A DNA stretch of 64,000 nt, from contig NZ_JADMKB010000009.1 in assembly GCF_018780075.1 (NCBI RefSeq), positions 87,799-151,798 of the forward strand, in the 5' to 3' direction. This document shows, piece by piece, positions 1-64,000 of the stretch (its first letter is position 1; each line of letters starts with the position of its first letter). Position numbers and translations under genes: made by a program. The notes below the pieces were generated by a model. The model was not told where the DNA came from. It saw only the letters and a list, made by a program, of their open reading frames with translations, and made no database searches. The stretch is from Hydrogenophaga sp. (GTDB taxonomy: Bacteria > Pseudomonadota > Gammaproteobacteria > Burkholderiales > Burkholderiaceae_C).

Positions 1-986
1 CCGTGCTCGATCGCCAGCAGAGGCACGCTGATCTGGCGCGCGCAGGCTTCGCCGTCGGCGCGCGAGTCGTCGATGGACCACTGCGAGAGCCAGGAGCGCA
101 GCGTCGAAAAGCGCGCCATGCCCACCGGCCCGCTGTTCACGGTTTCCGGCACGCCCAGGTAACAGCGGCCCACGGGGCGGCCATTGGGGTCGATGGAACC
201 GTCAAGGAAGCGCGGGTCGGCCAGGGTGCGGTGCGTGACGAAACCGCGCTCCAGCTCGGCACCGCCCCGGCGCCGCAGGTCTTCGAGCGTGTCCTTCACG
301 CGCGCCGTGATGCGCTGCACGCGCGCCAGCTGGGCCGCGCGGTAGGCCGCCAGCCAGTCGGCCGGGTACGGCGCGTTGAAGGGCAGCGACGGCGCATACA
401 GATCGAAGGAGGGATTGCGCTGGTCCGGGTCGGCCTCGTCGATCACGGAAGGGTCGATCCAGTCGCGCAGGCACTGGGCGCGCGAGCGGTGTGCGGCCTC
501 CAGCACCACGCCGTCGGCCGGGATCAGGCCCGCCCCCACGATGTCCACCGGGTCGCCCGCCGGCGTCTGGTTGATCGTCGGGTGCTCGGCCTGCGACTGG
601 TAGAAAAGCGCCAGCGAACCGCCGCCCGACCAGCCCATGAGGATCACGCGCTGGAAGCCCAGCACCTCCTTGGCGTGGCGCACGCAGGCGCCCATGTCGA
701 GCACCACCTTCTCCATGATCAGCGCGGTGTCGTTCTTGGCGTAGCGGCTGGCCATGCACAGCACCGGGTAACCGGCCGCCGCCAGCGCGGGCGGCAGGGG
801 CAGCAGCTGCAGCGTGGAGCTCGGGTGCATCATCAGGAACACCACGTCGCGCGAGGCGCCGGGCGCGCTGATCAGCAGGCCTTCCAGGTTGACCGCGCCC
901 TGGCTGCCGGAAAAACCGTAGGTTTCGGTGAAGGCGTTGGTTTCGCGGTAGGCGATGTGCACCCACTGGTGCGTCAGGCCGCTCAC
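1..986 (-). CDS. alpha/beta hydrolase family protein (partial, runs off the window start)
   Basis: Minus-strand reading from GTG at 986 gives VSGLTHQWVHIAYRETNAFTETYGFSGSQGAVNLEGLLIS...MGWSGGGSLALFY, with a GWSGG nucleophile elbow. The listed ORFs over this region are off-frame. Confidence 0.7.
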   Translation of the reverse strand, partial: MSGLTHQWVHIAYRETNAFTETYGFSGSQGAVNLEGLLISAPGASRDVVFLMMHPSSTLQLLPLPPALAAAGYPVLCMASRYAKNDTALIMEKVVLDMGACVRHAKEVLGFQRVILMGWSGGGSLALFYQSQAEHPTINQTPAGDPVDIVGAGLIPADGVVLEAAHRSRAQCLRDWIDPSVIDEADPDQRNPSFDLYAPSLPFNAPYPADWLAAYRAAQLARVQRITARVKDTLEDLRRRGGAELERGFVTHRTLADPRFLDGSIDPNGRPVGRCYLGVPETVNSGPVGMARFSTLRSWLSQWSIDDSRADGEACARQISVPLLAIEH

Positions 987-990
987 CGCG

Positions 991-1623
991 TCACCCGCTC
1001 ACGGGCCACATCACACCGGTGTCGGCCAGGATCGCGTCCAGCGGCACGTCGTGCGACTCGGGTGCCAGGTCGGGCAGGTAGGAGAAGTCGTAACCCAGGC
1101 CCACGGTGAAGGGCTTGGGCTGAAGCGAGGCCAGTGTGCGGTCGTAGAAACCACCGCCGTAGCCCAGCCGGTAACCGCCGGGGCCGTAACCCACGCAGGG
1201 CACGAAGATCAGCGTGGGTTCGATGATCTCGGTGTCTTTCGGTTTCGGGATGCCGTAGGCGTCTTCTTCCATGGGGCAGCCGGGGAACCAGCTGTAGAAC
1301 GTGAGGGTCTTATCGACCTTGTTGACCACCGGCAGCCCGATGCGGCGGTGCTTCTGGGCGCCTTGGGCGTCTTCTTCGAGCCCCGCCTCCTGCCAGCGGA
1401 ACAGCGCCGGCAACGGGTCGAATTCACCCTTGATGGGCCAGTAGGCACCGATCACCGCGTCGGGCCGGTGGATCAGCCAGACGCGCATCACGCGCTGCAA
1501 CAGGTCGTTGCGCCAGGCCCGGTCGGCCAGGTTCTGGCGCTTCTCGATCAGTTGTTTGCGCCAGGCGGGTTTGGGTCCATCCAAAGGCCGAATGGTTGCA
1601 GGTTGAACGTCTTTGTTGTCCAT
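991..1623 (-). CDS. 5-formyltetrahydrofolate cyclo-ligase
   Basis: MDNKDVQ...WRKQLIEKRQNLADRAW...LIFVPCVGYGPGGYRLGYGGGFYDRTLA, characteristic C-terminal GYGGGFYDR motif. Confidence 0.88.
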   Translation of the reverse strand: MDNKDVQPATIRPLDGPKPAWRKQLIEKRQNLADRAWRNDLLQRVMRVWLIHRPDAVIGAYWPIKGEFDPLPALFRWQEAGLEEDAQGAQKHRRIGLPVVNKVDKTLTFYSWFPGCPMEEDAYGIPKPKDTEIIEPTLIFVPCVGYGPGGYRLGYGGGFYDRTLASLQPKPFTVGLGYDFSYLPDLAPESHDVPLDAILADTGVMWPVSG

Positions 1624-1632
1624 AATCGCCGC

Positions 1633-3621
1633 ATGAAACTGGTGATCCTGAAACAGGGTCTTGTGCCCATTATGGCCGCGCTGCTGATGCAGGGCGCCGC
1701 ATGGGCACAAGGCGGTGCCGATGCGGCCCTGCTCGACATGCACGACGCCTTCCGGCGCAACCACACGCAGGCGCTCAGCGCCCTGCTGCCCCGGGTGCGC
1801 GGCCATGTGCTTGAACCCATGGCCATCTACTGGGACGCCAAGGCCCGGCTGGAGACCGCCAGCCCCGACGAGGTGCGTGCGGCGATGGCCAGCATGGCAG
1901 GCACCTACTGGGAAGACCGTCTGCGCAACGACTGGCTGCTGCGCCTGGGCAAGCAGCGCGACTGGCTGAACTTCGAAGCCGAGCTGCCGCGCTACCGCAT
2001 GAACGACGACCGGCAGGTGCGGTGTTATGCGCTGATGCTCGACGCCGTGGCGCGACGCAAGCCGGCCGACGACGCGGCCCGGCAGGTCGCGCCGCTCTGG
2101 CACGCCCAGCGCGAGGCCGACGACGGCTGCGCCACCGCGGCCAAGGCTTTTGTCGACAGCGGCCACCTCAAGCCCGAGGTGGTCTGGCAGCGCGCCCGCC
2201 TGGCGATGGAGAGCAACCGCCCCGCGGTCGTGACCCAGGCCGTGGCCCTGTTGAACCCGGACTGGATCGGCATGGTCAGCGCCATCGCCGTGGACCCCGC
2301 GCGTTACCTCGACGAGAAGTTCACCGCCATCCGTCCCCGCACCAAGGAGCTGGTCACACTGGCCATCATCCGCCTGGCCAGCCTCGACACCGCGGCCGCG
2401 GCGCGCGAGATGGAGCACATGCGCTGGAAAACGCAACTCACGAACGAAGAGCGCAGCTGGCTCTGGGGCGTGATCGGCAAGCGCCTGGCCCAGACCCCGC
2501 AGGGACCGGCGCTGGCCGCCTTCGTCAACGGTGAGGACCGGTTCATGCACGCCGACCACCTGGCCTGGAAAGCGCGCGCGGGTCTGCGCGCCGGCGCCTG
2601 GGGCCACGTGCGCGACGCGATCGCGGCCATGGACGAGCCCCAGCGCAGCGAGCCCACCTGGGTCTACTGGCGCGCGCGCGCACTGCAGGCGCTCAAGGAG
2701 CCCGACGCGCTGACCGCCCAGACCCAGGCCCGCGCGCTCTACGAATCCATCGCCTCGACCCGGGGCTACCACGAGCAGCTGGCCATGGAAGAGCTGGGGC
2801 GGCCCATTGCCACGCCACCCGCGCCCGCCCCGCTGACCCCCCAGGAACTGGCCTGGCTGCAGGCCCACCCCGGCCTGCAGCGGGCGCTGGCCGCGATCCG
2901 CCTGGGCCTGCGCAGCGAAGGCGTGCGCGAGTGGAACTACAGCACCAACCTGCACACGGCCGGCGGCATGAGCGACCGCGAGCTGCTGGCCGCCGCTGCG
3001 CTGGCCTGCCAGAACGAGCTGTGGGACCGCTGCATCAACACCAGCGAGCGCACCCGCGACTTGCAGGACAACACCCAGCGCTTCCCGATGCCGCACCGCG
3101 CGCTGGTGCTCCGGCGCGCGGCCGAGATCGGGCTCGACCCGGCCTACGTCTATGGCCTGATCCGGCAGGAGAGCCGCTTCGTCACCGATGCGCGTTCGGG
3201 CGTGGGTGCCTCGGGCCTGATGCAGGTGATGCCCGCCACCGCCCGCTGGACCGCGCGCAAGATCGGCCTGACCGACTTCCAGTCGCACCAGATCACCGAC
3301 CGCGACACCAACATCCTGATCGGCACCGCTTACCTGAAGTTCGCGCTCGACGACCTCGAAGGCTCGCTCCCGCTGGCCGCCGCCGCCTACAACGCCGGCC
3401 CTGGCCGCGCGCGGGCCTGGCGCGAGGGCGCCGCGCTCCCGGGCGAAATCTGGGCCGAGAACATCCCGTTCGAAGAGACCCGCGACTACGTCAAGAAGGT
3501 GCTCGCCAACACCACCAGCTACGCGGCCCTGATCACCGGCCAGCCGCAGTCGCTGCGCGCGCGCATGGGCGTGGTCGGCCCGGCGATCGACCCGAACGCC
3601 ATCAACAAAGAGCTGCCTTGA
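1633..3621 (+). CDS. lytic transglycosylase (Slt70-like, SLT domain)
   Basis: Signal peptide MKLVILKQGLVPIMAALLMQGAAWA; C-terminal YGLIRQESRFVTDARSGVGASGLMQVMPATA...AAAYNAGPGRARAW. Confidence 0.9.
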   Translation: MKLVILKQGLVPIMAALLMQGAAWAQGGADAALLDMHDAFRRNHTQALSALLPRVRGHVLEPMAIYWDAKARLETASPDEVRAAMASMAGTYWEDRLRNDWLLRLGKQRDWLNFEAELPRYRMNDDRQVRCYALMLDAVARRKPADDAARQVAPLWHAQREADDGCATAAKAFVDSGHLKPEVVWQRARLAMESNRPAVVTQAVALLNPDWIGMVSAIAVDPARYLDEKFTAIRPRTKELVTLAIIRLASLDTAAAAREMEHMRWKTQLTNEERSWLWGVIGKRLAQTPQGPALAAFVNGEDRFMHADHLAWKARAGLRAGAWGHVRDAIAAMDEPQRSEPTWVYWRARALQALKEPDALTAQTQARALYESIASTRGYHEQLAMEELGRPIATPPAPAPLTPQELAWLQAHPGLQRALAAIRLGLRSEGVREWNYSTNLHTAGGMSDRELLAAAALACQNELWDRCINTSERTRDLQDNTQRFPMPHRALVLRRAAEIGLDPAYVYGLIRQESRFVTDARSGVGASGLMQVMPATARWTARKIGLTDFQSHQITDRDTNILIGTAYLKFALDDLEGSLPLAAAAYNAGPGRARAWREGAALPGEIWAENIPFEETRDYVKKVLANTTSYAALITGQPQSLRARMGVVGPAIDPNAINKELP

Positions 3622-4571
3622 ACAACATCCTGGTCCTCGGCGGCACCGGCTTCGTCGGTCGCCATGTGTGCGAAAAAATCCAGCGCGAAGGCTGGTGCAG
3701 CACGGTGCCGACGCGGCGCGCCCTCAACGCGGCGGCGGTGCAACACCTGCCGTGCCTGACCGTGATCGAGGCCGACGTGCACGACGAAGCCAGCCTGCGG
3801 CGACTGCTGCCGGGGCACGACGCGGTGGTCAACCTCGTGGCCATCCTGCACGGCAACGAGGCCTCGTTCGAGCGCGCCCATGTGACCCTGCCCACCACCC
3901 TGGCGCGCGCCTGCCACGCCACGGGCGTGCGGCGGCTGGTGCATTTGAGCGCACTGGGTGTGGCGCTCGACAGCCCGTCCATGTACCAGCGCAGCAAGGC
4001 GCGGGGCGAAGAGGCCCTGCGCAGCGCCGGGCTGGAGCTCAGCATCCTGCGGCCCAGCGTCATCCTTGGCGCCGGTGACCGTTTTCTGAACCTGTTTGCG
4101 CAATTGCAGGCGGTGTTCCCGGTGGTGCCGCTGGCCGCATCGGGCGCGCGTTTCCAGCCGGTGTGGGTGGAGGACGTGGCCAGCGCGGTGATCGCCTGCC
4201 TGCGCGACAGCGGCCTGCCGATGAGCAGCGTGGGCCAGACCTTCGACTGCGCCGGGCCCGAGGTGCTGACCCTGGCCGAGCTGGTGCGCATCGCCGGCGA
4301 ATTCGGCAGCCGCGCCCGGCCGGTGCTGCCCCTGCCGACGGCGCTGGGCCAGCTGCAGGCGCGCCTGATGGAGCTGATGCCCGGCGAGCCGCTCATGAGC
4401 CGCGACAACCTCGCGGCCATGCAGGTGGACAACGTCGCCAACGGGCAGTGGCCGGGGCTGTCGTCCCTGGGCATCACGCCCGCCTCGGTGCGGGCCGTGG
4501 CGCCGACCTACCTCGGTCAGCGCGGTGGCCGCAGCCACCTGGACGGGTTCCGTCGCGGCCTGCGCCGTTGA
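3618..4571 (+). CDS. NAD(P)-dependent epimerase-like protein, complex I NDUFA9 subunit family
   Basis: TTG start overlapping the previous stop; NNILVLGGTGFVGRHVCEKI Rossmann motif, NAD(P)-binding SDR-like fold. Confidence 0.8.
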   Translation: MNNILVLGGTGFVGRHVCEKIQREGWCSTVPTRRALNAAAVQHLPCLTVIEADVHDEASLRRLLPGHDAVVNLVAILHGNEASFERAHVTLPTTLARACHATGVRRLVHLSALGVALDSPSMYQRSKARGEEALRSAGLELSILRPSVILGAGDRFLNLFAQLQAVFPVVPLAASGARFQPVWVEDVASAVIACLRDSGLPMSSVGQTFDCAGPEVLTLAELVRIAGEFGSRARPVLPLPTALGQLQARLMELMPGEPLMSRDNLAAMQVDNVANGQWPGLSSLGITPASVRAVAPTYLGQRGGRSHLDGFRRGLRR

Positions 4572-4620
4572 GACTGCGTCGAAAAGAATGGCGCCGGAGC
4601 GCCACCTGTGAGCATGAGAC

Positions 4621-4705
4621 GGTGCCGCCCAGGGCACAGCCGGGCTGGCTTTGCCAGACGGCCAGTGCCGCCCCCTCAGGGGGTAGCGCGAAGCGCTGCG
4701 GGGGA
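4621..4705 (-). repeat. stop-anchored triple-hairpin repeat, copy A
   Basis: On minus strand: TAA-ATCCCCCGCAGCGCTTCGCGCTACCCCCTGAGGGGGCGGCACTGGCCGTCTGGCAAAGCCAGCCCGGCTGTGCC; shares modules with copies B-K. Confidence 0.8.
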
Positions 4706-4706
4706 T

Positions 4707-5957
4707 TTAGAACCTCGTGGCCCACTGCACGCCCAGGGCCGTCTGGCGCATGCTGACGGACTCGGTGCCACCCAGCATCGACGGGCCGGTGACCTTCACG
4801 CGCGGCGCGTACATGAACGACCAGCTGAGTTCCGTGTCCTTGGCCAGCGCATGGGTCGCACCCAGCGTGAAGTGCGACTTCATGACGCCCGGCGCCAGGA
4901 TGTTGGGTGTGATGTTGGCCGAGGTGACCGGGTTGTCGCTGCGCGTGTAACCCGCGCGCAGCGTCAGCTGCGGGCCCGCCTGCCATTGCGCGCCGAGCTT
5001 GAACACGTCAATGTTCTTCCAGCCGAAGCCGCCGCCCGGCGAACCGCCCAGTGGGCCGGCCGTGGCGGCGTTGCCGATCGCGGGCACGTCGCCATAGCCG
5101 ATGCGCTGGTAGTCGGCCGCCAGCGTCAGGTTCGACGTGGCTTTCACCGCCACGCCCACGCTCAGGTTCTCCGGGATGTCGAAGTCGCCACCGTTGGCGA
5201 ACAGGCCGGCGTATTCCTTGAAGCGGCCCATGTTGACCTTGGGCGAGTACGAAGCGCCCACGCTCACGCTGTCGGACAGCTGGCCCATGTAGCCCAGGCG
5301 CAGACCGATGCCCGAGCTGTAGGCGTAACCACTGCCCGTCAGCTTGCCTGCGTCCACCGACATGGGAGAGAAACCTTCCAGGCCATACGCCTTGAACGCC
5401 TGGTACACCAGCAGGGGCGACACGCCGATGCTGTGTTTCGGGTGGAGCTTGTACGCCACCGTGGGCGCCACCACCAGCTGGATCAGGTCAACCCCCAGGT
5501 CCCCCGAACCGCACAGGGCGTTGGCCGGGCCTTGTCCGCAGTTGAGCTGGCCGCCGGGGTAGGTGGTGTTCATGCCGCCGTTGCCGTAGACCGTGACGCC
5601 CGCGGCCATGTCGCTGGACAGCACCTGGTTGTAGCCAAATTCCGGGTTCAGGAACTCGCGCTTGCCGCTGCGCACCGAGGTGTCGAGCATGCCGCCGGTC
5701 CCCGTGCGCGACATCTCGCGGTCGGGCATGAACAGGTCCGCGCCCAGGTCCATGCGGCCGCCCACGAAGGCCGCAGACGCCGGGTTGTTGGCGCCCGCGA
5801 AAGCGTCCTGGGCCATGGCGGTGGCGGCGCCGCCCATGCCCTTGGCCTTGATGCCGTAGCCGTGAGAGAAGTAGCCGTCGGTGGCATGGGCGGGCGCCAG
5901 GGCGCCACCGATGGCGAGCAAGGCGGCGGCGCGCACGGCGCGGTGGGAACAGTGCAT
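4707..5957 (-). CDS. OmpP1/FadL/TodX family outer membrane transport protein
   Basis: Signal peptide then ATDGYFSHGYGIKAKGMGGAATAMAQDAFAGANNPASAAFVG; ends in aromatic F. Confidence 0.88.
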   Translation of the reverse strand: MHCSHRAVRAAALLAIGGALAPAHATDGYFSHGYGIKAKGMGGAATAMAQDAFAGANNPASAAFVGGRMDLGADLFMPDREMSRTGTGGMLDTSVRSGKREFLNPEFGYNQVLSSDMAAGVTVYGNGGMNTTYPGGQLNCGQGPANALCGSGDLGVDLIQLVVAPTVAYKLHPKHSIGVSPLLVYQAFKAYGLEGFSPMSVDAGKLTGSGYAYSSGIGLRLGYMGQLSDSVSVGASYSPKVNMGRFKEYAGLFANGGDFDIPENLSVGVAVKATSNLTLAADYQRIGYGDVPAIGNAATAGPLGGSPGGGFGWKNIDVFKLGAQWQAGPQLTLRAGYTRSDNPVTSANITPNILAPGVMKSHFTLGATHALAKDTELSWSFMYAPRVKVTGPSMLGGTESVSMRQTALGVQWATRF

Positions 5958-6013
5958 GGGGGTGTCTCCGTTGTTGTGTGGGGGGGGAATCTGTCTGGGC
6001 GCTGGTGTTCAGG

Positions 6014-6592
6014 TCAGAACTCGCCCTTGGAGGCGCGCTGCATCATGGTCCAGATGGTGTCGCGCACGGCCTGCGCTTCTTCCTTCAGCGGCGAGGGCAG
6101 CTTGCGGCCCATCTTGACCATCATGTCCATGTTGAGGGTGTAGAGCCACAGGCTGCCGTCGTCGTGCTCCACCACGCTGATGCGGCACGGCAGGTAGGCC
6201 GCCATGTGCGGGCTGAAGTCCACCATCTTTCGGGCGGTGGCCGGGCTGCAGTAGGAGTACACCGTCAGCAGCTTTTCCTTCTTGCCCGAGCGGGCCTCCA
6301 GCTCCCTGGACAGGGGCAGCACGCCCACGTCGCGCATGTTGCGTTCCACGGCCACGAGCTTCAGGATCTCTTCCACGTCTTTGGCGCTCACGCCGGGCTG
6401 GACCTTGGCTTCCCAGGTGGTGGCCACCGCGATGTCGCCGTTGCCGTCGATCCAGCGGTCCCACATGCGGGACGCCTCGGCACCCGCACCATCTTCCAGC
6501 TTGCCCATGGTGGACATCGTCCCGCAACCGGTGGTGGCGAACAGGGTGGCGGCCAGGGCCAGGCCCAGAGAGAAGCGTTTCCAGATCTGCAT
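6014..6592 (-). CDS. DUF302 domain lipoprotein
   Basis: Lipobox-like LFATTGCGT; ...LLTVYSYCSPATARKMVDFSPHMAAYLPCRISVVEHDDGSLWLYTLNMDMMV typical DUF302. Confidence 0.8.
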   Translation of the reverse strand: MQIWKRFSLGLALAATLFATTGCGTMSTMGKLEDGAGAEASRMWDRWIDGNGDIAVATTWEAKVQPGVSAKDVEEILKLVAVERNMRDVGVLPLSRELEARSGKKEKLLTVYSYCSPATARKMVDFSPHMAAYLPCRISVVEHDDGSLWLYTLNMDMMVKMGRKLPSPLKEEAQAVRDTIWTMMQRASKGEF

Positions 6593-6712
6593 GAAATGTT
6601 CCTTGAGGTAGGGGGGTGTTCGGCTGAGGCAGACCGAGGCGTCGGGCCTTGACTTTTCTCAACCGCTAACACCCTCCACCGTATCCATGCATTCGAATAT
6701 CGTCATTGGTGA

Positions 6713-6732
6713 CTACCCTAGGGGGTAGGGTA
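6713..6732. promoter_or_regulatory. candidate CsoR-family operator between DUF302 gene and csoR-like gene
   Basis: CTACCC-TAGG-GGGTAG and overlapping TACCCT-AGGGGGT-AGGGTA inverted repeats in the divergent intergenic region. Confidence 0.6.
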
Positions 6733-6826
6733 TACATGACGGATGTGAATCGCTGGCCAACCGGCAAGTTGCCCGGGGTTTCGAATTTTTGGCACACTCC
6801 ACCCGACTCACCACACGGGACACTCC

Positions 6827-7159
6827 ATGGCCACCACCCCCGCCAAATCCAAGCCAGCCGCCACCGCCACCCCCCCGCTGTCGGCCGCGGCCACCTTCCG
6901 CTCCGAACACCAGCGCGATGTGGTCAACCGGCTCAAGCGCATCGAAGGACAGGTGCGCGGCCTGATCGACATGGTGGAGGGTGGCCGCCCCTGCGAAGAC
7001 GTGGCGCAGCAGATGTCGGCCGCGCGCAAGGCCATGGACAAGGCCTTCTACCGGATGATGGCCTGCTCGGTGATGGAGGCGGTGTCGGTGTCGGCGTCCG
7101 AAGACGAGACGCTGCGCGAGGTCGAGCGCTCGACGCGGATTCTTGAAAAGTACGCATAA
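6827..7159 (+). CDS. CsoR/RcnR/FrmR family metal- or thiol-sensing transcriptional repressor
   Basis: HQRDVVNRLKRIEGQVRGLIDMVEGGRPCEDVAQQMSAARKAMDKAFYRMMACSVMEA; all-helical CsoR family signature. Confidence 0.88.
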   Translation: MATTPAKSKPAATATPPLSAAATFRSEHQRDVVNRLKRIEGQVRGLIDMVEGGRPCEDVAQQMSAARKAMDKAFYRMMACSVMEAVSVSASEDETLREVERSTRILEKYA

Positions 7160-7161
7160 CA

Positions 7162-7245
7162 CGGACTCCCCCCGCAGCGCTTCGCGCTACCCCCCAGGGG
7201 GCGATGCGAGTGGCCCGGCAAAGCCGGTTCCACCGCATCCTGGGT
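7162..7245 (+). repeat. stop-anchored triple-hairpin repeat, copy B
   Basis: CCCCCCGCAGCGCTTCGCGCTACCCCCCAGGGGGCGATGCGAGTGGCCCGGCAAAGCCGGTTCCACCGCATC. Confidence 0.82.
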
Positions 7246-7373
7246 CAGTGCATGTCTCGCCGGAGGCTGCTGGGCCTCACCGCCCTGCGCTCGAATCAAT
7301 ACCGCGGTTTTTTGGCATCAATGCCTCGCCGGCCGTGGCTTAGCATGGGCTCCTTCACACGGAGATTTCCCCC

Positions 7374-8081
7374 ATGGCACTGCAGCTCTTCATCGGCAAC
7401 AAAAACTATTCGTCCTGGTCCATGCGCCCCTGGGTGCTGATGACGCAGGCTGGCATTCCTTTTGAGGAGGTGATGGTGCGCTTCGACTCGTTCGAAGCGG
7501 ACTCCAGCTTCAAGAAGCACCTGCGCGGCGTGAACCCGGTGGGCAAGGTGCCGGTGCTGGTCGATGACGGTTTCGCGGTCTGGGACACGCTGGCGATCGC
7601 CGAGTACCTGGCCGAGCGCTTTCCCGAGAAGACCTTGTGGCCGACCGACCCGAAGCAGCGCGCCCGTGCGCGCAGCGTCTGCGCAGAAATGCACAGCGGC
7701 TTTGGCGCGCTGCGCAGCCACTGCCCGATGAACATCGAGGCCTCGCTGCCCGACACCGGCCGCCTGATCTGGCGCGACCAGGCGGGCGTGCGCGCCGACC
7801 TGGCGCGGCTCAGCGGCCTCTGGGGCGAGCTGCTCGCGGCCCAGCCCGCGACCCTGCCCGACGGCAGCGGCCCGCTGCTGTTCGGCGCGTTCAGCATCGC
7901 CGACGCCTACTTCGCGCCGGTGTGCATGCGGCTGAAGACCTACGGTCTGCCGCTGGCCGCCGACCTGCAGGCCTACGTGGACCGCGTGGCCGCGCTGCCG
8001 GGGGTGAAGGCCTGGATCGACGGCGCGCTGGCCGAACACGACTTCCTCGATTTCGAAGAGCCCTACCGCCTGGGGCGCTGA
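7374..8081 (+). CDS. glutathione S-transferase family protein
   Basis: MALQLFIGNKNYSSWSMRPWVLMTQAGIPFEE...VNPVGKVPVLVDDGFAVWDTLAIAEYLAERFP. Confidence 0.88.
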   Translation: MALQLFIGNKNYSSWSMRPWVLMTQAGIPFEEVMVRFDSFEADSSFKKHLRGVNPVGKVPVLVDDGFAVWDTLAIAEYLAERFPEKTLWPTDPKQRARARSVCAEMHSGFGALRSHCPMNIEASLPDTGRLIWRDQAGVRADLARLSGLWGELLAAQPATLPDGSGPLLFGAFSIADAYFAPVCMRLKTYGLPLAADLQAYVDRVAALPGVKAWIDGALAEHDFLDFEEPYRLGR

Positions 8082-8102
8082 GCGACCGCCGCGTCAGGCA
8101 GC

Positions 8103-9002
8103 ATGGCCATGGGCATCACCGTTCAAACCGTCAACGCCTTCGTCGACAACCAGGCGGCGCCAGACACCGGGGGCAACCCCGCGGGGGTCGTGCTGGCGGC
8201 CGACGGGCTCGACGCGCACCAGCGCCAGGCATTGGCCGCGCACCTGGGGTTGTCCGAAACCGTCTTCGTCGGTGCATCGGCGACCGCCACGCGCCGGCTG
8301 GAGTTCTTCACGCCGACCCAGCAGATCGCCCACTGCGGCCACGCCACCATCGCCGCTTTCTGGCTGATGCAGCACCTGGGGCAGGTGCGCGACGGGGTGC
8401 ACAGCAAGGAAACCATCGACGGCCACCGCGCCATCCTCATCGAAGGCACGCGCGTGGCCATGGAACAACGCGCGCCCACGTACACCGAGCTGACCACGGA
8501 CACCCAGCGACAGCAGGTGCTGGACGCCCTGCAACTGCAGGCCGACGACCTGATCGCGGGGCCGCCGCCCGCGGTGGTGCACACGGGCAATGCCTTCCTG
8601 GTGGTGGGCATGCGCAGCCGCGAGCGCCTGGCCGCCATCCAGCCCCAACTGGAGCGGATTCACCACCTCAGCGACACCCATGACCTGATCGGGTTTTACG
8701 TGTTCTGCCTGCAGCCCGACCTGCCGGGCCGTCACGCCGCCGCGCGCATGTTCGCGCCGCGTTATGGCATCGACGAGGAAGCGGCCACCGGCATGGCCGC
8801 CGGGCCATTGGCCTGCTGGCTGCACGACCGGCTGGGCATGGCACAACGCCGCTTCTTGCTGGAACAGGGCCGCCTCATGCCCCATCCGTCCCCCAGCCTG
8901 ATCGAGGTGTCGCTGGACATCGGTGCTGCGGGCATGGAGCGCCTGTGGGCCGGTGGCACCGCGCGCCTGACCGGGACGCAGCAGCTCGCCCTGGGTGCCT
9001 GA
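8103..9002 (+). CDS. PhzF family isomerase/epimerase-like protein
   Basis: QTVNAFVDNQAAPDTGGNPAGVVLAAD...FFTPTQQIAHCGHATIAAFWLM...GIDEEAATGMAAGPLACWL. Confidence 0.88.
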   Translation: MAMGITVQTVNAFVDNQAAPDTGGNPAGVVLAADGLDAHQRQALAAHLGLSETVFVGASATATRRLEFFTPTQQIAHCGHATIAAFWLMQHLGQVRDGVHSKETIDGHRAILIEGTRVAMEQRAPTYTELTTDTQRQQVLDALQLQADDLIAGPPPAVVHTGNAFLVVGMRSRERLAAIQPQLERIHHLSDTHDLIGFYVFCLQPDLPGRHAAARMFAPRYGIDEEAATGMAAGPLACWLHDRLGMAQRRFLLEQGRLMPHPSPSLIEVSLDIGAAGMERLWAGGTARLTGTQQLALGA

Positions 9003-9058
9003 AGGGCCTCATCCCCCCGGGCCCCGAAGACCCGGCCGGCGCCCCTACACTTGGCGCG

Positions 9059-10372
9059 ATGGAGATCTACCTTGTTGGCGGGGCGGTGCGCGATGCCCTC
9101 ATGAGCCCCCGAAGTGACGCGTCCGAGCCGTCCCACGTGGACCGCGACTGGGTCGTGGTCGGGGCCACGCCCGAGGCCATGGTGCAGCAGGGCTTTCTGC
9201 CCGTGGGCCACGACTTCCCGGTGTTCCTGCACCCCGACACCCGCGAGGAATACGCGCTCGCGCGCACCGAGCGCAAGACCGCCCCGGGCTACCAGGGCTT
9301 CGCCTTCCACGCCGACCCCAGCGTCACGCTGGAAGACGATCTGGCGCGGCGCGACCTCACCATCAATGCCATGGCGGTGACCCTGCGCGATGCCGACGAC
9401 CCGGCCCGGGCGACCCTGATCGACCCCCATGGTGGCCTGCGCGACCTGCGCTCGCGCGTGCTGCGCCACGTGACCCACGCCTTCGCCGAAGACCCGGTGC
9501 GCATCCTGCGCGTGGCGCGTTTTGCCGCCCGCTTCCCGGACTTTTCGGTCGCGCCCGGCACCCTGGCCCTGATGCGCCAGATGGTCGATGACGGCGAGGT
9601 GGACCACCTGGTCCCCGAACGGGTCTGGCAGGAACTCTCGCGCGGGCTGATGGAGCAGCGGCCGAGCCGCATGTTCGAGGTGCTCAGGGAATGCGGCGCG
9701 CTGGTGCGGCTGCTGCCCGAGGTGGACCGGCTCTGGGGCGTGCCGCAACGCGCGGACCACCACCCCGAGATCGACACCGGCGTGCACCTGATGATGGTGC
9801 TCGACATGAGCGCACGCCTGGGCGCGGGCCTGCCGGTGCGTTTCGCCTGCCTGTGCCACGACCTGGGCAAGGGCACGACGCCCGCCGACATCCTGCCGCG
9901 CCACCTCGGCCATGAAGAGCGCAGTGCCAACCTGCTGCGCGGCGTGTGCGACCGCTGGCGCGTGCCGCGCGAGAGCCGCGAGCTGGCCGACGTGGTGGCG
10001 CGCGAGCACGGCCACATCCACCGCAGCGGCGACCTGGGCGCGGCGGCGCTGGTGCGGCTGCTGGAGCGCTGCGACGCGCTGCGGCGCCCGGCGCGGTTTG
10101 TCGAGGTGCTGCTGGCCTGCGAATGCGATGCGCGCGGGCGCCTCGGCCACAGCGAGAGCGCCTACCCCCAGAGCGCCCGGCTGGGTGGCGTGCTGGCGGC
10201 GGCGCAATCCGTCGACACCGCGGGGATTGCCCGCGCCGCCCTGCAGCCCGTTGCCCATCCGGACCACAATGCACAGGTCAGCGCGCAGGCGGCGGGCGAA
10301 CGCATCGCCCATGCCATCCACCAGGCGCGTTGCCGCGCCGTGGCCCAGTCGCTGAATCTGGAGCACCCCTAG
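9059..10372 (+). CDS. cca: multifunctional CCA tRNA nucleotidyltransferase
   Basis: MEIYLVGGAVRDALM...DRDWVVVGATPEAMVQQGFLPVGHDFPVFLHPDTREEYALARTERK...RRDLTINAMAV, HD-domain C-terminus. Confidence 0.93.
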   Translation: MEIYLVGGAVRDALMSPRSDASEPSHVDRDWVVVGATPEAMVQQGFLPVGHDFPVFLHPDTREEYALARTERKTAPGYQGFAFHADPSVTLEDDLARRDLTINAMAVTLRDADDPARATLIDPHGGLRDLRSRVLRHVTHAFAEDPVRILRVARFAARFPDFSVAPGTLALMRQMVDDGEVDHLVPERVWQELSRGLMEQRPSRMFEVLRECGALVRLLPEVDRLWGVPQRADHHPEIDTGVHLMMVLDMSARLGAGLPVRFACLCHDLGKGTTPADILPRHLGHEERSANLLRGVCDRWRVPRESRELADVVAREHGHIHRSGDLGAAALVRLLERCDALRRPARFVEVLLACECDARGRLGHSESAYPQSARLGGVLAAAQSVDTAGIARAALQPVAHPDHNAQVSAQAAGERIAHAIHQARCRAVAQSLNLEHP

Positions 10373-10381
10373 GAGCCCGAC

Positions 10382-10792
10382 ATGGCCAGCAACCCGTTCA
10401 ACCCCGCCCTGCCCGAAGGCATCCGCCGTTTCGGTTTTCGCAAGTGGTACGAACGCGAGCTGCTCTCCAGCCACGCCCACATGGCGCTGGCCCTGGTGTC
10501 GGCGGTGGCGCTGATCGCCAGCTTCGAGGCCTTCAAAGGCGGCAGCTGGGGCGAAAAGCTGATCGACACGGCCTTCGTGCTGATCTGTGCCAGCGTCTCG
10601 CTCTGGGCGCTGCGCCGTTACCTCTACCTGTTGATGCACGCCGAAGAAATGGCCAACCAGGCCAACTGCGGGCAATGCAAGGCCTATGGCCTGTTGCTGC
10701 TGGACAAGGCGGCCCCGGCCGAACGCGCGGCCCGTCTGGTGCCGGTGTGCTGCAAACGCTGCGGGTTTCGCTGGAACATGGAAGACGCGTGA
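10382..10792 (+). CDS. small membrane protein with C-terminal CxxC...CCxxC zinc-ribbon-like tail
   Basis: Two hydrophobic segments, then NCGQCKAYGLLLLDKAAPAERAARLVPVCCKRCGFRWNMEDA. Confidence 0.6.
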   Translation: MASNPFNPALPEGIRRFGFRKWYERELLSSHAHMALALVSAVALIASFEAFKGGSWGEKLIDTAFVLICASVSLWALRRYLYLLMHAEEMANQANCGQCKAYGLLLLDKAAPAERAARLVPVCCKRCGFRWNMEDA

Positions 10793-10796
10793 GGTA

Positions 10797-10896
10797 AAGC
10801 CCCCCGCGCCGCTTCGCGTCACCCCCCTCTCTCGCCTTCGGCGGGAGGGGGACGGCACTGGCCGTCCGGCAGAGCCGGCCCGGCGGTGCCCTTGAG
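10797..10896 (+). repeat. stop-anchored triple-hairpin repeat, copy C
   Basis: CCCCCCGCGCCGCTTCGCGTCACCCCCCTCTCTCGCCTTCGGCGGGAGGGGGACGGCACTGGCCGTCCGGCAGAGCCGGCCCGGCGGTGCC. Confidence 0.78.
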
Positions 10897-10991
10897 TTGC
10901 ACTGTTTCATGCGGCACAGGTGGCGCTCCGGCCCCATGCAAAGCTGGTTGAGCGAGTGGACCTGCGTCAAAAGCCCGGATAATTTGGCCGC

Positions 10992-11696
10992 ATGGCCCAC
11001 CTGCTGATTGTTGAAGACGACGAACTGCTGCGCGACGGACTGAGCGCCCAGCTCATGCAGGCGGGTCACCGCATCGACACCGCCGCCGACGGCGAGCAGG
11101 CGCTGGAGCGCCTCCAGAACGACGCGTTCGAAGGCGTGGTGCTCGACCTGGGCCTGCCCAAGCTGGACGGCCTCACGGTGTTGCGGCGCCTGCGCCTGCG
11201 CCTGCCCGCCCTGCCGGTGCTCATCCTCACCGCGCGCGACGGCATCGAGGACCGGGTCGAAGGCCTCAACGCCGGGGCCGACGACTACCTCACCAAACCC
11301 TTCAACCGCGACGAGCTGCTGGCCCGCCTGCAGTCGATGCTGCGGCGCGCCAGCCTGCCCGCCTTCGGCCCTGCCGCCCCCCCGCCCCCACCGGCCACCG
11401 GCAGCCTGCGCGTGGACCCGGTGCTGCCGCGCGCCTGGCTCGGCAACGAGGCCATCGAACTGACCCAGCGCGAGTGGTCGCTGCTCGACCTGCTGGTGCG
11501 CCACAGCGGGCAGGTGGTCAGCCGCGAAGACGTGCTGGCGGTGTGGCAGTCCGAGCCGGGTGAAGCCGGCGGCGTGGCGTCCAACGCGCTGGAGGTGTAC
11601 GTGCACCGCCTGCGCCGCAAGCTCGCGGGCTCCACGCTCAACATCCGCAACATCCGCGGCCTGGGCTACCTGCTCGAATCGGCCAGCGCGCCATGA
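10992..11696 (+). CDS. OmpR-family response regulator
   Basis: LLIVEDDELLRDGLSAQLMQAGH...VLDLGLPKLDGL...ILTARD...GADDYLTKPF; winged-helix C-terminus. Confidence 0.92.
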   Translation: MAHLLIVEDDELLRDGLSAQLMQAGHRIDTAADGEQALERLQNDAFEGVVLDLGLPKLDGLTVLRRLRLRLPALPVLILTARDGIEDRVEGLNAGADDYLTKPFNRDELLARLQSMLRRASLPAFGPAAPPPPPATGSLRVDPVLPRAWLGNEAIELTQREWSLLDLLVRHSGQVVSREDVLAVWQSEPGEAGGVASNALEVYVHRLRRKLAGSTLNIRNIRGLGYLLESASAP

Positions 11697-13060
11697 CGGC
11701 CGGCGTGCCGGGCCTGTCGCTGCGCCGTCAGCTGCTGATCTGGCTGCTGCTGCCGCAGCTGGTGCTCTGGGCCGGCGGCGGCCTGCTGGCCTACCGCATC
11801 GCGCTGTCGTACGCCGAGAAGGGCATCGACCAGTCGCTCACCCAGTCGGTGCGGGCGCTGGCGCGCCAGGTCAAACCCATCGGCTCCGGCCTGCTGATCG
11901 ACTTTCCGCGCGCCGCGCAGGACGTGCTGGAGCAGGACCCGGACGACCGCATCAGCTACATGGTGTCGTCGCCCCCGGGCCAGTTCCTGCTGGGCAACCA
12001 GCGGCTGCCGCAACCCGAAGGCCTGGTCGCGGTGCCTGGCGAGCCCCTGCTCTACAGCGCCACGTTTGAAAAACGGCCGATGCGGTTTGTGGCCATGGAC
12101 CTGAACTACGGCGAAGACAACGCGCCACAGACCATGCGCGTGCAGGTGGGCAAGAGCCTGGCGGTGCAGCAGCGCATCGCGCGCGAGCTGATCGCCGACA
12201 TGCTGGCGCCGCTGCTGGCGGCCGGCGTGCTGCTGAGCCTGGCGGTCTACGGAGGCATCCAGCGCGGCCTGGCGCCGCTGACGCGCCTGACCGCGCAGCT
12301 GGAGAACCGCTCGGTCAACGCGCTCTCGCCCATCGGCATGACGCAAGCGCCCAACGAGGTGCACGCCCTGGTGCAGGCCATCAACGGCCTGCTCGACGAG
12401 GTGGCGCGCAACGTGAACCAGGAAAAACGCTTCATCAGCGACGCCGCCCACCAGTTGCGCACGCCGCTGGCCGGCCTGATCAGCCAGGTGGAACTGGCGC
12501 AGCGCGAAAACAGCGACCCGGTGGTGGGGGCGCGCCTGAACAAGGTGCGCACCGGCGCCGAGCGCAGCGCCCACCTGGTGCACCAGCTGCTCACCCTGGC
12601 GCGCACCGAAACCACGGCCCGGCGCGAGACGCTGGACCTCGCCGCGCTCGCCCGCGAGGTGGCCCGCGAATGGACCCCCAAGGCCGTCGCGGCGGGGGTG
12701 GACCTGGGCTTCGAAGGCAACGACCACCGCGAGCTGCAGGGTGACGCCCTGCAACTGCGCGAAGCCATGGCCAACCTGATCGACAACGCCCTGCGCTACA
12801 CGCCGCGCGGCAGCGCGGTCACGCTCAAGGTCGAGGCCCATGGCGACCGGACCTGCCTGATCGTCGAAGACAACGGCCCGGGGCTCAGCGACGGCGACAT
12901 GGCGCATGTGTTCCAGCGCTTCTGGCGCGCCAGCGAACAACCCGGCGGCTGCGGCCTGGGGCTGGCCATCGTGCGGGAGATCGCGCGGCGCCACGGCGGT
13001 GACGCACTTGTGGAGCGCGTCGAGCCCCATGGGCTGAGGGTCGTGCTGACCCTCAGCTGA
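11693..13060 (+). CDS. two-component sensor histidine kinase (TctE/QseC-like)
   Basis: ATGA overlap with response regulator; RFISDAAHQLRTPLAGLISQVELA, NLIDNALRYTPRGS, EDNGPGLSDGD. Confidence 0.92.
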   Translation: MTAGVPGLSLRRQLLIWLLLPQLVLWAGGGLLAYRIALSYAEKGIDQSLTQSVRALARQVKPIGSGLLIDFPRAAQDVLEQDPDDRISYMVSSPPGQFLLGNQRLPQPEGLVAVPGEPLLYSATFEKRPMRFVAMDLNYGEDNAPQTMRVQVGKSLAVQQRIARELIADMLAPLLAAGVLLSLAVYGGIQRGLAPLTRLTAQLENRSVNALSPIGMTQAPNEVHALVQAINGLLDEVARNVNQEKRFISDAAHQLRTPLAGLISQVELAQRENSDPVVGARLNKVRTGAERSAHLVHQLLTLARTETTARRETLDLAALAREVAREWTPKAVAAGVDLGFEGNDHRELQGDALQLREAMANLIDNALRYTPRGSAVTLKVEAHGDRTCLIVEDNGPGLSDGDMAHVFQRFWRASEQPGGCGLGLAIVREIARRHGGDALVERVEPHGLRVVLTLS

Positions 13061-13066
13061 AGGACT

Positions 13067-14161
<1,095 letters not shown>

Positions 14162-14164
14162 GTG

Positions 14165-15025
14165 TTATCCCTTCACGGCGCCAGCCGTGAGACCTTTGAC
14201 GAAATATTGACCGGCGAGCACGTACACCAGCATGGTGGGCAGGCCGGCGATGATGGCCGCGGCCATGTCCACGTTGTAGGCCTTGACGCTGCTGGTGGTG
14301 TTGGCCATGTTGTTGAGGCCCACGGTGACCGGCTTGCTGTCGGCGCCGCTGAAGGCCACACCGAACAGGAAGTCGTTCCAGATGTTGGTGAACTGCCAGA
14401 TCAGCGTGACCATCATGATGGGCGTGGACATGGGCACCACGATGCGCCAGAAGATGCGCCAGAACCCGGCGCCGTCGATGCGCGCGGCGTTCACCAGCTC
14501 GCGCGGCACGGCGGTGTAGTAGTTGCGGAAGAACAGCGTGGTCCCGGCCATGCCCGCCAGGCAGTGCACCAGCACCAGTCCCGCGATGGAGCTGGAGATG
14601 CCGAGCCAGCCCAGCACCTGGCTCATGGGCAGCAGCACCACCTGGAAGGGCATGAACACGCCGAACAGCAGGAAGCCAAACAGCACCTCGGAACCCCGGA
14701 ACTTCCACATGCTCAGCACGTAGCCGTTGATGGCGCCCCAGGCGGTGGAGATCAGCACCGCCGGCACGGCCATGATCACCGAGTTCCAGAAGTAGGGCTG
14801 CAGGCCGCGGCAGTCCACCCCGGTGCAGGCGGTGGACCAGGCCAGACGCCACGATTCGAAGTTCAGGCTGTGGGGCAGGCTCAGCAGGTTGCCCGAGCGG
14901 ATCTGCTCGGCGTCCTTGAGCGAGGTCGCGACCATCACGTACAGCGGCGCCAGGAAAAACAGCGCGGCGACCAGCAGCAGGCCGTAGACGAACAGGCGAC
15001 CGAGTGAAAACGATTTGGCAGTCAT
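14165..15025 (-). CDS. carbohydrate ABC transporter permease
   Basis: MTAKSFSLGRLFVYGLLLVAALFFLAPLYVMVATSLKD...VNAARIDGAGFWRIFWRIVVPMSTP EAA-type loop. Confidence 0.92.
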   Translation of the reverse strand: MTAKSFSLGRLFVYGLLLVAALFFLAPLYVMVATSLKDAEQIRSGNLLSLPHSLNFESWRLAWSTACTGVDCRGLQPYFWNSVIMAVPAVLISTAWGAINGYVLSMWKFRGSEVLFGFLLFGVFMPFQVVLLPMSQVLGWLGISSSIAGLVLVHCLAGMAGTTLFFRNYYTAVPRELVNAARIDGAGFWRIFWRIVVPMSTPIMMVTLIWQFTNIWNDFLFGVAFSGADSKPVTVGLNNMANTTSSVKAYNVDMAAAIIAGLPTMLVYVLAGQYFVKGLTAGAVKG

Positions 15026-15056
15026 GACAAGCACCCGGCGAGAAGGGTTTGACCAA

Positions 15057-15142
15057 GGGCACCCGTGGAACCGGCTTCGCCGGGCCACCAGGTGCGTCCC
15101 CCCTTCAGGGGGGAAGACGCGAAGCGGCGCAGGGGGGTGTGC
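15057..15142 (-). repeat. stop-anchored triple-hairpin repeat, copy D (inside ABC transporter operon)
   Basis: Minus strand: CCCCCCTGCGCCGCTTCGCGTCTTCCCCCCTGAAGGGGGGACGCACCTGGTGGCCCGGCGAAGCCGGTTCCACGGGTGCC. Confidence 0.82.
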
Positions 15143-16021
15143 TTACCTGTCATGGGGTTTGCTCCGCAGTTCGCTGTACAGATAGGGAACCACAATCGCC
15201 GCCACGGTCGCCAGCATCATGGTGGCGCTGGCCGCGCCCAGACCGATCTGGCCGCGCGTGAAGCTCATGGTGTACATGAAGGTGGCGGGCACGTCGGTCG
15301 CGAAACCGGGGCCGCCGGCGGTGAGCGCCATCACCAGGTCGAAGCTCTTGATCGACAGGTGCGAGAGCACCAGCACGGTGGAGAAAACCACCGGCCGCAG
15401 GATCGGCAAAATGATGCGCCAGTAGATCAGCGGCAGCGAGGCGCCGTCGATCTGAGCGGCCTTGATGATGCTGTCGTCGATGCCGCGCAGGCCCGCGAGG
15501 AACAGCGCCATCGCAAAGCCGGCCGACTGCCAGATGCCCGCGATCACCACGCAGTAGATCGCGTAGTCCGACTGCACCAGCCAGTCGAAACTGAAGGTCG
15601 TCCAGCCCAGGTCCTGCATGAGCTTCTGCAGGCCGTCGCTGGGGTTGAGGATCCACTTCCAGGCGGTGCCGGTGACGATGAACGACAGCGCCATGGGGTA
15701 GAGGTAGATGGTGCGCAGCAGGCCTTCGGCGCGGATCTTCTGGTCGAGAAAGATCGCCAGCACCATGCCCACGGCCATCGAGCCGCCCACATAGAGCACG
15801 CTGAAGATGCCGAGGTTTTTCAGGGCCACGTACCAGCGGTCCATTTCCCAGAGCGCGGCGTACTGGTCCAGGCCCACGAAGTTCTCGTAGTTGGGCAGCA
15901 TGCGCGAGCCGGTCAGCGAGAGCACGCCGTTCCAGATCATGAGCCCGTAGATGAAGGCGAAGCCCAGCACGAAGGCCGGGGTGATCACCAACTTGGGCAA
16001 GAGGGTTTCAAAGGATTTCAT
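15143..16021 (-). CDS. carbohydrate ABC transporter permease
   Basis: MKSFETLLPKLVITPAFVLGFAFIYGLMIWNGVLSLT...IIKAAQIDGASLPLIYWRIILPILRP EAA loop. Confidence 0.9.
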   Translation of the reverse strand: MKSFETLLPKLVITPAFVLGFAFIYGLMIWNGVLSLTGSRMLPNYENFVGLDQYAALWEMDRWYVALKNLGIFSVLYVGGSMAVGMVLAIFLDQKIRAEGLLRTIYLYPMALSFIVTGTAWKWILNPSDGLQKLMQDLGWTTFSFDWLVQSDYAIYCVVIAGIWQSAGFAMALFLAGLRGIDDSIIKAAQIDGASLPLIYWRIILPILRPVVFSTVLVLSHLSIKSFDLVMALTAGGPGFATDVPATFMYTMSFTRGQIGLGAASATMMLATVAAIVVPYLYSELRSKPHDR

Positions 16022-17295
16022 CAGTGGGATTTCTGCGATGGGGCCGACAGGGCCGTCAGCTGGCTTTGCACCTCGCTCACCGTGAGCTTGTCGTTGTTCC
16101 AGAAGTCCGACACCAGCTTGCGCATGGACGCTTGCTGGGCCGGGGTGAGTGCCATGCCGTGGGCCACCGAAGGCACCAGGGCGCCGCTGCGCGAGGTGGC
16201 GGCGAAGTCGCGGGCCGACACCTTGGCGCAGTCGTCGAAACGGTCCAGCGGCATGTTCAGGCGCACCGGGATCGAGCCCTTGCGCAGGTTGAAGCGTTCC
16301 TGGAAGTCCTTGCCCATCAGCAGGTAGGCGAGGTAGCCCTGCGCCTTCTGCGCTTCCCAGCCCTTGAGCTGGAACATGGCGAAGGAATCCACGTTGTAGG
16401 TGTAGGCCTCGGCCGTGCCCGGCGCGGGCACACAGAGGAAGTCCTTGCCGGGGGTCTGGCCGGCGGCGATGAACTCGCCTTTGGCCCAGTCGCCCATGAA
16501 CTGGAAGCCGGCCTTGCCGCCGATCACCAGTTCGGTGCTCAGGTTCCAGTCGCGCCCGGGGGACGCGGCGTCGGTGTAGGGCTTGATGCGGCGCATCAGT
16601 TCGAGCGAGCGCCGCATGGCGTCGCCCGACAGCGCGGCGGGTTCGAGGTTGACCAGCGCGCGGGTGTAGAGCGCCGGGCCGCCCACGCCGAGCACGATGG
16701 ACTCGAACAGCGTGAAGTCCTGCCAGTCCTGGCCGCCATGGGCGACCGGGATGAAGCCCGCCGCGCGGATGCGGTCGGCGGCGGCGAAGAATTCGTCGAA
16801 GCTGCGGGGTGCGGACGCCACGCCCGCCTTGCGCAGCACGGCGGCATTGGCCCACAGCCAGTTCACGCGGTGCACATTGACCGGCACCGCCACGTAGCGG
16901 CCCTTGTGCTTCATCTGGTCGGCGACCACCTTGGGCAACACGTCGTCCCAGCGGTCGAACGAGGCCATGGCGTCGAGGCTGGTCAGGGCGTTGAGCGCGG
17001 CCCATTCCTGGATCGCCGGGCCTTTGATGTTGGCGGCCGCGGGCGGCTGGCCCTGGAGCACGCGCTCGCGCAACACGGCCATGGCGTTCTGGCCGCCACC
17101 ACCGGGCACGGTGAAATCTTTCCAGGTGTGCCCGCGCTGGGCCATCGAGGCCTTGAGCTCGGCCACCGACTTGGCTTCGCCACCGGACGTCCAGTAGTGA
17201 AGCACCTCCACCTCACCCGCGATGGCGGGCGCACCCACCAGCAGGGTGATCGCCGCCAGCGCGCGTTGCAGAACGGCAGCCAGGGTCATGGACAT
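16021..17295 (-). CDS. carbohydrate ABC transporter substrate-binding protein (paralogue 1)
   Basis: Signal peptide; GEVEVLHYWTSGGEAKSVAELKASMAQRGHTWKDFTVPGGGGQNAMAVL; solute-binding family 1. Confidence 0.9.
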   Translation of the reverse strand: MSMTLAAVLQRALAAITLLVGAPAIAGEVEVLHYWTSGGEAKSVAELKASMAQRGHTWKDFTVPGGGGQNAMAVLRERVLQGQPPAAANIKGPAIQEWAALNALTSLDAMASFDRWDDVLPKVVADQMKHKGRYVAVPVNVHRVNWLWANAAVLRKAGVASAPRSFDEFFAAADRIRAAGFIPVAHGGQDWQDFTLFESIVLGVGGPALYTRALVNLEPAALSGDAMRRSLELMRRIKPYTDAASPGRDWNLSTELVIGGKAGFQFMGDWAKGEFIAAGQTPGKDFLCVPAPGTAEAYTYNVDSFAMFQLKGWEAQKAQGYLAYLLMGKDFQERFNLRKGSIPVRLNMPLDRFDDCAKVSARDFAATSRSGALVPSVAHGMALTPAQQASMRKLVSDFWNNDKLTVSEVQSQLTALSAPSQKSH

Positions 17296-17388
17296 GATGG
17301 AAAAAAAGGGGGCAAAAAAGACCTGTCCGGGCCGACACGGCGCCGGACAGGTGTTTCGGAGGGCACCACGCGGTGCCCGGGCACACGC

Positions 17389-18642
17389 TTACTTGGTCGC
17401 TGCGGCTTTGGCGATGTTCTTCACACCGTCGGCCACCGAGATCTTGTCGTCGTTCCAGAACTGGCTCACGGCGTCCTTGATGGCGCCTTCGGCGGCGGGC
17501 GCAATGGCCATGCCGTGGGCGATCGAGGGCACCAGGCCACCACTCTTGGCGGTGTCCACGAAGTCCTTGCTGGAGAGCTTGGCGCAGTCGTCGAACTTGT
17601 CCATCTTCATGTTCAGGCGGACCGGGATGGAACCCTTGTTCAGGTTGAACACTTCCTGGAACTCGGTGCCCATGATGGCCGCGGCCAGGTCGCCCTGGGC
17701 CTTCTGTGCGGTCGCGTCCTTCAGCTTGAACATGGCGAAGGAGTCCACGTTGAAGGTGTAGGCGTTGGCCGTGCCGGGCGCGGCGGCGCAGATGTAGTCC
17801 TTGCCGGGCACCTTGCCGGCGGCCGAGAACTCGCCCTTGGCCCAGTCACCCATGAACTGGAAGGCGGCCTTTTCCTGGATCAACATGGCCGTGGCCAGGT
17901 TCCAGTCGCGGCCGGGGGCGGCCGGGTCGGTGTAGGACTTGATCTTGCGGAAGGTTTCCAGCGACTTGGTCATGGTCGGGCTGGTCAGGGCCTTCTGGTC
18001 GAGCTTGACCATCGCATCCTGGTAGAACTTGGCGCCACCAACACCCAGCACCACCGATTCAAAGGTGGTGAAGTCCTGCCAGTTCTGGCCACCGTGCGCG
18101 ACGGGAATCAGGCCGGCTTTCTTGACCTTCTCGGCGGCGGCAAAGAACTCGTCCCAGCTCTTGGGCGCGCCCGTCACACCGGCCTTTTTCAGCACGGCGG
18201 CGTTGGCCCACATCCAGTTGACGCGGTGCACGTTGACCGGCGCGGCCACGTAGTTGCCCTTGGACTTCATCACGTCGGCCACCACCTTGGGCAGCAGGCT
18301 GTCCCACTGCTCGGCCTTGGCGACGGCGTCCAGGTTGGCCAGCACGCCTTCGGCGGCCCACTCCTGGATGGCCGGGCCCTTGATCTGGGCGGCGGCGGGT
18401 GGGTTGCCCGACACGACACGGCTCTTGAGCACCGTGGCGGCGTTGTCACCACCACCACCGGCGACCGCGAAGTCTTTCCACACATGGCCCTTGGCCTGCA
18501 TGATTTTTTTCAGCTCGGCAACCGACTTGGCTTCGCCGCCCGAGGTCCAGTAGTGCAGGACCTCCACTTCACCGGCCAGCGCCGCAGAGCCGGCCACGGT
18601 GAGGGCCACGGCCATCGCGAGTTTCGAGAGTTTCAGCATCAT
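17389..18642 (-). CDS. carbohydrate ABC transporter substrate-binding protein (paralogue 2)
   Basis: MMLKLSKLAMAVALTVAGSAALAGEVEVLHYWTSGGEAKSVAELKKIMQAKGHVWKDFAVAGGGGDNAATVLKSRVV; collinear with the neighbouring paralogue. Confidence 0.92.
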   Translation of the reverse strand: MMLKLSKLAMAVALTVAGSAALAGEVEVLHYWTSGGEAKSVAELKKIMQAKGHVWKDFAVAGGGGDNAATVLKSRVVSGNPPAAAQIKGPAIQEWAAEGVLANLDAVAKAEQWDSLLPKVVADVMKSKGNYVAAPVNVHRVNWMWANAAVLKKAGVTGAPKSWDEFFAAAEKVKKAGLIPVAHGGQNWQDFTTFESVVLGVGGAKFYQDAMVKLDQKALTSPTMTKSLETFRKIKSYTDPAAPGRDWNLATAMLIQEKAAFQFMGDWAKGEFSAAGKVPGKDYICAAAPGTANAYTFNVDSFAMFKLKDATAQKAQGDLAAAIMGTEFQEVFNLNKGSIPVRLNMKMDKFDDCAKLSSKDFVDTAKSGGLVPSIAHGMAIAPAAEGAIKDAVSQFWNDDKISVADGVKNIAKAAATK

Positions 18643-18716
18643 GTCTCCAGATAAGAAGGGGTTGCTGCTTGGGCCAGGGGCCGCAGCGGTGTTCCATCCA
18701 GAGAGACACCATGCCA

Positions 18717-18756
18717 CCCCGGAGGCATTAATTTTTCATTAATTAATCTTCCGGGG
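18717..18756. promoter_or_regulatory. AT-rich hairpin between glucokinase gene and binding-protein gene
   Basis: CCCCGGA-ggc-ATTAAT-tttttc-ATTAAT-taatct-TCCGGGG nested inverted repeat. Confidence 0.45.
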
Positions 18757-18790
18757 CATCGGGAAAAACCCGAGGTCACGTCACAAAGTT

Positions 18791-19771
18791 TCAGCCTGCC
18801 GAACCGAGGGCGCGCGCGGCGCCCATGAGGGCCGGCGACTGGGTCGAGGTGATCACCCACACGGGGATGCCCGACAGCAGGCCGGTGAAGCGGCCCTTGT
18901 TTTCAAACCGCTCGCGAAACGGAGAGCCATCGAACCAGGCGCCCAGGCGCGGCACGATGCCCCCGCCCACGAAGACCCCGCCCCGCGCGCCCAGGGTGAG
19001 CGCCAGGTTGCCCGCCACCGAGCCCAGCATGGCGCAGAAGAGGTGCATGGTTTCCAGCGCCTGCGGGTGCCCTGCCTTGAAGGCCGCGTCGCTGACGGCC
19101 GCGGCGCTCTCCAGCCCCTGGGCGGTGACGCCGTCGGCCTCGCACAGGATGGCGCAGGTGTCCACCAGGCCCTGGCCGCAGCACACGCGCTCGGTGGAGG
19201 CGTGGCCGTAGCGCCGGATCAGGCCGTCCATCACCAGGCGCTCGCGCGCCGTGGTGGCCGGCAGCGTGACGTGGCCGCCCTCGCCTTCCAGCGGAATCCA
19301 GCCCCCGAACCCGTCGGGCACCAGCCCCGACACACCGAGCCCGGTGCCGGCGCCGACCAGCCCCATGGCCACGCCCGGCGCCGCCGCACCGCCGCCGACC
19401 TGGCGCAGCTCGTCGGCCGGCAGGTCGGGCAAGGCGAGCGCGAGCGCCGTGAAATCGTTGAGCAGCCGGAAGGTCTTCAGGCCGAACTCGGCCACCACGG
19501 CCGACTGGGCAAACGACCAGTGGTGGTTGGTCATGCGCACCTGGTCCCCGGTGATGGGGTTGGCGATCGCCATGCCCACGGCCGCCGGCGCCCCACGGCC
19601 CAGGCCGTCGATGTAGGTGCGCATGGCGTCCTGCAGCCGGGGGTAGTCCGCGCAGGGCAGGATGCGGATGTCCGAGATCGGGGCGCCGGGGGCCGCTTGC
19701 CAGGCAAAACGGGCGTTGGTGCCGCCGACGTCGGCCAGCAGGCGGGCGGTGTCAGGTTGGTTGGGGGACAT
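18791..19771 (-). CDS. glk: glucokinase
   Basis: MSPNQPDTARLLADVGGTNARFAWQ...LLNDFTALALALPDL...LVGAGTGLGVSGLVPDGFGGWIPLEGEGGHVTL. Confidence 0.93.
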   Translation of the reverse strand: MSPNQPDTARLLADVGGTNARFAWQAAPGAPISDIRILPCADYPRLQDAMRTYIDGLGRGAPAAVGMAIANPITGDQVRMTNHHWSFAQSAVVAEFGLKTFRLLNDFTALALALPDLPADELRQVGGGAAAPGVAMGLVGAGTGLGVSGLVPDGFGGWIPLEGEGGHVTLPATTARERLVMDGLIRRYGHASTERVCCGQGLVDTCAILCEADGVTAQGLESAAAVSDAAFKAGHPQALETMHLFCAMLGSVAGNLALTLGARGGVFVGGGIVPRLGAWFDGSPFRERFENKGRFTGLLSGIPVWVITSTQSPALMGAARALGSAG

Positions 19772-19847
19772 GGGTGAGGGCTCCACAGGTGCTGACCCGG
19801 CACGGTACCCGATACCGGCCAAGGGCGACAGGGGATTATGCCGAACC

Positions 19848-19862
19848 CGTAACCAAGTTACA
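19848..19862. promoter_or_regulatory. candidate operator upstream of glk (HexR-like palindrome)
   Basis: CGTAACCAAGTTACA; perfect GTAAC-CAA-GTTAC inverted repeat about 77 nt upstream of the glk start. Confidence 0.4.
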
Positions 19863-19898
19863 CCCCGGAAGCCGCGCTGGGGGCGGCGGCCCCGGCGT

Positions 19899-20339
19899 TC
19901 AGGCGCGCTGCGAGCGCGCCCAGCGCACGATGTCGGCCGCGCCCATGGCGCCAGGCTGGCGCGCGACCTCGCGGCCGTTCACGAACAGCGCCAGCGTCGG
20001 GATGCTGCGGATGTTGAGCCGGGTGGCCAGGGCCTGCGCTTCTTCGGTGTTGACCTTGGCCAGCCGCATCTGCGGCTCCAGCTGCTGCGCGGCCTGCTCG
20101 AAGGCCGGGGCCATCGCGCGGCAGGGGCCGCACCAGGGCGCCCAGAAATCGACCAGCACCGGGACCTGCGAGCGCGCGATGTGTTTCTCGAACGCCGCCT
20201 CGTCCAGCGCCGCCGGGTGGCCGGTGAACAGGGGCTGGTGGCATTTGCCACAATCCGGGTCGCCGCCCAGATCGGCATGGGCGACGCGGTTGGTGGTGTG
20301 GCAGTGAGGGCAGACGATGTGCAGGGAATCGGTGGTCAT
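19899..20339 (-). CDS. trxC: thioredoxin 2 (zinc-binding N-terminus)
   Basis: HIVCPHCHTTNRV...DCGKCHQPLF two CxxC pairs plus FWAPWCGPCR. Confidence 0.92.
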   Translation of the reverse strand: MTTDSLHIVCPHCHTTNRVAHADLGGDPDCGKCHQPLFTGHPAALDEAAFEKHIARSQVPVLVDFWAPWCGPCRAMAPAFEQAAQQLEPQMRLAKVNTEEAQALATRLNIRSIPTLALFVNGREVARQPGAMGAADIVRWARSQRA

Positions 20340-20418
20340 GCAGAGGGCTCCGGACGGGTTTCCATGCAGTTGGGCGCCGCAGCACCGATTTCAAGACACC
20401 CCTTGGGGTATCAACCCC

Positions 20419-20613
20419 TCAGAGGATCCGTCCGATCAGGCTGGCCACGAAGCTCAGCAGGATGGTGGTCGTCAACGGAATGAACCACTCGCGACCGAAA
20501 GCGCGGAAGCGCAAATCGCCCGGCAGCTTGCCAAAGCCCAGCTTGTGCAGCAGCGGCGTGAACCAGCTGATCAGCAGCAGGGCCAGGAAGATGACGATCA
20601 TCCAGCGGATCAT
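20419..20613 (-). CDS. DUF2905 small membrane protein
   Basis: MIRWMIVIFLALLLISWFTPLLHKLGFGKLPGDLRFRAFGREWFIPLTTTILLSFVASLIGRIL. Confidence 0.82.
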   Translation of the reverse strand: MIRWMIVIFLALLLISWFTPLLHKLGFGKLPGDLRFRAFGREWFIPLTTTILLSFVASLIGRIL

Positions 20614-20622
20614 TCGCGGACC

Positions 20623-21792
20623 CTACAGCCGGTGGGTTCTGTCACCGGCGGTGAACCCGATCGGGTCCCAACCGGTTTCGCTGCCAGCGGGCGCCAGCGC
20701 GATCACCTTGAACAGCTCGCCCATCTCGTGTTCGTTCACCAGCTTGCCGAGCATCGCGTTCTCGCGCGGGCCAGCGTCTTTCGCCACGTCCAGCAAGCCA
20801 CAGTTGATCAGGAAGCGCCCTTGCGAGGTGTAGCCCAGCACGCTCATGCCGGCGTCCTGCGCCGCAAGCGCGACGCCGGTGAAGTTCACATGCGCGGTGA
20901 TGTCCTTCTCGCCCACATCGGCCAGCGGGTGATCGTCGCTCCGGTGGGCGCGGTGGCAGATCAGCGTGCCCATGTGGCGCTGCGGGTGGTAGTACTCGGC
21001 CTCGGGGAAACCGTAGTCGACGAAAAACGCCGCGCCGCGCCGCAGGCGATCGGCCAGCGTGCGGATGAAGGCCTCGCCTTGCGGGTGGATCTCGGTCAGG
21101 TAGTTCTGCGGGCCTTCGATGTCCAACGGCGGGCGCAGGTCGGTGGGCCACTCGGCCCAGCCCAGCGCGCCGTCTTCGTTCAGCACCACACCGCGCTCGT
21201 GCCATTGGCCGTCGGCCTGCCCGCCGATGCGCACCAGCAACTGCACCGGCATCGCGTCCAACACCTCGTTGCCGAGCACCACCCCCTCGAACGTTTCGGG
21301 CAAGGCCTCGACCCAGTGCACCCGGTCGGCGTGCGCGGCCAGCGTGGCGCGCTGGCGCTCGCGCAGGCTGCCCGAGAGATCGATGATGGTGTAGCGGCGC
21401 GGCGCCTGGCCCAGTTCGCTCAGCGCGTCCAGCACCTGCAGGGCCAGCGCGCCGGTGCCGGCGCCGAACTCCCACACCTCGTCGGTGCCGGTGGCGGCGA
21501 GCGCCTGCGCCACCTGGCGCGCCAGCGTGTGGCCAAACAGCGGCGAGAGCTCGGGCGCGGTCACGAAGTCGCTGCCCTGCCCCGCCACGCCCTCGGGCAT
21601 TTGCCCGAATTTGGGGTTCTGGTTGGCGTAATAGCCCAGCCCCGGCTCGTACAGCGCCATGGCCATGAAGCGGTCGAACGGCAGCCAGCCACCCGACGCA
21701 CGGATGGCCTCGCGCAGGCGCGCCAGCAGGGCGCTCGTTAAACTTGTCGGTTCGCTCACAGATTCGGTGTTCACCCTGACATTGTCCGCCAT
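20623..21792 (-). CDS. class I SAM-dependent methyltransferase, MidA/NDUFAF7 family
   Basis: GGWLPFDRFMAMALYEPGLGYYANQNPKFG...GSDFVTAPELSPLFGHTLARQ...EFGAGTGALALQVL. Confidence 0.88.
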   Translation of the reverse strand: MADNVRVNTESVSEPTSLTSALLARLREAIRASGGWLPFDRFMAMALYEPGLGYYANQNPKFGQMPEGVAGQGSDFVTAPELSPLFGHTLARQVAQALAATGTDEVWEFGAGTGALALQVLDALSELGQAPRRYTIIDLSGSLRERQRATLAAHADRVHWVEALPETFEGVVLGNEVLDAMPVQLLVRIGGQADGQWHERGVVLNEDGALGWAEWPTDLRPPLDIEGPQNYLTEIHPQGEAFIRTLADRLRRGAAFFVDYGFPEAEYYHPQRHMGTLICHRAHRSDDHPLADVGEKDITAHVNFTGVALAAQDAGMSVLGYTSQGRFLINCGLLDVAKDAGPRENAMLGKLVNEHEMGELFKVIALAPAGSETGWDPIGFTAGDRTHRL

Positions 21793-22582
21793 GCCCCGCG
21801 CCGCTTCCGCCCCCTCCCACGCCCACCGCACCGTGCTGGTCACCGGCGCGGGCAAGCGCCTGGGACGCGAGATCGCGCTCACGCTGGCGCGCACCGGCTG
21901 GAACGTGGCGGTGCACCACCGGCAATCGGCCACCGAGGCGCAACAGACCGCCGCCGACTGCGACGCCCTCACCGGCCGCCCCGGGAGCGCCGCGCCGTTC
22001 TTTGCCGACCTGGGCGGCGAGGCCAGCGTGCGCGCCCTGCTGCCCGCCGTGGTCGCGCACTTTGGCCAGGTGGACGCGGTGGTCAACAGCGCCTCGCTGT
22101 TTGAACACGACAGCGCGCAGAGCTTTGGCTTTGCCACGATGGACCAGCACCTGCGCACCAACACCGGCGCCGCCATCCTGCTCGCGCAGGCGCTGCACGC
22201 GCACCTGCAGGACAGCGGGCGCGACGGCGCGGTGGTCAACCTGCTGGACCAGAAGCTCTGGAACCAGAACCCCGATTTTTTCAGCTACACGCTGTCCAAG
22301 GCCGCGCTCGAAGCCGCCACCACCATGCTCGCCATGGCGCTGGCGCCGCGCGTGCGCGTGGTCGGCGTGGCTCCGGGCCTCACGCTCACCAGCCACCTGC
22401 TGAGCGACGACAAATTCGCCGAACTGCACCGGCAGTCGCCGTTGGGCCGCTCGTCCACGCCCGACGACGTGGCCGCGACCGTGGCCTTCGCCCTGACCAA
22501 CCGCTCCATCACCGGCACCACGCTGCTGGTGGACGGCGGTCAGCACCTGATGCGCTTCGAGCGCGATTTTTCGCTGATGTGA
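21791..22582 (+). CDS. SDR family oxidoreductase, pteridine reductase/FolM-like
   Basis: RTVLVTGAGKRLGREIALTLARTGWNVAVHHRQS...FFSYTLSKAALEAATTMLA; directly upstream of folB. Confidence 0.82.
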   Translation: MPRAASAPSHAHRTVLVTGAGKRLGREIALTLARTGWNVAVHHRQSATEAQQTAADCDALTGRPGSAAPFFADLGGEASVRALLPAVVAHFGQVDAVVNSASLFEHDSAQSFGFATMDQHLRTNTGAAILLAQALHAHLQDSGRDGAVVNLLDQKLWNQNPDFFSYTLSKAALEAATTMLAMALAPRVRVVGVAPGLTLTSHLLSDDKFAELHRQSPLGRSSTPDDVAATVAFALTNRSITGTTLLVDGGQHLMRFERDFSLM

Positions 22583-22594
22583 TCGGCGCACCCC

Positions 22595-22978
22595 ATGACC
22601 ACACCCCAAGCGCCGCAGGCCGGCACCCAGATCCTGGCCCTCACCGGCCTGCGCTTTGACGCCAACCTCGGCATCCTGGAGCGGGAAAAGACCACCCCAC
22701 AGCCGATCCAGGTGGACGCCGAGCTCAACCAGGGCACCCAGCCGCTGCTGCCGCACGACGACGACATCTCCCACGTGCTCGACTACCGCAAGGTGCGCCA
22801 GATCATCATCGACGAGTGCACCGCCGAACACGTGAACCTGCTGGAGAGCCTGATCGGCAAACTCACGCGCCGCCTGATGCAGCTGCCCGGCGTGATCGGC
22901 GTGCGCGTGAAGATCGCGAAACTTGAGATTTTTGAGGATTGCGAAGTCGCGATCCGCATGGAAAGCGGGGAGTGGTAA
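22595..22978 (+). CDS. folB: dihydroneopterin aldolase
   Basis: LTGLRFDANLGILEREKTTPQPIQVDAELN...VLDYRKVRQIIIDECTAEHVNLLESLIGKL. Confidence 0.85.
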   Translation: MTTPQAPQAGTQILALTGLRFDANLGILEREKTTPQPIQVDAELNQGTQPLLPHDDDISHVLDYRKVRQIIIDECTAEHVNLLESLIGKLTRRLMQLPGVIGVRVKIAKLEIFEDCEVAIRMESGEW

Positions 22979-23075
22979 GGCGCCCCCCGCAGCGCTTCGC
23001 GCTCCCCCCCAGGGGGCAACGCTGGCGGCCCGGCGGAGCCGGTTCCGCGGCGTTCCCGGTGGCCTTCCCCTCGTT
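22979..23075 (+). repeat. stop-anchored triple-hairpin repeat, copy E
   Basis: CCCCCCGCAGCGCTTCGCGCTCCCCCCCAGGGGGCAACGCTGGCGGCCCGGCGGAGCCGGTTCCGCGGCGTTCC. Confidence 0.82.
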
Positions 23076-23106
23076 CGCAAGAACTGTTTTCAATTGAGCT
23101 GTTGAC

Positions 23107-24066
23107 ATGAACCCCGAAAAAGTTGCCCACGAGAACCACAAGCTGGAAAAGCGCCTGTGCCGCGAGGTCGGCCGCGCCATCGTGGACTTCAACATGATCG
23201 AAGAGGGCGACCGGGTCATGGTCTGCGTCTCGGGCGGCAAGGACAGCTACGGTCTGCTCGACATCCTGCTGAAGCTGCAGGCGCGCGCGCCCATCAGCTT
23301 CGAAATCATCGCGGTCAACCTGGACCAGAAGCAGCCGGGCTTCCCCGACCACATCCTGCCCGAGTACCTGGCGAAACTCGGTGTGAAGCACCACATCGAG
23401 ACGCAGGACACCTACTCCATCGTCAAGAAGGTGATCCCCGAGGGCAAGACCATGTGCAGCCTGTGCAGCCGGCTGCGCCGCGGCATCCTGTACCGGGTGG
23501 CCAAGGAGCTGGGCGCGACCAAGATCGCGCTCGGCCACCACCGCGACGACATGCTGCAGACGCTGTTCCTCAACATGTTCTTCGGCGGCAAGCTCAAGGG
23601 CATGCCGGCCAAGCTGGTGAGCGACAACGGCGAGTTCATGGTGATCCGCCCGCTGGCCTACGTGCCCGAGAAAGACCTGATCCGCTGGGCCGAGGTCAAA
23701 CAGTTCCCCATCATTCCCTGCACGCTCTGCGGCAGCCAGGAAAACCTGCAGCGCAAGCAGGTGGGCAACATGCTGCGCGACTGGGACAAGAAATTCCCCG
23801 GCCGGCTGGAGAACATGCTCACCGCGCTGCAGAACGTGGTGCCCAGCCACCTGATGGACCGCAAGATCTTCCCGTTCGCGGCCCTCGAAGTCACGGGCGA
23901 GGCCGACGAAGACGGCGACAAGGCGTTCGACGACGAGGAACTGCCACCGCTGGTGCCGCCCGTCGACGCGGACGCCGACGGGCCGCTCGACGCCGCGCCC
24001 GCGGCCCACCCACCCGTTGGGAACGAAAGCCGCACGCGACCGGTCATACCGATCGGCGTGGCCTGA
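23107..24066 (+). CDS. ttcA: tRNA 2-thiocytidine(32) synthetase
   Basis: [21 protein letters not shown]-loop; [61 protein letters not shown]. Confidence 0.95.
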
Positions 24067-24118
24067 GGCCCGTCGCCCATTCCGCCCAGGGGCGGGCCAT
24101 CCCGCTGGAGAATCCGCG

Positions 24119-24814
24119 ATGCACACCGACACCCCTTCTTTGATGCCACGCCGCTGGACCGCCGCCGCCACGCTCGTGGCCCTGCTGCTCGGCGGCTGCG
24201 CGAGCACCTACCGGGTGGACAGCCAGGTCGAGAGTTTTGCGCGCTGGACCGACACGGGCAGCGCTTCGGGCACCGCGGCCACCGCGCCAGCGGCCCTGCC
24301 CCAGGCGCCCCAGACCTACCGTTTCGAGCGACTGCCCTCGCAGCGCGAAGGCGACGGCGCGGCGGCCGCCCGGCAAAGCACCCTCGAATCGCTCGCTCGC
24401 GATGCGCTAGCCCCCCTGGGCTGGACGGCGGTGGATGGCAACGCCCCATCGCCCTGGACGGTGCAGGTCAGCGCCAGCGGCCAACGCCAGGTCCGTTCCC
24501 CCTGGGACGATCCGTGGCCCCAGTTCTGGCCGATGTTTGGTTTCGGCCTGGGCGGGCAAGGCACGCGCGTCGGCGGCCAGCTGGTCTGGGGCCCCATGTT
24601 TCCGTACCACGAACCGCCTTACTACGAGCGCAAGGTGTCGCTCGTGGTGCGCGAGACCGGCAGCGGGCGGGTGGTCTACGAAACCCGCGCCGCGCACGAC
24701 AGCCGCTGGAACGACTCACCCGCCCTCTGGCGCGCCATGATCAGCGCCGCGTTGCGCGACTTCCCCCTGCCACCGGCGGGCGTGCGCGAAGTGATCGTGG
24801 ACCTGCCCCGCTGA
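24119..24814 (+). CDS. DUF4136 domain lipoprotein
   Basis: Lipobox ALLLGGCAST; YRVDSQVESFARW...APQTYRFERLPSQ. Confidence 0.75.
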   Translation: MHTDTPSLMPRRWTAAATLVALLLGGCASTYRVDSQVESFARWTDTGSASGTAATAPAALPQAPQTYRFERLPSQREGDGAAAARQSTLESLARDALAPLGWTAVDGNAPSPWTVQVSASGQRQVRSPWDDPWPQFWPMFGFGLGGQGTRVGGQLVWGPMFPYHEPPYYERKVSLVVRETGSGRVVYETRAAHDSRWNDSPALWRAMISAALRDFPLPPAGVREVIVDLPR

Positions 24815-24815
24815 A

Positions 24816-25009
24816 GCAGGCGCAGCGGCGGCGCGTGAGGGCACCTCGTTTCGCTGCAGGGCCGCCCCAAAGCGAAACAGCCCCCTCGGGGGGCAGGACC
24901 CGCGCAGCGGCGGAACGTTGGGGCCCTCGTTTCGCCGCCGGGCCGCCCCAGGGCGAAACAGCCCCCTCGGGGGGCAGCGACCCGCGCAGCGGCGGAGCGT
25001 GGGGGCACT
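24816..25009 (-). repeat. stop-anchored repeat locus F: tandem 82-83 bp units (two full plus one partial)
   Basis: Units 24841-24922 and 24923-25005 are near identical: CTCGTTTCGC...GGGCCGCCCCA..GCGAAACAGCCCCCTCGGGGGGCAG..GACCCGCGCAGCGGCGGA.CGT..GGGG. Confidence 0.85.
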
Positions 25010-27367
25010 TCACTCCGGGTCGAGCAACTGACGAACCGACTCGGCCAGCGCGTCCATGCTGTCCTGCTTGCCCAGCACATCGCTCACGCCCACCACATGT
25101 GCCTCGTTCACCAGCGACTCGTTCACGTGGCCCGACACGATGGCCATGCGCTGCGAAGGCCGCAGTTCGCGCACCGCGCGCACCAGATCGACACCACTCA
25201 TGCCCGGCATGTTCTGGTCGGTCACCAGCAGGTCGACGGGTTCCTGCGCGCGGCGAAACCAGTCCAGCGCCTCTTCGCCCGACACGAAGGTGGTCACGCG
25301 GTAGCCGTGCTTGCGCAGCAGGCGCCCCGCCAGAAACACCAGCGCCTCGTAGTCGTCCACATACACGATGTGGCGCCCCGCGGCCGCCGGGGCCGGCACC
25401 GGGCCGGACACCGGCACGGACGGTGCTTCGGCCGTGGCCGCGGTCGAGGCCAGCGGCAGGTACACGTCGAAGCGCGCGCCCTCACCCGGCACGCTGTGCA
25501 CCGCGATCGCTCCCCGGTGGGCCTTGACGATGCCGTGCACCACCGACAGGCCGAGCCCGGTGCCGCTGCCCGGCGCCTTGGTGGTGAAAAAGGGCTCGAA
25601 GATGCGGCGCTGCGTGTCGGCGCTCATGCCCGGGCCGTTGTCGGCCACGCTGAGGCAGACGTAAGTCCCCGGGTCGATGCTGCCCAGCCTCAGGGCCAGC
25701 GCCGCGTCCACCGGGGTTTCGCGCAAGGCCACGGTGATGTCGCCCGGCTTCGCGCCCATGGCTTGCCAGGCGTTGGTGCACAGGTTCATGAGCACCTGCT
25801 GGATCTGCGTGGCGTCGGCCAGCACCGGCATCGCGGCGGCGCCCAGGCGCGTGTTCAGGTGCACGCCCGCCGGCAGCAGTGAACGCAGCAGGCGCAGGGC
25901 GTCTTCCACCAGCGGCAGCAGCGGCTGGCGTTGCAGCTCCTGCGTCTGCCGTCGGCTGAAGGCGAGGATCTGCTGCACCAGCTGGCGCGCACGGATCGCG
26001 GCGCGGCTGATTTCGGTCAGGCTTTCCTGCGCCAGGTGGTCGGGCCCCACGTCCTCACGCGCGAGCGCCAGGTTGCCCAGGATCGCAGCCAGCAGGTTGT
26101 TGAAGTCGTGCGCCACGCCACCGGCCAGCGTGCCGATGGCTTCCATCTTCTGCGATTCGCGCAGCTGCGTCTCCAGCGCCCGCTGATGGGCTTCGGCGGC
26201 CTTGAGATCGGAGATGTCGGTGTGCGTGCCCACCATGCGCAGCGGCCGACCCTGGCCGTCACGGGCGATCACCATGCCGCGCGAGAGCACCCACTTCCAG
26301 CTGCCGTCCTTGCAACGGATGCGGTGCTCGTTGCGGTAGACCGGCATGTGCCCGTCGAAGTGGGCGGCACGGTCGGCCAGCATCTGCGGCACGTCGTCCG
26401 GGTGGGTACGGCCATCCAGCTCGTGGGCCCCGCGGAGCAGCTCGTCGTCCGCGTACCCGTACATGGCCTTGATGCGCGGCGACACGTACTCCTCCCCGGT
26501 GCCGATGTTCCAGTCCCACACGCCATCGCCCGCGCTGTCCAGCGCCAGCTTCCACAGCGCCTCGCTTTCGTGCAGGGCGATCTCGGCCCGCTTGCGGTCG
26601 GTGATGTCGAGCAGCAGCCCCACCCGCACCTGCCCGCCCGCCTCGCGCGCCACCGTGTCCGAGCGCCGGTACAGCCAGCGCTCGGTGCCGTCGGGCAGGA
26701 CGATGCGGTACTCGAACCCGATGTCCGGCAGACCGTCATGGATGCGGCGGATGTGGTCGGCAAACCGGGGCGCGTCGTCGGGATGGCGGTAGCGCGAGAG
26801 CACGTTCGGGTCGCGCAGCACGTCCTCCGGCGTGAGCCCGTAAATCTGCCGCACCCCGGCGCTGACGAAGCGGTACGCGGGATCGCCCTCGTCGGGCACG
26901 TGCACCACGAAGACCATGCCGGGAATCTGGGTGGTCAGCAGGCGAAGGCGCTCTTCGCTGCGTGCAAGCGCCTCCTGCGCCTGCACCCGTTCGGTGATGT
27001 CCTCCACGGTGCCTTCGTAGTAGAGAACCGCACCCGCCGCGTCACGCACGGCGTGGGCATTTTCATTGATCCACAGGTGCCTACCGTCGGCGTGGCGCAC
27101 CACTTCCGAGACCAGGCCGCGCACGTACCCGTCGCGCGCCAGCAGCGCTTGAAAATGCGCACGCTGCTCCGGCGCCACATACCAGTCGCTGTGGGCCCGG
27201 TTCACATCGATCAGCATGGTGCGTTCGTCTTCATAGCCGTTGATGCGCACCAGTGCCGGGTTGGCCAGCAGCATCTCACCCGCAGCCGAGCTGCGGTAGG
27301 CACCGATGGGAAGGAACTGGAACAGCGAGGAAAAGTCCGGTGCCGGTGCCGGTGCGGATGAGGACAT
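25010..27367 (-). CDS. hybrid sensor histidine kinase/response regulator with multiple PAS domains
   Basis: Three PAS/PAC segments (IGAYRSSAAGEML; MVFVVHVPDEGDP; WKLALDSAGDGVWDW), LAGGVAHDFNNLLAAILGNLALA H-box, HATPase, C-terminal receiver VYVDDYEALVFLAGRLL...VDLLVTDQNMPGMSG. Confidence 0.93.
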   Translation of the reverse strand: MSSSAPAPAPDFSSLFQFLPIGAYRSSAAGEMLLANPALVRINGYEDERTMLIDVNRAHSDWYVAPEQRAHFQALLARDGYVRGLVSEVVRHADGRHLWINENAHAVRDAAGAVLYYEGTVEDITERVQAQEALARSEERLRLLTTQIPGMVFVVHVPDEGDPAYRFVSAGVRQIYGLTPEDVLRDPNVLSRYRHPDDAPRFADHIRRIHDGLPDIGFEYRIVLPDGTERWLYRRSDTVAREAGGQVRVGLLLDITDRKRAEIALHESEALWKLALDSAGDGVWDWNIGTGEEYVSPRIKAMYGYADDELLRGAHELDGRTHPDDVPQMLADRAAHFDGHMPVYRNEHRIRCKDGSWKWVLSRGMVIARDGQGRPLRMVGTHTDISDLKAAEAHQRALETQLRESQKMEAIGTLAGGVAHDFNNLLAAILGNLALAREDVGPDHLAQESLTEISRAAIRARQLVQQILAFSRRQTQELQRQPLLPLVEDALRLLRSLLPAGVHLNTRLGAAAMPVLADATQIQQVLMNLCTNAWQAMGAKPGDITVALRETPVDAALALRLGSIDPGTYVCLSVADNGPGMSADTQRRIFEPFFTTKAPGSGTGLGLSVVHGIVKAHRGAIAVHSVPGEGARFDVYLPLASTAATAEAPSVPVSGPVPAPAAAGRHIVYVDDYEALVFLAGRLLRKHGYRVTTFVSGEEALDWFRRAQEPVDLLVTDQNMPGMSGVDLVRAVRELRPSQRMAIVSGHVNESLVNEAHVVGVSDVLGKQDSMDALAESVRQLLDPE

Positions 27368-27477
27368 GCCCGTATTCTGGGCGAAACACCCCGCCAGTGC
27401 TCGCGCTGCCGGGTGTTCAGACCCCGGGTGAACAGCTAAAGTGCAGGCCAATCCCGCCTTTTTTTGACAGGTTCCCC

Positions 27478-28116
27478 TTGCAAGTCACCCGCATCCTCGC
27501 CGTGCGCCACGGCGAAACCGAATGGAACCGCGACACCCGCATCCAGGGCCACACCGACATCGGGCTCAACGCGCGCGGTCGCCGCCAGGCCGAGCTGCTC
27601 GCGCGGGCCCTGCGCGACGAACCCATCGCGGCCTTCTACGCCAGCGACCTGAGCCGCGCCCTGGAGACCGCACAGGCGGTGGCCCGAACGCGCGGGCAGA
27701 CCGTGGCCACGCACACCGGCCTGCGCGAGCGCGCCTTCGGCCGCTTCGAAGGCCAGACCTGGGCCGACCTGGAGGCGCGCTGGCCCGAGGACGCGCTGTC
27801 CTGGCGCAAACGCGTGCCCGACTTCGTGCCCGCGGGCGGCGAGTCGCTGCTGCAGTTGCGCGAGCGCGTGGTCGCCACGGTCGAAGAACTGGCCGCGCAG
27901 CACCCCGGCGAGCAGGTGATGATGGTCGCGCACGGTGGTGTGCTGGACATCCTCTACCGCGCCGCGACCCGGCTGGAGCTGCAGGCGCCGCGCAGCTGGG
28001 ACCTCTCCAACACCGCCATCAACCGCCTGCTCTGGTCGCCCGAGGGCCTGAGCCTGGTGGGCTGGGCCGACACCTCGCACCTGCAGGACGGATCGCTCGA
28101 TGAAAGCACCACCTGA
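27478..28116 (+). CDS. histidine phosphatase family protein (phosphoglycerate mutase-like)
   Basis: TTG start; TRILAVRHGETEWNRDTRIQGHTDIGLNARGRRQAELLARAL...VMMVAHGGVLDILYR. Confidence 0.87.
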   Translation: MQVTRILAVRHGETEWNRDTRIQGHTDIGLNARGRRQAELLARALRDEPIAAFYASDLSRALETAQAVARTRGQTVATHTGLRERAFGRFEGQTWADLEARWPEDALSWRKRVPDFVPAGGESLLQLRERVVATVEELAAQHPGEQVMMVAHGGVLDILYRAATRLELQAPRSWDLSNTAINRLLWSPEGLSLVGWADTSHLQDGSLDESTT

Positions 28117-29266
28117 GCGCTGGCCCCACGCGCAGGCGTGGGTCGGCCAGGGCGTGGCCGCCATCGACACGCCCTCGCTGGTCATCGACCTTGACGCCAT
28201 GGAGCGCAACCTCGCGCGCATGGCCGCGTTCGCGCGCGAGCGCGGGCTGCGCCTGCGGCCCCACGCCAAGCTGCACAAAAGCGCCGAGCTGTCCCGGCTG
28301 CAGATGGCGCAGGGCGCGGTCGGCGTATGCGTGCAGAAGACCGAAGAGGCCCTGCGGCTCGCGGCGGCGGGCGTGGGCGACATCTTCATCAGCAACGAGG
28401 TGATCGCGCCGGCCAAGCTGGCGCGGCTGGCTTCTGCGGTGCGCGAACGGACCACCCGGTTCGCCATCGCGGTGGACTGCGCGGAGGGCATTGACCGGCT
28501 GGCGGCGGCGCTGCACGGCGCGGGCGTGACCGAGGCGGCGGCCATCGACGTGTTCGTCGAAATCGACGTCGGCCAGGGCCGCTGCGGCGTGGCGCCGGGC
28601 GAGGCGGCGCTCGCGCTGGTGCGGCGCATCCACCAGCACCCGGCGCTGCGCTGGGCCGGCCTGCAGGCTTACCACGGCGGCGCGCAACACCGGCGCGGCG
28701 CGGCCGAACGCGCGGAGACCATCGCCGCCTCGGCCCAGGCCGTGCGCCACACGCTCGATGCGCTGCGCCAGCAGGGTTTCGAGGCCCCGCTGGTCACGGG
28801 CGCGGGCACCGGCAGCCTGGTGCACGAGGCCGCCAGCGGCCTTTGGGGCGAGCTGCAGGCAGGCTCTTACCTGTTCATGGACGCCGACTACGCGGCCAAC
28901 GAACGAGACGCGGCATCGCCGGTGTTCGAACACGCGCTGTTCGTCAAATCACAGGTCATGAGTTGCAGCGCCGACCGCGCCATCTGCGACGCCGGCCACA
29001 AGAGCCACGCCATCGACAGCGGCCTGCCGCAGGTCGCGCACCCCGCCGGCCTGGTGTTCGCCAACGGCGGTGACGAACACGGCGTGCTGCGCACCGCCGC
29101 CGCCGGCGCGCCGCTGCCCGCGCTGGGCGACACGGTCTGGCTGATCCCCGGCCACTGCGACCCCACGGTCAACCTGCACGACTTTTTTGTCGGTGTGCGC
29201 GGCGGCCTGAGCGACGGCCGCGTCGAGCGCCTGATCACCATCGACACGCGCGGCGCGCTGACATGA
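28100..29266 (+). CDS. DSD1/D-threonine aldolase-like PLP-dependent enzyme
   Basis: IDTPSLVIDLDAMERNLARMAAFARERGLRLRPHAKLHKSAELSRLQ; C-terminal PGHCDPTVNLHDFFVGVRGG metal-binding HxCxP-like motif. Confidence 0.87.
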   Translation: MKAPPERWPHAQAWVGQGVAAIDTPSLVIDLDAMERNLARMAAFARERGLRLRPHAKLHKSAELSRLQMAQGAVGVCVQKTEEALRLAAAGVGDIFISNEVIAPAKLARLASAVRERTTRFAIAVDCAEGIDRLAAALHGAGVTEAAAIDVFVEIDVGQGRCGVAPGEAALALVRRIHQHPALRWAGLQAYHGGAQHRRGAAERAETIAASAQAVRHTLDALRQQGFEAPLVTGAGTGSLVHEAASGLWGELQAGSYLFMDADYAANERDAASPVFEHALFVKSQVMSCSADRAICDAGHKSHAIDSGLPQVAHPAGLVFANGGDEHGVLRTAAAGAPLPALGDTVWLIPGHCDPTVNLHDFFVGVRGGLSDGRVERLITIDTRGALT

Positions 29267-29330
29267 GCGCCGCCCGGCCGCTCCGAAGGCGCTCAGCACC
29301 GCAGTGCGAAGCACGGAGGGTAGCCCAGTG
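29264..29330 (+). repeat. 67-nt stop-to-start spacer repeat carrying a Shine-Dalgarno, copy 1
   Basis: TGAGCGCCGCCCGGCCGCTCCGAAGGCGCTCAGCACCGCAGTGCGAAGCACGGAGGGTAGCCCAGTG. Confidence 0.8.
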
Positions 29331-31055
29331 AGCCCGAGCCAGGTCATCGTTCTGGCCACACCGGTTTTTCTCCTGCTCATCGCCATCGAGTTCGCCGTCG
29401 GCCTGCGCCGGGGCCACAACACCTACCGCCTGTCCGACGCGGTCTCCAGCATCGGCCTGGGCATGCTGAGCCAGGTCGCGGCCGTGTTTGCCTTGCTGCT
29501 GCGCCTGGGCATCTACACCGCCGTGTACACCCACGCCGCCCTGTGGCCCGACACGGGCTTCTGGACCACGCCGGTGGGCTGGCTGCTGGCGCTGCTGGTC
29601 TACGACTTCCTCTATTACTGGAACCACCGCCTGGGCCACCGGGTCGGTGTGCTCTGGGCCGCGCACGTGGTGCACCACCAGAGCCAGCACTACAACCTCT
29701 CCACCGCGCTGCGCCAGCCGGTGAGCTACCCGCTGCTGGGCTGGGTGTTCTACCTGCCGATGGCGCTGGCTGGCGTGCCGCCGCTGGTGTTCGTCGTGGT
29801 CGGGCTGATCGACCTGCTGTATCAGTTCTGGATCCACACCGAGCAGATCGGTTCGATGGGCCGCTTCGACCGCTGGTTCGCCTCGCCGTCCAACCACCGC
29901 GTGCACCACGGCGTGAACGATCGATACGTGGACAAGAACTACGGCGGCATCCTGATGCTGTGGGACCACCTGTTTGGCACCTTCGAGCCCGAAGACCCGC
30001 GCGAGCCCTGCGTCTACGGCACGCGCAAGCCGCTGCAGAGCTGGGACCCGGTCTGGGCCAACCTGGAGGTGTACGCCGCGCTCGCTCGCGACAGCGGGCG
30101 CGCCACGCGCTGGGGCGACAAGCTGCGCCCCTGGCTCAAGCCCCCGGGCTGGCGTGCGGCGGACGTGGCGGCGAAGCACCCGGTTGCGGCCTTTGACATC
30201 GCGGCCGTGCAGCGCTTCGACCCGCCGGTCGGGCGCGCCGTGCAGGTGTTTGCTGCGCTGCAGTTCGCGGCGCTGCTGGGCGGCGTGGCGCTGTTCCTCT
30301 GGCATGCCGACAGCCGACCCCTGCTGCACAACGCCAGCGGGGCCGGCGTGCTGCTCGCGGGCCAGTGGGCGCTGGGCGCGCTGCTGCAGGGGCGCATCAC
30401 GGCGGGCGAGCTGCTGCTGATCGAATGCGCGGCCCTCTCTGCGGCCACCGCAGCCACGGGCTGGACCACGCTGCACTGGGTGTTCAAGCCGCTGACCATG
30501 GGCATCGCGCTGGCCCTGGTGATGACGCACCGGCACTCGCGGCCGGATGCCCCGGGCAACGCCTGGCTGCTGGCCGCGCTGCTGGCGTCGCTCGCGGGCG
30601 ACGTGGCCCTGATGCTCGACGGCTTGTTCATTCCCGGCCTGGTGGCCTTCCTGCTGGCGCACATCGCCTACACCCAACGCTTCCGGCAGGACACGCCCTG
30701 GCTGCCCCGGCGCCGCGTCTGGGCCGGCGTGAGCGCGCTTGGGGCGCTGGTGTACGCGCTGCTGTGGGCCGGCGGGCTGCCGCCCGGGTTGCGGTTGCCG
30801 GTGGCGGTCTATGTGTTGGCGATCACGCTGATGGCTTCGCAGGCGCTGGGGCGCGCCAGCGTGTGGCGCGATGGGCCGTCATGCCTGGTTGCTGCCGGCG
30901 CCCTGTGCTTCATGGTGAGCGACACGCTGCTGGCCATCAACCGCTTCATCACGCCCCTGCCCGCATCGGCGCTCTGGGTACTCGGCAGCTACGGCGCCGC
31001 GCAGTGCCTGATGGTGATGGGCCTGCTGCGCGCACGGGGCGCCACGCCCGCCTGA
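29328..31055 (+). CDS. fusion of AGMO-like sterol desaturase/fatty acid hydroxylase domain and YhhN/TMEM86 lysoplasmalogenase-like domain
   Basis: GTG start after spacer repeat; N-terminal YYWNHRLGHR...AAHVVHHQSQHYNLSTALRQ...LLYQFWIHTE...SNHRVHHGVNDRYVDKNYGGILMLWDHLFGTFEPED; C-terminal GWTTLHWVFKPLTMGIAL...LASLAGDVALMLDGLFIPGLVAFLLAHIAYTQRF...MVSDTLLAINRF. Confidence 0.87.
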   Translation: MSPSQVIVLATPVFLLLIAIEFAVGLRRGHNTYRLSDAVSSIGLGMLSQVAAVFALLLRLGIYTAVYTHAALWPDTGFWTTPVGWLLALLVYDFLYYWNHRLGHRVGVLWAAHVVHHQSQHYNLSTALRQPVSYPLLGWVFYLPMALAGVPPLVFVVVGLIDLLYQFWIHTEQIGSMGRFDRWFASPSNHRVHHGVNDRYVDKNYGGILMLWDHLFGTFEPEDPREPCVYGTRKPLQSWDPVWANLEVYAALARDSGRATRWGDKLRPWLKPPGWRAADVAAKHPVAAFDIAAVQRFDPPVGRAVQVFAALQFAALLGGVALFLWHADSRPLLHNASGAGVLLAGQWALGALLQGRITAGELLLIECAALSAATAATGWTTLHWVFKPLTMGIALALVMTHRHSRPDAPGNAWLLAALLASLAGDVALMLDGLFIPGLVAFLLAHIAYTQRFRQDTPWLPRRRVWAGVSALGALVYALLWAGGLPPGLRLPVAVYVLAITLMASQALGRASVWRDGPSCLVAAGALCFMVSDTLLAINRFITPLPASALWVLGSYGAAQCLMVMGLLRARGATPA

Positions 31056-31066
31056 TCAGTTCGGCT

Positions 31067-32188
31067 TCAGTTCGGCTTTTTCGCGCTGCGGTCTTTCAGC
31101 CGCTGGTCCACGGCCGTGAGCAGCGTCGACAGTTCGGCCATCCGCGGCCGCGCCTGTGCCGGGTCCACGGTGCCACGCGCCATGCCCACTTCCAGCTCCA
31201 TCATTTCCAGCAAGTACACGTTGCGGTGCCTCAGGTCGTCCAGCAAAGGCAACGGCGGCGTGGCCTGCACGCGGTCCATGGTCTGCACCACGCCACGTAC
31301 CGCCGGGATGTGGCGCTGCTCCAGCGCGTCAAGAAACCGGTCGTGCGGCAGACGCCCTTCCTTCCTGGCCTGGGCGTCCTGCTGCAGCGCCTTCTCGGCC
31401 GCCTGCAGCGGCGGCAACACCTCGCGCAGCATGGCCTGGTTGCCGAACAGCTCGCGGTGGTCCACCCCGGGCTGGGCGGACCACACGAGACCACCCACAC
31501 CCAAGGCGGTCACGGCCACCGCCAGCACCTGGTGGCCGAAGCGTTGCGTGACGCTGGCGCGCTCGTCCACCAACTCGATCAGCAGCCAGGCGATGACGAC
31601 GCCGGCCACCAGACCGCCGACGTGGGCCGCGTTGTCGACGCCCGACCGGGTGAAGCCCTGCGCCAGCATGAAGACCACAAAGAGCCCCTGGCTGGTCAGC
31701 AAGCGCGTGGCCATCGCTTTGGGCACCCGCTCGCGGTGCTGGTACACCCCCGCCGTCAGCGCGCCCAGCACGCCGAACACCGCGCCCGAGGCGCCCACCG
31801 ACACCGCCTGCTGCGCCGAAAAATGCAGGCTGAGCGCGCTGCCCGCGAGCGCAGAGCCGAGGTAGATCAGCAGGAACTGCCCATTGCCGAACCAGCGGCA
31901 GACCTGGCGCCCGGCGTCCCACAGCGCGACCATGTTCAGCGCCAGGTGCATCACCCCGGCGTGCAGCACGGTGGCGGTGAGCAGGCGCCACCACTCGCCG
32001 TCGCGCACCACCGCCGTGGCCGAGTTGGCGCCCCAGGCGAACAGCTCGGCCGAGCTCGGCTGCATCGCGTTCACGCCTTGCAGCAGGTTCAGCAGCCACA
32101 CAGCGACGTTGACCACCATCACCGCATACAGCGCCCAGGTGGACGGGGTGCGCGCGTGCAGGCGCTGGTGGAAATCAGCGTTTCTCAC
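31067..32188 (-). CDS. rhomboid family intramembrane serine protease
   Basis: WWRLLTATVLHAGVMHLALNMVALW...VSVGASGAVFGVLGAL...VDNAAHVGGLVAGVV. Confidence 0.9.
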   Translation of the reverse strand: MRNADFHQRLHARTPSTWALYAVMVVNVAVWLLNLLQGVNAMQPSSAELFAWGANSATAVVRDGEWWRLLTATVLHAGVMHLALNMVALWDAGRQVCRWFGNGQFLLIYLGSALAGSALSLHFSAQQAVSVGASGAVFGVLGALTAGVYQHRERVPKAMATRLLTSQGLFVVFMLAQGFTRSGVDNAAHVGGLVAGVVIAWLLIELVDERASVTQRFGHQVLAVAVTALGVGGLVWSAQPGVDHRELFGNQAMLREVLPPLQAAEKALQQDAQARKEGRLPHDRFLDALEQRHIPAVRGVVQTMDRVQATPPLPLLDDLRHRNVYLLEMMELEVGMARGTVDPAQARPRMAELSTLLTAVDQRLKDRSAKKPN

Positions 32189-32273
32189 AGCGGCTTCCCC
32201 ACCCGTCCGCTGCGCCGGGACGCGCGGAACACCTTCATCCTCCTGGGGTTGTGTGTGCCCGTTGAACCGCAGG

Positions 32274-33257
32274 TCACGGTGCGTAGACCCGGGCCTCCAG
32301 GCCCAGCGCCCGAACGGTCTTGGCGGCTGCTTCGGCCTGTTCGGATTGATCGAACGGCCCCACCCGAATGCGGGTGAGCGGCCCTCGCGCCGACTCGACG
32401 GGATCGTCCAGCACGGGCAAGCCCGCCTCGGCCAAGCGCGCCTTCACCCGTTCGGCGTTGCCCGCCACGGCAAACATGCCGACGTTGACCCCAAAACCGC
32501 GGGGCCGGGGGCGGATGCCCGGGGCCTCGGGAGCGGCAGGCCCCGGCGCAGCGGCCGGCGAGGCCACCGGGTGCTCGACCACGGGTTCGAGGTCAGGTTC
32601 AGGCTTGGGCAGCGCCGGCTGGGTGGCGGCGGGCGGCGGCACGGCGGCCGCGCTGGCGGCGGGTGGCTGTGCCGGCCGAGGCGCCGCGCTGGCGGGCTCG
32701 CCCGCTGCCACGGGCGCCCGCCACAGTTGCCAGACCACCCCGGCCAGCAGCGCCACCGCCAGGGTCACCGCCGCGGCGACCCCCAAGCCCCGAAGGCGCC
32801 ACGCATTCTCTGAGCGCTCCAGCCGCTCCAGGGCCTCTTTGAAGGTCTCGGCCTCCTCGACAGCAAGCTTCGCGCGCTGGCGCAGGCCACCGTGCAGCCA
32901 GGCCACACCCCACAGCCCGGGCAACGCGCACCACAGCCCACAGAACGTCGCCGTCAGACCGACCCGCACGCCCACGGGCACACCGTCTGCGCGCGCCCAG
33001 AGCCAGCCCAGCGCGCCCGCCCCGGCGACCGCCAGGCTGGCCTGAGCGAGCACAGCGTCCCACAAGCGCCAGTAGACCAGCCACGCCAGGTTGCCCACCG
33101 CCGCGCGCGGGCTCCAGACCGCCCCCGAGCGACCACATGCCTCAAAAACGGTGAAGAAAGGCAGGTAGGCTCGGGCACCAGCCGGCCCGAGCGCCGCCCG
33201 GTACAGCGCCTCGGTGCCAGGCGGCATGCCGGTGGTGTGGTCCCAACCCCTTGGCAC
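32274..33257 (-). CDS. DUF2628-like membrane protein with C-terminal SPOR domain
   Basis: YLPFFTVFEACGRSGAVWSPRAAVGNLAWLVYWRLW; Pro/Ala linker; GFGVNVGMFAVAGNAERVKARLAEAGLPV...TRIRVGPFDQSEQAEAAAKTVRALGLEARVY. Confidence 0.75.
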   Translation of the reverse strand: MPRGWDHTTGMPPGTEALYRAALGPAGARAYLPFFTVFEACGRSGAVWSPRAAVGNLAWLVYWRLWDAVLAQASLAVAGAGALGWLWARADGVPVGVRVGLTATFCGLWCALPGLWGVAWLHGGLRQRAKLAVEEAETFKEALERLERSENAWRLRGLGVAAAVTLAVALLAGVVWQLWRAPVAAGEPASAAPRPAQPPAASAAAVPPPAATQPALPKPEPDLEPVVEHPVASPAAAPGPAAPEAPGIRPRPRGFGVNVGMFAVAGNAERVKARLAEAGLPVLDDPVESARGPLTRIRVGPFDQSEQAEAAAKTVRALGLEARVYAP

Positions 33258-33258
33258 G

Positions 33259-34353
33259 TCAGCTCGCGTCCGGGAACAGGTGATCGCCCGACTGCGGGGG
33301 CATCACACCAAGGTGTCGGTAGGCAGCCAGCGTGGCGATGCGCCCGCGTGGCGTGCGCTGCAGGAACCCCTGCTGGATCAGGTAGGGTTCGATCACGTCT
33401 TCGATCGTGTCACGCTCTTCGCCGATGCTGGCGGCGATGTTGTCCAGCCCCACCGGCCCACCGTCGAAGCGGTGGATCACGGCCTCCAGCAGCTTGCGGT
33501 CCATCAGGTCAAAACCTTCGGGGTCCACGTCGAGCATGGCCAGCGCGCGGTTGGCGATGTCGGTGGTGATGCGGCCAGTGCCTTTCACGTCCGCGTAGTC
33601 GCGCACGCGGCGCAGCAGGCGGTTGGCGATGCGGGGCGTGCCACGCGAGCGGCGCGCGATCTCGAAGCCGCCGGCCTCGTCCATCGGCGCGTGGAGCAGG
33701 CCGGCGCTGCGCCGGACGATCAGCGCCAGCTCGTCGGCGGTGTAGAACTCCAGCCGCGCCACGATGCCGAAGCGGTCGCGCAGCGGGTTGGTCAGCATGC
33801 CGGCGCGCGTGGTCGCGCCCACCAGGGTGAAGGGCTGCAGGTCCAGCTTGATGCTGCGCGCCGCCGGCCCCTCGCCGATCATGATGTCGATCTGGTAGTC
33901 CTCCAGCGCGGGGTAGAGGATTTCCTCGACGACCGGGCTGAGCCGGTGGATCTCGTCGATGAACAGCACGTCGTTGGGTTCGAGGTTGGTCAGCAGCGCC
34001 GCCAGGTCCTTGGGTTTTTCCAGCACCGGCCCGCTGGTCTGGCGCAGGTTCACGCCCAGCTCCTGCGCAATGATGTGGCTGAGCGTGGTCTTGCCCAGGC
34101 CGGGCGGGCCGAACAGCAGCACGTGGTCCAGCGCCTCGCTGCGCTTCTTGGCCGCGCCGATGAAGATCTCCAGTTGCTCGCGCACCTTCTGCTGGCCCAC
34201 GTATTCGTCCAGCAGCTTGGGCCGCAGCGCGCGCTCGATCGCCTCTTCCTTGGGCGACACGGCGGCGGCGGACACCACACGGGGCGAGGGAGCGAAATCG
34301 TCGGTCTGGATGCTCACGGCAGGGGCGTCGGTTGGGAACAGCGGGGCGGTCAC
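33259..34353 (-). CDS. ruvB: Holliday junction branch migration DNA helicase RuvB
   Basis: [61 protein letters not shown]. Confidence 0.96.
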
Positions 34354-34453
34354 TGACTATACAGGCCACCCCCCGCAGACGGCCGCTCAAGTCGGTGATC
34401 GCCGCTGCCGATACACCGGCAACACCGTCTCACGCACGAACCCTGCCCCCGCC

Positions 34454-35611
34454 ATGAAAACGCCCTCCGCACTCCGCCTGTCCGCCCCGCTGTCCTTGCT
34501 CGCGGTGGCGGCGCTGTGCGGCCTGGCCGGCCCCGCCGCCGCCAGCGACGCCGCGGCGCCCCCTGCGGCGGCCGCGCACGCCGAGCCCCGCCCCGCCGCC
34601 ACCGCCAAGCCCCAGGCCGCCCACCCGGCGGCCGGTGGCGACCGCTCGACCGAGACGCTGGCGGCGGCCAGCCGCATCAAGGCCGCCCTCGACGCCAGCG
34701 GCAGCCCCAAAAGCGGGGTCTCGCTGGTGATCGGCGAACCCGCACGCGCGCCGGCAGGCGGCCCCGCGGTCGCCTCGGCACCGGCTGCCGAACCGCAGGC
34801 GCCGGTCACCGCCAGGCCACGCGTCAGGCTCCACGCCGCGGCCGCCACCGCCCCAGACCACAACCGGGCCGTCGCCGCCATCCGCAGCGGACACGCGGCC
34901 CCCGAAGCCCGGGGCGCCAAAGGCCACGACCCCCACTGGTCCTACGAGGGCGAACACGGCCCCGAGCACTGGGCCGGCGTGAAACCCGAGTTCGACACCT
35001 GTGCCGTCGGCAAGCGCCAGTCGCCCGTGCACATCCAGGACACCGGCACCCTCCAGGGCCCGGCCGAGCCGTTGCAGTTCGACTACCGCCCCACCGGCGG
35101 CAGCGTGGTGAACAACGGCCACACCATCCAGGTCGATCTGGAGCCCGGCAACACCCTGAGCGTGCGCGGCTCGACCTACCAGCTGCTGCAGTTCCATTTC
35201 CACCACCCGGCGGAAGAGAAGGTCAATCACAAGGGTTTCTCGATGGTCGCGCACCTGGTGCACAAAAACCCCGAAGGCCAGCTCGCCGTGGTCGCCGTGC
35301 TGATCGACCCGGGCGCGGCCAACGAACTGGTGCACAAGGTCTGGACCCACATGCCGCTGGACACGGGCGACCGCGTGCGCCTGCCCGCCGGTCTGCTCGA
35401 CATGAACGCCCTGCTGCCGCCAGACCAGCGTTACTACCAGTTCATGGGCTCACTCACCACACCGCCCTGCACCGAAGGCGTGCTGTGGAACGTGATCAAG
35501 GCACCGGTGACGGTCAGCAAGGACCAGTTGAGGCTGTTTGCCCAGCTGTTCCCCAACAATGCCCGCCCTGTGCAGGCGCTCAACGGGCGGGTGGTGCGGG
35601 ACGCGCAGTAA
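34454..35611 (+). CDS. alpha-class carbonic anhydrase with long Ala/Pro-rich N-terminal extension
   Basis: Signal peptide, about 130-residue low-complexity linker, then HWSYEGEHGPEHWAGVKPEFDTCAVGKRQSPVHI...LQFHFHHPAEEKVNHKGFSMVAHLVHK...MGSLTTPPCTEGVLW. Confidence 0.92.
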   Translation: MKTPSALRLSAPLSLLAVAALCGLAGPAAASDAAAPPAAAAHAEPRPAATAKPQAAHPAAGGDRSTETLAAASRIKAALDASGSPKSGVSLVIGEPARAPAGGPAVASAPAAEPQAPVTARPRVRLHAAAATAPDHNRAVAAIRSGHAAPEARGAKGHDPHWSYEGEHGPEHWAGVKPEFDTCAVGKRQSPVHIQDTGTLQGPAEPLQFDYRPTGGSVVNNGHTIQVDLEPGNTLSVRGSTYQLLQFHFHHPAEEKVNHKGFSMVAHLVHKNPEGQLAVVAVLIDPGAANELVHKVWTHMPLDTGDRVRLPAGLLDMNALLPPDQRYYQFMGSLTTPPCTEGVLWNVIKAPVTVSKDQLRLFAQLFPNNARPVQALNGRVVRDAQ

Positions 35612-35712
35612 AGGAGGACTCCCCCCGCGCCGCCTGCGGCGCCACCCCCCAGGGGGCAACGCGTTGCGGCCCGGCAAAGCCGGTTCCGCCGCGTTCCCGG
35701 CTGGACTTCCCC
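35612..35712 (+). repeat. stop-anchored triple-hairpin repeat, copy G
   Basis: CCCCCCGCGCCGCCTGCGGCGCCACCCCCCAGGGGGCAACGCGTTGCGGCCCGGCAAAGCCGGTTCCGCCGCGTTCC. Confidence 0.82.
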
Positions 35713-36291
35713 TTACTTCGCCAGCGCCTTCAACGCCAGCTTGATGCCCTCGCTCACCCCCACGCCCGCGGGCAGGGCCTTGAGCGCGGCGACCGCGTCC
35801 TTTTCGTTGTAGCCCAGCGCCATCAGCGCCTGCTGGATGTCGCTGGCCGCGTCGCCCACGGCGGTGGCGCCACCGGACAGCGGCAGGTCGGCGCCGAGCT
35901 TGCCCTTGAGTTCGAGCAGCAGGCGCTCGGCGGTCTTCTTGCCGATGCCGGGCACCTTGACGATGCGCGCCCCGTCCTGCGCGGTCACGGCCTGCGCCAG
36001 GTCACCCACGCTCATGCCCGAGAGCACCGAGAGCGCGGTGCGCGGACCGATGCCGCTGATCTTGACGAGCTGGCGGAAGGCCTCGCGCTCGGCGGCGCTG
36101 CCAAAGCCGTAGAGCAGCTGCGCGTCTTCGCGCACCACGAAGTGCGTCAGCAGCGAGATTTTTTCGCCCAGCGCGGGCAGGTTGTAGAAGGTGCTCATGG
36201 GCACGTCCACCTCGTAACCCACGCCGTGGCAGTCGATCAGGATCTGGGGCGGATTTTTCTCCAGCAGCGTGCCGGTCAACTTGCCTATCAT
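35713..36291 (-). CDS. ruvA: Holliday junction branch migration protein RuvA
   Basis: [39 protein letters not shown]...[19 protein letters not shown]. Confidence 0.95.
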
Positions 36292-36328
36292 TGAAGACCT
36301 TTCATTGGACTGTCCTGGATTATCCGTT

Positions 36329-37309
36329 TTGATCCTCCGCCACACCTTCTCCCCGCCCGACAACGCCCGCATGGCCCACCTGTGCGGCCCGATGGACAGC
36401 CACATCCGCAGCATCGAGGCGGCGCTGCAGCTCAAGGTGGCGCACCGTTTCGAGCAGTTCCGCATCGAAGGCCCCAAGGCCAGGGCGCAGCAGGCGCTGG
36501 AGGTGATCCAGGCGCTGTACGAGATGGCGAAGAAGCCGATTCCCGCCGAACAGGTGCAGCTCATGCTCAGCGGCGACACGGCGCTGGCCGAGCCGGGCGA
36601 CGGCGCGCTGGCGATGCAGACGCGGCGCGGCGAGGTGCGCGGGCGCACGCCCAACCAGGCGCGTTACCTGGAGAACATGGCCACGCACGACATCACCTTC
36701 GGCATCGGCCCGGCCGGCACCGGCAAGACCTACCTGGCCGTGGCCTGCGCGGTCGATGCGCTGGAGCGCAGCGCGGTGCAGAAGATCGTGCTCACGCGCC
36801 CGGCCGTCGAGGCGGGTGAAAAGCTCGGCTTCCTGCCCGGCGACCTGGGCCAGAAGGTGGACCCCTACCTGCGCCCGCTGTACGACGCGCTCTACGACCT
36901 GATGGGCGCCGACAAGGTGCAGAAGGCCTTCGAGCGCCAGCAGATCGAGATCGCGCCGCTGGCCTTCATGCGCGGGCGCACGCTGAACCACGCCTTCGTG
37001 ATCCTCGACGAGGCGCAGAACACGACCGTGGAGCAGATGAAGATGTTCCTCACCCGCATCGGCTTCGGCAGCAAGGCCGTCATCACCGGCGACGTGAGCC
37101 AGATCGACCTGCCCATCACCCAGCTCTCGGGCCTGATCGACGCCGAGCGCGTGCTCAAGCGCGTGACCGGCATCGCCTTCAACCGCCTGACCAGCGCCGA
37201 CGTGGTGCGCCACCCGCTGGTGGCGCGCATCGTGGATGCCTACGACGCGCGCAGCCCGGGCGCGGCGGACGCGCCGCCGGTGAAACGCGCCCGCCGCAAA
37301 ACCGCCTGA
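36329..37309 (+). CDS. PhoH family protein
   Basis: [23 protein letters not shown]...[35 protein letters not shown]...[11 protein letters not shown]; probable TTG start. Confidence 0.9.
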
Positions 37310-37313
37310 CACC

Positions 37314-37766
37314 ATGGCCCTGCCCTCGCTCTCCCTGTCCCTGCAATTCGGCGCGCTGGACGACGCCGCCCTCCACCGCGCCGCGCTGCCGCGCCACCGG
37401 GTGATCCGCTGCATCCGCCACGCGCTGGACGCCGACGCCGAGATCACCGTGCGCATCGTGGACGCCGAAGAAGGCCAGGCGCTGAACCACAGCTACCGCC
37501 AGAAGGACTACGCCACCAACGTGCTCACCTTCGACTACGCGACCGAGCCCCTGGTGATGGCCGACCTGGTGCTGTGCGCGCCGGTCGTGGCGCGCGAGGC
37601 GAAGGAACAGAAGAAGACCCTGGCCGCGCACTACGCCCACCTGCTGGTGCACGGCACCCTGCACGCCCAGGGCTGGGACCACGAGACCAGCGAGGCCGAC
37701 GCGGAAGACATGGAAGCGCGCGAGATTGAAATCCTCGCCGGGCTGGGCATCGCAAGCCCGTACTGA
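37314..37766 (+). CDS. ybeY: endoribonuclease YbeY
   Basis: [19 protein letters not shown]...[36 protein letters not shown] zinc-binding HGxLHxxGxDH-type motif. Confidence 0.92.
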
Positions 37767-37794
37767 CCCGGCTGGCGTTCCGAAGCACGTGCAT

Positions 37795-37881
37795 TCACCA
37801 GACCCACCGTGGAACCGGCTTCGCCGGGCCACTGGTGGGGTCCCCCCTTCAAGGGGGGAAGCCGCGAAGCGGCGCAGGGGG
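37795..37881 (-). repeat. stop-anchored triple-hairpin repeat, copy H
   Basis: Minus strand: CCCCCTGCGCCGCTTCGCGGCTTCCCCCCTTGAAGGGGGGACCCCACCAGTGGCCCGGCGAAGCCGGTTCCACGGTGGGTC. Confidence 0.83.
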
Positions 37882-38880
37882 TTACCGAATTCCCTGTGCC
37901 TCGATCTCGACCAGCAAGTCGGCGCGACACACGTCGGCCAGCACACACACCACGGGCGCACCGCCCACGCGCGGGTCGATGACCTCGCGCACCACCGCCA
38001 GATCGGCGGCGTCGCGCACGTACACGCGGTAGGCAAGATCGGGCAGCCCGAACCCGCCGCTGCGCGAATGTGGCCGCGCCGCGGCCAGCACCGCCGCGAT
38101 GTTGTCCAGGCTCTCGGCCGTCTGCGCCCGCACATCCCCCAGGTGCACGGTCTGGTGGCCGACGATGCTGGCGGTGCCCGACACGAACAGGATCTCCTGA
38201 CCAGGCGTCTGCGCCAGCGCCGCGCGCGAAAAGGTCGGGGGGCGCGGCCCGTAGTCGCTCGGGTACAGGAAGGCGCTGACCTGGCGCGGGTTTTCGATCG
38301 GGATCACCGGCGTGGCGCTGGCCAGGAAGGCAATGCTCAGCGGCCCGCCGGCGAGCCCCAGCGCACACGCGGCCGGCACGCGGCCCACCACGCTGCGCGC
38401 CGCGTGCTCGAAGGCTTCGGCGCGCCCCAGGTTGAACTGCCGGTAGCGCTCCAGCCCGTCAGACTCGCGGTTGATGTCGGCCATGTAGTTCCACAGCCGC
38501 CACAGGTGGGGCAGGCCCTGGGCATCAAGCAGGCGGAAGATGCGCGCGTAGGCCATCTCGCTCGCGATGTGCAGCGCCGAGCGCGGCGGTGCGGCGGTCA
38601 CCTGCGCCTCGTCCAGCTCGATCACGCCGAACAGCAGGTCGTCGCAGCGGCGCCAGGCAATGCCTTCGGTGTGGCCGGCGAGCATCGGCGCGTCGCCCGG
38701 CACCACCCAGGCCTCTTCGAACCCGCGGCGGTCGGCGCCCAGCAACGGGGTGACGAGGCGCTGCAACGGCCAGGCCGGCGCTGCATCGGAAGGCGCATCG
38801 CCCAACCGGAAACCGCCCAGGAGGCGGTCGGCGTCGGGGCGCGGAGAGGCGGAAAAGGAATCGAACAGTTGAAGGGTCAT
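37882..38880 (-). CDS. chorismatase-family protein (FkbO/Hyg5/XanB2-like)
   Basis: HIASEMAYARIFRLLDAQGLPHLWRLWNYMADINRESDGLERYRQFNLGRAEAFE...VSAFLYPSDYGPRPPTFSRAAL...ILFVSGTASIVGHQTVHLGDVRAQTAESLDNIAAVL. Confidence 0.75.
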   Translation of the reverse strand: MTLQLFDSFSASPRPDADRLLGGFRLGDAPSDAAPAWPLQRLVTPLLGADRRGFEEAWVVPGDAPMLAGHTEGIAWRRCDDLLFGVIELDEAQVTAAPPRSALHIASEMAYARIFRLLDAQGLPHLWRLWNYMADINRESDGLERYRQFNLGRAEAFEHAARSVVGRVPAACALGLAGGPLSIAFLASATPVIPIENPRQVSAFLYPSDYGPRPPTFSRAALAQTPGQEILFVSGTASIVGHQTVHLGDVRAQTAESLDNIAAVLAAARPHSRSGGFGLPDLAYRVYVRDAADLAVVREVIDPRVGGAPVVCVLADVCRADLLVEIEAQGIR

Positions 38881-38915
38881 GACATCGAAGAAAACAGGAT
38901 CGGGACGCGCCGCGC

Positions 38916-39353
38916 TCAACCCATGCGCAGGGGGATCGTCACCGGCCCGTCGTTGATCAGGTGGACCTGCATGTCGGCGCCGAAGCGGCCGGTCTGCACC
39001 ACGGGATGCTGCCGGCGTGCGGTCTCGACGAAGCGGTGGTAGAGCGCCTCGCCCAGCGCGGGCGGCGCGGCCTGGGTGAAGCCCGGTCGGTTGCCGCTGC
39101 GGGTGTCGGCCGCAAGGGTGAACTGGCTGACGATGAGCAGGCCTCCGGCCACGTCCTGCACGCTGCGGTTCATCTTGCCCTGGTCGTCGGAGAAGATGCG
39201 CAGCTTCAGGATCTTGGCCAGCAGCTTCTCGCCGACGGCCTCGGTGTCGCCCGGTTCGGCGCAGACCAGCACCAGCAGGCCGTGACCGATCTCGCCCACG
39301 GTCTCGCCCGCGATCACGACGCGGGCCTCGCTCACGCGCTGCAGCAGGGACAT
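38916..39353 (-). CDS. dtd: D-aminoacyl-tRNA deacylase
   Basis: [30 protein letters not shown]...[29 protein letters not shown]. Confidence 0.95.
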
Positions 39354-40282
39354 CACTTGAGATCGGCCTCGTCAAAGAAATGGGCTTCCACGTCGCTGGG
39401 CAGCAACTGGATCGACGCCCGCAGCCCCGGCACCGCGCTCATCAGCGCCTGCTCCACGCTGACGCGCACGGCGGCCGCGCGCCCGAGCGTCCAGCTCGCG
39501 GGCATGTGCATGTGCAGATCGACAAACCGCCGCTGCCCGGCCTTGCGGGTGCTCACGTGGTCAAAGCGGATGATGGCCACCTCGCCTCGCTGGCTCGCAA
39601 AACCGTCCAGCGTCTGCTGGATCGTGGCCATCACCTCCGGCTCCAGGGCCTCGTCCATCAACCCTTGCGACGAGCGCCAGATGAGGTGGAACCCTTCTTT
39701 CAGGATGTTGAGCGCCACGCCAATGGCCACCACCGGGTCCAGCCAGAGCCAGCCGGTGTAATGCACCAGGGCGATGCCGATCACCACGCCGGCCGAGGTC
39801 CAGACGTCGGTGGTCAGGTGTTTGGCGTCGGCCTCCAGCGCGATCGAACGGTGTTCCTTCGCAGCGCGGAACATCACCCAGGCCAGCAGGCCGTTGAGCG
39901 CCGAGCTCGCCACCGACAGCGCCAGGCCCCAGCCCACCTGCTCGATGGGCTGGGGGTCGAGCAGGCGATGGACCGCCGTCCAGACGATGCCCAGCGCCGC
40001 GACGATGATCAGGATGCCCTCGAAACCGGACGAAAAGTACTCGGCCTTGTGGTGCCCGTAAGGGTGGTCGTCGTCCGCCGGGCGGGCCGCGATCGTCACC
40101 ATCACCAGCCCGAAGATGGCGCTGGCCAGGTTGACGAGCGACTCCATCGCGTCCGAGAGCAGGCCCACCGAATCGGTGACGTACCAGGCCAGGGTCTTGA
40201 GCGTGATGGTGATCAGGGCCACCACCACCGAGGCCATGAGCAGGCGCTGCGGGGTGAGAAAACGGGTTGCGGACGTGGGCAT
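39353..40282 (-). CDS. cation diffusion facilitator family transporter
   Basis: [24 protein letters not shown]...[20 protein letters not shown]...[19 protein letters not shown]. Confidence 0.93.
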
Positions 40283-40379
40283 GGACCGATTGTCTCCCAG
40301 TGCCCGCACGCCCTGATCGCCCCGGTTTGTAACCGCTTGGTACCAGTTCAGTGACAGAATGTCCCAGAGACCCACCACC

Positions 40380-42290
40380 ATGATCCCCAGCACCACCGAC
40401 ACCCCCTCGCCCCCCGGTTTCTGGATCGGTGACACCGATGCCTGGCTGCTCGCCGAGGGCAAGCACCTGCGGCCCTGGCAAAAGCTCGGCGCCCACCCCA
40501 CGGTCATGGGCGGCGTCGCGGGCACGGCGTTTGCCGTGTGGGCGCCCGCCGCCCGCCACGTCGGGCTGACCGGCGACTTCAACGGCTGGCGGGTGCAATC
40601 GATGCGGCTGCGCCCGGAGTGCGGCGTCTGGGAGCTGTTCGTGCCCGGGGCCGGCGTGGGCGCCTGGTACAAGTTCGAGGTGCACGGTGCCGACGGCAGC
40701 ACCGTGATGAAGACCGACCCCTACGCGCGCGAAACCGAGCTGCCCCCGGGCAACGCATCGCGCGTCTGTGAACCCCTGCGCGCCTCGCCCATGGCCACGG
40801 CGGCGCACACGCGGCCGCCCGCGCCCATGGCGGTCTACGAAGTGCACGTGGGTTCGTGGAAACGCCCGGGTGGCGGCCACACCCTGCCCACCTGGGACGA
40901 CCTGGTGGAGCACCTCGTGCCCTACGCCACCGGCATGGGCTTCACCCACCTGGAGTTGCTGCCGGTCAGCGAGCACCCGTTCTACGCCTCCTGGGGCTAC
41001 CAGCCCACCGGCCTGTATTCGCCCACCGCGCGCTACGGCACACCCGAGGGCTTCCGCCGCTTCGTCGACGCCGCGCACGCCGCCGGCCTGAAGATCATTC
41101 TGGACTGGGTGCCCGCCCACTTCCCGACCGACGAACACGCGCTGGCGCGCTTCGACGGCACGGCGTTGTACGAACACGCCGACCCGCGCGAAGGTTTCCA
41201 CCGCGACTGGAACACGCTGATCTACAACTTCGGCCGCCTGGAGGTGCGCAACTTCCTGGTCGGCAACGCGCTGTTCTGGATCGAGCAGTACGGCATCGAC
41301 GGCCTGCGCGTGGACGCCGTGGCCTCCATGCTCTACCGCGACTACAGCCGCCCCGAAGGCGAGTGGGTGCCCAACCGCGACGGCGGGCGCGAGAACTACG
41401 AGGCCATCGCCTTCGTGCGCGAGGTGCACGAGGTGCTGCAGCGCGAGGCACCGCAGGCCACCACCATCGCCGAAGAGTCCACCGCCTTCCCCCGCGTGAC
41501 CGGCCCGGTGGTTGAGGGCGGCCTGGGCTTCGACCACAAATGGAACATGGGCTGGATGCACGACACCCTGGCCTACATGGCGGAAGACCCGGTCAACCGG
41601 CGCTGGCACCACCACAAGATGACCTTCGCCATGGCCTACGCCTACAGCGAAGACTATGTGCTGCCGCTCTCGCACGACGAGGTGGTGCACGGCAAGGGCT
41701 CGCTGCTGGGCAAGATGACCGGCGACCGCTGGCAGCAGCTCGCCAACCTGCGCGCGCTCTACGCCTGGATGTACGCGCACCCGGGCAAGAAGCTGCTCTT
41801 CATGGGCGCCGAGCTGGCCCAGCCCACCGAGTGGAACCACGACAGCGAGCTGCCCTGGCACCTGCTGGGCGACCCGACGCACGCGGGGGTGCAGCAACTG
41901 GTGCGCGACCTCAACCACACCTACCGCCGCGAGCCCGCGCTGCACGCGCGAGACACCGACCCGCACGCCTTCCAGTGGCTGGTGGTGGACGACGCCGACC
42001 AGTGCGTGCTGGCCTTTGTGCGCTACGGGCAGCGGCTGGAAGACACCGTGGTCGTGGTCGCCAACTTCACGCCGGTGGTGCGCCACGCTTACCGCGTCGG
42101 CCTGCCGCACGACGGCGCCTGGCGCGAAAGCCTCAACACCGATTCCGGCCACTACGGCGGCAGCAACGTGGGCAACCATGGCCGCGTGCTGGCCGAGGCA
42201 CAGCCGCTGCACGGCCAGGGCTGGTCGGCGGCGCTCACCTTGCCCCCGCTGGCCGTTGTCTGGCTGCAGCCCGAACCCGCGAGCGCATGA
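40380..42290 (+). CDS. glgB: 1,4-alpha-glucan branching enzyme
   Basis: GTAFAVWAPAARHVGLTGDFNGW...YEVHVGSWKRP...YGIDGLRVDAVASMLYRDYSRPEGEWVPN...LPLSHDEVVHGKGSLLGKM. Confidence 0.95.
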   Translation: MIPSTTDTPSPPGFWIGDTDAWLLAEGKHLRPWQKLGAHPTVMGGVAGTAFAVWAPAARHVGLTGDFNGWRVQSMRLRPECGVWELFVPGAGVGAWYKFEVHGADGSTVMKTDPYARETELPPGNASRVCEPLRASPMATAAHTRPPAPMAVYEVHVGSWKRPGGGHTLPTWDDLVEHLVPYATGMGFTHLELLPVSEHPFYASWGYQPTGLYSPTARYGTPEGFRRFVDAAHAAGLKIILDWVPAHFPTDEHALARFDGTALYEHADPREGFHRDWNTLIYNFGRLEVRNFLVGNALFWIEQYGIDGLRVDAVASMLYRDYSRPEGEWVPNRDGGRENYEAIAFVREVHEVLQREAPQATTIAEESTAFPRVTGPVVEGGLGFDHKWNMGWMHDTLAYMAEDPVNRRWHHHKMTFAMAYAYSEDYVLPLSHDEVVHGKGSLLGKMTGDRWQQLANLRALYAWMYAHPGKKLLFMGAELAQPTEWNHDSELPWHLLGDPTHAGVQQLVRDLNHTYRREPALHARDTDPHAFQWLVVDDADQCVLAFVRYGQRLEDTVVVVANFTPVVRHAYRVGLPHDGAWRESLNTDSGHYGGSNVGNHGRVLAEAQPLHGQGWSAALTLPPLAVVWLQPEPASA

Positions 42291-44443
42291 GCACAGCGCA
42301 CACCGCCCCCGGGTTGGGTGCCCACCTGCAGGCGCAGAACGGGCAGCGTGGCGTGCGGTTTGCCGTCTGGGCGCCCGAGGCCAGTGCGGTCGAGGTGGAG
42401 CTGTTCGACGCGGCGCAACGGTCCACTGGTCGGGTGGCGCTGGTGGCCGCGGGGAATGGCCTCTGGTCGCGCTTCGTGCCGGGCCTGACCTCCGGCCAGC
42501 TCTACGGCCTGCGCGCCCATGGGCCCTGGAACCCCGACGCCGGCCAGCGCTTCAACCCCGCCCGCCTGCTGCTCGACCCCTGGGCGCTGGCCCTGGTCGG
42601 CCACACCGGGCGCCTGGCGCTGCAGACCGGCCACACCGCGGCGGACCCGCTGCAGCCCACCCTAGCCTGGGGGCAGCACCAGCCCGACCCGCAAGACAAC
42701 GCCGCCGCCATGCCCAAGTGCGTGGTGCTGGACACCGAGGCCGAACTGGCCGCCGGCCAGGCCATCGCACCACGCCCATGGGTCGCGGGTGAGCGCGTGT
42801 TCCTCTACGAAGCCCATGTGAAGGCGCTGACCCGCCTGCACCCCGAGGTGCCCGAGGCGCAGCGCGGCAGTTACGCCGCCCTGGCCCACCCGGCCGTGCT
42901 CGCCCACCTGCAGCGCCTGGGCGTCACCACCGTCTGCCTGCTGCCGGTGCACCAGCACATCAGCGAGCGCCACCTGCTGGCGCGCGGCCTCTCCAACCAC
43001 TGGGGCTACAACACGCTCAGCGCCTTTGCGCCCGAGCCCGCCTACGCGGCCGCCACCGGGGGCCGCGACCCCTCGGATGCCGAGCAGGCCGCCGCCGTGC
43101 GCGCCGAGTTCCGCCTGATGGTGGACGCGCTGCACCGCGCGGGCATCGAGGTGGTGCTCGACGTGGTGTTCAACCACACGGCCGAGAGCGACCTCGACGG
43201 CCCCACGCTCAGCTGGCGCGGCCTGGGCCAGAACAGCTGGTACGCCATGGGCGAGCGTGGCGTGCCGCACAACTTCAGCGGTTGCGGCAACAGCCTCAAC
43301 GTGAGCGAGCCGCGCGTGGTGCAGTGGGTGATGGACAGCCTGCGCTGGTGGGTGATGGCCTATGGCGTGGACGGTTTCCGCTTTGACCTCGCGGTGTCGC
43401 TGGGCCGCGTCGCCGCGCTCGGCCATGCCTTCCACCCCCAAGCCCCCCTGCTCACCGCCATGGCGCAAGACCCGGTGCTGCGCCACGTGCGGCTGATCGC
43501 CGAGCCCTGGGACATCGGCCCCAACGGTTACCACCTGGGCGGCTTCGCCCCGGGCTGGCTGGAGTGGAACGACAGCTTCCGCGACGGCGTGCGCGCCTTC
43601 TGGCTCGGCCACCCGGCCACGCGCGGCGAACTCGCCAACCGCGTCTGCGCCAGCAGCGACCGCTTCCGCCGCCACGACCGGCTGCCCACCGCCAGCGTCA
43701 ACCTGCTCACCGCCCACGACGGCTTCAACCTCGCCGATCTCACCGCCTTTGCCCGCAAGCACAACCGCGCCAACGGCGAAGACAACCGCGACGGCCACGG
43801 CCACAACCTGAGCGCGAACGCCGGCACGGAAGGCCCGAGCGACGACCCCGGCGTGCGGCACCGGCGCGGCCTGTGGCGCCGCGCCCTGCTCGCCACGCTG
43901 TTCTGCGCGCAGGGCACGCCGCAGCTGCTGGCCGGCGACGAGATCGGCCACAGCCAGCAGGGCAACAACAACAGCTACTGCCAGGACAACGCCATCACCT
44001 GGCTCGACTGGGCGCGGGCCGACACCACCCTGGCCGGTTTCGTGGGTGGCCTGGCCGCGCTGCGCCGCCAGCACCCGGGCCTGCGCCAGACCCGCTGGTT
44101 CAGCGGCCTGCCCCCCGCCCAGGGCGGGCCGGCCGACATCGCCTGGATCGACGTGAACGGCCTGGCGCCGTCGTTCCAGGCCTGGCAAAGCACGGACCAC
44201 CGCACGCTGGGTGCGCTCATCACGGCGGGCGAACCCGGTCAGCCCCCCACCGAGCGCCTGCTGCTGGTGTGGCACGCCGGCCACGGCCCCACCACCATGG
44301 CGCTGCCGGCGGGCGCCTGGTCGCTGCGGCTGGACAGCGCCCGCGCGCTGACCCGCACCGACGCGTCCGGCGGCGCCCACACCGGGGAGCTGCTGCTGAA
44401 CGAACCGGGCGTGCACCTGCTGGTCCAGAGCTTGCAAGGCTGA
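42287..44443 (+). CDS. glgX: glycogen debranching enzyme
   Basis: ATGA overlap with glgB; VRFAVWAPEASAVEVELFD...GYNTLSAFAPEPAYA...VDGFRFDLAVSLGR...LTAHDGFNLADL. Confidence 0.93.
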   Translation: MSTAHTAPGLGAHLQAQNGQRGVRFAVWAPEASAVEVELFDAAQRSTGRVALVAAGNGLWSRFVPGLTSGQLYGLRAHGPWNPDAGQRFNPARLLLDPWALALVGHTGRLALQTGHTAADPLQPTLAWGQHQPDPQDNAAAMPKCVVLDTEAELAAGQAIAPRPWVAGERVFLYEAHVKALTRLHPEVPEAQRGSYAALAHPAVLAHLQRLGVTTVCLLPVHQHISERHLLARGLSNHWGYNTLSAFAPEPAYAAATGGRDPSDAEQAAAVRAEFRLMVDALHRAGIEVVLDVVFNHTAESDLDGPTLSWRGLGQNSWYAMGERGVPHNFSGCGNSLNVSEPRVVQWVMDSLRWWVMAYGVDGFRFDLAVSLGRVAALGHAFHPQAPLLTAMAQDPVLRHVRLIAEPWDIGPNGYHLGGFAPGWLEWNDSFRDGVRAFWLGHPATRGELANRVCASSDRFRRHDRLPTASVNLLTAHDGFNLADLTAFARKHNRANGEDNRDGHGHNLSANAGTEGPSDDPGVRHRRGLWRRALLATLFCAQGTPQLLAGDEIGHSQQGNNNSYCQDNAITWLDWARADTTLAGFVGGLAALRRQHPGLRQTRWFSGLPPAQGGPADIAWIDVNGLAPSFQAWQSTDHRTLGALITAGEPGQPPTERLLLVWHAGHGPTTMALPAGAWSLRLDSARALTRTDASGGAHTGELLLNEPGVHLLVQSLQG

Positions 44444-44465
44444 AGCCACACCTTCGCACCACGCC

Positions 44466-45977
44466 ATGAACCCGCACCCCCACGACATCCTTTCGCGCCG
44501 CACCAGCGGCGTGCTGCTGCACATCACCAGCCTGCCCGGCCCCCACGGCTCGGGCGACCTCGGCTCCGCCGCGCGCCACTTTGTCGACTGGCTGGCCTCC
44601 GCCGGCCAGTCGCTCTGGCAGATCCTGCCGCTCTCGCCCGCCGGCCCGGGCAATTCGCCCTACCAGAGCGTCTCGGCCTTCGCCGGCAGCCCGCTGATGG
44701 TGGACCTGGACGACCTGGTGCAACAGGGCTGGCTGCCATGGATGGCGCGCAAGGGTTTCGACCACCACCGCTGCGACTTCGAGCGCGTGGCGCCGTACCG
44801 CATGGCCTGCCTGCGCAAGGCCTGGGACGGGTTCAACCAGCGCGCCACCGACGTCTGCCGCGAGGCCCTGGCCACGTTCTGCGAAGAACACGCCCACTGG
44901 CTCGACGACCACGCCCTCTTCATGGTGATCGACGAACGCCACGGCGGCCCCTGGTCGCTCTGGCCCGAGCCGCTGGCCCGCCGCGACCAGGCCGCGCTGG
45001 ACGCGGTGCGCGAACAGTCGGCCCACGCGCTGGGCTTCTGGCGTTTCGTGCAGTGGCGTTTCTGGGTGCAGTGGCAGGCGTTGCGCGGCTATGCGCGCGA
45101 GCGCGGCGTGCAGATGGTGGGCGACGCGCCGATCTTCGTGGCGCACCACAGCGCCGATGTGTGGGCCCACGCCGACCAGTTCCTGCTCGACGAACAGATG
45201 GACCCCCATGTGGTGGCCGGTGTGCCCCCGGACTACTTCAGCCCCACCGGCCAGCGCTGGGGCAACCCGCTCTACAACTGGGAAGCCATGGCCCACCGCG
45301 GCCACCGCTGGTGGAAAGACCGGCTGGCGCACCTGTTCCAGCAGGTCGACGTGGTGCGGCTCGACCACTTCCGCGGCTTCGAGGCGCACTGGGAAATCCC
45401 CGCCAGCGAGCCCACCGCCGTGGCCGGCCAGTGGCAGCCCGGGCCCGGGCTCGCGTTCTTCCAGGCGATCGAGGACGAGCTGGGCCAGCTGCCCATCATC
45501 GCGGAAGACCTGGGCATGATCACGCCCGAGGTGAGCGCGCTGCGCCAGGCCTGCGGGTACCCGGGCATGCGCATCCTGCAGTTCGCCTTCGGCAGCGGAC
45601 CGGCCAACCCCTACCTGCCGCACAACCTGGAGCGCGGCTGCGTGGCCTACACCGGCACGCACGACAACGAGACCACGGTGGGCTGGTGGAACAGCGCGCC
45701 CGCCGGCGAAAAGACCTCGGCGCGAGCCTACCTGGGCCTCGGTGTGGACACCGAGCCGCACTGGACCCTGATCAACGCGCTGTCGATGTCGGTCGCCAAC
45801 ACGCTGGTGGTGCCGTTCCAGGACGTGCTGGGCCTGGACACCAAACACCGCATGAACACCCCCGGTCTGGCCACCGGCTGCTGGGAATGGCGCTTCGACT
45901 GGAGCCAGGTGGACCACCGCCCCGCCGAGCGCCTGGCGGCCATGACCCGCGCCCACGGGCGATGGAGGCCGGAATGA
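44466..45977 (+). CDS. malQ: 4-alpha-glucanotransferase
   Basis: [68 protein letters not shown]. Confidence 0.94.
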
Positions 45978-46075
45978 CCCCCCTGCGCCGCTGCGCGCCC
46001 TCCCCCCAGGGGGACGCACCCTTTGGCCCGGCAAAGCCGGTTCTTTGGGTGCCCTGGGTGGGTCACGCGCTCCGG
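45978..46075 (+). repeat. stop-anchored triple-hairpin repeat, copy I (malQ-glgC gap)
   Basis: CCCCCCTGCGCCGCTGCGCGCCCTCCCCCCAGGGGGACGCACCCTTTGGCCCGGCAAAGCCGGTTCTTTGGGTGCC. Confidence 0.8.
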
Positions 46076-46116
46076 CTTTCCCTTCCCACCGCCTTTCAAC
46101 ACAACAGGAGACAAAC

Positions 46117-47379
46117 ATGGAACACAAGAACACGCCCCAATACCTGGCCCGCCGCACCATCGGCCTGGTGCTCGCCGGTGGGCGCGGCTCGCGCCTGAAG
46201 GCGCTGACCGACCGCCGCACCAAACCCGCGGTGTACTTCGGCGGCAAGTTCCGCATCGTCGACTTCGCGCTCTCGAACTGCCTGAACTCGGGCGTGCGCC
46301 GCATCGGCGTGCTCACCCAGTACAAGTCGCACAGCCTGCTGCGCCACCTGCAGCGCGGCTGGAGTTTCCTGCGCAACGAGTTCAACGAGTTCATCGACCT
46401 GCTGCCGGCGCAGCAGCGCATGGACGACGAGAGCTGGTACCTGGGCACGGCCGACGCGGTGTACCAGAACCTGGACATCCTGCGCGCGCACAAGCCGGAA
46501 TACATCCTCATCCTCGCCGGCGACCACATCTACAAGATGGACTACGCCGAGCTGATCGCCGACCACGTGGCGCAGGGCAAGAAGTGCACGGTGGCCTGCA
46601 TCGAGGTGCCGATCGAAGAGGCCAGCGCCTTCGGCGTGATGGCCATCGACGGTCACCGCCAAATCACCCACTTCCTGGAAAAACCCGAGCACCCGCCCGC
46701 CATGCCGGGCAAACCGGGCGTGTCGCTGGCCAGCATGGGCATCTATGTGTTCGATGCGCAGCACCTGTTTGATGCGCTGGAAAAAGACGCCGCCACACCC
46801 GGCTCCAGCCGCGACTTCGGCAAGGACGTGATCCCCGCGATGGTGGCCGAGGGCCAGGCCGTGGCCCACCCCTTCGGCATGTCCTGCGTGAAGAGCTCGC
46901 CCGAGGCCCCGGCCTACTGGCGCGACGTGGGCACGGTGGACGCCTACTGGGCCGCCAACCTCGACCTCACCGGCACCATTCCCGAGCTCGACATGTACGA
47001 CCGCGACTGGCCGATCTGGACCTACCAGGAGCAGCTGCCGCCGGCCAAGTTCGTGTTCGACGACGACGGTCGCCGTGGCATGGCGGTGGACGCGCTGGTC
47101 TCGGGCGGCTGCATCATCTCGGGCGGCTCGGTGCGCCGCTCGGTGCTGTTCTCCAAGGTCCACATCCACTCCTTCGCCACGGTCGAAGAGGCCGTGCTGC
47201 TGCCCGAGGTGGACGTGGGCCGGAACTGCAAGCTGCGCAAGGTGGTGATCGACAACGGCTGCGTGATCCCCGAGGGCATGCAGATCGGTTTTGATGCCGC
47301 CGAGGACGCGCGCCGCTTCTACCGCACCGACAGCGGGGTGGTGCTGGTGACGCGCGAGATGCTGTTGGCTTTGGAATGA
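46117..47379 (+). CDS. glgC: glucose-1-phosphate adenylyltransferase
   Basis: [64 protein letters not shown]. Confidence 0.96.
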
Positions 47380-47500
47380 CCCCCCGAGAACTTGATCACC
47401 CCCCGCGCCGCCTTCGGCGTCACCCCCCTGTACGGGAGGCCACACTGGCGGCCCGGCGAAGCCGGTTCCGCGGTGTGCTGGCTTGACTCCCCTTCGTTCG
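47380..47500 (+). repeat. stop-anchored triple-hairpin repeat, copy J (glgC-glgA gap)
   Basis: CCCCCCGCGCCGCCTTCGGCGTCACCCCCCTGTACGGGAGGCCACACTGGCGGCCCGGCGAAGCCGGTTCCGCGGTGTGC. Confidence 0.8.
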
Positions 47501-47515
47501 GACATGGATCTCTGC

Positions 47516-49048
47516 ATGAACTCCCCCAAAGTCCTTTACGTCTGCTCCGAGGTCTTTCCGCTGCTGAAAACCGGGGGCTTGGCCGACGTGAGTGCGGGTT
47601 TGCCGCCGGCCCTGTCGGCGCTGGGCGCTGATGTGCGCCTGCTGCTGCCGGCCTTTCCGTCCATCGTGGCCGGCGTCACGCCCGAAGGGCCGAGCCTGCT
47701 GGTGCCGGCGGGCGGCGCCATGGGCCTGCCGGGCGGGCTGGGGCCGCTGGCCAGTTCGGCGCCCGGTCCCACACCCTGGCTGCAACGGGGCCGCATCAGC
47801 GCCAACGGGCAGGCCGTGATGCTGCTGCACGCGCCCGGCCTGTTCGACCGGCCCGGCAACCCGTACCACGACGCCAGCGGCAAGCCCTGGGCCGACGCAG
47901 CCGACCAGTTCGCCTGGCTGGGCTGGGCGGCGGCGTTGCTGGGCACCGGTCTGGACCCGGCCTGGCACCCCGATGTGGTGCACGGCCACGACTGGCACAC
48001 CGGTCTGGCCTTCGCCTACCTGGCCCGCCTGGTCGCGGCGGGCCACCGCCGCCCCGCCACGGTGTTCACCATCCACAACCTCGCCTACCAAGGCCTGTTC
48101 CCCATCAGCGTGTGCCACCGCCTGGGGCTGCCCGACGCGCTGTTCCACGTGCAAGGGCTGGAGTTCCACGGCCAGGTGTCGTTCATGAAGGCCGGGCTGC
48201 AATACAGCGACGCCATCACCACGGTGAGCCCGAGTTACGCGCGCGAGATCACCGGCGAAGAACAGGGTTGCGGCCTCGACGGCCTGTTGCGCCACCGGCA
48301 AGCCGTGCTGCACGGCATCCTCAACGGCGTCGACGACGCGGTGTGGGACCCGGCGGCCGATGCGCTGGTGCAGCCCGGCTTTGACGCCGACCACCTGCAG
48401 GGCAAGGCCGAGGCCAAGGCGCGGCTGCAGCAGCGCATGGGCCTGCAGGCCCGCCCCGATGCGCTGCTGTTCGTCGTGGTCAGCCGCCTCACCGAACAGA
48501 AAGGCCTGCACCTGCTGCCCGGCGTGATCGACGGGCTGGTGCAGCGCGGCGGCCAGCTCGCCGTGCTCGGCGCGGGCGACCCCGCCATCGAGGACGCCCT
48601 GCGCGACAGCGTGGCGCGACACCCCGCGCAGGTGGCCCTGCACATCGGCTACGACGAGTCGCTCGCCCACGGCGTGATCGCCGGCGGCGACGTGATCCTG
48701 GTGCCCTCGCGCTTCGAGCCCTGCGGCCTGACCCAGCTCTACGGCCTGCGCTATGGCACGCTCCCCCTGGTGCGCGCGGTGGGGGGGCTGGCCGACACGG
48801 TCATCGACTGCAGCCTTGAAAACCTCGACGACGGCAGTGCCAGCGGCTTCGTCTTCCAGGGGCTCGACACACACAGCCTGTGGTCCGCCCTGCGCCGCGC
48901 CTTTGCGCTGCGCCGCCGCCCGGCCGACTGGCAGGCGGTGCAACGCCACGCCATGGCGCTGCGCTTCGGCTGGGAACGCGCCGCCACCGACACCCTGCGG
49001 GTCTACCAGCAGGCCCGCGCCGACGCCACTGGCACAGCTTCTGCTTGA
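47516..49048 (+). CDS. glgA: glycogen synthase (ADP-glucose)
   Basis: VLYVCSEVFPLLKTGGLADVSAGLPPAL...DVVHGHDWHTGLAFAYL...VPSRFEPCGLTQLYGLRYGTLPLVRAVGGLADTV. Confidence 0.95.
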   Translation: MNSPKVLYVCSEVFPLLKTGGLADVSAGLPPALSALGADVRLLLPAFPSIVAGVTPEGPSLLVPAGGAMGLPGGLGPLASSAPGPTPWLQRGRISANGQAVMLLHAPGLFDRPGNPYHDASGKPWADAADQFAWLGWAAALLGTGLDPAWHPDVVHGHDWHTGLAFAYLARLVAAGHRRPATVFTIHNLAYQGLFPISVCHRLGLPDALFHVQGLEFHGQVSFMKAGLQYSDAITTVSPSYAREITGEEQGCGLDGLLRHRQAVLHGILNGVDDAVWDPAADALVQPGFDADHLQGKAEAKARLQQRMGLQARPDALLFVVVSRLTEQKGLHLLPGVIDGLVQRGGQLAVLGAGDPAIEDALRDSVARHPAQVALHIGYDESLAHGVIAGGDVILVPSRFEPCGLTQLYGLRYGTLPLVRAVGGLADTVIDCSLENLDDGSASGFVFQGLDTHSLWSALRRAFALRRRPADWQAVQRHAMALRFGWERAATDTLRVYQQARADATGTASA

Positions 49049-49086
49049 CGCCGTCCACCCGCCCACCGCTCTTTCGAACCGAGACC

Positions 49087-51567
49087 ATGCCCAACACCCC
49101 CCTGATCCCCACCGTCGGCACCGCCACCGCCCCGTTCGAATACGACCACCTGGACAACACGGTCGATGCGCTGCGCAAGTCCATCGCCAACCGGCTGGTC
49201 TACGCCGTGGGCAAAGACCTGCGCTCGGCCACCCGGCGCGACTGGCTGTTTGCCCTGTTCCACGCGGTGCGCGACCGCACCATGCACCGCTGGCGCGAGA
49301 CCCTGGCCGTGTCGCAGGACAACGATGCCAAGCGCGTGTACTACCTCTCGCTGGAATTCCTCACCGGGCGCGCACTCACCAACGCCCTGCTCGCGGTCGG
49401 CATCTACGACGACGCGAAAACCGCCTGCACCCAGCTCGGCGCCGACTTTGACGCGCTGATCGACCTCGAGACCGACGCCGGCCTGGGCAACGGGGGCCTG
49501 GGTCGCCTGGCCGCCTGTTTCCTCGACTCCATGGCCACGGTCGGTCTGCCCGGCATGGGCTACGGCATCCGCTACGACTTCGGCATGTTCGCGCAGCGCA
49601 TCGTCGACGGCCGCCAGGTCGAAGAGCCCGACTACTGGCTGGTCAACGGCAACCCCTGGGAGTTCATGCGCCCCGAGTTCAGCTACCCGGTGCAGTTCGG
49701 CGGCCGGCTGGTGCAGGAAGGCGAGCACGTGCGCTGGGTCGACACCGAGGACGTGATCGCCACCGCCTACGACAGCGGCGTGCCCGGCCACGAGCTCAGC
49801 AGCGTCACCACGCTGCGCCTGTGGACCGCGCGCGCCACCAGCGGCATCAACCTCGACGCCTTCAACAAGGGCGACTACATGCGCGCCGTGGAGGCCAAGA
49901 ACGAGTCGGAGAACGTCTCGCGCGTGCTCTACCCCGACGACAGCACCGAACACGGCAAGGAGCTGCGCCTGCGCCAGGAGTACTTCTTCGTCAGCGCCTC
50001 GCTCCAGGACATCGTGCGCCGCTACCTCAAGACGCACGGCAGCTTCGACCAGCTGGCCGACAAGGTCGCCATCCACCTCAACGACACCCACCCGGCGCTC
50101 GCCGTGCCCGAGCTGATGCGCATCCTGGTGGACGAACACCACGTGGAGTGGGACACCGCCTGGGACCTGTGCCAGCGCATCTTCAGCTACACCAACCACA
50201 CCCTGATGAGCGAGGCGCTGGAGACCTGGCCGGTGGAGCTGATGGGCCGCCTGCTGCCGCGCCACCTGCGCATCATCTACGACATGAACGCGCGTTTCCT
50301 GGCCGAGGTGCACGACCGCTTCCCGGGCGAAAACGAGCTGCTGCGCCGCATCTCGCTGATCGACGAACACGGCCAGCGCCGCGTGCGCATGGCCTACCTC
50401 TCGGTGCTGGCCAGCCACAAGATCAACGGTGTGTCGGCCCTGCACAGCCAGCTGATGGTGGAAACCATCTTTGCCGACTTCGCGCGCCTGTGGCCCGAGC
50501 GCTTCAACAACAAGACCAATGGCATCACGCCACGGCGCTGGCTCTCGCAGGCCAACCGGCCGCTCTCGGCGCTGATCGACGCGCGCATCGGCACCACCTG
50601 GCGCCGCCACCTGGACGAACTGACGCAGCTGCGCGCGCTGGCCGACGACACCGAGTTCCAGAGCGCGTTCCGCCTCGCCAAAGCCCAGAACAAGCAGCGC
50701 CTGACCGAACGCATCGCGAAAGAGACCGGCATCGTGGTCGACCCCGAGAGCCTGTTCGACGTGCAGATCAAGCGCATGCACGAATACAAGCGCCAGCTGC
50801 TCAACGTGTTGCACGTGGTGACGCGCTACCACCAGATCCTGGCCCGCCCCAACGCCAACTGGGTGCCGCGCACCGTGATCTTCGGCGGCAAGGCGGCCTC
50901 GGCCTACTACATGGCCAAGCTGGTGATCAAGCTGATCAACGACGTGGCGCGCACCGTCAACCACGACAAGCGCATCGGCGACAAGCTCAAGGTGGTGTTC
51001 CTGCCGAACTACCGCGTCTCGCTGGCCGAGGTCATCATCCCCGCGGCCGACCTCTCCGAGCAGATCTCCACCGCGGGCACCGAAGCCTCGGGCACTGGCA
51101 ACATGAAGTTCGCGCTCAACGGGGCGCTGACCATCGGCACCTGGGACGGCGCCAACATCGAGATCGCTGAAAACGTGGGGCTGGAGCACATCTTCATCTT
51201 CGGCAACCGCACCGAGCAGGTCGCGGCGCTGCGCGCGAGCGGCTACAACCCGCGCCGCTACTACGACCACAACTACGACCTCAAGACCGCGATCGACCGC
51301 ATCGCCGAAGGCGCCTTCAGCCCCGATGAGCCCAACCGCTTCCACGACATCACGCGCACGCTGCTCGAATCGGACTACTACCTGCTGCTGGCCGACTACG
51401 CCGACTACGTGGCGACCCAGCTGAAGGTGGACGAGCTGTACCGCCGCCCCACCGACTGGGCCCACCACGCGATCATGAACGTGGCCGGCATGGGCATGTT
51501 CTCCTCCGACCGCACCATCCGCGAGTACGCCGACGACATCTGGAAGGTCAAGCCGCTGTTCGATTGA
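49087..51567 (+). CDS. glgP: glycogen/alpha-glucan phosphorylase
   Basis: YLSLEFLTGRALTNALL...GLGNGGLGRLAACFLDSMATVGLPGMGYGIRYDFGMFAQ...EASGTGNMKFALNGALTIGTWDGANIEI. Confidence 0.96.
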   Translation: MPNTPLIPTVGTATAPFEYDHLDNTVDALRKSIANRLVYAVGKDLRSATRRDWLFALFHAVRDRTMHRWRETLAVSQDNDAKRVYYLSLEFLTGRALTNALLAVGIYDDAKTACTQLGADFDALIDLETDAGLGNGGLGRLAACFLDSMATVGLPGMGYGIRYDFGMFAQRIVDGRQVEEPDYWLVNGNPWEFMRPEFSYPVQFGGRLVQEGEHVRWVDTEDVIATAYDSGVPGHELSSVTTLRLWTARATSGINLDAFNKGDYMRAVEAKNESENVSRVLYPDDSTEHGKELRLRQEYFFVSASLQDIVRRYLKTHGSFDQLADKVAIHLNDTHPALAVPELMRILVDEHHVEWDTAWDLCQRIFSYTNHTLMSEALETWPVELMGRLLPRHLRIIYDMNARFLAEVHDRFPGENELLRRISLIDEHGQRRVRMAYLSVLASHKINGVSALHSQLMVETIFADFARLWPERFNNKTNGITPRRWLSQANRPLSALIDARIGTTWRRHLDELTQLRALADDTEFQSAFRLAKAQNKQRLTERIAKETGIVVDPESLFDVQIKRMHEYKRQLLNVLHVVTRYHQILARPNANWVPRTVIFGGKAASAYYMAKLVIKLINDVARTVNHDKRIGDKLKVVFLPNYRVSLAEVIIPAADLSEQISTAGTEASGTGNMKFALNGALTIGTWDGANIEIAENVGLEHIFIFGNRTEQVAALRASGYNPRRYYDHNYDLKTAIDRIAEGAFSPDEPNRFHDITRTLLESDYYLLLADYADYVATQLKVDELYRRPTDWAHHAIMNVAGMGMFSSDRTIREYADDIWKVKPLFD

Positions 51568-51640
51568 GCCCCCACACGCTGCCCCCCGAGGGGGCTGGAC
51601 CAGGTTGGATCGGCCCGGCGGCTGGCCCGGCCGATCTCCC
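51568..51640 (+). repeat. stop-anchored repeat, truncated copy K
   Basis: After the glgP stop: GCCCCCACACGCTGCCCCCCGAGGGGGCT...GGCCCGGCGGCTGGCCCGG; same as the tip of locus F units. Confidence 0.6.
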
Positions 51641-51679
51641 ACGCGCCCCTGGTCCGGCGTGCATGCCAGAATCCGCCGC

Positions 51680-53161
51680 ATGCGCAACACGGGCTCGGGC
51701 ACGCGGTGGTGGTGGATGGTCGGGGCGGCGGTCTCGCTGGCCGGTGCCGTGCTGCTCGCGCGGCAGGCCATCGCCGAACAGCGCGCCCTGTTCGAGACCG
51801 ACGCCCGCATCGTGCACCGGCTGTTGAGCCAGCAGGTGGTGCAGCACGACGCCATCCTCGACACCCTGGCCCTGCTGCAACCCGGGCCTGAAACGCCGGG
51901 CGCCACGCCCCCCGAACAGCGCCTGCCCGCGCTCTACCCGCACATCCTCGCGGTGCAGCGCCGCGACCGCGACGCCAGCTGGCCGGACGCGGCCCTGGGC
52001 GCTGCCGAAGCCGCCTCGCGGGCCCAGCGGCGGGCCGCGCTCGCGGCGGTGGACCTGGCCAGCGGGCGCTACCGGCTGGTGCTCGCCGCCGCCCCCACGG
52101 CCTATGCCCTCACCATCGACCTGCGCGGCATGGTGCCCTGGGCCGAGTGGCCGATGCAGCCCGCCAGCAGCCCGGTGCGCGTCGCGCTGGAACACGAAGG
52201 CCGGGCCTTCGAGCTGCAGGCGGGCGACGCCACCGCGCTGAGCGACGCGACCGGCTGGCGCTTCGACTTCCACAAACACCTGGCCGCCGGGAGCCAGCCT
52301 TTCGACGTGGTCGCCACGCGGCAGATGGGCTGGGGCGAACTGCCCTGGGGCCGCATGCTGGCGTGGGCCCTGGCGGTGGCGCTGGTGCTCGCGGCCCTGG
52401 CCCAGTGGCAGCGCCAGCGGATCGCACGGCGCCGCGCCGAAGAGCTGTTGCGGCTGGGCCAGGTGGCGCGCCTGAACACCCTGGGCGAGCTGGCCGCCGG
52501 CATGGCGCACGAACTCAACCAGCCGCTCACCGCGGTGCTGGCCAACACCCAGGCCGCGCAGCGCCTGCTGGCCGACGAGCCGCCCGAGCTGGACACCGCG
52601 CGCACCGCCATGGCGCAGGCCGCCGCGCAGGCCCGGCGTGCCGCCGAGGTGGTGGGCCGCCTGCGCCGCGCGGTCGAGCGGCCGGACAGCCACGGCAGCG
52701 TGCTCGCGGTGGATCTGGCCGAGACCGTGCGCCGGGCGCTGTACCTGCTGGAACCCGAATGCCAACGCCGCGGCGTCGCGCCGCAGTTGCAGGCCATGGC
52801 GCCGGTGCGCGTGGCGGCCGACCCGGTGGCGCTCGACCAGATCGTGCACAACCTGCTGATGAACGCGCTGCAGGCGATGGAAGCGGCGGAGCCCGGGGCA
52901 CGCCGCCTCACGCTCACGGTGTCGCAGGCCGACGGCCAAGGCGAGCTGCGGGTGGCCGACAGCGGCCCGGGCATCCCGACCGAGGTGCTGCCGCGCCTGT
53001 TCGAACCTTTTTTCTCCACCCGAGAGGGCGGCCTCGGCCTGGGCCTCTCGCTCTGCGACACCCTGGCCAGCGGCATGGGCGGCTCGCTGAGCGCCGCCAA
53101 CCGGCCCGAGGGCGGCGCGGTGTTCAGCCTGCGCCTGCCACTGGCGGAGGCGCCCCAATGA
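51680..53161 (+). CDS. sensor histidine kinase
   Basis: N-terminal TM helix; RLNTLGELAAGMAHELNQPLTAVLANTQAAQRLL, NLLMNALQAMEAAEP, DSGPGIPTEVLPRLFEPFFSTREGGLGLGLSL. Confidence 0.92.
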   Translation: MRNTGSGTRWWWMVGAAVSLAGAVLLARQAIAEQRALFETDARIVHRLLSQQVVQHDAILDTLALLQPGPETPGATPPEQRLPALYPHILAVQRRDRDASWPDAALGAAEAASRAQRRAALAAVDLASGRYRLVLAAAPTAYALTIDLRGMVPWAEWPMQPASSPVRVALEHEGRAFELQAGDATALSDATGWRFDFHKHLAAGSQPFDVVATRQMGWGELPWGRMLAWALAVALVLAALAQWQRQRIARRRAEELLRLGQVARLNTLGELAAGMAHELNQPLTAVLANTQAAQRLLADEPPELDTARTAMAQAAAQARRAAEVVGRLRRAVERPDSHGSVLAVDLAETVRRALYLLEPECQRRGVAPQLQAMAPVRVAADPVALDQIVHNLLMNALQAMEAAEPGARRLTLTVSQADGQGELRVADSGPGIPTEVLPRLFEPFFSTREGGLGLGLSLCDTLASGMGGSLSAANRPEGGAVFSLRLPLAEAPQ

Positions 53162-53225
53162 GCGCCGCGCCGGGCCGCCCCAAGCAAGCTCGCCCCGCAG
53201 CTCGAAGAGCGGAGGTGGCCTTGTG
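53159..53225 (+). repeat. 67-nt stop-to-start spacer repeat carrying a Shine-Dalgarno, copy 2
   Basis: TGAGCGCCGCGCCGGGCCGCCCCAAGCAAGCTCGCCCCGCAGCTCGAAGAGCGGAGGTGGCCTTGTG. Confidence 0.8.
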
Positions 53226-53861
53226 AGCCCCACCCTGTCGCCTACCATCCACCTGATCGACGACGACGCGGCAGTGCGCGAAAGCCTCGCGCTGCTGATC
53301 GGCACCGTGGGCCTGCGCGTCACGACCTGGGCCGATCCGCAAGCGTTTCTCGACGGCTTCGACCGCGAGGCCATCGGCGCCATCGTGCTCGACGTGCGCA
53401 TGCCCGGCATCAGCGGCCTGACGGTGCTCGACACCCTGGTCGCACAGGGCGTGGACCAGCCGGTGATCATGCTCACCGGGCACGGCACGGTGGAGATGTG
53501 CCGTCGTGCCTTCAAGGCCGGTGCCGCCGAGTTCCTGGAGAAACCGGTCAACGACGAGCTGCTGATCGAAGCGCTGCAGAACGCGGTGCGCCAGCACGTG
53601 CGCTCGCGCGAGCGGCACCAGGCCGACCGCGCCGCGCGCGAACGCTACGCGCAGCTCTCCGAGCGCGAGCGCGAGGTGCTGGGCCTGATCGTCGCCGGCC
53701 TGACCAACAAGGAGATCGGCCGTGCGCTCGATCTCTCGCCGCGCACGGTGGAAAGCCACCGCGCCAACCTGTTCGCCAAGCTGCAGGCCGAGTCGCTGGC
53801 GAAGCTGATCCGTCACTACGCCGCGCTGGTGGACGCCGACAGCGGTGGCAACACTCCGTAG
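53223..53861 (+). CDS. FixJ/LuxR-type response regulator
   Basis: TIHLIDDDAAVRESLALLIGTVGL...IVLDVRMPGISGLTVL...LTGHGTVEMCRRAFKAGAAEFLEKPV...LSEREREVLGLIVAGLTNKEIGRALDLSPRTVESHRANL. Confidence 0.93.
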   Translation: MSPTLSPTIHLIDDDAAVRESLALLIGTVGLRVTTWADPQAFLDGFDREAIGAIVLDVRMPGISGLTVLDTLVAQGVDQPVIMLTGHGTVEMCRRAFKAGAAEFLEKPVNDELLIEALQNAVRQHVRSRERHQADRAARERYAQLSEREREVLGLIVAGLTNKEIGRALDLSPRTVESHRANLFAKLQAESLAKLIRHYAALVDADSGGNTP

Positions 53862-53872
53862 TTCTACGGAGT
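53853..53872. promoter_or_regulatory. perfect 20-bp inverted repeat overlapping the regulator stop codon; candidate operator
   Basis: ACTCCGTAG-TT-CTACGGAGT, 9-bp perfect arms, about 94 nt upstream of the HbpS-like gene. Confidence 0.55.
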
Positions 53873-53965
53873 GCCGCGCGTAGCCGCCCGAATGGCGGTG
53901 AAGGCGGCGAATTTTTACAGTTCTCCCACGGTTGATCGAACCGCACACACCCGAAGGAGAACCCC

Positions 53966-54457
53966 ATGAAAGCCACCGTTTTTGCATCCGGCCTCGCCCT
54001 GTCCCTGATCACCGCTGCCGCCAGCGCGCAGGCCGTGCGCACCGAGAAGAACATGTCGCTGGACCTCGCCAACCAGATCGCCGCCGCCACCGTCGCTTCC
54101 TGCAGCGCCGCGGGCTACAACGTCACCGCCGCCGTGGTCGACCGCGCCGGCACCCTGCGCGCCCTGCAGCGCGCCGACAACGCTGGCCCACACACCCTCG
54201 GTGCCGCACAAGGCAAGGCCTACACCTCGGCCTCGGCCAAGGCGCCGACCACCGCGATGCTGGAGAACGTGCAGAAGAACCCCGGCGCCGCGACCCTGGT
54301 CGACATCCCCGGCTTCCTGATCCTGGGCGGTGGCGTGCCTGTCAAGGTCGGCAACGAGGTGATTGGCGCGGTCGGTGTGGGCGGCGCGCCCGGTGGTCAC
54401 CTGGACGAGCAGTGCGCGAACGCGGGCATTGCCAAGGTCGCGGAACTGCTGAAATGA
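53966..54457 (+). CDS. exported heme-binding HbpS/GlcG-like (DUF336) protein
   Basis: Signal peptide MKATVFASGLALSLITAAASAQA; VDRAGTLRALQRADNAGPHTLGAAQGKAYTSASAKAPTT...LGGGVPVKVGNEVIGAVGVGGAPGGHLDEQCANAGI. Confidence 0.87.
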   Translation: MKATVFASGLALSLITAAASAQAVRTEKNMSLDLANQIAAATVASCSAAGYNVTAAVVDRAGTLRALQRADNAGPHTLGAAQGKAYTSASAKAPTTAMLENVQKNPGAATLVDIPGFLILGGGVPVKVGNEVIGAVGVGGAPGGHLDEQCANAGIAKVAELLK

Positions 54458-55134
54458 AAACGCTGTTGCTGGCCCTGTCGCTGGGCTTCGGCGGTGTGGC
54501 GGCGCAAGCCCAGGTCGCACCCAGCGCGGTCGAGGCGGCGGTCTACACCGGTCTGCACATGGCGACGCACAAGGGCGATGTGGCCAAGGTCCAGCGCCTG
54601 CTCGCATCGGGTGCGGCACCGAACGCCATCGATGGGTACGGACGCACGCCACTGCACGTGGCCACGTTCGCCCGCCAGCGCGAGGTGATCCGTGTGCTGG
54701 TGAGAGCCGGCGCCGACCTGAACCAGCTGGAAAGCGACCGCTACGACGCCGTCACCATCGCATCGGTGGCGGACGACGAAGAGACGCTGAAGGTGTTGTT
54801 GCAGCTGGGCGCTAGCGCGAAGCAGACCACCAGCCGCTACGACGGCACGGCCCTGATCGCGGCGGCACATCTGGGGCACGACGGTGTGGTGCGGCAACTG
54901 ATCGCGGCGGGCGCGCCGCTGGACCATGTGAACAACCTGCACTGGACCGCCGTGATCGAATCCATCGTGCTGGGCGATAGCGGTGTGCGGCACCAGGCGA
55001 CGTTGAAGGCATTGATTGACGCGGGGGCGAACCTTCAATTGGCGGACCGCAGTGGTCAGACACCCTTGGCGCTGGCGAAGGCCCGTGGGTACTCGGCCAT
55101 GGTGTCGATATTGGAGAAGGCTGGGGCTCGTTGA
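54454..55134 (+). CDS. exported ankyrin-repeat protein
   Basis: ATGA overlap; signal peptide MKTLLLALSLGFGGVAAQA; repeats GYGRTPLHVATFARQREVIRVLVRAGADLN, DGTALIAAAHLGHDGVVRQLIAAGAPLD. Confidence 0.88.
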   Translation: MKTLLLALSLGFGGVAAQAQVAPSAVEAAVYTGLHMATHKGDVAKVQRLLASGAAPNAIDGYGRTPLHVATFARQREVIRVLVRAGADLNQLESDRYDAVTIASVADDEETLKVLLQLGASAKQTTSRYDGTALIAAAHLGHDGVVRQLIAAGAPLDHVNNLHWTAVIESIVLGDSGVRHQATLKALIDAGANLQLADRSGQTPLALAKARGYSAMVSILEKAGAR

Positions 55135-55165
55135 GAGCCTTGGTTTGCTCCTGCGCTTCCTCCAT

Positions 55166-55269
55166 GGTTGGAAGGGCTGGGGTGGCCGACTCCGCTCATG
55201 TCCCCCGGTGCCGCTGCGCGACCCCTCCTCCTTTACTTCGCTGCGTCAGCCACCCCAGTCCTTCCAACC
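55166..55269 (+). repeat. long-armed hairpin element 1 (25-bp arms, 54-nt loop)
   Basis: GGTTGGAAGGGCTGGGGTGGCCGAC (55166-55190) ... GTCAGCCACCCCAGTCCTTCCAACC (55245-55269); one G-U wobble, one mismatch. Confidence 0.85.
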
Positions 55270-55307
55270 GCGCACAAATGGGCGCGCCCACCGTGGAATG
55301 CCCATAT

Positions 55308-55426
55308 CACCTCGGATCGGGGCGACAGCGCGTTCTGTGCAGTGAGGTAAAAGGAGGAGGACCGGCGCAGCCGGTCCGGGGACACGAACGGAACAGAGCG
55401 CGCTGGCGCCCCGATCCCGCGAGGTG
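55308..55426 (-). repeat. long-armed hairpin element 2 (31/34-nt arms, 54-nt loop homologous and inverted relative to element 1)
   Basis: CACCTCGGATCGGGGCGACAGCGCGTTCTGT (55308-55338) ... ACAGAGCGCGCTGGCGCCCCGATCCCGCGAGGTG (55393-55426). Confidence 0.85.
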
Positions 55427-55431
55427 CAGGT

Positions 55432-56694
55432 TTATGAAAGCGTGACGCGAGCAAACTTCCGCTTGCCCACCTGCACCACGTACGCACCAGCGCCCAGCTT
55501 CAGGCCCTTGTCGCTGACCACCGACGAGTCGATGCGCACACCACCACCGTCGATCAGCCGGTTCCCTTCGCCGTTGGACGCCACCAGGCCCGCCGCGTTG
55601 AGCAAGGCCGCCACGCCCATCGGTGCACCCGACAGCGAGACCTCGGGAATCTCGTCCGGCACACCGCCCTTGCTGCGGTTGATGAAATCCTGCTCGGCCG
55701 CGTCCGCCGCCGCCGCACTGTGGAATCGCGTGGTGATCTCCTTGGCCAGCATCACCTTCGCATCCTTGGGGTTGCGCCCGCCGTCGACTTCCTTCTTCAG
55801 CGCCTCGATATCCGCCAGCGACTTGAACGACAACAGCGTGAACCAGCGCCACATCAGCGTGTCGCTGATCGACAGCACCTTGGCGAACATGCTGTTCGCC
55901 TCTTCGGTGATGCCGATGTAGTTGTTCTTGGACTTCGACATCTTGTCGATGCCGTCCAGGCCTTCCAGCAGCGGCATGGTCAGGATGCACTGCGGCTCCT
56001 GGCCGTACTCCTGCTGCAGGTGACGCCCCATCAGCAGGTTGAACTTCTGGTCCGTGCCGCCCAGCTCCAGATCGGCCTTGAGTGCCACCGAGTCGTAGCC
56101 CTGCATCAGCGGGTACAGGAACTCGTGCACGCTGATCGGCGTGCCGGCCTTGAAGCGGTCGTGGAAGTCGTTGCGCTCCATCATGCGCGCCACCGTGTAC
56201 TTGGCGGCCAGCTGGATCATGCCCATCGACCCCAGCGGCAGGCTCCATTCGCTGTTGTAGCGGATCTCGGTCTTGGCCGGGTCCAGCACCAGGCTGGCCT
56301 GCTTGTAGTAGGTCTCGGCGTTGGCCTTGATCTGCTCGGTGGTCAGCGGCGGGCGGGTGTTGTTGCGGCCCGAGGGGTCGCCGATCAGGCTGGTGAAGTC
56401 GCCGATCAGGAAGATCACCTGGTGCCCCAGGTCCTGCAACTGGCGCATCTTGTTGAGCACCACCGTGTGGCCGATGTGGATGTCGGGCGCGGTCGGGTCC
56501 AGCCCGAGCTTGATGCGCAGCGGCATGCCGCTGGTTTCCGACCGGACGAGCTTTTTCACCCAGTCGCCCTGAGGGATCAGCTCCTCACACCCCCGCAACG
56601 TCACCGCCAACGCTTCGCGCACACCGTCTGTCAGTTCAGCGCCGCCGACAGCCTGGTTTTGAACACCTTTGGTATCGATTTCGCTGTGATTCAT
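55432..56694 (-). CDS. tyrS: tyrosyl-tRNA synthetase
   Basis: LRIKLGLDPTAPDIHIGHTVVLNKMRQLQDLGHQVIFLIGDFTSLIGDPSGRN; KMSKSKNNYIGI; S4-like C-terminus. Confidence 0.96.
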   Translation of the reverse strand: MNHSEIDTKGVQNQAVGGAELTDGVREALAVTLRGCEELIPQGDWVKKLVRSETSGMPLRIKLGLDPTAPDIHIGHTVVLNKMRQLQDLGHQVIFLIGDFTSLIGDPSGRNNTRPPLTTEQIKANAETYYKQASLVLDPAKTEIRYNSEWSLPLGSMGMIQLAAKYTVARMMERNDFHDRFKAGTPISVHEFLYPLMQGYDSVALKADLELGGTDQKFNLLMGRHLQQEYGQEPQCILTMPLLEGLDGIDKMSKSKNNYIGITEEANSMFAKVLSISDTLMWRWFTLLSFKSLADIEALKKEVDGGRNPKDAKVMLAKEITTRFHSAAAADAAEQDFINRSKGGVPDEIPEVSLSGAPMGVAALLNAAGLVASNGEGNRLIDGGGVRIDSSVVSDKGLKLGAGAYVVQVGKRKFARVTLS

Positions 56695-56860
56695 AAGGGT
56701 TTTTTCAGATGCGGCATGGGGTGATGTGACTATACTTTTAGGTTTCGCGAGCCCGATTTTAGAGGGCGAGCCGTGGCCCACGTCGATGGCCCGGCTGATG
56801 CGACCCGAACACCCCTTATCGACGGGTGGCGCAGCCCGCCATTTCTGCCGGACATCGATT

Positions 56861-58222
56861 TTGATTTCTTCTTCCCCCAGAGACAAACTGCCCCAACTGG
56901 CACGGTCCACCCCGCAAGCGCTCCTCGACAGCCTGGCCCGCCATCCACGCCGCATCATGGCCGGTGTCGGCGTGCTGCTGCTCGGCACCGGCGTGACCGC
57001 CTTCGGCATCGCGCCGCTCGCGCCCGATGCGTCCCTGTTGCCCGTGCACGAGGTCGTGGAAGCGCTGCCCATGCGTCCGCTGGCAGACCTGGGTGTGGGG
57101 ACCGTTCCATTGACGCTGTTCCGCAGCGACACCGTGCGCCGCGACGACACCGCCCAGAGCCTTCTGCAGCGTCTGGATGTGCGCGATCCCGCCGCCGTGG
57201 CCCTGCTGCAAAACGATCCGCAGGCCCGCCAGCTGTTCGAAGGCCGGACCGGCAAGCTGGTCACCGTCGAAACGAATGACCAGCAAGCGCTGCAACGCCT
57301 GAGTGCACGCTGGCTGCCGGACGATGGCCGCGTGTTTCAGCGCCTGGTGGTTGAAAACGGCCCAGAGGGGTTCAAGGTCCGCCAGGAGAGTGGCGAGCTG
57401 ACCGCACAGATTCGCCTGGCCAGTGGCGTGATCCACAGTTCGCTGTTCGCCGCCACCGACGCCGCCAACCTGCCCGACAGCGTGGCCGTGCAACTGGCGG
57501 AAGTGTTCGCCAGCGACATCGATTTCCGCCGCGACCTGCGCCAGGGTGACCGCTTCAGCGTGGTCTACGAAACCCTCGACGCCGATGGCGAAACCATGCG
57601 CGCGGGCCGTGTGCTGAGTGCCGAGTTCGTCAACAACGGGCGCGCGCACGAGGCGGTGTGGTTCGAGGAACCGGGGCAGAAGGGTGCCTTCTACGGCTTC
57701 AACGGCGAGAGTTCACGCAAGTCATTCCTGGGCTCGCCCCTGGAGTTTTCGCGCGTGAGCAGCGGCTACGGCATGCGCTTTCACCCGATCTCCGGCAAAC
57801 AGAAGGCCCATCTGGGCATTGACTACGCCGCCCCCACCGGCACCCCGGTGCGCACCATCGGCGATGGCGTGGTGACGTTCGCGGGCGTTCAGCGCGGTTA
57901 TGGCAACGTGGTCGAGATCACCCACCGGGACAACCAGTCCACCCTCTTTGCCCACCTGAGCCGCATCGACGTGCGCACGGGCCAGAAGGTGTCGCAAGGC
58001 GACTTCGTGGGTGCCGTCGGCTCCACCGGCGCCTCCACCGGACCGCACCTGCATTTCGAGTTCCGCATCAAGGGCGTGCACCAGGACCCACTGGAGATCG
58101 CACGCCAGAGCGAGAACATCCCGATCAATCAGGCCTTCCGCGCCCGTTTCGAGGCCGTCGCCCAACAGCAGCGGCTGAGCCTCAACGCTGCGGCCACCTT
58201 GCAGCAAGCCAGCGCCGAATGA
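56861..58222 (+). CDS. M23 family metallopeptidase (start codon uncertain; ORF open from 56726)
   Basis: SGYGMRFHPISGKQKAHLGIDYAAPTGTPVRTIGDGVVTFAG...GASTGPHLHFEFRIKG. Confidence 0.9.
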   Translation: MISSSPRDKLPQLARSTPQALLDSLARHPRRIMAGVGVLLLGTGVTAFGIAPLAPDASLLPVHEVVEALPMRPLADLGVGTVPLTLFRSDTVRRDDTAQSLLQRLDVRDPAAVALLQNDPQARQLFEGRTGKLVTVETNDQQALQRLSARWLPDDGRVFQRLVVENGPEGFKVRQESGELTAQIRLASGVIHSSLFAATDAANLPDSVAVQLAEVFASDIDFRRDLRQGDRFSVVYETLDADGETMRAGRVLSAEFVNNGRAHEAVWFEEPGQKGAFYGFNGESSRKSFLGSPLEFSRVSSGYGMRFHPISGKQKAHLGIDYAAPTGTPVRTIGDGVVTFAGVQRGYGNVVEITHRDNQSTLFAHLSRIDVRTGQKVSQGDFVGAVGSTGASTGPHLHFEFRIKGVHQDPLEIARQSENIPINQAFRARFEAVAQQQRLSLNAAATLQQASAE

Positions 58223-58243
58223 GCGTGCGCCGTCGAGCGGCGT

Positions 58244-58273
58244 AAAAAAAGGAGCGCATCGCGCTCCTTTTTC
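58244..58273. terminator. bidirectional intrinsic terminator
   Basis: AAAAAAA-GGAGCGC-ATC-GCGCTCC-TTTTT between convergent M23 peptidase and erpA. Confidence 0.87.
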
Positions 58274-58291
58274 ATTGGCGGTCCAGCGATC

Positions 58292-58657
58292 TCAGACACT
58301 GAAGCTGGATCCGCAACCGCAGGTGGTGGAGGCGTTGGGGTTCTTGATCACGAACTGAGCGCCTTCCAAGTCTTCCTTGTAGTCAATCTCAGCGCCCACC
58401 AGGTACTGGTAGCTCATCGCGTCGATCAGCAGCGACACGCCGTTCTTGGTCATCGTCGTGTCGTCTTCGTTGACCACTTCGTCAAACGTGAAGCCGTACT
58501 GGAACCCCGAGCACCCGCCGCCCTGCACGAACACGCGCAGTTTCAGGTCGGGATTGCCTTCTTCGGCCACCAGCTCGGCCACTTTCGCAGCGGCACTGTC
58601 GGTGAAGACCAGCGGTGCTGGCATGTCGGTCTGGATGTTTTCGGCGACGGCGCTCAT
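58292..58657 (-). CDS. erpA: iron-sulfur cluster insertion protein ErpA
   Basis: [45 protein letters not shown]...[13 protein letters not shown]. Confidence 0.94.
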
Positions 58658-58770
58658 GCGTGTCCTTGAATGGTGGGATTCGGGCTTTGACCCAAGTCCG
58701 AAAGGGGTGTCGTGAATGCCCTTCACTCACGACGAAATGCAATGCTATAGCAAAACGCTCGGGATTGTGC

Positions 58771-59169
58771 TCAACCGTTGTTTGCCGCCAGCTTCAGTGT
58801 GGGTTTGTCTTCGAGGCCGCCGGTCATGGGCCTGAGCTGGCCGGAGATCGTGGCGCCCTGGTGCATTTCCAGCGCCTTGTAGGACACATCCCCTTCGATG
58901 CGCGCCTTGGGCTGCAGCTCCAGCAGGTCAAAGGCAAACACGGGGCCCTTGACGGTGCCATTGATGATGACGTGATCGGCATGAATCTGCCCGCTCACGC
59001 TCGCCGACTCGCTGATCACCAGAATGCTGGACTGCTCGTCGCTCGCGCGGATGTCGCCGACCACTTCACCGTCCACGCGAAGCCCGTCGTGAAACACCAC
59101 GTTGCCTTCAATGCGGGTTCCCTGGGCGATCAGGCTTTTGATGGGGGGTTGTTTTTTCTTGCCAAACAT
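58771..59169 (-). CDS. bactofilin (polymer-forming cytoskeletal protein)
   Basis: SLIAQGTRIEGNVVFHDGLRVDGEVVGDIRA...VSGQIHADHVIINGTVKGPVFAFDLLELQPKARIEGDVSY. Confidence 0.9.
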   Translation of the reverse strand: MFGKKKQPPIKSLIAQGTRIEGNVVFHDGLRVDGEVVGDIRASDEQSSILVISESASVSGQIHADHVIINGTVKGPVFAFDLLELQPKARIEGDVSYKALEMHQGATISGQLRPMTGGLEDKPTLKLAANNG

Positions 59170-59194
59170 GGGGGATTCTCGGGAACGACGTTGG

Positions 59195-59902
59195 TCAGAG
59201 TTTGATGGTGTGCAGAACCTTCACGGCCCCGCCCTGCAGGATTTTTGCGGTCACGGTTTTTACCACGGCCTGCGGCGGAACGTCCACGAGGCCTTCCTGA
59301 CGCAAATAGCCTTTGATCAGCACCGGTGAAGGCGCTGGCGCCTGCAATGCGGTCCACGGCCGGCCATCCAGCGTGCCGGTGAAACTCACTTCCAGTTGCC
59401 CCTTGAACTCGGGGGCATTTTTTTCCGCCTGAATCATCAGGACCTGCCATTTGAGCTGCGCTTCAGCCACCCGCTCGATCTGCAAGCCACGGATGCTCAG
59501 GGCATCGCTTCCGGTGCCGGGAATCAGGCGTTCGAAAAACCCCAGGTCACTGCGCAGCGTCTGGTTGTCGGCCTGCAACTGGCCGATCTGCAGCATCAAC
59601 TGCCCCTGCGCGGCCTTCTCGGCCGTCAGCAGGCTTTCGGACGTGTTGACGATCGACTGCGCCTTGCCCAGATCGGCGCGCAGCGCCTGCACCTCTTGGC
59701 GCAATTGCTCCAGTTCCTGTTTGGCGTTGCGCTCCAGCCCGGCAATCTCTTTGCCGAACTCAAAGGCCCACAACGCCAGTGCGCCCGAGAACCCCAGCAC
59801 CACAGCCGCGAGCAACCAGCGAAGCGGCCAGGGCGTCGCACTGCGGATCGCCATGCGCGGCGCACTCACCGTCATTCTTCTGCGCAACAGGCGCAACCTC
59901 AT
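59195..59902 (-). CDS. membrane-anchored coiled-coil protein (DUF6776-like)
   Basis: One TM segment, coiled coil GLERNAKQELEQLRQEVQALRADLGKAQ, C-terminal beta-rich FFERLIPG...GRPWTALQAPA. Confidence 0.65.
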   Translation of the reverse strand: MRLRLLRRRMTVSAPRMAIRSATPWPLRWLLAAVVLGFSGALALWAFEFGKEIAGLERNAKQELEQLRQEVQALRADLGKAQSIVNTSESLLTAEKAAQGQLMLQIGQLQADNQTLRSDLGFFERLIPGTGSDALSIRGLQIERVAEAQLKWQVLMIQAEKNAPEFKGQLEVSFTGTLDGRPWTALQAPAPSPVLIKGYLRQEGLVDVPPQAVVKTVTAKILQGGAVKVLHTIKL

Positions 59903-59943
59903 GAGCCGACCCCTTCAACAGGAAAACAGGCCACAGAAAACAA

Positions 59944-59974
59944 AAACCGCCCCAAGCCAGGCTTGAAGGCGGTT
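59944..59974 (-). terminator. intrinsic terminator downstream of rpsI
   Basis: ACCGCC-C-CAAGCC-A-GGCTTG-AA-GGCGGT with an A-run on the + strand side (U-run for the minus transcript). Confidence 0.75.
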
Positions 59975-59998
59975 TCTGCGGCAGAGACCAGGCGCTGG

Positions 59999-60391
59999 TT
60001 AGCGCTTGCTGAACTGCTTGGCGCGGCGTGCGGAACGCAGACCGACCTTCTTACGTTCGACTTCGCGGGCATCGCGGGTCACGAAGCCGGCTTGCGACAG
60101 ACCGGACTTGAGCGTGGCGTCGTAGTCGATCAGGGCGCGGGTGATGCCGTGACGCACCGCACCGGCCTGGCCGGATTCGCCACCGCCGTGCACGTTGACC
60201 ATCACGTCGAAAGTCTCGGCGTGGTTGGTCAGCAGCAGGGGCTGCTTGCAGATCATGATGGAGGTCTCGCGGCCGAAGTAGGCCTGGATGTCCTTGCCAT
60301 TGACCACGATCTGGCCGGAGCCTTTTTTCAGAAACACGCGGGCGACGCTGGATTTGCGACGGCCGGTGCCATTGTTCCATTCACCAATCAT
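59999..60391 (-). CDS. rpsI: 30S ribosomal protein S9
   Basis: [36 protein letters not shown]...[17 protein letters not shown]. Confidence 0.97.
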
Positions 60392-60403
60392 CTCAAGGCT
60401 CCT

Positions 60404-60835
60404 TTAGAGTTCCAGCACTTGCGGCTGTTGGGCGGTGTGCGGGTGCTCTGCACCGCCGTACACCTTGAGCTTCTTGATCATGGCGTAGCCGAGCGGGCCC
60501 TTGGGCAGCATGCCCTTGACGGCCTTCTCGAGCGCGCGGCCGGGGTGCTTGGCCTGCATGTCGCGGAAGTTGGTGGCATAGATACCGCCGGGATAGCCCG
60601 AGTGGCGGTAATAGATCTTGTCGGTGGACTTGGTGCCCGTGACACGGATCTTGGATGCGTTGATGATGACGATGAAGTCACCGGTATCGACGTGAGGCGT
60701 GTAAATGGCCTTGTGTTTGCCGCGCAAACGGAGAGCAACTTCGCTGGCTACTCGTCCGAGGACCTTGTCGGTCGCGTCAATCACAAACCACTCGTGCTTC
60801 ACGTCAGCTGGTTTGGCGCTGAACGTAGTAGTCAT
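60404..60835 (-). CDS. rplM: 50S ribosomal protein L13
   Basis: [63 protein letters not shown]. Confidence 0.97.
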
Positions 60836-61030
60836 GAGTTTTCTCTGCAAAGAGGTGGTTTGGCGGGCTCTTTTCCACGGTCGGTTCTTCTCTGATGGAA
60901 GACTCTTAGGTGGGATTTGATGCTTCGTCGCGGAGCCACTGAATCGCTGCGAAGCCTTTGATTGTACGATTTTTGGGCATGGCGTGGCAAGTAGTGCCCG
61001 GCCAACCCGGGCCGGCGCTACCATTCAGGC

Positions 61031-61945
61031 ATGTTCAGTTACCGACACGCCTTCCACGCAGGCAACCACGCCGATGTGCTCAAGCACATCACTTTGATCG
61101 CCACCCTGCGCCACCTGATGCAGAAAGAGGCGGGCATCACGTTGATCGACACCCACGCCGGGGCCGGGCTCTACCGGCTGGACGGCGACTACACGGAAAC
61201 CGGCGGCGAGGCCAAGGACGGTGTGGTCAAGCTGATGGCCGCGCTGCGCCCGGCGGGGGCGGCGCCGGTGCCCGCCGCGCCGGCCATCGACGACTACCTG
61301 GACCTGATCACCAGCTTCAACCCCTCGGGCCTGCTGCGTGTCTACCCCGGATCGCCGTTTGTGCTGCATTCGCTGCTGCGCACCGAGTCGCGCGACAAGC
61401 TCAAGCTGTTCGAACTGCACCCCACCGACAGCCGCACGCTGACGGCCAACATCGGCCAACTCGAAGCGGGCCGCCAGATCGCGGTGGCGCTGCAGGACGG
61501 TTTTGAAGGCGTCAAACCTTTGCTGCCGCCGCCGCCATCGGCCACCGGCTCCAAGCGCGCGGCCGTCCTGATCGACCCCAGCTACGAGATCAAAAGCGAT
61601 TATGGAAAAGTGAGCGCCTGCATACAGGAAATCATGCGCCGCTTTCCGACCGGCACCTACCTGGTCTGGTACCCCATCATTCCGAGGCCCGAGGCGCATG
61701 ATCTTCCCCGGCGCCTCAAGACGCTGGCCAACCAGGCCCAGCGGCCATGGCTGAACGCCACCCTGGCCATCGGCCAGGACCCCACCGACGGCCCGGACGA
61801 CCGGCCCGGCCTGACCGCCAGCGGCATGTTTGTCATCAACCCGCCGCACACGCTCAAGGCGGCACTGCAGGCCGCACTGCCCCAGCTGCTGACCCACCTC
61901 GGGCGCGGCCGGGGCAAGGCGCAGTCGCTCGACACGGGCGGCTGA
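61031..61945 (+). CDS. rlmJ: 23S rRNA (adenine2030-N6)-methyltransferase RlmJ
   Basis: MFSYRHAFHAGNHADVLKHITLIATLRHLMQKEAGITLIDTHAGAGLYRL...VLIDPSYEIKSDY. Confidence 0.93.
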   Translation: MFSYRHAFHAGNHADVLKHITLIATLRHLMQKEAGITLIDTHAGAGLYRLDGDYTETGGEAKDGVVKLMAALRPAGAAPVPAAPAIDDYLDLITSFNPSGLLRVYPGSPFVLHSLLRTESRDKLKLFELHPTDSRTLTANIGQLEAGRQIAVALQDGFEGVKPLLPPPPSATGSKRAAVLIDPSYEIKSDYGKVSACIQEIMRRFPTGTYLVWYPIIPRPEAHDLPRRLKTLANQAQRPWLNATLAIGQDPTDGPDDRPGLTASGMFVINPPHTLKAALQAALPQLLTHLGRGRGKAQSLDTGG

Positions 61946-62392
61946 CCGCCACGCAGGCTCGGGGCCGCGTCAGAACCAAGGCCCAATAAGGGACATGGGG
62001 ATGGGCCGGCTGCAGCACGCAGCCGACGCCCACCTCGTCGAAGTCGCGGCTCATCAGGTCGCTGCAGTGGCCAGGGCTGGACAGCCAGCCCGCGACCACC
62101 CCCTCCACCGTGGGCTCGCCCACCGTCAGGTTTTCACCCACCAAGGTCCAGGCATAGCCCTCAGCGGGCACCCGCTGGGCCAGCACCCGCACATCCGTGG
62201 CTGGGCGCGGGCGGCGTTGATCCGCGCCTCCAGCGCCGCGCGCAAGCCGGGCAGAGCACAACGGGTCTGGCGATCCACAGCCTCACCCAGCGCCAGGGCC
62301 GCGAACAACAAGGCCCCCGCAGCCACCGCCGACCGGCCCGCGGCCCTCCACGAAAACGGAATCCAGGTCGTGCAGGCCTTGTTCATGAACAT
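61854..62392 (-). pseudogene. degraded CAP-domain (SCP/PR1-like) protein gene with frameshift and internal deletion
   Basis: Frame 1: MFMNKACTTWIPFSWRAAGRSAVAAGALLFAALALG...LPGLRAALEARINAARAQPRMCG; another frame resumes VLAQRVPAEGYAWTLVGENLTVGEPTVEGVVAGWLSSPGHCSDLMSRDFDEVGVGCVL. Confidence 0.7.
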
Positions 62393-62453
62393 GGCGCCAC
62401 TGTAAAGACAGCGAAGACAGGCGCCCCCGGAAAAACCCTGATCGCCCTCACCC

Positions 62454-62483
62454 CAATTAACCAACCGATCGGTCGGTTAATTG
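62454..62483. promoter_or_regulatory. palindromic operator upstream of paaA (TetR-type PaaR-like site)
   Basis: CAATTAACCAACCGATCGGTCGGTTAATTG; 28 of 30 positions self-complementary. Confidence 0.75.
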
Positions 62484-62538
62484 CATATACTGCCGTCTCA
62501 CCCCATCAGGCACCCGGTTCCGGGGGCAGGAGACCCGC

Positions 62539-63561
62539 ATGTACACCCAATCCTTTTCGGTCGCCGACAGCGAAACCAAGCCCGGGCTGAAGGCCGTCGC
62601 GGCACCCGCCAGCGCCGAAGACGCCGCGCTGCAGGCGTATTTCGACACCGTGATCGACGCCGACGGCAAGGTCGAGCCGCGCGACTGGATGCCCGAGGCC
62701 TACCGCAAGACCCTGGTGCGCCAGATCAGCCAGCACGCGCACAGCGAAATCGTGGGCATGCTGCCCGAGGGCAACTGGATCAGCCGCGCACCCAGCCTCA
62801 AGCGCAAGGCCATCCTGATCGCCAAGGTGCAGGACGAGGGTGGGCACGGCCTCTACCTGTATTCCGCAGCCGAAACCCTGGGCACCAGCCGCGACCAGAT
62901 GCTGGACGCCCTGCACAGCGGCAAGGCCAAGTACAGCTCCATCTTCAACTACCCGACGCTCAACTGGGCCGACGTCGGCGTGATCGGCTGGCTGGTGGAC
63001 GGCGCGGCGATCATGAACCAGATCCCGCTGTGCCGCTGCTCGTATGGGCCGTATGCCCGCGCCATGATCCGCGTCTGCAAGGAAGAGAGCTTCCACCAGC
63101 GCCAGGGCTACGAGGCCCTGCTGGTGATGATGCAGGGCACGGCCGAGCAGAAGGCCATGGTGCAGGACGCGGTGAACCGCTGGTGGTGGAAGTGCCTGGC
63201 CATGTTCGGCCCGCCCGACGCCGACAGCCCCAACAGCGTGCAGGGCATGCGCTGGGGCATCAAGCGCATTTCCAACGACGACCTGCGCCAGAAGTTCGTG
63301 GACGCGACCGTTCCGCAGGCCGAGGTGCTGGGCGTGACGCTGCCCGACCCCGACCTGAAGTGGAACGAAGCTCGCGGCCACTGGGACTACGGCCCCATCG
63401 ACTGGGACGAGTTCTGGGCCGTGGTCAACGGCCACGGCCCCTGCAACAAGGAACGCCTGGCCACCCGCGTGAAAGCCCACGAGCAAGGCCAGTGGGTGCG
63501 CGACGCCGCCATGGCCCACGCCGCCAGACAGCAAGCCCGCAACCTGAAGGAGGCCGCATGA
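62539..63561 (+). CDS. paaA: 1,2-phenylacetyl-CoA epoxidase subunit PaaA
   Basis: [67 protein letters not shown]. Confidence 0.97.
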
Positions 63562-63866
63562 CCGCGCCCGCATCGACTCCCGCACTGAAAGAATGGCCGC
63601 TCTGGGAAGTGTTCGTCCGCAGCAAGCAGGGCCTGGAGCACAAACACTGCGGCAGCCTGCACGCCAGCGACGCGCAGCACGCACTGCAGATGGCGCGCGA
63701 CGTGTACACCCGCCGCCAAGAAGGCGTGAGCATCTGGGTGCTGCCGTCCAACGCCATCACCGCCAGCGAACCTGACAGCAAGGACAGCTTCTTTGACCCC
63801 GCGGCGGACAAGATCTACCGCCATCCCACGTTCTACGAGATCCCGGAAAAAGTGGGGCACATGTGA
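63558..63866 (+). CDS. paaB: 1,2-phenylacetyl-CoA epoxidase subunit PaaB
   Basis: [59 protein letters not shown]. Confidence 0.96.
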
Positions 63867-64000
63867 TGGCTGCGCCAGTTGACTACCTGCTGCACCTCGC
63901 CGACAACGCCCTGGTGCTGGGCCAGCGCAACGCGGAGTGGTGCGGCCACGGCCCCATCCTCGAAGAAGACCTGGCCCTGGCCAACAACAGCCTGGACCTG
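63866..64000 (+). CDS. paaC: 1,2-phenylacetyl-CoA epoxidase subunit PaaC (partial, runs off the window end)
   Basis: [45 protein letters not shown]. Confidence 0.92.
   Translation, partial: MAAPVDYLLHLADNALVLGQRNAEWCGHGPILEEDLALANNSLDL

Follow-up and report, generated by a model that had tools for sequence, protein, structure and literature searches.

A covarying three-hairpin repeat set behind stop codons in Hydrogenophaga, probably a young mobile element of the REP-like kind

In this work, a repeated three-hairpin element was analysed in a window of 64,000 nucleotides from a contig of Hydrogenophaga sp. (NZ_JADMKB010000009.1). The focal copy lies between a gene for a CsoR-like metal-sensitive transcriptional repressor, which ends with the stop codon TAA at 7157-7159, and a downstream glutathione S-transferase (GST) gene, the best matches of which are Hydrogenophaga records with 89% identity. 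The C-tract of the focal copy begins 8 nt past the stop codon, and three hairpins (H1, H2, and H3) follow (Table 1). The third hairpin reads, from its 5' side, GATGCG, A, GTGG, C, CCGGC-AAA-GCCGG, TT, CCAC, and CGCATC, and it lies exactly where the original prediction, made from the letters of the window, had placed it. The arms that had been quoted for copies B, D, E, H, and J were all found in the sequence, as were the compensated core of copy A (CTGGC/GCCAG) and the three alternatives of H1 (AGCGC/GCGCT, GCCGC/GCGGC, and CGCCG/CGGCG). With a covariance model (CM) built from 70 copies, nine full copies with E-values from 5e-8 to 7e-14 were detected in the window.

Table 1. Features of the window and state of the element sites in related genomes (G025, sister genome; G008, G015, G027, and G033, further relatives).
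Feature	Position	Strand	Evidence
Copy A, compensated core CTGGC/GCCAG	4631..4705	-	CM E 1.4e-9
Host gene of the focal copy, CsoR-like metal-sensitive transcriptional repressor, 110 aa	6827..7159	+	Pfam PF02583 E 1e-20; sequence
Focal element (copy B), full three-hairpin unit	7168..7241	+	CM R1 90.8 bits, E 6.7e-14 (this copy is among the sequences used to build CM R1, which then scored it)
Hairpin 1 (H1), AGCGC-TTC-GCGCT	7176..7188	+	RNA fold of focal copy; sequence
Hairpin 2 (H2), C-tract/G-tract CCCCCC-A-GGGGG	7190..7201	+	consensus fold; single-sequence fold
Hairpin 3 (H3), variable covarying arms flanking a conserved centre	7203..7239	+	layout count, covariation test, consensus fold, pair counter
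Copy C, extra hairpin inside H2	10800..10892	+	CM E 4.9e-8
Copy D; empty site in G025 and G027, where two genes overlap (ATGACCGCTAA)	15057..15136	-	CM E 2.5e-12
Copy E; missing from G025 and G027	22983..23056	+	CM E 3.1e-11
Element copy; present in G025, not in G027 or G008	35621..35697	+	CM E 2.4e-11
Copy H; H3 apex in G025 swapped for another palindrome; not in G027 or G008	37801..37881	-	CM E 2.2e-12
Element copy; present in G025, not in G015, G027, or G033	45979..46054	+	CM E 2.8e-11
Copy J; present in G025; same H3 arms in G015; empty site in G027 and G033	47399..47479	+	CM E 3.3e-11

In the whole genome of 5.39 Mb (G000), the exact H3 core (CCCGGCNNAGCCGGTTC) occurs 229 times and the reversed pattern does not occur; 103-112 of the 229 genomic copies were taken for the detailed analyses. 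The element is roughly 75-120 nt long with its three hairpins in series, and the part from the C-tract to H3 has a median length of 79 nt and a GC content of 77%. The core count ranges from 0 to 239 in the sampled Hydrogenophaga congeners and is zero in 24 other families of the order, each represented by one genome. With a slightly looser core, a few copies were found in many genera of the same family and 30-76 in some. Furthermore, matches to the model were obtained in records labelled Acidovorax, Polaromonas, and Comamonadaceae. The window has no Rfam match above the gathering score, and nothing plausible was found for the focal site at E<=10. The phage records searched contained no match to the element, and a literature search by sequence letters gave no relevant paper.

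The layout of H3 is common to 103 copies and consists of six outer pairs, a left bulge of one unpaired nucleotide (96 of 103 copies), four inner pairs, an internal loop with C opposite TT (101-102 of 103), and five core pairs with a three-base loop (CCGGC-RAA-GCCGG). The innermost outer pair is a T.G wobble in 23 of the 103 copies, and eleven copies have single mismatches. The outer arms of the 103 copies form a mean of 5.35 Watson-Crick pairs out of six, compared with 2.90 (maximum 3.30) in 2000 shuffles in which the 3' arms were redistributed at random among the copies. By pair counting, 98.5% of the H3 cells are paired, as against 83.1% after shuffling and 30-50% with the 3' side slid, and RNAalifold agrees with the pair counter; in 169 cells, both sides of the pair have changed. 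Covariation was tested with our own R-scape-like implementation, namely a G statistic with APC and a tree-based null, in which the parsimony changes of each column were placed randomly on a FastTree tree. By this implementation, which is not R-scape itself, six of the ten arm pairs covary significantly (E<=0.017) and the remaining four hardly vary; the lone significant pair outside the helix joins o6 with the adjacent bulge. The outcome that would have refuted the original prediction, namely a lack of significantly covarying pairs, was thus not obtained with this implementation. The same H3 pairs covary in four other genera, where 97.9% are paired in an alignment fitted to the model. The covariation of H3 is real, that is, the shape is kept while the letters change. 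The original prediction had pointed to selection on structure, and the tree-aware covariation, the agreement of the four other genera, and the constant geometry, including the bulge and the internal loop, support it in this. Its description of the arms as unrelated between copies was too strong, since only 48 combinations of outer arms occur among the 103 copies, with GATGCG/CGCATC present 16 times and AACACC/GGTGTT 12 times.

The tests for selection on the sense RNA showed no preference for that strand. The excess of G.U over A.C mismatches (18 to 11) is not significant (p = 0.26), and the whole element is predicted to fold more stably in antisense (-46.7 kcal/mol) than in sense (-43.1 kcal/mol). 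Two other candidate features found no support. In a network of arm classes linked by single base pairs, the nearest-neighbour distance (1.07) hardly differs from that of the null (1.12), and pairing of the 5' flank with the 3' flank into an outer closing stem is not supported (-8.57 kcal/mol, compared with -8.33 kcal/mol after shuffling).

The position of the copies relative to genes was determined in 0.98 Mb of the genome, with gene calls from a simple codon-model caller and not from an annotation. By this measure, of the 76 intergenic copies, 65 are situated 3' of a gene and oriented in the sense of that gene, and in 59 of these 65 the gap from the stop codon to the C-tract is 0-11 nt. Between genes in tandem, 39 copies are in sense and 6 in antisense (p = 5e-7). 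The same placement was observed in another Hydrogenophaga genome, G035 (22 of 29 copies; tandem pairs 17:4), and in four other genera (21 of 30; 15:2). Thus, the element starts the 3' UTR wherever transcription passes the stop codon. The sense orientation and the closeness to the stop codon suggest either an effect of the sense copy on the transcript or a coupling of insertion to the ends of genes. As a separate observation, convergent gene pairs may hold two head-to-head elements, each in sense to its own gene (L226 and L005; in G025, e.g., 2168361/2168454), and the two elements at L226 meet at a CGCTCCGGAGCG palindrome. A CACGCGCTCCGG-like box is present approximately 10 nt past H3 in about half of the copies.

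The sister genome shares 97% DNA identity with G000 at two loci, and 24 copies from G000 and 23 from G025 could be placed on both flanks between the two. Three copies of G000 have no counterpart in G025 (window 22983 and 15057, and L066:12484), and three copies of G025 have none in G000 (L252:11459, L257:13164, and L246:1500). In the relatives with 86% identity (G027, G033, G008, and G015), most of the compared sites are empty, and it follows that no host gene needs the element. Many CsoR-GST junctions in Hydrogenophaga have no element, and in two other records the junction carries one with the same H3 arms and a different H1. At the focal site, G025 has the variant AACTCGaGCGGcCTGGC-AAA-GCCAGttCCGCCGCGTT, in which three arm pairs of H3 are changed on both sides and one is changed on one side, giving a T.C mismatch, and the core is CTGGC/GCCAG instead of CCGGC/GCCGG. 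Arms thus differ in pairs at orthologous sites, a comparison that the original prediction had proposed. At site 49, another H3 has taken the place of the first and the unit is doubled, with H1, H2, and the downstream flank nearly unchanged, and at site 67 the left part alone was changed, which resulted in a mismatched hairpin. Tandem copies also occur in L104. At three orthologous sites H3 was replaced, and the arms now found there either equal an arm class already present in these genomes or differ from one by a single change, so that they look like swaps from another copy; the focal site is among those at which H3 was swapped as a whole. Between close relatives, copies are thus gained and lost, and they are also doubled in tandem or exchanged, either completely or partially.

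By comparing copies that stayed in place between the sisters, a divergence of 5.0% was found in the arms, 13.4% at the unpaired positions of H3, and 0 of 170 in the core, the last value being partly a matter of ascertainment because the copies were found by their core. The arms diverge no more slowly than the flanks, and only the unpaired positions diverge faster. The in-place constraint on the arms of each copy is thus weak, and part of the H3 pairing is inherited with whole copies and not maintained in place. The placement at stop codons, the youth of the copies, and their block-wise swapping are new here and had been missed in the original prediction. At sites 15057 and 47399, the flanking genes overlap in the relatives with empty sites, and in the occupied state the downstream start region (CATGAC and ATGA) stands on both sides, as if the insertion had duplicated it. 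At 15057, the empty relatives read ATGACCGCTAA, and in G000 CATGAC flanks the insertion on both sides. Among the other sites, no consistent pattern of target-site duplication was found. In L249, the G025 orthologue of window 35697, approximately 530 bp are inserted just past the element, and this insertion reads like a toxin-antitoxin module.

The genome also contains a single-copy gene for a Y1/IS200-like (RAYT-like) protein, at L181:3370-4140 in G000, upstream of an apparent gltB, and at L182 in G025. The gene is present in 34 of 40 Hydrogenophaga genomes, including those with zero copies of the element. In place of HxH, the motif reads QVQ or QFQ in G000 and G025, which have the most copies, whereas it is intact in most congeners. 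In the congeners that were examined, loci of 2-7 kb surrounding the Y1_Tnp gene contained no core match. An association between the element and this gene was rejected because the gene also occurs in zero-copy congeners, is unlinked, and has lost HxH in the two highest-copy genomes. It is possibly a domesticated and inactivated transposase.

We hypothesize, with a probability of about 0.55, that the element is a young mobile repeat of REP-like (BRE) type, built of three hairpins and placed close to stop codons, and that it has a role as a barrier at the 3' end of the mRNA, the latter being the less certain part. The element would spread by the copying of one locus into another, either by insertion or by conversion between copies. 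If only copies with an intact H3 form go on spreading, varied arm classes would persist, each of them internally paired. The pairing is family-wide, but the copies are young and their arms drift like the flanks, so selection probably acts mainly through which copies spread; an effect on the host possibly helps. In the mRNA, the hairpins may stand right behind the terminating ribosome as a 3' barrier, which, as is reported for REPs near stop codons in E. coli, would slow 3'-5' exonucleases and affect termination or ribosome release. Such a barrier would explain the preference for the sense orientation and for so short a gap. REPs of E. coli within 15 nt of the stop codon were reported to stall ribosomes (PMC12306157), and by analogy an effect on translation termination or on the mRNA 3' end would be the most likely function. 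That the element homes to stop codons, with H3 recognised and the insertion perhaps guided by the termination of transcription or translation, seems unlikely; it would then be a structured 3' UTR cassette placed flush and in sense, even parting overlapping genes, as at site 15057.

The element may alternatively be selfish DNA, of which a transposase recognises the single-stranded hairpins, so that the covariation reflects transposition competence and the 3' UTR is where insertion does the least harm. This is possible, if somewhat doubtful. The youth of the copies, the often empty sites in relatives, the arms that diverge in place as fast as the flanks, and the predicted antisense fold, which is equally stable or better, are all consistent with it, and mobile repeats whose hairpins undergo compensatory changes have a precedent in REPINs (PMC3116915). 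Harmless insertion alone, however, would not lead one to expect the sense orientation and the narrow gap after the stop codon, because an antisense copy at the same place would be equally harmless unless the sense copy does something. Moreover, no replication-strand pattern is evident by eye in the list of G025 copies, and the lone IS200/RAYT-like protein is not flanked by elements and lacks HxH where copies are most numerous. The hairpins might instead act as a transcription terminator carried as a cassette, either intrinsic without a U-tract or linked to Rho. Their position directly 3' of genes, their stable GC-rich stems, and the transcription termination with which REPs have been credited (PMC3733652) would fit such a function, which we nevertheless regard as quite improbable, since the 39 sense copies stand between co-directional genes, several of them within 60 nt of the next gene, and T-runs are rare, with 2 of 76 copies having one right after H3 and 9 of 76 in the downstream spacer. 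In the focal region (7000-7400), no terminator-like site was found, and with these counts a canonical intrinsic terminator, that is, a hairpin with a U-tract, is ruled out. Finally, template-switch (quasipalindrome) correction or other copying could rewrite one arm from the other with no selection needed, similar to the mechanism regenerating inverted arms that the original prediction had offered beside selection. The paired changes of arms at orthologous sites would follow from it, but copying of arm from arm should make perfect palindromes, and the bulge, the C/TT loop, and the T.G wobbles persist. The arms that came in by replacement are those of existing classes, or nearly so, and the eleven copies with a single mismatch are what ordinary intermediates would give, so this mechanism is very improbable indeed.

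The element is a clear case of a bacterial high-copy repeat in which structure is retained and sequence is not. There are hundreds of copies per genome, and close relatives have empty sites. Two long-standing questions on REP-like repeats thereby become testable, namely whether they act on their mRNA or are merely tolerated there, and by what means they spread when no transposase is obvious. Should the 3' UTR role hold, a mobile element re-engineers many transcript ends within one genus.

The closest named family is BRE, with which the element agrees in length range and taxa as well as in its tandem behaviour and gene contexts, as far as the text of its description goes. BRE are repeats of 75-91 bp from Bordetella and Comamonadaceae, with 29 in Polaromonas sp. 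JS666, which are mostly intergenic, often tandem, and unevenly distributed, and the context table in that text has no divergent gene pair (Hot et al., 2011, PMC3110155). Like the present element with its high GC content, BRE are described there as GC-rich intergenic repeats of Betaproteobacteria including Comamonadaceae, and their tandem copy number varies between strains, as it does here at a site with one copy in G000 and two tandem copies in G025. On the other hand, the text of PMC3110155 mentions no hairpin anatomy, covariation, or stop-codon anchoring, and the copy number in Hydrogenophaga is several-fold higher. In a record labelled Polaromonas sp. JS666, the model matches a stretch that follows a possible stop codon, and a copy from a Comamonadaceae MAG joins type-B-like H1/H2 (see below) to the present H3 (L098 and L105). 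The element shares with the REP/BIME sequences of E. coli and other bacteria the character of high-copy extragenic palindromes, some of which are near stop codons (PMC12306157), but it differs by its three hairpins, by a conserved centre with variable arms, and by the more than 90% of 65 sense copies that lie within 11 nt of the stop codon. In contrast to RAYT-associated REPs, there is no invariant tag (the ends of H3 are variable, with GTAG in 0 of 70 copies and CGTC at the foot of H1 in 38 of 70), the RAYT-like gene is not flanked by repeats, and the HUH transposase found is not intact in G000 and G025. REPINs are likewise small non-autonomous mobile repeats with compensatory hairpin changes (Bertels and Rainey, 2011, PMC3116915), but they have conserved ends and a variable middle, whereas here the centre is conserved and the arms vary. 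The Hydrogenophaga element is best filed with the REP-like or BRE repeats as a variant, as far as the described features of BRE allow.

A sister repeat of approximately 81 bp, here called type B, was also observed, often in tandem (window 24839-24977, minus strand, and 51577-51622, plus strand; L078:5554 and L078:5808). Its H1 and H2 are in the style of the main element, the centre of its H3 is different (GGGGCGGCCC), and it too was seen to follow stop codons; in the copy at 24961, the arms GTTTCGCC/GGCGAAAC are paired. Type B may be BRE proper. In three elements, the apex of H3 is replaced at the same point by the palindromic repeat GTCCTGAGCNTGNCGAAGGGC, namely in the G025 orthologues of window 37801 (L249) and of L205:7753 (L276), and at L071:12165, which suggests that GTCCTGAGCNTGNCGAAGGGC is a second repeat targeting hairpin apices.
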